Shown here in pieces: positions 1-35,761 of a stretch of DNA of 35,761 bases. The stretch is taken from the NCBI GenBank assembly GCA_020060805.1, contig JAGUZM010000259.1, positions 1 to 35,761 of the forward strand. Reading direction: 5' to 3'. Position numbers and translations under genes: made by a program. The notes beneath the pieces are model-generated. The model searched no databases, had not been told where the DNA came from, and saw only the letters and a program-made list of their open reading frames with translations. The DNA is from Deltaproteobacteria bacterium (GTDB lineage Bacteria; Desulfobacterota; DSM-4660; Desulfatiglandales; HGW-15). Position 1 is the stretch's first letter; the number at the start of each line of letters is the position of its first letter.

Positions 1-1
1 A

Positions 2-82
2 ATCGTGAACATGGTCTATGCGGCGATCAGGGCCAGCAAGCAGTTTCAGTCGGATTCCCGACTAAAGAACCAACGTACCTGA
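2..82 (+). CDS. possible 3' end of an upstream gene running off the window edge
   Basis: Open from the window edge: IVNMVYAAIRASKQFQSDSRLKNQRT*. The in-frame tail AAIRASKQFxSDSRLKNQxT* recurs in the second direct repeat (~1342-1398). Confidence 0.3.
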   Translation: MVNMVYAAIRASKQFQSDSRLKNQRT

Positions 83-209
83 GTAGCGGGACCAAACAGG
101 CCAAACAGACTAAACAAACTAAATAACCGTTTTCGCCCCCCATTCTTTGCGTATTACGTTGCATGGGCGCGAGATATTTACTTATTTATGGGCGTCCCCT
201 TGGTATTCT
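18..209 (+). repeat. long direct repeat, copy 1 (~190 bp)
   Basis: ATGCGGCGATCAGGGCCAGCAAGCAGTTTCA..TTACTTATTTATGGGCGTCCCCTTG; near-identical to 1334-1513 with a few substitutions/indels. Confidence 0.95.
94..129 (+). repeat. 9-bp imperfect tandem repeat (4 units) inside direct repeat copy 1
   Basis: AAACAGGCC AAACAGACT AAACAAACT AAATAACCG; copy 2 has only 3 units (1410-1436). Confidence 0.8.
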
Positions 210-223
210 ATAGGACTTCATTG

Positions 224-268
224 GTCCTGCATCCTGCATCTTGCATCCTGTATCCTGCGCTGTATCCT
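224..268 (+). repeat. low-complexity ~7-bp tandem repeat (TGCATCC type)
   Basis: TCCTGCATCCTGCATCTTGCATCCTGTATCCTGCGCTGTATCC directly upstream of the mntA-like start. Confidence 0.75.
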
Positions 269-275
269 TTACCTC

Positions 276-734
276 ATGAAGAAACCCCTAAGCAAAACGG
301 GCCGGCCCTCTGAAAAGGAGCGGGCGCTCGCCCGGCTTTCCAAGAGGTATCGTCTTTCTGCTTTTTATGCATTCGGAAGCAGGGCAAAGGAGGCGGCCGC
401 CCTCGTTCGCAGGAAGTCAGGAACGCTCGCGAGAAGCCACAGGGATGTGGACCTTGCCTTACTGCCGGATATTCAGGTCGTGTTGAATGCAAGAGAGAAG
501 GTTGAAATCAGCGTGGAGTTGGAGGAGCTTCTCGGGGCACCCAGGGTGGATCTGGTCATCTTGCCGGAAGCGGATCCCTTTCTGGCTTTGGATATCGTCC
601 GAGGAGAGCTTTTGTACGCAAACGATCTGGATCGACAAGCCCGCTATGAGCTCTATGTCCTGAGGCGGGCAGGAGACCTGATTCCTTTCAAGAAGGAGCG
701 CATCCGGATGATTATGGAGGAAGGGGCCCGATGA
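276..734 (+). CDS. mntA: MntA-like minimal nucleotidyltransferase antitoxin
   Basis: YAFGSRAKE...HRDVDLALL nucleotidyltransferase signature; ATGA overlap with a HepT-like gene. Start chosen at MKKPLSK rather than the upstream ORF start at 147. Confidence 0.8.
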   Translation: MKKPLSKTGRPSEKERALARLSKRYRLSAFYAFGSRAKEAAALVRRKSGTLARSHRDVDLALLPDIQVVLNAREKVEISVELEELLGAPRVDLVILPEADPFLALDIVRGELLYANDLDRQARYELYVLRRAGDLIPFKKERIRMIMEEGAR

Positions 735-1189
735 CACCTGGGAAGATTCGTACTGCCATCGTCGCGGAGCGGGTCGCCTGGGTCCGGAAGATGCTTGAAG
801 CAATCCGAAATCTTCCATTGGGCAGCTATGAGCAATTCCGGGAGGATCCCAGGACCCCCGCGGCCGCGGAATCGCACTTGAGGCGCGCGCTGGAGGCCCT
901 GCTGGATCTGGGCAGACATATCCTGGCTAAGGGCTTTGCGCTCGCCCCTGCCGAATACAAGGAGGTGGCAGACGAACTCGGAAAAATAGGAGTCTTGTCC
1001 GAGGAAGACCGTGCCCTGCTGAGGCAAATGGCAGGATACAGGAATCGGATGGTCCACTTCTATCATGAGGTCTCGCAGGAAGAGTTGTACTACATTTGCA
1101 GCCGGCAACTGTCCGATGTTGAACACGTCTGCGAGGCCATGCTGCAATGGCTCAACGAACATCCCGAAAAGATGGATGCCGAGATTTAG
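731..1189 (+). CDS. hepT: HepT-like (DUF86) HEPN toxin
   Basis: Contains GYRNRMVHFYHEV, matching the HepT R-X4-H-X-Y motif; overlaps the MntA-like CDS by 4 nt (ATGA). Confidence 0.85.
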   Translation: MTPGKIRTAIVAERVAWVRKMLEAIRNLPLGSYEQFREDPRTPAAAESHLRRALEALLDLGRHILAKGFALAPAEYKEVADELGKIGVLSEEDRALLRQMAGYRNRMVHFYHEVSQEELYYICSRQLSDVEHVCEAMLQWLNEHPEKMDAEI

Positions 1190-1333
1190 AAGAATGCACA
1201 GATGCACGTTCCCCGTGCTCCGTGTCACGCTTTACCTCCTGGTGCCGTAGTAGGTTAAACCCTGATTCATCGCGGTCTTCTTTTTTCAGTAATAGAACAA
1301 GTCAACAATGAAACAATGTCCCCTTGATCCCAC

Positions 1334-1513
1334 ATGCGGCGATCAGGGCCAGCAAGCAGTTTCACTCGGATTCCCGACTAAAGAACCAAGGTACCTGAGT
1401 AGCGGGACCAAACAGACTAAACAAACTAAATAACCGTTTTCGCCCCCCATTCTTGCGTATTACGTTGCATGGGCGCGAGATATTTACTTATTTATGGGCG
1501 TCCCCTTGTATTC
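1334..1513 (+). repeat. long direct repeat, copy 2
   Basis: Near-identical to 18-209; lacks one 9-bp unit and one T in CCATTCTTTGCG. Confidence 0.95.
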
Positions 1514-1546
1514 CACAACTTCGCTCCTTTGCGCCTTTGCGTGAGA
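1514..1546 (+). repeat. short dispersed-type repeat (CTTCGCTCCTTTGCGCCTTTGCGTGAGA)
   Basis: Low-complexity CCTTTGCGCCTTTGCGTGA motif in the wecB leader, of the kind seen as dispersed intergenic repeats. Confidence 0.4.
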
Positions 1547-1592
1547 TCTTGCTCTTGCTTTTACCTGAATCATTTGCACCTGAGTTCATTTC

Positions 1593-2741
1593 ATGAAGGT
1601 TTTCACAATAGTCGGTGCACGCCCTCAGTTCGTCAAGGCCGCAGCGGTCACGCGCGCCATTGAAAACCACAATCGCGCTTCCGGGGGAGAGCGGATAGAG
1701 GAGTTCCTGCTGCACACCGGACAGCATTATGATGACATGATGTCCGGGGTCTTTTTCCGAGAACTCCACATTCCGGAGCCGAACTTGCACTTGGGCGTGG
1801 GGTCCGGTCCTCAGGGGTGGCAGACTGCGGCCATGCTCACCGGAATCGAAGAAGCGCTCCTCAGAGAGAAACCGGATTGGGTAGTCGTTTACGGGGACAC
1901 CAACTCGACATTGGCAGGGGCACTGGCGGCCGTGAAGCTCCACATACCTGTTGCCCATGTGGAGGCCGGGCTCCGCTCTTTTAACAGGAGGATGTCCGAG
2001 GAACACAACCGCGTGGCATCCGACCACCTCTCCACGCTTCTTCTCTGCCCTACGAAGACCGCTGTGGAGAACCTCATGAGGGAGGGAATCAACGGGGCCG
2101 GCCCATGCAGAGTAGTAAACGTGGGCGACGTGATGTATGACTCCGTCCTTTATTACTCGTCTCTCACAGAAGACCGATCGGATGTACTCGAACGACTGCG
2201 GCTCGGGCGGGGAGCCTACGGCCTGGTCACCATTCACAGGGCGGAAAACACCGATGACCCGGTGCGGCTGAAAGGCATGTTCGATGCGTTGTCGAGGATA
2301 GCCAAAGGAGGACTCAAGCTCGTACTTCCCCTCCATCCACGTACGCGCAAGGTCCTTGAATCTCGTCCCCTCTCTTCACTCGTAACTCGTTACTCGTCAC
2401 TGATCTTGATTGACCCAATACCATATTTGGACATGCTCCTTCTAGAAAAGAACGCCATGGTTATCCTCACCGATTCCGGAGGGGTTCAGAAAGAGGCCTA
2501 CTGGTTCGAAGTCCCATGCGTGACCATGCGGGATGAAACGGAGTGGGTGGAGACTGTGGAAGCGGGGTGGAACGTGATCGTCGGCGCAGACTCTGAGAAG
2601 ATCGTACACGCGGTGGAGTCGATCAGGCCAGGCCGACCAGGCGGGAACTTCTATGGGGACGGCCACGCCGCAAGGAAAATCGTGGAACGCCTTGTATCTT
2701 ATTCACGGATTCAGCAGATGGATTCAGAAGGAAAAAGGTAA
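1593..2741 (+). CDS. wecB: UDP-N-acetylglucosamine 2-epimerase (non-hydrolysing)
   Basis: MKVFTIVGARPQFVKAAAV, THRAENTD, LPLHPRTRK, LTDSGGVQKEAYW motifs; 382 aa. Confidence 0.95.
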   Translation: MKVFTIVGARPQFVKAAAVTRAIENHNRASGGERIEEFLLHTGQHYDDMMSGVFFRELHIPEPNLHLGVGSGPQGWQTAAMLTGIEEALLREKPDWVVVYGDTNSTLAGALAAVKLHIPVAHVEAGLRSFNRRMSEEHNRVASDHLSTLLLCPTKTAVENLMREGINGAGPCRVVNVGDVMYDSVLYYSSLTEDRSDVLERLRLGRGAYGLVTIHRAENTDDPVRLKGMFDALSRIAKGGLKLVLPLHPRTRKVLESRPLSSLVTRYSSLILIDPIPYLDMLLLEKNAMVILTDSGGVQKEAYWFEVPCVTMRDETEWVETVEAGWNVIVGADSEKIVHAVESIRPGRPGGNFYGDGHAARKIVERLVSYSRIQQMDSEGKR

Positions 2742-2782
2742 GTTCCAGATGAGTGTCTTTTGGGTTCAGATCTCAACCCTAA

Positions 2783-4042
<1,260 letters not shown>

Positions 4043-4075
4043 AATAAACATTAGAGGACCGCCTGGAGTATATAA

Positions 4076-4489
4076 ATGACGTCGCAGGACATAGAGACAA
4101 TTACGAGCGGTCTTGAGCCCATCGCCTTGATTATAAGGGGTGATTATGATGAACCGGGAATCCGATTCTTTACTCCCGCTAATTTCTCTCAGCAGGTCGC
4201 CTTCATGAAGCATCCCGAAGGGCACAAAATCGATGCGCATGTACATAATCTCGTCATAAGGCAGGTTCTTTATACACAGGAAGTTCTCTTCATCAGAAAG
4301 GGTAGGGTGAAAGTAAATCTCTATAATTCCCAAAGGCAGGCCATCGGAACCCGCATCCTCAGCTCGGGAGATCTCATTCTCCTCTGCGGCGGGGGCCATT
4401 CGTTTGAAATGCTCGAGGAAACCTCCATGATCGAGGTTAAACAGGGTCCGTTCGCGGGGGATGGGGATAAAACGCGCTTTGAGGAATGA
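4076..4489 (+). CDS. cupin-domain protein, glycan-cluster type
   Basis: GHKIDAHVHN...YTQEVLFIRKGRVKVNLY...SGDLILLCGGGHSFEMLE cupin-like beta/His motifs. Confidence 0.75.
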   Translation: MTSQDIETITSGLEPIALIIRGDYDEPGIRFFTPANFSQQVAFMKHPEGHKIDAHVHNLVIRQVLYTQEVLFIRKGRVKVNLYNSQRQAIGTRILSSGDLILLCGGGHSFEMLEETSMIEVKQGPFAGDGDKTRFEE

Positions 4490-4541
4490 TTACACAGATA
4501 CGGTGGGGTATTACCCAGATTAGATTGCAATTACATAGATT
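4489..4541 (+). repeat. ~20-bp-period repeat, unit ATTACACAGAT (3 degenerate copies)
   Basis: ATTACACAGATA (4489), ATTACCCAGATT (4510), ATTACATAGATT (4530). Confidence 0.75.
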
Positions 4542-4729
4542 TGGGGAGGGATCCACTAGGCCTACTGATTGAAGGGAGAATTATCGTAGAGGTCAAGGCG
4601 GTGACAGGCAACCTCCCAGAGGTATTCAAATACCAGGTTCTCTCATACCTTAAAGCGTCCGGCCTGCACGTGGGATTGCTGATCAATTTCGGCAACAAAA
4701 GCTGTTACATCAAGCGCTTCGTAATTTGA
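4541..4729 (+). pseudogene. C-terminal fragment of a GxxExxY-type (PD-(D/E)XK-like) protein
   Basis: LLIEGRIIVEVKAVTGNLPEVFKYQVLSYLKASGLHVGLLINFGNKSCYIKRFVI matches the C-terminal half of the family; the N-terminal half with the GxxExxY motif is absent. Confidence 0.7.
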
Positions 4730-4731
4730 TC

Positions 4732-4827
4732 AATCTGTGTAACCATTTTTTATCTGAGTAATCATTCTTGTCATCCATGTAATCACCCCTTATCTGTGTA
4801 ATCATTTTCTCCATCTGAGTAATCATT
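4732..4827 (-). repeat. ~20-bp-period repeat, unit ATCTGTGTAATCATT (5 copies, inverted relative to 4489-4541)
   Basis: Units at 4733, 4752, 4773, 4792, 4813; ATCTGTGTAAT is the reverse complement of ATTACACAGAT. Confidence 0.85.
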
Positions 4828-5946
4828 TTGATTCCTGTAAACGAACCCCTAATCGGCGAAAAAGAAATCGAATACGTTACTGACTGCCTGCGCACAGGCT
4901 GGATTTCCTCCGCCGGCAAGTACATCGACCGCTTTGAGAATGAATGGGCTGCGTATTGTGGCCGTAAATATGGGGTAGCCGTCTGCAATGGGACAGTTGC
5001 CTTGGAATTGGCGGTATCAGTCCTCGATCTCCCGAAAGGGGCTGAGGTGATCCTGCCCAGCTTCACTATCGTAAGTTGCCTCGAAGCGGTTCTCCGGAAC
5101 GGCCTGACTCCTGTCCTGGTGGATTGCGATCCCAAGACGTATTGCATGGATGTCGATGACGTCAAACGGAAGCTTACTCCCCGTACTGCCGCCCTGATGC
5201 CTGTTCACATCTACGGCCACCCGGTCAACATGGGGGAGATTCTCGCTCTGGGCGAGGAGCACAATCTTCGGATCATAGAAGACGCTGCCGAAGCCCATGG
5301 CGCTGAGTGCCTGCTGCACGGGCGATGGCGCCGATGCGGCTCTTTCGGAGACGTCTCCTGCTTTTCCTTCTATGCCAACAAGAACATCACGACCGGTGAA
5401 GGCGGCATGGTACTGACGGATGACTCCAGCCTTGCCGACAGACTTCGCAGCCGCCGCAATCTCTGCTTTATAGCCAAAGAGCGCTTCTTGCACGAAGACC
5501 GGGGCTGGAACTTCCGAATGACCAATCTCCAAGCCGCCCTCGGCTGCGCACAGCTTGAGAACATCGAGGGCTTTATCCGCCGGAAGCTCGATATGGCCGC
5601 AAGGTACAACGAAGGACTGAAGTCTCTGCCCCTTTCCCTTCCGTATATAGAACCCTGGGCAAAGAGTTCGGTTTGGATGTATGCAGTTTTGCTGGATGAT
5701 TCCGTGCCTTTTAAGGCTGTAGCGTTTGCGGAGATCTTGGATAAGAGAGGCGTGCAGACTCGGCCGTTTTTCAGAGGGCTGCATGAGCAGACGGTCTACG
5801 GTAAAATGGGGCTGTTCCGGAATGTCAGCCTGCCCGTAACCGAGCGTGTCTACCGCCGTGGACTCTATTTACCCAGTGGCCAGGCAATCACCGTCGAGCA
5901 GATCGAACGGGTAATCAAAAGTATCAGGAGCGTGCTTTGTCAGTAA
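4828..5946 (+). CDS. DegT/DnrJ/EryC1/StrS aminotransferase, perosamine-synthase-like
   Basis: PLIGEKEIEYVTDCLRTGWISSAGKYIDRFE, DAAEAHGAE, FYANKNITTGEGGM (PLP Lys) motifs. TTG start. Confidence 0.88.
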   Translation: MIPVNEPLIGEKEIEYVTDCLRTGWISSAGKYIDRFENEWAAYCGRKYGVAVCNGTVALELAVSVLDLPKGAEVILPSFTIVSCLEAVLRNGLTPVLVDCDPKTYCMDVDDVKRKLTPRTAALMPVHIYGHPVNMGEILALGEEHNLRIIEDAAEAHGAECLLHGRWRRCGSFGDVSCFSFYANKNITTGEGGMVLTDDSSLADRLRSRRNLCFIAKERFLHEDRGWNFRMTNLQAALGCAQLENIEGFIRRKLDMAARYNEGLKSLPLSLPYIEPWAKSSVWMYAVLLDDSVPFKAVAFAEILDKRGVQTRPFFRGLHEQTVYGKMGLFRNVSLPVTERVYRRGLYLPSGQAITVEQIERVIKSIRSVLCQ

Positions 5947-6752
5947 TACCATCTTCAGGCTCAGCAAAAACAGGCGAACACCAGAACAGCGACCCACTCT
6001 TTGAAAAATATGCCCGATACTATAACCTTCTTTATTGTGACAAAGACTATGCCGCCGAAGCAAATTATGTGGCCAGGCTGATCCGTCGATTCCATCCGGG
6101 GGTGGAATCGATTCTTGAACTCGGTTCAGGCACCGGCATTCACGCAAGCCATTTAGCCGAAATGCGCTTTTCCGTCCACGGCATCGAGCGCAGCCCTGAG
6201 ATGCTCGCGCGCTCACAGGCACTGGCGGAGAGAAACGAAAGCGGACCGCTCAGCTTTTCCTATGGAGATATCCGAGAGATCCGCCTAAACAGTCGTTTCG
6301 ATGCAGCTATTGCTCTCTTTCATGTGATCAGTTACCAGCGCTCCAACGAGGATGTAACCGCGGCATTTACGACTGCTCGACATCATCTAAATCCGGGCGG
6401 CGTTTTCGTTTTTGATGTCTGGTACGGACCGGCCGTATTGACCGAAAGGCCGACTGTGCGCGTCAAGCGAATGTCCGATGACTTTACAGAAATCGTTAGG
6501 ATCGCCGAGCCCGTTTTGCATCCGAACGACAACTTGGTTGATGTCAACTATCAAATATACGTCCGCGATATTGCTACCAATGAACTAAGTGAGATAAAAG
6601 AGACTCACGTTATGCGATATTTCTTCTGGCCTGAAATCACATTGTTCGCTACCCAGGCAGGCTTCCGATGTATCCACTCTGAAGAATGGCTTTCGGGAAG
6701 AACGATAGGATGCGACACCTGGGGTGCGTGCTTCGTCTTGCAGGTCAGCTGA
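5937..6752 (+). CDS. class I SAM-dependent methyltransferase
   Basis: ILELGSGTGIHASHLAEMRFSVHGIERSPEML; TTG start overlapping the previous stop. Confidence 0.8.
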   Translation: MSVIPSSGSAKTGEHQNSDPLFEKYARYYNLLYCDKDYAAEANYVARLIRRFHPGVESILELGSGTGIHASHLAEMRFSVHGIERSPEMLARSQALAERNESGPLSFSYGDIREIRLNSRFDAAIALFHVISYQRSNEDVTAAFTTARHHLNPGGVFVFDVWYGPAVLTERPTVRVKRMSDDFTEIVRIAEPVLHPNDNLVDVNYQIYVRDIATNELSEIKETHVMRYFFWPEITLFATQAGFRCIHSEEWLSGRTIGCDTWGACFVLQVS

Positions 6753-6812
6753 AGAACATGGCAAAATGAATATGGATAATCTTCCAGGATGTTTTACAGT
6801 AACATCTAAGTC

Positions 6813-7730
6813 ATGGTCACTTCTGAAGAATTAGCCGCAACCTCACCCGCACTCGGCGACAAATCCACCACTGGGTCGGAGTCTGCCTCCGGCCGGAATT
6901 GGGACCTTGTCATTCGCCCCCAATCCGGCTGGTTTGATCTGCATCTGAGAGATCTCTGGCGCTATCGCGACCTTATTATGCTTTTCGTGTGGCGGGATTT
7001 TGTAGCCAAGTACAAGCAAACGATCCTGGGGCCATTGTGGTACCTAGTGCAACCTCTGCTCACGATGGTCGTTTTTGTGGTGATTTTCGGAAAGATCGCA
7101 AAGATCCCCACCGACGGTCTCCCTCAGCAGGTTTTCTATCTTTGCGGGATTACCGCCTGGAACTACTTTGCTGAGTGCTTGAACGCGACTTCAGGGACGT
7201 TCATACAAAATGCGGGCATTTTCGGAAAGGTCTATTTTCCTCGGCTGGTGATACCGATCTCAGTCGTGATTTCAGGCTTGATCCGGTTCGGCATCCAGTT
7301 CGCCCTCTTTCTGGCGTTTGCAGTGTACTTCCTTGCAAAGGGTGCTAACGTCCATCCTAATGCCGCGGTACTGCTAACCCCGTACCTAATTTTTCTCATG
7401 GCCGCCCTTGGTATAGGCCTTGGTATCATTATCTCATCCTTGACCACTCGCTTTAGGGACCTCCAGTTTCTGGTTCAATTTGGAGTCCAACTCCTCATGT
7501 ACGGCACCCCAATTGTTTATCCGCTATCGCTGGTCCCTGAGAGATATAAATGGATAGTGGCAGCAAACCCCATGTCTGCCATTGTCGAAAGCTTCCGGTA
7601 TGGCTTTCTCGGTGCTGGCTCCTTCGACCTTGTTCTATTAGCTTACAGCACCACAACAATCTTTGTCATTGTTTTCGTTGGTATACTTCTATTCAATAGG
7701 GTTGAGAAGGGCTTTATGGATACCGTATGA
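6813..7730 (+). CDS. wzm: polysaccharide ABC transporter permease (Wzm-type)
   Basis: DLWRYRDLIMLFVWRDFVAKYKQTILGPLWYLVQPLLTM; multiple hydrophobic segments; ABC-2 family. Confidence 0.95.
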   Translation: MVTSEELAATSPALGDKSTTGSESASGRNWDLVIRPQSGWFDLHLRDLWRYRDLIMLFVWRDFVAKYKQTILGPLWYLVQPLLTMVVFVVIFGKIAKIPTDGLPQQVFYLCGITAWNYFAECLNATSGTFIQNAGIFGKVYFPRLVIPISVVISGLIRFGIQFALFLAFAVYFLAKGANVHPNAAVLLTPYLIFLMAALGIGLGIIISSLTTRFRDLQFLVQFGVQLLMYGTPIVYPLSLVPERYKWIVAANPMSAIVESFRYGFLGAGSFDLVLLAYSTTTIFVIVFVGILLFNRVEKGFMDTV

Positions 7731-9040
7731 GCGAGACTGTCATTCAGATCGACAATCTCTGGAAGAAATACCGTCTCGGCGTTTTGAGCACCCGAGTATT
7801 GGCCCACGATCTGAATCGATGGTGGTGCAGAGTGCGTAGAAAACCGGACCCATATTTAAAGGTCGGCAACCTGCCCGCTGGAGATGTCAATCCGTATGAC
7901 CCGATCGTTGAAAATGCCCCAAATGCACCTTGCGAGACAGCCAGCGATGAAGTCTGGGCGCTTCGAGGCGTCAACCTGAAGGTGAAGGGGGGCGAGGTGC
8001 TGGGCGTTATTGGAAGAAATGGAGCAGGAAAATCCACTCTGCTTAAAATACTTTCCCGGGTAACCTCACCCACTTTCGGCGAGATCCGCATTAAAGGCCG
8101 TGTCGCATCTCTACTTGAAGTGGGGACAGGCTTCCATCCAGAACTCACCGGACGTCAAAACATCTATCTGAACGGTTCGATCCTGGGTATGACCAGGCCT
8201 GAGATTAATAAGAAGCTGGATCAGATAATCGATTTCGCAAATATCCCCAAATACATCGATACTCCTGTCAAGCGGTATTCAAGCGGTATGTATGTCCGTC
8301 TCGCGTTCGCCGTAGCTGCCCATTTAGATCCTGAGATACTTATAATTGATGAGGTACTGGCAGTGGGGGATGCTGGTTTTCAGAAAAAGTGTCTAGGAAA
8401 AATGGAGGACGTTGCTAGACAGGGAAGAGCGGTACTATTTGTGAGTCATAACATGGCGGCCATACAGAACCTATGTAGCAATGGGATTGTCCTAAAAGAG
8501 GGCGGAATAGCTTTTCAGGGCAATGCTTCCGAATCAATTAGTTTTTATCATCGTTCCGTAGTCAGCGGACTTACAGAGGTAGATCTTATCAACCGCAAAG
8601 ACCGATCTGGTACCGGCGCATTGCGCTTTACAAGAATTGTTTTCTTAGATTCTATTTACAGCCCCGTTCATACACTCACCTGTGGAAAGCCTACCAAGAT
8701 AAGGCTACACTACACCACCACAAAGCCCTTGACCAATGTCGCGGCTGCAATTGCTTTTGGGTCACACGCCGGAGAGAACAAGATTTTGCTTTGGACCGAG
8801 TTGCTAAAGGCGAACTACCCGAGTGTTAGCGGAGAGGGTTACTTCGAATGCAACATACCGCGTTTGCCCCTTTTTCCTGGGACTTACCTTATTACACTGT
8901 TCTCGCAATCTGGCCCTGAAATACTGGACTGGATAAGAGAGGCGGACTTGGTTGTGGTAAGGGAAGGCGATTTTTATGGAATTGGTAACCTCATAGGTCC
9001 CGGTCATCAGAGTGTGTTGGTCGAGCATACCTGGAGCTAG
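7727..9040 (+). CDS. wzt: polysaccharide ABC transporter ATPase with C-terminal substrate-binding domain (Wzt-type)
   Basis: GRNGAGKSTLLKIL Walker A; YSSGMYVRLAFAVAAHLDPEILIIDEVLAVGD; extra C-terminal ~170 aa; ATGA overlap with wzm. Confidence 0.95.
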   Translation: MSETVIQIDNLWKKYRLGVLSTRVLAHDLNRWWCRVRRKPDPYLKVGNLPAGDVNPYDPIVENAPNAPCETASDEVWALRGVNLKVKGGEVLGVIGRNGAGKSTLLKILSRVTSPTFGEIRIKGRVASLLEVGTGFHPELTGRQNIYLNGSILGMTRPEINKKLDQIIDFANIPKYIDTPVKRYSSGMYVRLAFAVAAHLDPEILIIDEVLAVGDAGFQKKCLGKMEDVARQGRAVLFVSHNMAAIQNLCSNGIVLKEGGIAFQGNASESISFYHRSVVSGLTEVDLINRKDRSGTGALRFTRIVFLDSIYSPVHTLTCGKPTKIRLHYTTTKPLTNVAAAIAFGSHAGENKILLWTELLKANYPSVSGEGYFECNIPRLPLFPGTYLITLFSQSGPEILDWIREADLVVVREGDFYGIGNLIGPGHQSVLVEHTWS

Positions 9041-9060
9041 CGTTTTTCCCTTTTTTGTAT

Positions 9061-9861
9061 ATGCGCATATCGTCACACCAGCTTAATGAGCAGCATCTGC
9101 GGTCATTTTGGAACAATTCACGTCTCTGGCTACAGTACGGAAATGGAAGCTCTTATGAAGAGCGCCGCCAGGCACTCGAATCCATTATGCCATCAAACGT
9201 TACCTCCATTCTGGATGTGGGCACAGGGCAAGGGGAAGTAATTAATCAACTGCCACTTGATTTGAAGGTGGTTGGGTTAGATATCTCTTGCACAGCATTG
9301 CAGAAAGTCCGCCGTCCCAAGATAATTGGCAAAATAGAGGCACTACCCTTTTCTCCAACTTCATTTGACTTGGTACTATGCCTAGAGGTACTGGAGCACT
9401 TGCCAGATTCCGCCTTCTTCAGCGCAATTGTGGAATTACAGAGGGTTGCCAAATGTTGGCTCCTTATTGGCGTGCCATTTAAGGAGAACTTACTTACGAG
9501 AGCTGTGCGGTGTCCTTCCTGTAGGCACTTGTTCAATACTGACACTCATTTCAGAGCCTTTGCTTCTGTAAGGCGAATTAGCAAGCTCTTCCGAGAATTC
9601 ACACTGCAGACGCACTTGTTAGTCGGCCCCTCCTTTGAAAGGAAAACACTCTTAGGGCAGTGGTTAAGCCTAAAGCTTGGAGTCTACATCCCATGGGAAA
9701 GCTACTTCCTTTGCCCTATCTGTGGAAATACGGAGCCGCCTCTCCAGCGTAGTCACTCTAAGTTCTTAGCAAACCTTTGCAGGAGATTCGATTGTAGGCT
9801 GTCTAGGATGCGCACCCCAATCCCATATTGGTTCATTGGTTTGCTTCAGCGAGTTAAGTAG
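9061..9861 (+). CDS. class I SAM-dependent methyltransferase
   Basis: SILDVGTGQGEVINQLPLDLKVVGLDIS...FDLVLCLEVLEHL; internal CPSC and CPIC motifs. Confidence 0.8.
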   Translation: MRISSHQLNEQHLRSFWNNSRLWLQYGNGSSYEERRQALESIMPSNVTSILDVGTGQGEVINQLPLDLKVVGLDISCTALQKVRRPKIIGKIEALPFSPTSFDLVLCLEVLEHLPDSAFFSAIVELQRVAKCWLLIGVPFKENLLTRAVRCPSCRHLFNTDTHFRAFASVRRISKLFREFTLQTHLLVGPSFERKTLLGQWLSLKLGVYIPWESYFLCPICGNTEPPLQRSHSKFLANLCRRFDCRLSRMRTPIPYWFIGLLQRVK

Positions 9862-9876
9862 CCTACTTGGACTATT

Positions 9877-10569
9877 ATGGGTATTCCGCTTGTAAATAGA
9901 GTATTAGGATTACTTAAACTCCGGGTCTCCAGGGTATCGAGTATACCTGCCCGGAAAGTCCCGAAGCGGTACTTGTACCAACAAAAGTACTATAACTTTG
10001 CCATAAACTCAGGAGAAAAAGTCATAGATCTTGGAAGTGGGGCCGACCCCTTCCCAAAAGCCACCCACCTTTGCGATTTGCGCCTCGAACCGAGTCAAGA
10101 CCGATACGAGCCTTTGGCTATTGATGACCGCCCGTTATGCATTGCAGACGTCCACTCACTTCCCTTTCGAACACGAACCTTTGATTTTGCATATTGCTGC
10201 CATGTTCTTGAACACGTTGAAGACCCGATCGTCGTATCTAAAGAGATTCAACGAATAGCACGCCGTGGCTATATTGAGGCACCCAGCTTCTGTAAAGATG
10301 CACTTTTCGCGTGGGCAAGAGGCATGCACAAGTGGCATCTTGTTGGGCATGGTAATACTTTGCTCTTTTTTGAATACACGGAACGTCAACTTGATGGATG
10401 TCGCTCGGGGCTATGGAGGCAACTAGTTTGCCAGAGCACATATGATCCACTCCAGGATCTTTATTACGATAATCAGGACATATTCAACGTCATGTTTCCC
10501 TGGAATGAAAAGTTCCGCGTAGAAGTCTATCGGAACACTGGATTATTTCCGGAGATATACGAGCCGTAA
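9877..10569 (+). CDS. class I SAM-dependent methyltransferase
   Basis: KVIDLGSGADPFPKATHLCDL...FDFAYCCHVLEHVEDP. Confidence 0.75.
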   Translation: MGIPLVNRVLGLLKLRVSRVSSIPARKVPKRYLYQQKYYNFAINSGEKVIDLGSGADPFPKATHLCDLRLEPSQDRYEPLAIDDRPLCIADVHSLPFRTRTFDFAYCCHVLEHVEDPIVVSKEIQRIARRGYIEAPSFCKDALFAWARGMHKWHLVGHGNTLLFFEYTERQLDGCRSGLWRQLVCQSTYDPLQDLYYDNQDIFNVMFPWNEKFRVEVYRNTGLFPEIYEP

Positions 10570-10748
10570 ATGCTTAATGTACTAATACACACCACACTAC
10601 CCTCGTTTGGACGACGAGGATCTTAAGAGGGGGTGGTTTGAAATCGACTGCTATTGGTGCCAGGTTCACCCTCCTGTTCCTCGTTATTGTTTGATCAACT
10701 CGGTTTAAGTCTTGACTAGCTTATAGCAAGATAAGTTCGGGCGCAAAG

Positions 10749-10892
10749 ATGTCGTCCCTTTTTCTGATGTGTGAATTCGTACAGCCTTTACCGCATAACA
10801 AGGGGCTCCGTTTCCTTCAGCATCTCGGTTATTACGGTATTCTTAAGAGGATCGGAAGCTTCCGCTCCGTGCATAATAAGGCTGCCGCCTAG
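10749..10892 (+). pseudogene. short ORF / possible gene remnant in a 330-bp gap
   Basis: MSSLFLMCEFVQPLPHNKGLRFLQHLGYYGILKRIGSFRSVHNKAAA*, ending 8 nt before the next CDS. Confidence 0.3.
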
Positions 10893-10900
10893 AGGAACAA

Positions 10901-11788
10901 ATGAGCCTTGTATCTGTTGTCATCCCAACCTATAATCGCTCCTATCTGATTAGAACTGCCGTAAAAAGCATATTTGATCAGACCTTCCAGGACCTTGAGG
11001 TCATCGTGGTTGATGACGGCTCAAAAGACGACACGGCTGAAGTGGTCGCTGACCTAACAAGGAAGCATCAGAGGGTACGATATTTTCGGTGTCGTCATAA
11101 CCTCGGTGCTCAAAGAGCTAGAAACTTAGGTGTACGTGAGGCTAATGGCAAATGGATTGCGTTTTTGGACTCTGATGATCAATGGCTGCCAGATAGCTTA
11201 GAAAGCCGACTATCTCTGGCCGAGGATCAGAATCTTAAGGTCGTCCATTCTGAATGTTTCGTTATCTATAGCGGGGACGAGATGTCTCAATTACATGTTC
11301 CCCCCTTGACTGGAAAAATCTATCGTAGCCTTTTGTCAGCCCCTGGTCCTGTTTTTCCTGCCCTCTTGGTTGCTAAGGAAGCGCTAAGGAGAATAGGCTA
11401 TCTGGATGAGAACGTTATTTCCTGGCAAGAATGGGATACGTCCATTCGGTTGGCTAGACATTTTGCTTTCGGATTCGTGGCTAAGCCTACCTTCATATAC
11501 GATTGTCGTGGAAAAGATAATATCTCGAAGGATACCCTGCGTGACGCTGCTGGGTATGAGCAAGTAGTTCTCAAGCACTTGTGGCCCATACTTTTGCACA
11601 TGGGCCCCTTAGTCTTGTCTCGTCATTTTCATTTTGCTGCTTCCAAGTACAAACTGGCAGGGAATCCCTCTGGAGTACGTCGCTGCATTATTTTAAAGAG
11701 GGTTTTTTGCCCCTTCAGACCAAGATCAGTACTTCGAAGCGCATTTTCCATCTTGCATACGTCGAGCAAAAAAGGGTCACACCCATGA
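10901..11788 (+). CDS. glycosyltransferase family 2
   Basis: SVVIPTYNRSYLIRTAVKSIFDQTFQDLEVIVVDDGSKDDT; AFLDSDDQW. Confidence 0.93.
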   Translation: MSLVSVVIPTYNRSYLIRTAVKSIFDQTFQDLEVIVVDDGSKDDTAEVVADLTRKHQRVRYFRCRHNLGAQRARNLGVREANGKWIAFLDSDDQWLPDSLESRLSLAEDQNLKVVHSECFVIYSGDEMSQLHVPPLTGKIYRSLLSAPGPVFPALLVAKEALRRIGYLDENVISWQEWDTSIRLARHFAFGFVAKPTFIYDCRGKDNISKDTLRDAAGYEQVVLKHLWPILLHMGPLVLSRHFHFAASKYKLAGNPSGVRRCIILKRVFCPFRPRSVLRSAFSILHTSSKKGSHP

Positions 11789-11791
11789 AAG

Positions 11792-13177
11792 ATGATAATA
11801 AGTATCATTTCTATTCTTAAGATGACCCAAAATAACGCTGAATCAGTCGGGATATTTCAAGCCGAATGGCCATTGCAGACTCAAACCGCTAATTGTGCAA
11901 TGAGTCTTGCTGAAAATGGCTTTGCGGTTGACGTTTTCCTGTACAACTCGAGGACTTACATAGACTTGAATTCTCTAGAAACGCATAGCGGAATAAACAT
12001 GCATTGTTTTTCTCTCTCGCGGCCTAATGACGAACGCGTGAGTTCCAGTGAGGCTTCGAGCAGCATCAAGGTAACCACTAAACGACTATCGCCTCTCGCC
12101 TACAATCTCGCGCGGTCCACTAGATTACGCATGCGGTCGACTTTTCGTGATATCTCCAACTTGTTCTTGTACATTGCTGAATCAGATAAGGGACTGATAC
12201 CAGAACCTATCTTGGAGCGCTCCTTAGACCTAGTTGAAGGTAAAAGCTATCTCTGCCTGATAGGAGTTGAAAAGCTCGGCCTGATCTGGGCGAGCAAAGT
12301 CGCCAAATACTTGAGGTCTCAGTTTATCTATTACAGCTTGGAGCTTTATACGGACGACTTTCAACATCTCATCATGAGGAACTCAGCCGCTTTCAAAAGA
12401 CTGAGGCTGGTGGAACGGGAATGTCACAAAAGAGCTGCTGCTACTATAATTCAGGACGTTGATCGCGCTCGAGTTTTATTTCGCGACAACGGCATTTCCA
12501 TGGCCCAAGCCACCATCTTCTATGTACCCGTTTCGCTGCTGGGAGGGCCCTTTGAACTTCGAACCCAATTCTTTCACCAAACGCACAATATTCCCCATGA
12601 CAAGAAGATCATCCTATATTTCGGCCAACTCGCTGAAGACAGGTTCTGTTTAGATCTCGCCCATGCTGCACAGAAGTTTCCCGAGCAATGGGTGTTGATC
12701 ATGCACGGTTGGGGGAACGACAGGACCATAAACAAGATCAAGGCTATCGATTCTCAGCATAGGGTCCGACTTTCTCTGGACATGATCCCATCCGATCGGC
12801 TCCAGGAGGCGGTAGCGTCGGCAGATGTGGGCCTTGCGCTCTATAATGGTAGAATCAGCAATGATCGTCTGACGGCGTTTTCCTCCGAAAAGATGGCCTT
12901 TTACGCTCAATGTGGCGTTCCCTTCGTGGCTTTCGACTATCCTGAGTATCGAGCCCTCGCAGATAGGGAGGGTTCCGGTGTAGTCATTCGGGACGTGAAA
13001 GAACTGGCGGGTGCCGTAGCGACCATACTGACCTCTCATGACGAATTTCGCCGTAACGCACATAGATCGTTCGAGAAGTATTACAACTTCAGAAGTAATT
13101 TCGCTGAGGTTTTAAACGGCCTCGTTACTCTTCGCGCCAACCGCCCCGTAGGAGTCACCCTCCCTGCTTATGGATAG
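11792..13177 (+). CDS. glycosyltransferase, GT4/GT-B-like (start 11792 or 11822)
   Basis: N-terminal sugar-acceptor-like domain, KKIILYFGQLAEDR, ADVGLALYN...SEKMAFYAQCGVPFVAFDYPEY GT-B C-terminal motifs. Confidence 0.75.
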   Translation: MIISIISILKMTQNNAESVGIFQAEWPLQTQTANCAMSLAENGFAVDVFLYNSRTYIDLNSLETHSGINMHCFSLSRPNDERVSSSEASSSIKVTTKRLSPLAYNLARSTRLRMRSTFRDISNLFLYIAESDKGLIPEPILERSLDLVEGKSYLCLIGVEKLGLIWASKVAKYLRSQFIYYSLELYTDDFQHLIMRNSAAFKRLRLVERECHKRAAATIIQDVDRARVLFRDNGISMAQATIFYVPVSLLGGPFELRTQFFHQTHNIPHDKKIILYFGQLAEDRFCLDLAHAAQKFPEQWVLIMHGWGNDRTINKIKAIDSQHRVRLSLDMIPSDRLQEAVASADVGLALYNGRISNDRLTAFSSEKMAFYAQCGVPFVAFDYPEYRALADREGSGVVIRDVKELAGAVATILTSHDEFRRNAHRSFEKYYNFRSNFAEVLNGLVTLRANRPVGVTLPAYG

Positions 13178-13267
13178 TCCTGCATGTCACGCCTCAATTG
13201 GAATTGAACAAACGGGCACGAAGCAGGCAATGTAATTGGGCAACGGGTCTTCACCCTCTGACAGTCC

Positions 13268-14173
13268 TTGAACCCTGCAATTCCCGTCATACTTTTCGCT
13301 TATGCCAGGCCCGGCCACTTGCGACAAACGCTGGGTTGCCTGCGGGAGAACCGCGTTCCTGTGATATATGCTTACAGTGACGGTCCGCGCGCGACTGAAA
13401 GTGCGCCGGCAGTGGCTGAAGTGCGCGACATCCTTCGTTCTATCGACTGGTGTGAAGTAATCCTCTGCGAGCGGGAAACGAACCTGGGATTGGGCCGAGC
13501 GATCCTCACCGGCGTTACCGAGGTCCTGACCAAACATGAATCGGCCATTATCTTCGAGGACGATCTGATCTGTGTGCCGGGCACGTACAAATATCTCTGC
13601 GCAGCTCTGTCGCATTACCATCATGATCATCGTGTCATGAGTGTAACCGGCTGGACCCACCCTCGTCTTACACCGAGCGACATAACAGACCAGCCTTATT
13701 TCGACGGCCGAGCGGAATGTTGGGTTTGGGGTACGTGGACCGAAGCTTGGGACGGCATGCAGGAGGACGCCAGAAGTCTAATGCAGCGTTGTGAGACTAA
13801 GGGTATTGACGTCACCGGATACGGTTCCGATCTGCCCGAAATGGCAGCGGCAGAGCTCCAGAGGAACATCTGGGCGGTGCGCTTCCTTTACCTGCATATC
13901 TTGAAAGGCGGCCTGTGTTTGCGACCCCCTTGGAGCATGGTGGAGCATATCGGCTTCGATGCTGATGGAACCAACGTGAAACGCATATCATGGGTAGGAA
14001 ATCCGCCGCTCAAATTATGCCCACCTATACCCCAGACCTGGCCAGAGCCAATTGAGAATTCCGAGTGCGCTGAACTGCATCGGAGAGCTATTGGGGCGCT
14101 TCCTCCGATTACCCGTCGCATCTATCGCTATATGCGTCGTATTGCAGCAAAAACGCTGCGCTCTCTTAGCTGA
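13268..14173 (+). CDS. GT-A glycosyltransferase (GNT-I/sugar-transferase-like)
   Basis: PVILFAYARPGHLRQTLGCL, RETNLGLGRAI, AIIFEDDLICVPGTYKYL; TTG start. Confidence 0.75.
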   Translation: MNPAIPVILFAYARPGHLRQTLGCLRENRVPVIYAYSDGPRATESAPAVAEVRDILRSIDWCEVILCERETNLGLGRAILTGVTEVLTKHESAIIFEDDLICVPGTYKYLCAALSHYHHDHRVMSVTGWTHPRLTPSDITDQPYFDGRAECWVWGTWTEAWDGMQEDARSLMQRCETKGIDVTGYGSDLPEMAAAELQRNIWAVRFLYLHILKGGLCLRPPWSMVEHIGFDADGTNVKRISWVGNPPLKLCPPIPQTWPEPIENSECAELHRRAIGALPPITRRIYRYMRRIAAKTLRSLS

Positions 14174-14191
14174 AGGAAGTTCGCTCAAGCC

Positions 14192-15019
14192 ATGAGATTG
14201 AAGGAAGCAATTCGCTTGGCCACACCGCCTGCACTCTTCGACTACTTGATGCGATTTCGGGGGAAGAGTCAGACCGCTGACTTCGGCCTCTCCGGTAATT
14301 ATAGCAGTTGGCGTGAAGCAACCACTGCGAGTATTGGATATGACAGCGGGGTCATCCTGGCAAAAACAAAGGAGGCATTGCTCAAAGTCAAGAAGAGCGA
14401 GGCGATTTATGAGCGAGATTCAGTGCTATTTGATAGGGTTCAGCATTCTTGGCCTTTGCTTGCCGGCCTCATGTGGGCGGCAGCGCGTACTGGCGGAAAG
14501 CTGCACGTACTCGATTTCGGAGGTTCACTTGGTAGTACTTACTACCAAAACCGGGCATTTCTAAATAATCTCCTGGACGTCCGCTGGAGCATCGTCGAGC
14601 AGCCGAGCCATGTCGAGATCGGGAAGATGCATTTCGAGGACGACCATCTTCGTTTCTACACTGAAACTTCTAGCTGCCTCGTTGCCGGCCCGCCTAACGT
14701 TTTGCTATTCAGCAGCGTGCTTCAATACCTAGAGCATCCTTTCATGATATTGGATCAAGCCTCGAAACTGTCCTGTGACACCCTCATTATGGACAGAACA
14801 CCCTTTTGGGACGGGCCGACCGACCGACTCTGCGTTCAGACGGTACCACCAGATATTTATTCAGCCAGTTATCCGAGCTGGATCTTTTCAATGTCGCAAT
14901 TCTGTTGTTACCTGGAGGATAAATGGCAAATCATTGCGGAATTCGACGCGCTTGACAGGCTGCCCGCTCCAGTCGAAACGGCATGGAAAGGATTTATTCT
15001 TCAGCGTTCGAGATCTTGA
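14192..15019 (+). CDS. TIGR04325-type putative methyltransferase
   Basis: GLSGNYSSWREA...KSEAIYERDSVLFD...LHVLDFGGSLGSTYYQNRAFL. Confidence 0.8.
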   Translation: MRLKEAIRLATPPALFDYLMRFRGKSQTADFGLSGNYSSWREATTASIGYDSGVILAKTKEALLKVKKSEAIYERDSVLFDRVQHSWPLLAGLMWAAARTGGKLHVLDFGGSLGSTYYQNRAFLNNLLDVRWSIVEQPSHVEIGKMHFEDDHLRFYTETSSCLVAGPPNVLLFSSVLQYLEHPFMILDQASKLSCDTLIMDRTPFWDGPTDRLCVQTVPPDIYSASYPSWIFSMSQFCCYLEDKWQIIAEFDALDRLPAPVETAWKGFILQRSRS

Positions 15020-15039
15020 AACTGTAAACCTAAGGCCAA

Positions 15040-16053
15040 ATGTACCATTTCTGCACATACTTCGACCTGAACTATCTGCCCTCCGGTGTTACCCTATACC
15101 GCTCTCTTAGGGAGCACTGCCCAGAGTTCAAGCTGTATGTTTTATGCATGGACGACGCGACTCATCAAAGTTTGACGCGCTTGCATCTCCCCGGGCTTGA
15201 GCCACTATCCCTCAGGGTTCTTGAGAGAGATGATGAGCCTCTGCGCCATGCTAAAGAAACTCGCTCACAGGTGGAGTACTACTTCACCTGCACCCCGTCG
15301 CTGCCGCTATATATTCTGAACCATTACCCGGAAGTCGATCTGATCACTTACCTGGACGCAGACCTTTTCTTCTTCGCAAGTCCCGTACCGGTATTTGAGG
15401 AAATCGGAGCCGGATCCATTGCCATCATTCCCCACCGTTTCCCGCCGCAGCTGCGAAAGAGGGAGGTATATGGTATTTACAACGTGGGGTGGCTTTCGTT
15501 CAGGAGGGACCGTAACGGGCTTGATTGCCTCCAGTGGTGGCGACAACAGTGTATCGAGTGGTGCTACAACCGTGTAGAAGACGGTCGTTTTGCAGATCAG
15601 AAGTACTTAGATGATTGGCCCAGCAGGTTTAGAGAGGTGGTGGTACTAACCCATAAGGGAGCCAACCTGGCGCCATGGAACCTGCACAACCATCTTGTGC
15701 ATCCTACGAACGGGGGAGCAGTGATGGTGGATGGAGATCCCTTGATTTTTTATCACTTTCACGGACTGAAACGCATCAGACAGTGGCTCTACTATCCCAG
15801 TTGGGGGGATTACAATCTTCATCCATCCGCATTTATTCGAAGAAGAATCTATGCTCCCTATATCCAGAATCTGCGAAGCGTTAACCACGAGTTGTTGGCG
15901 GGTCTCGGCATACATCCGATCTACCGCGATATAAGAAGGGGAACCAAGGAGACCCATCGCGACCCCGCTTACAAAATACGGCGCCTTATCTCATGGTTAA
16001 AAGACGTCGTGACAGATCAATTCATTCTCGTCCTAAACGGATATATCATGTAA
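15040..16053 (+). CDS. GT-A nucleotide-diphospho-sugar transferase (GT8-like)
   Basis: MYHFCTYFDLNYLPSGVTLYRSLREHCPEFKLYVLCMD; VDLITYLDADLFFF; ADQKYLDDWP; IFYHFHGLK. Confidence 0.8.
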   Translation: MYHFCTYFDLNYLPSGVTLYRSLREHCPEFKLYVLCMDDATHQSLTRLHLPGLEPLSLRVLERDDEPLRHAKETRSQVEYYFTCTPSLPLYILNHYPEVDLITYLDADLFFFASPVPVFEEIGAGSIAIIPHRFPPQLRKREVYGIYNVGWLSFRRDRNGLDCLQWWRQQCIEWCYNRVEDGRFADQKYLDDWPSRFREVVVLTHKGANLAPWNLHNHLVHPTNGGAVMVDGDPLIFYHFHGLKRIRQWLYYPSWGDYNLHPSAFIRRRIYAPYIQNLRSVNHELLAGLGIHPIYRDIRRGTKETHRDPAYKIRRLISWLKDVVTDQFILVLNGYIM

Positions 16054-16081
16054 CGGAAGTGCTCGCCCTCGGATCACCTTT

Positions 16082-17257
16082 ATGACGACATTCATTCGCA
16101 TCATCTTCGCGTTCCTGGCTTTTCCGTCTGCTCTGGCATGTCTCACCGCAGATTCCTTTGCACATGAACCTCTATACAGTGAGCGGCCAGGAAAATTGCG
16201 CATACTTGTCGATAAAGTACTGATGCGATCCACCAATTGGATAATGACTGAGGAGCACGTTAAGGAGATAGCAGGGGCCGGTTTCAACGTGGTTTCGCCG
16301 CGCTCAGGCGGAGAGGATCTCAACCGTGTCCGTGAGATCGCCGGATTCGCCCGGAAGTACAATATCAGCTATTTGCCATGGATGAGGGGCTCCCTGGTCG
16401 CTAGGACCGGACCCCGGATGCTCTACGAAAATGGAGTCGAACAGGCAATCTGCAGCCCTGACTCGGACGAACTGTGGCAATGGATGGTGGGACTAATACT
16501 TGAATACGCACGCATCAGCATGCAAATTCCGTCGCTTACAGGGGTGTTTCTTGATTTTGAAAACTATTACCCTCCTCAGAGGCCTGGACATTTGTACTTC
16601 CTGTCTTATGACGATGCCATGATGAGCGCCTATGCCGGTGCCAAGGGTCTCACGCTCCCTCAAATCGAGAAGCCCAATCGATACCGATGGCTCACAAGTC
16701 AAGGTCTTCATCGAGATTTGGAGCTTTTTCAGATAGAAAGATGGAGAATCCGATGCCGCAACTTGAGGCAGAGGGTGGATGCATTTAACCCCAGGTTTCA
16801 GTTCTTCGTCAATCCTGGAAAGGGTACGCCCTTCCTCATCGAGGCCGCTTTCCCAGAATGGTCAACTCCTGAAACTCCGATCATTTTGGCTGATGACATT
16901 ACCTACGGGCGCCCTTCACCTGACACGCCACATAAAGATGCATTGCTGATAAACCAGAGGAAGTTAGCTAATCAGATCAAAAAGGCGCAACAACTGTCAA
17001 TACCCTTCAAATACATCGGTGGGATCGATCCAGTCGTCCGAAATGCGGATCCGGAATTCTCGGCCCGCAACGCCGTGATGATCTCTGAAACAGCGGATGG
17101 TTACTGGGCCTTCTACGAGGGCCCCAAGCTGGGCAAAGACCATTCAACTTACTTTGACTGGTTCACTAAGGCTAATTTCGCCATCGAAAGGAATGATTTC
17201 CGGTTTTGGTCCGAAGACAGGGTGACCCCCGACTTTAGTACGAGTTTCCCCATGTAG
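16082..17257 (+). CDS. secreted putative glycoside-hydrolase-like (TIM-barrel) protein
   Basis: N-terminal signal-peptide-like segment; GFNVVSPRSGGEDLNRVREIAGFARKYNISYLPWMRG; GVFLDFENYYP. Confidence 0.55.
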   Translation: MTTFIRIIFAFLAFPSALACLTADSFAHEPLYSERPGKLRILVDKVLMRSTNWIMTEEHVKEIAGAGFNVVSPRSGGEDLNRVREIAGFARKYNISYLPWMRGSLVARTGPRMLYENGVEQAICSPDSDELWQWMVGLILEYARISMQIPSLTGVFLDFENYYPPQRPGHLYFLSYDDAMMSAYAGAKGLTLPQIEKPNRYRWLTSQGLHRDLELFQIERWRIRCRNLRQRVDAFNPRFQFFVNPGKGTPFLIEAAFPEWSTPETPIILADDITYGRPSPDTPHKDALLINQRKLANQIKKAQQLSIPFKYIGGIDPVVRNADPEFSARNAVMISETADGYWAFYEGPKLGKDHSTYFDWFTKANFAIERNDFRFWSEDRVTPDFSTSFPM

Positions 17258-17273
17258 ACAGGACCACACTCCA

Positions 17274-18440
17274 ATGTCCATGTTTACGAAAATGTTTTCC
17301 TCGATTAAAAGGAGGTCGACCAATTATCCCTTTTATTGGAAACTAAAGGCGAAGGCCCCCATCATCACTTCCCCGAGCGGAAAGCTTCCCTGCAGCAAGA
17401 CCCTCAACTTTGTCCTTATCGTCGGGTTGAATTTTGACCAGTCCAAGCCTAATGCAGAGACAACGTGCCGTATAGGCTATTGCAGAGGCTTCGAGCAGAT
17501 CGGTGTACCCTTTCACATAATCAGCATCGCCGAAATCTACCGGAAACTTGACGACATTGAAGCTCCCGTTTGCTGGATCTCAGGGAGCGACTACAGGATG
17601 CTATCCAGAGAGAACGCCAAGGTCTTGAAAAGGCATAAGCACATGGTCTGGGTCACTCCCCTGTTCAAAGGGGATACCGCTTATTACGAGAAACTGGGAC
17701 TGCCCGAGCGGCCGTGGCCAGAACACTTATGTAAGAAGGTGCTGTCGACTCGTCCGGAGTTTGTTTTCGCCGCCAGCACCCGCTCAGCCATGGATTTCTA
17801 CCGCGGGTGGGAGAAGCTGGGCGCAAGGGTGGTAGCCTTGCCTTTGGGTTGTGATGTCGATCTTTATCATCCCCATTATTCCGATCCCGGGAACTTTCGT
17901 AGCATTAAAATGGCCTTGGTAGGGGGATATTGGCCGGAGAAGGCGAAACAGTTTGACCGCTATCTGAAACCGTTCGAAGACATCCTTACAGTATTCGGTT
18001 ACAACAAATGGCCGTACCGGAACTACGGTGGAATGCTCGAGAGGCGGCTTGAACCCCCTCTTTACAAATACGCGGGGCTCTGCCCTGTCATAAATGAGCC
18101 CAGAGTGGAGCTTATGGGCACCGATATGTGCGAACGATTATTCAAGGTTCTAGGCTGTCAAGGGCTGGCCGTAACGGATTGTGCGAAAGTGTACAGGGAT
18201 CTCTTTACCGAACAAGAACTGCTTGTTCCTCACAACCCAAAAGAATATGTCGAAATTGTAATGGATATCCTCCGTAATCCTGCAGGATACCAACGCTACA
18301 GGCAGAGCGGATTCGATGCAGTTTTAAACGGGCATACCTACGCCCATCGGGCTAAGCAGGTTCTGGAGGAGCTTGGGATAGAATCGCCGGAAACGGATGG
18401 AATCGGTTCCATGAAGCTCTTTTTGGGTGCAAGTGCATAG
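17274..18440 (+). CDS. CgeB-like glycosyltransferase
   Basis: GT-B tail: CERLFKVLGCQGLAVTDCAKVYRDLFTEQELLVPHNPKEYVEIVMDIL. Confidence 0.75.
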   Translation: MSMFTKMFSSIKRRSTNYPFYWKLKAKAPIITSPSGKLPCSKTLNFVLIVGLNFDQSKPNAETTCRIGYCRGFEQIGVPFHIISIAEIYRKLDDIEAPVCWISGSDYRMLSRENAKVLKRHKHMVWVTPLFKGDTAYYEKLGLPERPWPEHLCKKVLSTRPEFVFAASTRSAMDFYRGWEKLGARVVALPLGCDVDLYHPHYSDPGNFRSIKMALVGGYWPEKAKQFDRYLKPFEDILTVFGYNKWPYRNYGGMLERRLEPPLYKYAGLCPVINEPRVELMGTDMCERLFKVLGCQGLAVTDCAKVYRDLFTEQELLVPHNPKEYVEIVMDILRNPAGYQRYRQSGFDAVLNGHTYAHRAKQVLEELGIESPETDGIGSMKLFLGASA

Positions 18441-18464
18441 CTTCGTCTCTTCAGCAACACGACG

Positions 18465-19538
18465 ATGATATCGGAGCAGCTTACGAGTCAGGCGAAAAAC
18501 CATACGTGCTTAGGCATATGCGTCCCGACTGTTCGCCAACCCCAGATTTCGAAGTTTCTGCAGGAATGGTTTTCACACTGGTCCAGGGATGACCAGCTTC
18601 CCTATGACATCAATATTTTCGTCCACGAGGATAACCCTCAGCCCAGGTTCGACATGGGCCGATCCGCCCATGTCGTAGTCACTCACACTTCTCATAGAGA
18701 CATCGACCGGGTTCTCGGTCGGAAAGGATGGATCATTTCGCGGGGGTCAGGCGCGTGTCGTAGTTTTCCCATGTACTTGGCCTGGCGGGCTGGATGTGAC
18801 TACATCTTTACACTCGATGACGACTGCTATCCCCTGGAGGATGAACATGAGTCGTTTCTTGATTCCCATTTGGCCGCCTTCAGTCTCGACCGCTGGTTTC
18901 GAACTGCGGATATGCTTGAACCAAGAGGCATACCTTACGGAGATAAAGGGCACTTGCCCGTGCTCCTGAATCATGGGCTATGGACCGGCAACCCTGACTT
19001 GGATGCTCCGACATCCCTTGCAAACAGCAGAAATCCTGTCACGGTCGTAGTACGAGGCACCCGTGAGGTGATACCACCGGGCATGTATTTTCCTTTGTGC
19101 GCCATGAACGTCTGCTATCGCCGGGAGGCAATACCGGCCGCCTACAACCTGATCATGGGTATGGACTATCCCGGATTCGACCGTTTTGATGACATCTGGA
19201 GCGGCTTACTACTGAAACGGATCGCAGACCACCTTGGGTTCTACATTACAAACGGGAAGCCCCTCGTTCACCACCAGATTGCCTCCAATCCGTTTTCCAA
19301 TCTGCGCAAAGAAGCACTTGGAATCCAGTTACACGAAGACTTCTGGAAGCATATCGCCTCGGCAAAACTCGATTTCAGCTGCACCTCCGTGACGTCCTGC
19401 TACCGCCAATTGGCGCACATTGTCCGGGCCTTTCCTCAGGAATTTCCTTCGGCCCCTTGCCCGAGTGGTTACTTCGAACGGCTTGCAGAGGCCATGCTCT
19501 GCTGGCTCTCCCTTTTCGAGTCGTCTGATGGACCCTAG
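18465..19538 (+). CDS. reversibly glycosylated polypeptide / UDP-arabinopyranose mutase-like (GT75-like)
   Basis: CDYIFTLDDDCYPL, RGIPYGDKGHLPVLLNHGLWTGNPDLDAPTSL, PPGMYFPLCAMNVCYRREAI, FDDIWSGLLLKRIADHLGFYI, ASNPFSNLRKEALGI match the plant RGP/UAM motif series. Confidence 0.8.
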   Translation: MISEQLTSQAKNHTCLGICVPTVRQPQISKFLQEWFSHWSRDDQLPYDINIFVHEDNPQPRFDMGRSAHVVVTHTSHRDIDRVLGRKGWIISRGSGACRSFPMYLAWRAGCDYIFTLDDDCYPLEDEHESFLDSHLAAFSLDRWFRTADMLEPRGIPYGDKGHLPVLLNHGLWTGNPDLDAPTSLANSRNPVTVVVRGTREVIPPGMYFPLCAMNVCYRREAIPAAYNLIMGMDYPGFDRFDDIWSGLLLKRIADHLGFYITNGKPLVHHQIASNPFSNLRKEALGIQLHEDFWKHIASAKLDFSCTSVTSCYRQLAHIVRAFPQEFPSAPCPSGYFERLAEAMLCWLSLFESSDGP

Positions 19539-20490
19539 CGGACGTGCACAGGGGATGGTATTTGGGGCTGCTTCACTCCTCGCCACAGCCAAGGCGGCCC
19601 TGCGCAATGCGGTACCGAAGCCCTCGGTTCAATGGTTAAATCTCTATCGTATTCATTTCCATGATTTTCTGCTCGCTCCCCCTGTTCTTGTTTTTCAGAT
19701 GGGCAAGGTTGGATCGCAGACAGTAAGGATATCTCTCATCAGGAGTGGGCATCTTCGTGGACCGGTCTACTCGCCTCACTTCCTTTCGAAGGAAGGGATA
19801 GAGTCGGCACTGCAGTATCACCTTCGGCTCCCTACGCCTTACGTCCCATTTCACCTCAAACGGAGCATCCTTCTAAGGAGAAAGTTTCTTAGGTACAAGG
19901 ATAGGACATCCTGGAAAATCATCTCGTTGGTGAGAGATCCGATCGCCAGAGAAGTGTCCGATTTCTTCACCAACGCACCGTCGGTTCATCCGGAAATGTA
20001 TACTGCATCGGGCAGACTCAACCTGTGTGATGCTCTGTGTTGTCTGGTGGACACGTTACACGCATTTGAGGCGTCCTCCGACTATCTCTGCACATGGTTC
20101 GACAAGGAGATGAAAACCGTTTCCGGCATAGACGTTTACGATTATCCCTTCGATCATGAAAGCGGCTATACGATCATAGACAAGGGAAACATATCCCTTC
20201 TCCTGTTGAGACTGGAGAATCTGAATGACATATTTGAACAGGCGGCTCGGCAATTCTTCCGTCTCGAAGCGGATTTTCTTCTAATTAGGTCAAATTCTTC
20301 ATCAAACCACCCATATTCGGAAATATACAACGATCTGCTCAGCAAAATCGTCGTTCCGAAAGAGACTTGCGAGCGGATATACTCATCTCGGTTCGCAAAG
20401 CATTTCTACAGCTTGAAAATGCGTCAGGCCTTTATGGAAAAGTGGTCCCGTGAATTGCGAACATCCGCATCCACGCCACGCAGAGTGTGA
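19528..20490 (+). CDS. putative capsular-polysaccharide / sulfotransferase-like protein
   Basis: VLVFQMGKVGSQTVRISLIRSG (P-loop/PAPS-like) and WKIISLVRDPIAREVSDFFTN; start overlaps the previous stop by 11 nt. Confidence 0.65.
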   Translation: MDPSGRAQGMVFGAASLLATAKAALRNAVPKPSVQWLNLYRIHFHDFLLAPPVLVFQMGKVGSQTVRISLIRSGHLRGPVYSPHFLSKEGIESALQYHLRLPTPYVPFHLKRSILLRRKFLRYKDRTSWKIISLVRDPIAREVSDFFTNAPSVHPEMYTASGRLNLCDALCCLVDTLHAFEASSDYLCTWFDKEMKTVSGIDVYDYPFDHESGYTIIDKGNISLLLLRLENLNDIFEQAARQFFRLEADFLLIRSNSSSNHPYSEIYNDLLSKIVVPKETCERIYSSRFAKHFYSLKMRQAFMEKWSRELRTSASTPRRV

Positions 20491-20512
20491 ATACTGGCCT
20501 GAGAGCAACCAA

Positions 20513-21385
20513 ATGAAAATACATCCCAAAATCTCGATCATTACGGTTTCCTTCAACCAAGGCTCCTTTATAGAGCAGACTATTCGCTCTGTTCTGGAAC
20601 AAACTTATCCAAATATCGAGTACCTCGTTGTGGATGGAGGGAGCACGGATGGCAGCGTTGAGATTATAAAAAAGTACGCCGATTGGCTTACATACTGGGT
20701 CAGCGAACCGGATGAGGGTCAAAGCCACGCGTACAACAAAGGCCTTAGCAAGGCTACGGGCGAGTACCTGTTGTGTCTCAATTCGGATGATTTTCTCCTC
20801 ACTCCGGATATCATAGCCAAGATCGTCGACTACCTTGAGGAAGTTAGGGAGGATGATTACTCAGCTTTCATGGGAAATATCATCTACGTGGATGATAAAG
20901 GCAATAGAATAGGTGATGGTACCAATCTGGGACTTGAGTACGATTTCTCTACCCTTTTGAACCATGTCCCGATGGTGATACACCCCGCGACCCTTTTCCG
21001 CGTGGACATTATAAGGCTGGTCCGTGGATTTTCGAGGGACGTCCACTACCAGATGGATTATGACATTTTCCTGAAGATAGCAAAGATCAAACCCATAATC
21101 TCAATGCCTTTCTTCGTTTCCGCCCTAAGGAGGCACGAAGCCTCCAAAGGGGGAGGAACTCAAAGCTGGCAGTTTTGCTGGGAATTCGTCAAAGTCCGAC
21201 AGAGACATGGAGGACGGCTCTTTTCCAGAATAAATCTCGTTCCCGGCAAGAGACTCCTCTACAAACTGGTGGGGGAAACTCTCATATCCCGGCTTGCCGG
21301 CATGCCCGGCGTTCAACGGGTTTCCAGAAGGACGGGCTGGCACAATATAAGGAGCGCAAACTGGATCCGAAGAGACAACCTATAG
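20513..21385 (+). CDS. glycosyltransferase family 2
   Basis: ISIITVSFNQGSFIEQTIRSVLEQTYPNIEYLVVDGGSTDGSVEII; LNSDD. Confidence 0.93.
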   Translation: MKIHPKISIITVSFNQGSFIEQTIRSVLEQTYPNIEYLVVDGGSTDGSVEIIKKYADWLTYWVSEPDEGQSHAYNKGLSKATGEYLLCLNSDDFLLTPDIIAKIVDYLEEVREDDYSAFMGNIIYVDDKGNRIGDGTNLGLEYDFSTLLNHVPMVIHPATLFRVDIIRLVRGFSRDVHYQMDYDIFLKIAKIKPIISMPFFVSALRRHEASKGGGTQSWQFCWEFVKVRQRHGGRLFSRINLVPGKRLLYKLVGETLISRLAGMPGVQRVSRRTGWHNIRSANWIRRDNL

Positions 21386-21473
21386 AACTTCCCTGCGTAA
21401 CGGGTCCACGGTCACCCTTTTCAATCAATAGAGTCTCACCACCCAGACGACCCACAGTCTTGCGGCCAAGAGA

Positions 21474-22625
21474 ATGAGACTTTTTCTGAGCCTACATCCC
21501 TCCGGAAATCGATCGGTGCCGGGAAGTATGACATGGCTTAGGAATCTTTATGAGCCCTTGTGCGACCTCGGACACGATGTGCATCTATTGCGAATCGATT
21601 TAGTAGAGAACGCACTGGGAGGGAGACAAACTGCAGACTTCAGATCAACATTTTCCGAGAAGCTGCTCACCGAATTCAAGCACGAACACAAGAAAAGACC
21701 TTTTGACTTTTTCCTATCCTATTTCAGAGACTCCGATGTCGATCCCTCGTGCATCGATGAGATCAGCAGGGCAGGAGTACCTACCGCGAACTTCTCTTGT
21801 AATAATGTACACCAGTTTTACCTGACGCGCCAGATCGCGCCCCACTTCGACTACAATCTGCACTCCGAAGCAGATGCCGGTGAAAAATTCAAAAAGCTCG
21901 GGGCGAACCCAATTTGGTTTCCTATGGCGGCCAACCCTAAGTACTATCGTCCTCTCGATCTCGAGAAAACCTTGGACGTGTCCTTCATAGGCGGAGGTTA
22001 CGCCAAGAGACCTTTTTACATCTGGGCTCTCCTGCAAAATAATCTTGACATACACGTTTTCGGACCAAACTGGAAGGCTCCTGAGAAAGCAGGCCGGATT
22101 CTGAGGGCTAAACTCGAGCTCTACCGCATTGCCCTTCTCGCGCGTTTAGCGGTTATGGCTGACCCGTCGGAACGCGCCCGGCTGTCATCCCAACTCGCCG
22201 ATATTGATTTCAGATTCAAGCTCGCTTCCGTCTTTCCAAACAACATACATCATCCTGTCAGCGATGACGAAATGATCAGAACCTATAACCAGAGCAAGAT
22301 CAGCCTCGGCTTTCTCGAGGTATACGAAAACCACGATTCTTCCGTCAAATCACTTCAACATATCCATTTGCGCGAATTCGAAGTGCCGATGTGCAGAACC
22401 CTTTATTTCACGAACTACAGCGACGAACTGACCGCATTTTATGAACCCGATAAGGAAGTGGTCGTGTTTAGAAATGAATACGAGTTGATGGATAAACTCA
22501 AGTACTTTTTGGCAAACCCGGAGGAAGCAGAGAAGATAAGGGTCTCCGGTTATAAGCGCGCCCTGGGCTGCCATACTTGCCAGAGGAGAATACACTCCCT
22601 TCTGGATTCCATAGGATTACATTGA
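21474..22625 (+). CDS. CgeB-like glycosyltransferase
   Basis: SWLRNLYEPLCDLGHDV-like N-terminus; HLREFEVPMCRTLYFTNYSDELTAFYEPDKEVVVFRNEYELMDKLKYFLANPEEAEKIR. Confidence 0.8.
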   Translation: MRLFLSLHPSGNRSVPGSMTWLRNLYEPLCDLGHDVHLLRIDLVENALGGRQTADFRSTFSEKLLTEFKHEHKKRPFDFFLSYFRDSDVDPSCIDEISRAGVPTANFSCNNVHQFYLTRQIAPHFDYNLHSEADAGEKFKKLGANPIWFPMAANPKYYRPLDLEKTLDVSFIGGGYAKRPFYIWALLQNNLDIHVFGPNWKAPEKAGRILRAKLELYRIALLARLAVMADPSERARLSSQLADIDFRFKLASVFPNNIHHPVSDDEMIRTYNQSKISLGFLEVYENHDSSVKSLQHIHLREFEVPMCRTLYFTNYSDELTAFYEPDKEVVVFRNEYELMDKLKYFLANPEEAEKIRVSGYKRALGCHTCQRRIHSLLDSIGLH

Positions 22626-24184
22626 AGGGATCGCCCTCGGTGAACAGAGCCACCATCTCACAACGTCTTCTTCCATGGGGATTTATTGCTGTATTTGCCC
22701 TGGTGTTGGCAACGTTTGTGGTTCCCCGAATTGGGAATTTTGTCGATGCGCTGCTTCTGAGGGCTGCCGCCAGCCTTGGCGGTCAAACCAACGTTTATAT
22801 CGCGCTGGCTTTTCTGGCGTTGTCGCCGGTCGCGTTCTTGGTGCTGTTCCGCCTCAAGCCAGTAACCCTGATCACACTGGTTATCGCCTTGCTACCCATT
22901 TTATCGCCGCTCCGGCGGTTTTTCGGCATTTACGCCTACACGGACTGGATGGGAGGGACGCAACTCATCTCTGGTCTCGCCATAATAGCCCCCCTTCTGT
23001 TCATCTATCTTTGCATTTTCCATCCTGTCAGCCCGCAGGTCAGGGGATGGCGCCTGCCCCAATCCAAATGGTTTTACCTGATGCCGATATCGGCTTTAAT
23101 TACACAGCCTTTCTTCTTTTCTCTTCCCCAGGCACTGCGGATTGTCTACGTGCTTACTATGACCCATCTCTTCTGGTACTTGATCGTTGTTGCATATGTT
23201 AATACGATTGAGGATTCGCGAAAGTTATTGTGGGCTATACTGGCCACCACTGTGCTTTCAATCCTGCTTACCGCTTTTACTGCCGGGGACCAGGGAGCGG
23301 CTATTCTCGAACAGCAGAAGTACGCCCGAGTGAAATCCGCCCATATGGGCTCAAGTAATGAGTACGGTGTACTCATGACCTCAACGTTGTGCCTCCTACC
23401 CATACTGCTTTACCGCACAACCAACCTCGGCAAGTGCCTCCTCATGGTTGCACCCGTGATCCTTGGAAAGACGTTGATTGCAACGGGTACGAGGGGGGCT
23501 TATGTCTCTATTCTTCCTATTTTTGGCTATCTCTACCTTTACCGAGTCAGCCCCAAGCGCCTGGCCTTCTTTCTCATGGCTTCCTTTCTGGTGTTACTCC
23601 TCCTATATGACCCGCTGACGTTTTATTTGCAGAGACGGCCGATTACCTTGACGGCCTACGAGGACAGATTCTCAAACTCCATGGCGATTCTAGAGGCCCT
23701 TCTTTCCTGGCCCTACTTTTTTCTGGGATACGGGTTCGGGACCATTCAGACCTTCTGGAATATTCCCGGAGCGTATTATGGCCACGCTGCCCACAACGGC
23801 TACCTCCAGGCATGGATAGAATTGGGGTTCCTGGGCTTTGTCGGATTCCTGATGTGGATATTTATTACTCTCAAAACCGGAGTATGGAAAGCTCTTAGGA
23901 CGCCAGTCTTTGAAGAGAAACTGACCTTATTGGGACTTGTCCTTTCCGTTTGCTGCTGGCTGATACTATTCATATCCACCACGGGCAACTACACTGGAGG
24001 AATAGTTGCTTTATACACCGTACTCACGACTGAACTCGCCCTCATAACCGCACTTACGAAGAAAGCGACTCTTTATGGACACCTTACCCCATCGCCCTCT
24101 TATCAGCATTGTGATGTCTGTATACAACGGCCAAGACTACCTCGCGGAAACGATAGACAGCATACTGGCCCAGACGTTCAGTGA
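22622..24184 (+). CDS. O-antigen ligase/polymerase-like membrane protein
   Basis: Many TM segments; GTRGAYVSILPIFGYL and HAAHNGYLQAWIELGFLGFVGFLMW O-antigen ligase/polymerase motifs. Start uncertain (22577/22622); C-terminal 110 nt overlap the next gene. Confidence 0.85.
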   Translation: MKGSPSVNRATISQRLLPWGFIAVFALVLATFVVPRIGNFVDALLLRAAASLGGQTNVYIALAFLALSPVAFLVLFRLKPVTLITLVIALLPILSPLRRFFGIYAYTDWMGGTQLISGLAIIAPLLFIYLCIFHPVSPQVRGWRLPQSKWFYLMPISALITQPFFFSLPQALRIVYVLTMTHLFWYLIVVAYVNTIEDSRKLLWAILATTVLSILLTAFTAGDQGAAILEQQKYARVKSAHMGSSNEYGVLMTSTLCLLPILLYRTTNLGKCLLMVAPVILGKTLIATGTRGAYVSILPIFGYLYLYRVSPKRLAFFLMASFLVLLLLYDPLTFYLQRRPITLTAYEDRFSNSMAILEALLSWPYFFLGYGFGTIQTFWNIPGAYYGHAAHNGYLQAWIELGFLGFVGFLMWIFITLKTGVWKALRTPVFEEKLTLLGLVLSVCCWLILFISTTGNYTGGIVALYTVLTTELALITALTKKATLYGHLTPSPSYQHCDVCIQRPRLPRGNDRQHTGPDVQ

Positions 24185-25028
24185 TTTTGAATTTGTCATC
24201 ATCGACGACGGCTCCACCGACTCCACTCCTGAGATCATCCGCTCTTACAACGACGGTAGAATTAAGCTGCTACAAAGGACAAATCGCGGCCTCTTTTCCT
24301 CGCTCAATTACGCAATACGACTTTCCTGCGGGAAGTATATCGCAAGGATCGATGCAGACGATATCGCCATGCCCTATCGATTGGAATCCCAGTCCGACTA
24401 CCTTGAGTCGAATCCCGGGTGCGCCCTGTTGAGCGGGCACAGCGAGTACGTCGATCGGCACGGAAATGCACTGTATATCCACAAGCTTCCTCTCGCGGAC
24501 GAAGCTATCCGAAGTGGCTTACCCTACTCGTGTCAAATCATCCATCCCGCAGTCATGTTCCGGAGGGACCATTTCCTACAGACCACCGGTTTCCTGGAGC
24601 AGTACAGCAATGCCGCTTTTGAAGTTCTATTATGGAACCAATTTGCCCGGCTGGGATTTTTCGCCAATCTCAATCTCGTGCTCATCAAATACAGGATACG
24701 ACCGGGCTCACTTACGGGCATAAGCCGGTTTGAAGCCAGGAGAAAAAGACTGATACTGGGAAAACTGATCAATGATCGATCGCTCTCTTCCGGAGACGTC
24801 GCTTTCCTTAAATCGCTGCAAGAGGAGACTCCAACAAAAAGAGAGGCCCGGTACCTCTGGAGGTTGGGCATGATTCATAAGGGAATGAACAATTTCCACG
24901 CGGCCAGGACATGCCTCAGGGCTTCCCTGCATCAACGCTTCACCGCCTTGACGCTCTACCACTACTTGACGGTCCTTATTGCCAACAAGTCTAATCACAG
25001 GGCACGATCGCTTCATGGTGCACCCTAG
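24075..25028 (+). CDS. glycosyltransferase family 2
   Basis: LISIVMSVYNGQDYLAETIDSILAQTFSDFEFVIIDDGSTD; ARIDADDIAMPYRLE. Confidence 0.93.
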   Translation: MDTLPHRPLISIVMSVYNGQDYLAETIDSILAQTFSDFEFVIIDDGSTDSTPEIIRSYNDGRIKLLQRTNRGLFSSLNYAIRLSCGKYIARIDADDIAMPYRLESQSDYLESNPGCALLSGHSEYVDRHGNALYIHKLPLADEAIRSGLPYSCQIIHPAVMFRRDHFLQTTGFLEQYSNAAFEVLLWNQFARLGFFANLNLVLIKYRIRPGSLTGISRFEARRKRLILGKLINDRSLSSGDVAFLKSLQEETPTKREARYLWRLGMIHKGMNNFHAARTCLRASLHQRFTALTLYHYLTVLIANKSNHRARSLHGAP

Positions 25029-25932
25029 CGTCAGCGTCGTCATGCCCGTCCACAATGCGGAGAGATACCTGTCCGAGGCGATCGGGAGCATTTTGAGCCA
25101 AACCTTCAGCGACTTCGAACTTATTATTATTAATGATGGTTCAACAGACCGTTCACTCCAAATTATACAATCCTTTTACGATCAGAGAATTAAACTTATA
25201 TCTCACCCGAATAGAGGATTGGCTGCCTCGTTGAATGCAGGCATCAAAATCGCAAGAGGGAAGTACATTGCCCGTATGGACGCGGACGATATAAGCTGTC
25301 CTGATCGGCTGTCCCTTCAATTTTACTACATGGAACAACACCCCGAATGTGTCCTTTCAAGCGGAGCAGTTGAATACATCGATGCTGAGGGTGTATCCCT
25401 GTACACTCGTTCCTTGCCCGCCGAAGACATCAAAATCAAAGCCGGACTTCCACTACATGTCCAAATTATACATCCAGCCTGCATCTTGCAGAGGGCTGTT
25501 TTCTCGAAAACATCCGGTTATAGGGAGGACATCAAGAAGCACATCGAAGATATACTGCTTTGGAACGAACTCAGCGAGCTGGGACTGTTTGCTAACCTAA
25601 AAGAAGTCCTACTCAGATACCGTATTTCACCTGGTAGCATTACGGGTCACAGCCGCTTTTGTGCGATGCGAAAGAATAGAATCGTACTCAAGCTTCTCGC
25701 AAAGAAACAATTATCGTCTAGAGAACTACGGTTTCTCGAAAACCTCGGGAAAGAGCCGGAATCGGGCAAGAAGGCGCGATATTTCTGGAGACTCGGCCTC
25801 ATTTACATGTCTCGAAGAGACTACGCTGCTGCTGTAAAAAACCTCAAAGAATCCCTGAGTTGCAGCTTTAGGTTGCTGACCTTGTATCAATACATAAAGG
25901 CTTCCTATCACCTTGTTCTTTTCGGGAAATGA
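25015..25932 (+). CDS. glycosyltransferase family 2 (tandem paralogue of the previous gene)
   Basis: VSVVMPVHNAERYLSEAIGSILSQTFSDFELIIINDGSTD; ARMDADDISCPDRLS; same C-terminal extension as 24075-25028. Confidence 0.93.
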   Translation: MVHPSVSVVMPVHNAERYLSEAIGSILSQTFSDFELIIINDGSTDRSLQIIQSFYDQRIKLISHPNRGLAASLNAGIKIARGKYIARMDADDISCPDRLSLQFYYMEQHPECVLSSGAVEYIDAEGVSLYTRSLPAEDIKIKAGLPLHVQIIHPACILQRAVFSKTSGYREDIKKHIEDILLWNELSELGLFANLKEVLLRYRISPGSITGHSRFCAMRKNRIVLKLLAKKQLSSRELRFLENLGKEPESGKKARYFWRLGLIYMSRRDYAAAVKNLKESLSCSFRLLTLYQYIKASYHLVLFGK

Positions 25933-25957
25933 TCAGAATGCACCACTTGGAGAGACG

Positions 25958-27784
25958 ATGCCTGGGACCCACCTGACTTTCGGCAGCAAGGGTTTGTCGG
26001 ATACGCAGCTCCTGTTGGCCTTTGACGATGTAAGGTCCCCGGAGAACATTCGGGTAACTGAATACTACCGAGATGGCAGGACGTCATTGGCTTTGTCAGC
26101 GTATGACGGTTATCCGCACTACATAATTGAGGACGAGCGCTCAATCATTATATTGGAGGGGATGGTATATAATTTTTCGCAAAGTGCAATACGCCAAGCC
26201 CTAGCATCCATCGCCGCTGATTACGCAGAATGCCATGATTATCGACGGGCCATCAGGGAATTCGTCAACGAGAGCGACGGTGACTATATTGTCGTCATCT
26301 TCTCTAAAGAACACAAGGAGGTCCTCGTTTTTAATGATCGATGGGCGCGACTTCCTTCGTTCTATTGCATGTCTGATAACTGTTTTGTCTTTTCACGTGA
26401 ATTAAAGTACATACTGCACTTCCTCGATCACATCGTTTTTAACCGCCCCGCAATCGTTGAATTTCTCGTTTTCGGCTACACACTCGGTGACAAGACCTTC
26501 TTTCAGGATATCAAACGATTCGACCCGGCGTCTCTGATTTCCTGGAAACCGACCCGCGATTCTCAAAAGAACGCTTGTGAAAGGCTGTTCACTTCCAACT
26601 TCACCACCCTCCAAGTTGGTATGACTCGGGATGACACCGTCCGGCGGTGCGTCACCCTTTTCTTGGAGTCCCTGCTCACAAGGGTCTCAAAGGCTTCTGA
26701 ATCCGGGCTTGACATAGTTGCAGATTTAAGCGGTGGGTATGACACCAGGAGCGTTTTCGTTGCACTTAGTCGGTTGGGGGTACCGTTCAGGTGTTGTACT
26801 GATTGCTCTATCGCCGATGAAAGGGTTACAGCCAGAAGGGTTGCAGACGCTTACAGAATAGGACTTGTGGAGTTCAATGCCAATCATACGGGTCTTGATA
26901 TAGATCTTGCTCGGCACCTGACCTATTTAACCGATTGCATGGTTAATTACTGGACAACTTACCGTTGTTACCTGGATGCTTTGGAGCGAGGGAAGTCTTT
27001 ACAGACTCCGATCGCACGCTTCATGGGTTTCGGTGGCGAGTTCATTAGACATCCTTTTCGTCCCAAGACGGGTTATTCGGACTTACTGGAGATGCTGCAG
27101 GATAATGCCTTTACCTCCTTTCTTGCAATCGATGCCGCATGCAGTGTTCTGGGGCTTAGAAGGAGCGATTTTTTCGAGAATCTTAAAGCTGAGATTTCAG
27201 CCTTTCCGGAATCTACAACAGCAGACAAGGTGAAGCACTTGTATTTTGAGTACTACAACAAAATGGTGAACGGGGGAGAGAATCGCCATCGATTATTCGG
27301 GTGGACGGTCCAGCCACTGTGGGGCAAGGACCTGTTTACTTTCGAAATGACCGCCATCCCTCCTGCATGGGTTTCTTTTCGATTCTACAACGACTTCTTA
27401 TTGGCCCTAGATCCCAAATCCTTAGAGGTACCGCTTTATGGAAGCAACTTTTCCTTACATACTTCATTTGCCCGTGTATGCTTCACCTTCATTAAGGAAA
27501 TTCGATCGCGAATGGCAGACCAGCGCCACTTTTTGAAGGCAAAGCGGAATTTGTATGCAGGTCTTACCAAATTCACGAAGATCTCTCCCCCGGATAGTTG
27601 GTCAATCATGAACATCCGCAATGCTCTTAAGGCCGATGGTCCACTACTAACTCTCATCGATGCAGATGCAGTGAACTCCTTTTTGGAGACACGCCCCCGA
27701 GGACCCCAGCTCCAACAGCTCCTCACCTTGATTCTTTACATCGAAGCCATCCAGGACAAATTCCGAGATAACTTGGCATACTAA
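25958..27784 (+). CDS. asparagine-synthase-like protein
   Basis: LEGMVYN, ESDGDYIVVIFSKEHKEVLVFNDRWARLPSFY, SRELKYIL, VADLSGGYDTRSVFVAL PP-loop. Confidence 0.8.
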   Translation: MPGTHLTFGSKGLSDTQLLLAFDDVRSPENIRVTEYYRDGRTSLALSAYDGYPHYIIEDERSIIILEGMVYNFSQSAIRQALASIAADYAECHDYRRAIREFVNESDGDYIVVIFSKEHKEVLVFNDRWARLPSFYCMSDNCFVFSRELKYILHFLDHIVFNRPAIVEFLVFGYTLGDKTFFQDIKRFDPASLISWKPTRDSQKNACERLFTSNFTTLQVGMTRDDTVRRCVTLFLESLLTRVSKASESGLDIVADLSGGYDTRSVFVALSRLGVPFRCCTDCSIADERVTARRVADAYRIGLVEFNANHTGLDIDLARHLTYLTDCMVNYWTTYRCYLDALERGKSLQTPIARFMGFGGEFIRHPFRPKTGYSDLLEMLQDNAFTSFLAIDAACSVLGLRRSDFFENLKAEISAFPESTTADKVKHLYFEYYNKMVNGGENRHRLFGWTVQPLWGKDLFTFEMTAIPPAWVSFRFYNDFLLALDPKSLEVPLYGSNFSLHTSFARVCFTFIKEIRSRMADQRHFLKAKRNLYAGLTKFTKISPPDSWSIMNIRNALKADGPLLTLIDADAVNSFLETRPRGPQLQQLLTLILYIEAIQDKFRDNLAY

Positions 27785-27795
27785 ATCTCTGCCTC

Positions 27796-29013
27796 ATGAG
27801 AGTTCTAATTGTATCCGACATGTTTCCCAGAGGCGACAATCCTCTTTCCGGAGTCTTCGTCCTGGATCAGGTGAAAGCTCTTCTTCGAAACGGGCTTGAC
27901 ATCACCGTCATCTGTCCAACTCCCCGCTTCATCGCCCATTTGGGTCTGGTGGGGAATTTCAAAAGGGGGACGGCACTGAAGTCCAACCGGAGGCATATTT
28001 CAGGGGTGGAAGTCGCCTCCATTCCCTACTTGAACTTACCGCTCTCAGTCGGAATTCAACTAACGATCGCTTCCATGTACTTGGCCCTGCTTGGGAGCAT
28101 CAAGAGGGAATTCGACAAGCGTCGAGTGGATATTATACATGCACATAGAGTTTTTCCAACCGGATACGTCTCTATGCTTATTTCGCGAAAGTTAGGCGTA
28201 CCATGCGCGATATCCGCCCATGGTTCTGATGTTCATACACATCCATTCAACAACACGAAGATAGGAATGCTCACCCGCAGAACTATTGAAGGTGCTGATC
28301 AATTGATCGCCGTCAGTTACAGCCTAGCGCTGCAAATTGAGGGCCTAAGACGACCCAAAAATCCAGTACTTGTTGTGCATAACGAAATTGATACCACTCT
28401 TTTCAAACCAATACCAGAAAGGGCGGCATTACGGAGGTCACTCGGACTGCCTGAGCAGGGGCTCGCCATATGCTATGCCGGCAGGATCTCCCAAGAAAAG
28501 GGGATACTGGAACTGGTATCTGCATTCGACTCTCTTCGTGCCTCAAACCCGGACGTCTGGCTACTCCTCATTGGAGATGGGCCGCTCCGACGGGAGATTC
28601 AGAACTATGGCGCGATTCGGCAGAATCGAGTCTTCTGCGTTGGGCCTGTCTTGCACGATGACATGGCCAAATGGTTGAACGCCGCGGACATATTCGTCAT
28701 GAGCAGCCACAAGGAAGGAGCTTCCATGGTTGTTCTGGAGGCGATGGCCTGCGGCCTTCCAATCATAGCCACCTCTGTTGGGATTGTTCCTGAGCTTGAA
28801 ATTGAAAACTCCTGTGGTTTTGTTATACCGGCCAACCAAGCCGCTCCTTTAACTGCTGCGCTGGAGCAGCTCATTCAAAATGAAGAGTTGCGCCTGCGAA
28901 TGGGCTTTTCCGCCAGAAACATAATAACTTCCAAATATGAACCTGCCAATACACTCTCTCGGTTGCCCCAGATCTATCGAAGATTGACATCACATCCTCT
29001 GGGTGACTTCTAA
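27796..29013 (+). CDS. glycosyltransferase family 4
   Basis: RVLIVSDMFPRGDNPLSGVFVLDQVKAL; ISAHGSDVH; YAGRISQEKGI; SHKEGASMVVLEAMACGLPIIATSVG. Confidence 0.95.
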   Translation: MRVLIVSDMFPRGDNPLSGVFVLDQVKALLRNGLDITVICPTPRFIAHLGLVGNFKRGTALKSNRRHISGVEVASIPYLNLPLSVGIQLTIASMYLALLGSIKREFDKRRVDIIHAHRVFPTGYVSMLISRKLGVPCAISAHGSDVHTHPFNNTKIGMLTRRTIEGADQLIAVSYSLALQIEGLRRPKNPVLVVHNEIDTTLFKPIPERAALRRSLGLPEQGLAICYAGRISQEKGILELVSAFDSLRASNPDVWLLLIGDGPLRREIQNYGAIRQNRVFCVGPVLHDDMAKWLNAADIFVMSSHKEGASMVVLEAMACGLPIIATSVGIVPELEIENSCGFVIPANQAAPLTAALEQLIQNEELRLRMGFSARNIITSKYEPANTLSRLPQIYRRLTSHPLGDF

Positions 29014-29016
29014 GTC

Positions 29017-30132
29017 GTGGCGCCTGATCACATCGGTGAAAGATCCCGCGTGATCTACTTATGTCTCCAAGCCACACAGGAGGGACAGGCCAGCTATGCT
29101 CATGTTCATGAGATCGTTTCTGGCCTAAGAGACCTCGGCTGGGAAATAGTCCTTTACGAACCATCGTGTAAATCCGCAACCTCTCGCGGGGCTTTTGCTC
29201 GTTTTGTGCAGTTTGTTATCGTCCAGGCTAGGCTGGTTCTAAATCTGAGGAAAGTAGATATCGTTTACATTCGTAATCATTTTGCAGCGTTTTTGACTGC
29301 AGCATGGGCAAAGGTACTGCGCGTGTCTTTCGTGGTTGAGGTAAATGGGCCTTATGAAGATATGTTTACCGCATATCCCTGGATACGCAGATACAGGTGG
29401 CTTTTCGTGTGGCTTGCGCGGACCCAGATGAAGTGGGCTAGTGCATTGATCACCGTCACGCCTGAGCTCAGGGATATGGTTCTGAAGGATGCAGGGAATA
29501 AACACGTACAAGTCATCCCCAACGCCGCGAATATCGAGGTCTTCAATCCTCGTGCAAAGACAACTCATAAACTGCCGAAATCATTCGCGGCCTTTTTTGG
29601 TGGACTTGCGGTTTGGCAAGGCGTCGACACATTATGTGCTGCCATACGACATCCAAATTGGCCGACTGATGTTTCCCTTGTCATCATGGGGGATGGAGTA
29701 GACCGTCATAAAGTCGAGCAACTGTCGGCTGAAAACCCTAATGTTCTATATCTGGGGACGGTCCCCTACCATCAGGTACCAGGAATCGTTGCCCAGAGTG
29801 TTGGAGGGCTTATTCCAAAAAACAACGTTGGTGGGCATTTGAAAACCGGTCTTTCGCCCCTGAAATTATATGAAACCCTTGCCTGCGGGGTGCCCGCCGT
29901 GGTTACAGACATACCAGGCCAGTCCGATTTGGTTCGAACGCATGAGTGTGGAATCGTAGTAGGCATCGACGATCCTGCCGGTTTGGCGAATGCCGTTCGC
30001 TTCCTCCACTCCCATCCTGAGGGACGACGTGAAATGGGGAGAAACGGCAGAAAAACCGTGGAAGAACGCCACTCGTGGAAAATCAGGGCGAAGGCTACCG
30101 AGCATGTATTGCTATCCCTATCCCGTCGCTAG
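29017..30132 (+). CDS. glycosyltransferase family 4 (GTG start)
   Basis: VEVNGPYEDMF; VIPNAANIEVFNP; LSPLKLYETLACGVPAVVTDIPGQSDLV. Confidence 0.93.
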   Translation: MAPDHIGERSRVIYLCLQATQEGQASYAHVHEIVSGLRDLGWEIVLYEPSCKSATSRGAFARFVQFVIVQARLVLNLRKVDIVYIRNHFAAFLTAAWAKVLRVSFVVEVNGPYEDMFTAYPWIRRYRWLFVWLARTQMKWASALITVTPELRDMVLKDAGNKHVQVIPNAANIEVFNPRAKTTHKLPKSFAAFFGGLAVWQGVDTLCAAIRHPNWPTDVSLVIMGDGVDRHKVEQLSAENPNVLYLGTVPYHQVPGIVAQSVGGLIPKNNVGGHLKTGLSPLKLYETLACGVPAVVTDIPGQSDLVRTHECGIVVGIDDPAGLANAVRFLHSHPEGRREMGRNGRKTVEERHSWKIRAKATEHVLLSLSRR

Positions 30133-30139
30133 TGCTTCT

Positions 30140-31351
30140 ATGAAAGTCGCGCACATTACCACCGCAAACATCTCCCTTCGCTACTTGCTATTAAATCAAC
30201 TTAACAGCCTCGTCCAGGATGGCTATGAAATCGTTGGCATTTCCCCTCCCGGCAATCATTTGAAGGAGATTTATTCCTTTCGCCATGTACCAATACCAAT
30301 GACCAGGCATGTCTCACCCGTACAAGATCTGCCGTCTCTTTTTTCTATATATAGAATACTCGTACGGGAACGCTTTGCAGTGGTCCACACACACCAACCG
30401 AAGCCCGGCCTTTTAGGCCAAGTTGCCGCCAAGCTGGCAAAAGTACCGATCAAGATACATACGTTACATGGTTTCTACTTTCATGAAAACATGGCACCCC
30501 TTACTCGCAGATTTTATAAATCGATTGAGCAGTTCACAGTCCATTGTGCTGACATGACCCTTTCACAGAATCGCGAGGACATCAAGACTGCCATCCGGGA
30601 GGGGATCTGCGACAGCTCGAGAATAGGATACATCGGAAACGGGATCGACCTTGGACGATTTGATCATAGACGCGTAAGCCCATTATCTATCGAGACGCGT
30701 CGGACCGAGTTCCATATCCGTACCGGCGACCGTGTTGTAGGATTTGTAGGGAGATTAGTCCAAGACAAGGGTCTACTCGAGCTTTTCGAGGCCGCCAGGA
30801 TGATCTTGGAGCACGAACCCCGTGTGCGGTTCCTAATCATTGGTCAGCCAGACCAAGACAAGCCTGATGCTCTTACGCCTGAAGATGCCAGAAAACACGG
30901 GATATTTGATAGTTGCATTTTTGCCGGGCAGCGGGAAGACATGCCCGAACTTTACTCCCTTATGGATGTTTTTGTTTTGCCGTCGCATCGTGAAGGATTC
31001 CCGCGAGCGCCCATGGAAGCCGGGGCGATGGGCGTACCCTGTGTCTTAACGGACGTAAGAGGGTGCAGGGAGGTTGTGGAGCATAATCGCAACGGTCTGC
31101 TTGTGCCCCTAAGGAATCCTCCAGCGCTTGCCAAAGCCGTCATCAGACTCCTGACGGACAAAGAAACAGCGACCCGAATGGGAAAGGAAGCTGTCCGGAT
31201 AGCGCATGAGAGATTTGACGAAAGGGTTGTCTTCGACAAGATCAAAGTTCAGTACGCAAGGTTGATAACTGCCAAGGGCTTTCAACTCCCTTCCAAGGAG
31301 ACAGGATCAGTTTCCCGCCATGCAGGCGGCTATACGCTCCATGCCAGCTAG
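30140..31351 (+). CDS. glycosyltransferase family 4
   Basis: MKVAHITTANISLRYLLLNQLNSL; VHTHQPKPGLLGQVAAKL; GFVGRLVQDKG; PSHREGFPRAPMEAGAMGVPCVLTDVRGCREVV. Confidence 0.95.
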   Translation: MKVAHITTANISLRYLLLNQLNSLVQDGYEIVGISPPGNHLKEIYSFRHVPIPMTRHVSPVQDLPSLFSIYRILVRERFAVVHTHQPKPGLLGQVAAKLAKVPIKIHTLHGFYFHENMAPLTRRFYKSIEQFTVHCADMTLSQNREDIKTAIREGICDSSRIGYIGNGIDLGRFDHRRVSPLSIETRRTEFHIRTGDRVVGFVGRLVQDKGLLELFEAARMILEHEPRVRFLIIGQPDQDKPDALTPEDARKHGIFDSCIFAGQREDMPELYSLMDVFVLPSHREGFPRAPMEAGAMGVPCVLTDVRGCREVVEHNRNGLLVPLRNPPALAKAVIRLLTDKETATRMGKEAVRIAHERFDERVVFDKIKVQYARLITAKGFQLPSKETGSVSRHAGGYTLHAS

Positions 31352-31446
31352 GGAGTCGACTGCCATCCATGGCCGCCTTGCATAGAGAGTACGCTTAATT
31401 CTTCCTGAAATGCTTCATCACGAATGAATAGCAGTGCCCCAAGATC

Positions 31447-32436
31447 ATGAACGTCCTAGCTCCCAAGCCATTCCCTCTGTTGCTGAGCTTTGATATCGAG
31501 AACTGGTATCAGCTGCTGTATCGAGAATTTGGTGTCGATTCCCCAGAAGAAGGCCTCAATGCAGCCTTGTCTCGCCAGGTTTTGTCATTGCTGGAAATAC
31601 TGGACGAACTGAAAGCGTCAGCCACTTTCTTTCTCCTTGGAGAGAGCATTATCCATTGTCCTGACATCGTTGCGGAGATCGCAAACCGGGGACATGAGAT
31701 CGCCTGTCACGGCCATTGTCACAAGCCGGTTATGCAGCTATCTCCTGATGAATTCAGGAGGGATGTGGAAAGCGCCTTGGATGCCATCCTAAGAGTATCA
31801 CCGAACCGCCCGATCGGGTACAGGGCTCCCTTTTTCTCGATTAACAAGAACTGCATTTGGGCTCTCGAGATACTTTCAAATCTGGGCTTTACCTATGATT
31901 CCAGTCTGCACGACAGCCCCAAAATCCCTGAGCGCATAAAACCAATCCCTCAACACCCTTTCACCCTGGAGCTGCCGTCGGGAAATGAGCTCAAAGAGTT
32001 CCCCATCAGCTTGTTCAGATTTTCGGGCTTTAATCTGCCTATTGGGGGGGGTACCTACTGGCGAGTTCTTCCTCAATTTTTCCTCCGGTTCGCCCTTCGA
32101 AGCTTAATTAAACGCAATCCGACAAGCCCTGTCCTCTACTTTCATCCTTATGAGTTCGATCCACAACCTTTAAAGCTTCACCTTCCGCAAAAGGCTACTT
32201 CAAAGCAGAAGGTACAAACCGCCTATTTGGAAGCGCGCTACGGATTCGGTAGACGGTCATCATCGGCCAAATTACGCGACATGTCCCGGTTCTTCTCTTT
32301 CTCAGCTATTCAACACGCTCTTAATCCTCCAGCGATCAAGCAGTGCTTTGTCAGAATACAGTTATCCTCTCATGGAACTCTTCACACCACCGCCAATCTA
32401 GCGAATTGTCACCCCTGTAAACACTCTTATGACTGA
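31447..32436 (+). CDS. NodB-type polysaccharide deacetylase
   Basis: LLSFDIENWY; ATFFLLGES; GHEIACHGHCHKPV; GYRAPFFS; VLYFHPYEFD. Confidence 0.9.
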   Translation: MNVLAPKPFPLLLSFDIENWYQLLYREFGVDSPEEGLNAALSRQVLSLLEILDELKASATFFLLGESIIHCPDIVAEIANRGHEIACHGHCHKPVMQLSPDEFRRDVESALDAILRVSPNRPIGYRAPFFSINKNCIWALEILSNLGFTYDSSLHDSPKIPERIKPIPQHPFTLELPSGNELKEFPISLFRFSGFNLPIGGGTYWRVLPQFFLRFALRSLIKRNPTSPVLYFHPYEFDPQPLKLHLPQKATSKQKVQTAYLEARYGFGRRSSSAKLRDMSRFFSFSAIQHALNPPAIKQCFVRIQLSSHGTLHTTANLANCHPCKHSYD

Positions 32437-33457
32437 TATTGAATATAGTAAGTACAAGCCGGGCGATGAGGCACAAATCCTGGAGTTACACCACAGAGTA
32501 TTTAATTCCGATTACACCCTTGATTACTGGAAATGGCACTTCAGGGACAACCCATCTCCCGATGCCCAGATATGGCTTGCATTACTTAAAGGGAAGTGCG
32601 TCGGCCACTATGCTCTCATGCCTATGTCCTTATGGGTTGGTGAGGAAATCTCTGTTTTTCAATCCCTGATCAGCATGATCCATCCCGATTACCAGAGAAG
32701 GGGAATATTGAAGGGCCTTGAATCTGTCGCTGGAACTAACTTGGCTGGGAAATACCCGATGTATACATTTCTCAATCATAATTCATATGATGTTTATACG
32801 AAGAGATTTGGCTGGGAATATATGGGAGATGTCCCGATATACGTAAGGCTCGTGAACACCAGGCTATTCGGCGAGCGCCATCCGCTTCTCAAGATACTAA
32901 ACCCACTCTGCCTGCTCTACCAAAACTTCTTTAGCGGGTTTGGACGGAGACTCTACTTTACAGAATTCAGCGACTTCGACGAAGATTTAGAAAACCTGTG
33001 GCTAAGAAACCGCGAGCGTCTCGGTATTACCTTCAACCGGTCTCAACCATGGTTTCAATGGCGATACTCCAAAGGTCCCATAGAGTACATAAAGTACAAG
33101 ATATTGGATGAAGGCAGAGTCGTAGGATACCTTGTTTTACGGTACCAACCGAGGTTCGGATTTAAGTTCGGATGGATACTCGATATTCTGGTCGATGACG
33201 AGCCAGGCAAACATCTTTTCTCTCGAACCCTTCAATCCCTTGCTCTGGAGTCTGCACTGCAATGTGACATACTATCTCTCCTTTTGCCAAATTGTACTTA
33301 TCGAACGGACTTACATAGGGCCGGTTTCTTCAGGCTTCCAAAGCGGATCCTCCCGCATCCATTCTATTTTTGTGTACGACCCTATGATTATAGGAACAAA
33401 GCTTTCGAGGACATTACAAAATGGTACTTGTCTTGGTCCCTGCATGATGCCTTATAG
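32429..33457 (+). CDS. GNAT-family N-acetyltransferase
   Basis: FQSLISMIHPDYQRRGILKGL acetyl-CoA-binding motif; two-domain length. Confidence 0.75.
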   Translation: MTDIEYSKYKPGDEAQILELHHRVFNSDYTLDYWKWHFRDNPSPDAQIWLALLKGKCVGHYALMPMSLWVGEEISVFQSLISMIHPDYQRRGILKGLESVAGTNLAGKYPMYTFLNHNSYDVYTKRFGWEYMGDVPIYVRLVNTRLFGERHPLLKILNPLCLLYQNFFSGFGRRLYFTEFSDFDEDLENLWLRNRERLGITFNRSQPWFQWRYSKGPIEYIKYKILDEGRVVGYLVLRYQPRFGFKFGWILDILVDDEPGKHLFSRTLQSLALESALQCDILSLLLPNCTYRTDLHRAGFFRLPKRILPHPFYFCVRPYDYRNKAFEDITKWYLSWSLHDAL

Positions 33458-33521
33458 GTACTTGACCGCAGTTGTCGCCGAAGGGTAGACCTTAGTGTCA
33501 AATTTTTTTTGTCAATAATCC

Positions 33522-34217
33522 ATGATGTACGGCGACGTACGGCGGTGCCTACAGAACCCGGTTCCGTGTATATACCGTAAATTGATAATCTCCGCTAAGA
33601 AGTCCCATTGCCATGACATAGCCAGACTCCACGCCCAAGAGATAGGGACGGGGTTTCTTTCAAGAATCGGGGATAGATTCCTGATCGAGCTTTATGAGGC
33701 AGCACAGCAATCCCGGCACGCGATTCTACTTGTCTCGATACATGAAGAAGACACCATCGACGGGTATGTAAGCGCTTCGGTGAACACCCGAAAATTTTAT
33801 TCAGATTTTCTGCTGGGTAAACACTTTCTCAAATCGATCCCGGCTCTGTTGGGCTCCTTGTTTTTCCAAAGGAGCCCCAGAGATCCTGGAGATAGGGAAG
33901 AAGCTGGAACACGTCTGGTGAAATATTGGGAGACCTTTACTTACCCCTTCAGGAATAAAGGGGGAGCCGTTTGCGACTATGAGTTGCTTAGCATCGTAGT
34001 GCAAGAGAATACACGGGGGAAAGGTGTAGCGGATGCGCTATTGACGGAACTAAAGAACCGCTTCTTTAAGCATGGGATTACTTGTTTCCAGGTGGTTGTC
34101 GGGTCCGCTAATAAGCGAGCTTGCCGATTTTATGAAAGAAACGGTGGCAGGCTGTTGACAGAAGTCGAAGTTCATCGGGGCGAGAAGTCCAAAATCTATA
34201 TTATAGGATCACGTTAG
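33522..34217 (+). CDS. GNAT-family N-acetyltransferase
   Basis: LLSIVVQENTRGKGVADALLTELKNRF...NKRACRFYERNGG. Confidence 0.85.
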   Translation: MMYGDVRRCLQNPVPCIYRKLIISAKKSHCHDIARLHAQEIGTGFLSRIGDRFLIELYEAAQQSRHAILLVSIHEEDTIDGYVSASVNTRKFYSDFLLGKHFLKSIPALLGSLFFQRSPRDPGDREEAGTRLVKYWETFTYPFRNKGGAVCDYELLSIVVQENTRGKGVADALLTELKNRFFKHGITCFQVVVGSANKRACRFYERNGGRLLTEVEVHRGEKSKIYIIGSR

Positions 34218-34261
34218 AAAGTTTCCTTTACCCAATTTTTGATGAGAATGCGTCTAAAATA

Positions 34262-35428
34262 ATGAATGTCATTACAAATTCAGTCGTTCAGGTGCTTTTG
34301 TCGCTTCTGCCGGAGAAAGTCAATATTCCGCTGCATATCCCCGAGTTCGAGGGCAATGAAAAGTTGTATGTGAATCAGTGTATCGATTCAAATTTCGTCT
34401 CTTATCTCGGCGAGTTCGTGAACCACTTTGAAACCATGCTGTCCGAATTTACCGGCGCCAGGCGCGTTCTGGCGACCGTGAACGGGACCTCCGCACTTCA
34501 CGCTTGTCTGAAAATCGTCGGCGTGGCTCCAGGCGATGAGGTATTGCTTCCCTCTCTCACGTTTATTGCCACGGCCAATGCGGTCAGCTACTGCGGGGCG
34601 GTTCCCCATTTCGTGGATGTGGAAGAGAAAACGCTGGGGGTGGATCCCTTCAAACTGGCGGATCATCTGGAAGCAATCGCAGCGACCGACAATGAAGGCT
34701 GCATCGACAAGGAGACCGGCGCGCGCATTCATGCCATTGTCCCGGTGCATACATTCGGCCATCCGGCGGACATCGACCCGCTGTTGGAGGTGTGCCGGAG
34801 ATACGGCGTCAAGGTGGTGGAGGACGCGGCCGAGTCCCTGGGCTCCTATTACAAGGGAAGACATACCGGGACGTTCGGTCACGTCGCCGCCTTGAGCTTC
34901 AACGGCAACAAGATTATCACCACCGGAGGCGGCGGCGCCATCATGTGCAACGATGAGGATCTCGCTGATCTGGCAAAGCACATCACCACCACGGCGAAAG
35001 TACCGCACAGATGGGAGTACCGCCACGATATGGTCGGGTTCAACTATCGGCTCCCTGCCCTGAACGCGGCCATGGGATGCGCCCAGATGGAAAGGCTGCC
35101 CGATTTTTTGGCCCGAAAGCGGCGGCTGGCGGAGCATTATCAAGAGGCGTTTGAAGGGCTGGAAGGGCTCCGGTTTTTCAAGGAGCCGGAGTTTGCCATA
35201 AGCAACTACTGGCTGAATGCCCTCGTCCTGGACAAGCCGGATATGGGATTGCGGGACGAGGTCCTGGAGGCCACAAACAACGCAGGCTTCATGACTCGCC
35301 CGGTGTGGACTCTGCTCCATCGTCTCCCTATGTTCAGGGATTGCCCGAAGATGGACTTGAGCACCTCCGAGAGCCTGGAGGCGCGCATCATCAATATACC
35401 GAGCAGCGCTTACCTGGGAAACCCCTGA
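34262..35428 (+). CDS. DegT/DnrJ/EryC1/StrS aminotransferase, LegC-like
   Basis: NIPLHIPEFEGNEKLYVNQCIDSNFVSYLGEFVNHFE; VEDAAESLGSYYKGRHTGTFGHVAALSFNGNKIITTGGGGAI. Confidence 0.9.
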   Translation: MNVITNSVVQVLLSLLPEKVNIPLHIPEFEGNEKLYVNQCIDSNFVSYLGEFVNHFETMLSEFTGARRVLATVNGTSALHACLKIVGVAPGDEVLLPSLTFIATANAVSYCGAVPHFVDVEEKTLGVDPFKLADHLEAIAATDNEGCIDKETGARIHAIVPVHTFGHPADIDPLLEVCRRYGVKVVEDAAESLGSYYKGRHTGTFGHVAALSFNGNKIITTGGGGAIMCNDEDLADLAKHITTTAKVPHRWEYRHDMVGFNYRLPALNAAMGCAQMERLPDFLARKRRLAEHYQEAFEGLEGLRFFKEPEFAISNYWLNALVLDKPDMGLRDEVLEATNNAGFMTRPVWTLLHRLPMFRDCPKMDLSTSESLEARIINIPSSAYLGNP

Positions 35429-35761
35429 CCATCCACAGATTACGCAGATTAGCACAGATTTCTTTGAAGACAAGAATCGGTGTGAATCGGTCAGATTACG
35501 CAGATTAGCACAGATTTTTTGAAAAACAGGAATCGGTGAGAATCGGTGTAATCTGCGGACACTGGAGATGGACTTGCGCACCTCCACAGATTACGCAGAT
35601 TAGCACAGATTTCTTTGAAAACAGGAATCGGTGAGAATCGGTGTAATCTGTGGATGACCAAAATCTGGTTCATCTGCGGAAGATAGACTTCAGCACCTGA
35701 CCTCCACAGATTTCTCAGATTAGCACAGATTTTTTTGAAGACAGGAATCGGTGTGAATCGG
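35429..35761. repeat. array of ~70-bp palindromic dispersed repeats (4 units, last cut by the window edge)
   Basis: CAGATTACGCAGATTAGCACAGATT at 35436, 35492, 35587; variant CAGATTTCTCAGATTAGCACAGATT at 35707; each followed by GGAATCGGTGxGAATCGG; unit 35584-35653 has ~13-bp terminal inverted repeats. Confidence 0.93.

Follow-up and report, generated by a model that had tools for sequence, protein, structure and literature searches.

A GT75-family protein with an altered sugar pocket in a bacterial surface-polysaccharide cluster: a likely flavin-free NDP-sugar mutase

What might a relative of the plant reversibly glycosylated polypeptides (RGP) and UDP-arabinopyranose mutases (UAM) be doing among the polysaccharide genes of a bacterium? 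The question is raised by an intact ORF at 18465-19538 (+), with an ATG start and a product of 357 aa, in the window analysed here, that is, the whole stretch of 35,761 nucleotides from a Deltaproteobacteria bacterium. The initial annotation had proposed an RGP/GT75 protein, and the profile search bears this out. With hmmscan, the product matched PF03214 (RGP) over nearly the full length (profile 8-339 of 342) at E 2.9e-38, and its score of 132.4 bits exceeds the curated cut-off, which is 23.8 bits. This was its sole significant Pfam domain, the PF03275 domain of Glf being absent, and no NCBIfam model matched. When all PDB chains were searched with phmmer, the only significant solved-structure matches were MtdL, present as four sequence variants (best 9.3e-22), and 8cid, deposited as a UDP-arabinopyranose mutase (2.2e-16); with a four-sequence profile these rose to 6e-35 and 1e-31, respectively. 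An AlphaFold2 model made from a two-row alignment had a mean pLDDT of 50.5, and its Foldseek matches were weak GT-A ones, none with E < 0.001. Judged by the profile and PDB scores, the family match is far above chance resemblance, and the protein almost certainly belongs to GT75.

For residue-level comparison, the window protein was aligned with MtdL residues 80-372 (as printed in the PDB match), 8cid, the relatives found here and a plant RGP sequence, which we take as the plant reference. The reference sequence scores 594.8 bits on PF03214 and contains the plant motifs that the initial annotation had cited; the motifs quoted from the window ORF are all present in its translation. Residues 158, 182, 216, 246 and 91 of the reference sequence are Arg, Asp, Gly, Asp and Ser, in agreement with OsUAM1/AtRGP2 numbering (PMC9937993).

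In this alignment, the window protein keeps the catalytic set of the MtdL study, with all features on the + strand. The metal- and nucleotide-binding DDD motif (D118-D119-D120, 18816..18824) corresponds to MtdL D109-D111, R154 (18924..18926) to MtdL R159 and the autoglycosylated plant R158, D178 (18996..18998) to MtdL D195, R240-F-D-D243 (19182..19193) to MtdL R257 and the proposed general base D260, and H270 (19272..19274) to H287, which binds Mn in MtdL (PMC9937993). Substitutions at D109, R159, D195, R257 and D260 abolish MtdL activity (PMC9937993). The DDD motif and the first arginine are thus conserved as they had originally been aligned. The replacement of the second plant arginine (R165) by lysine is also real (K161, 18945..18947), but bacterial and archaeal relatives vary among R, K, L, M, T and I at this site, so that K161 is not a special feature, and we rejected it as a sign of a new mechanism.

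The sugar and base pocket is another matter. In the segment S95-G96-A97-C98-R99 (18747..18761), R99 is equivalent to MtdL R90, and S95 and G96 to MtdL S86 and D87, which are Asp and Ser in plants (position roles from PMC9937993). The plant Asp-Ser pair is therefore not present, and neither are the Asp87 and Gln229 of the MtdL/Hyg20 type, where the window protein has Gly96 and Met214; A213-M214 (19101..19106) aligns with MtdL S228-Q229 and with Gly-Met in plants. The position of MtdL T13 is Pro (P21), as in plants, while that of MtdL R289 is Ile (I272), where plants have Lys. Taken together, S95-G96, A213-M214 and I272 fit neither the plant UAM nor the MtdL/Hyg20 pattern. Asp at MtdL position 86 abolishes GDP binding, the MtdL variants D87S and D87N and the AtRGP2 variants S91D and S91Y lose mutase activity, and none of the characterised GT75 members that the same study discusses has Gly at position 87 (PMC9937993). 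Because Gly87 is unlike the characterised members, and changes there kill both activities, the sugar of the window enzyme is probably not that of MtdL or of AtRGP2; the pocket must accommodate a different sugar, unless the activity is impaired.

One alternative is a GT75 homologue without activity, as some RGP5/UAM2-type proteins of plants are; this would be in keeping with the report of plant GT75 members without activity and with the Ile at the position of R289, a phosphate-binding residue of MtdL (PMC9937993). We regard this as highly improbable, since the equivalents of H287 and R257, reported lost in inactive AtRGP5 (PMC9937993), are both kept, and since the genome has only one RGP gene, leaving no second RGP as a partner. 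Alternatively, a GT75-fold transferase might have some job other than ring contraction, such as glycosylation of its own arginine or sugar transfer to an acceptor of the cluster. Plant GT75 members do self-glycosylate, AtRGP2 with UDP-Glc does only that (PMC9937993), and the altered position 87 is consistent with loss of the mutase step. Against a transferase stands the retention of D243, R240 and D178, all residues of the mutase step. In addition, no GT75 member is known to transfer to an acceptor other than itself. A transferase seems to us quite unlikely.

Since the catalytic residues are kept and the sugar pocket is altered, the window protein probably makes a five-membered-ring sugar donor. 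The reading that we prefer, and consider likely, is a flavin-free NDP-sugar pyranose/furanose mutase that acts on a sugar other than arabinose and feeds an exported surface polysaccharide; a working NDP-pyranose mutase of any kind, UDP-arabinose included, would be likelier still. If the mechanism follows that of MtdL, the DDD motif and H270 would hold a divalent metal that binds the diphosphate. R154 would attack the anomeric carbon and form a short-lived sugar-arginine adduct, and D243 would shuttle protons during ring opening and reclosure through O4. The released NDP-furanose could then serve as furanosyl donor for the transferases of the cluster, and the glycan could be exported by its Wzm/Wzt-type transporter.

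The surroundings of the gene suit such a role. Profile matches of its ORFs identify the window as a surface-polysaccharide cluster, with many glycosyltransferases, methyltransferases, DegT aminotransferases, a UDP-GlcNAc 2-epimerase and acetyltransferases. Directly upstream of the GT75 gene is a glycosyltransferase (PF13524, 17274..18440, +), and the next ORF encodes a PF10364 (NKWYS) capsular polysaccharide protein (19420..20490, +) that looks by eye like a sulfotransferase-type P-loop protein; taken at its longest, this ORF begins before the GT75 ORF has ended. Profile matches also placed a polysaccharide exporter, made up of an ABC-2 permease and a Wzt-type ATPase with the Wzt C-terminal domain, at 6813..9040 (+), and a Wzy_C/O-antigen ligase-type membrane protein at 22577..24184 (+). 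A GDP-mannose 4,6-dehydratase (gmd) gene at 2892..4020 (+) is degenerate, with pieces in three + frames and in-frame stops. No furanosyltransferase was identified within the window, and in the literature searched we found no earlier description of GT75 in a surface-polysaccharide cluster of this sort. Two other features of the window deserve mention. The ORF at 16082-17257, second upstream from the GT75 gene and 391 aa long, has a possible signal sequence and matches nothing in Pfam or NCBIfam. At 147-1189, a nucleotidyltransferase-type protein (PF18765) precedes a HepT family toxin, and the two probably form a type VII toxin-antitoxin pair adjoining the polysaccharide genes.

How such a gene came to be in this lineage can be approached from its distribution. 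None of 60 relatives in its own lineage has the window protein, and of the 396 genomes sampled from the phylum just 3 have any RGP match at all, a figure that includes the genome of the window itself. The simplest reading, we infer, is horizontal acquisition together with the polysaccharide cluster. A search of genome contigs with one query protein recovered a single relative, from an Acidobacteria MAG (L008, 54% identity), the nearest that we found. Its gene (L008:7995-9035) has an in-frame TGA exactly at the conserved Cys of the family, and DYD where the family has DDD; at a contig coverage of ~3x, these could reflect error, decay or, though this is unlikely, selenocysteine. A search for 16S in the genome of the window found none, and among the genomes listed the phylum sample does not overlap with the phylum of L008. 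Haloarchaea and additional genomes of the L008 phylum (L031-L037) also yielded relatives, as did a Planctomyces plasmid (L005) and a phage genome of 595 kb (L006). The gene of the uncultured phage (LR756511.1; L006:9992-10927) is a plant-side GT75 gene beside two sulfotransferase-like genes.

In the tree, a 100/100 branch sets MtdL and its kin of the L008 phylum apart from the sequences of plants, L031, Planctomyces, the phage and the window, and the window protein does not group with MtdL. Branching inside the non-MtdL side, including the place of the pair formed by the window and L008 proteins, is not resolved, and constrained trees placing this pair beside the MtdL group (p-AU 0.105) or beside the plants (p-AU 0.09) were not rejected. 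Its motifs ally the window protein with plant UAM, and not with MtdL and Hyg20. The plant-like P21, M214 and ASNP motif, and a place in the tree on the plants' side of the 100/100 branch, would suit a genuine UDP-L-arabinopyranose mutase of the plant type, supplying UDP-L-Araf to the glycan, and the genome has a UDP-glucuronate decarboxylase-type gene (UDP-xylose synthase, 2.2e-130). Yet the phage and Planctomyces relatives keep the plant Asp-Ser pair where the window protein has Ser-Gly, and no UDP-xylose 4-epimerase could be distinguished from the other GalE-type genes of the genome. The check for UDP-arabinose genes thus yielded the decarboxylase-type gene without a separable epimerase, and we think a plant-type mutase unlikely.

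If the non-arabinose mutase reading is followed, the evidence on the sugar itself is mixed. Counting for GDP is S95, equivalent to the MtdL S86 position at which Asp blocks GDP binding, and so is the presence in the genome of gmd and GDP-L-fucose synthase (fcl) genes, adjacent on one small contig and both above NCBIfam cut-offs. The latter is weak evidence for GDP-fucose, since 20 of 61 relatives have fcl. The clustering of relative L031 with a GDP-mannose 3,5-epimerase also counts for GDP, as do the gmd-type and GDP-L-fucose synthase-type genes of the phage genome LR756511.1; the phage enzyme, though, has Asp-Ser despite those genes, which is against GDP or neutral, and the plant-like Pro at the MtdL T13 position argues for UDP. 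In the exopolysaccharide cluster of L031, the epimerase homologue (L039:9129-10190, G468; 5.6e-95) lies ~2 kb downstream of the GT75 gene, pointing to GDP-L-galactose as a candidate substrate in that cluster. For the window enzyme, a GDP-linked substrate is a real possibility, if short of an even one; as a guess, we slightly favour a GDP-linked 6-deoxy or L-sugar, for example GDP-L-fucose, over UDP-L-arabinose. Because the evidence is mixed, we commit to the type of reaction and not to the sugar.

The original proposal of a mutase unrelated to the flavin type that feeds the glycan therefore survives in part. Its class and setting are upheld by the Pfam, PDB and alignment results, by the cluster genes and by the lack of any detected Glf in the genome, whose assembly is ~92% complete. 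Arabinofuranose as the specific product is not supported, given Ser-Gly in place of the plant Asp-Ser at MtdL 86-87 and a GDP-L-fucose pathway alongside the UDP-glucuronate decarboxylase-type gene.

A bolder and tentative suggestion, which we think doubtful on balance, is that there is a third functional type of GT75 mutase, made up of the window protein and the Acidobacteria relative that is 54% identical to it, with Ser/Thr and then Gly at the base/sugar-selecting positions. If true, this type would be neither UDP-arabinose nor MtdL-type, and an NDP-furanose new for GT75 would be built into a bacterial surface glycan. The altered pocket offers a direct test of the residues that set base and sugar choice in GT75, and the protein is a possible source of new NDP-furanose donors. 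The bacterial GT75 enzymes characterised by 2023 numbered only two, each a GDP-sugar mutase from an antibiotic pathway (PMC9937993). The window gene shows that plant-side GT75 proteins occur also in bacterial surface-polysaccharide clusters, and relatives are carried by a huge phage and a Planctomyces plasmid.

The window protein can finally be set beside the known systems. With plant RGP/UAM it shares the Pfam family, the DDD motif, the autoglycosylated Arg, the equivalents of D178, R240, D243 and H270, and the GLW..PD.DAPT, CxMN and ASNP motifs, at 33% identity to the plant reference RGP. It differs in having Ser-Gly for Asp-Ser at MtdL 86-87, Ala for Gly at 228, Lys for the second Arg and Ile for Lys at 289. 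MtdL (A201A pathway) and Hyg20 (hygromycin pathway), the bacterial GDP-L-Gal/GDP-L-Fuc mutases, have the same catalytic set and Ser86 and belong to the metal-dependent, flavin-free GT75 class in which the window protein is predicted to fall. In contrast, identity to MtdL is 30%, the SDNRRN, QNTA and HRR/HPR motifs of the MtdL group are missing, position 87 is Gly and not the Asp of MtdL, and the 100/100 branch lies between. The haloarchaeal proteins named 'alpha-1,4-glucan-protein synthase' share the GT75 family and catalytic set, but are ~30% identical to the window protein, and one that was aligned has His at 87 and Thr at 90. The FAD-dependent UDP-galactopyranose mutase Glf would, if the mutase reading is right, catalyse the same type of reaction, with a fold and cofactor unrelated to those of GT75.
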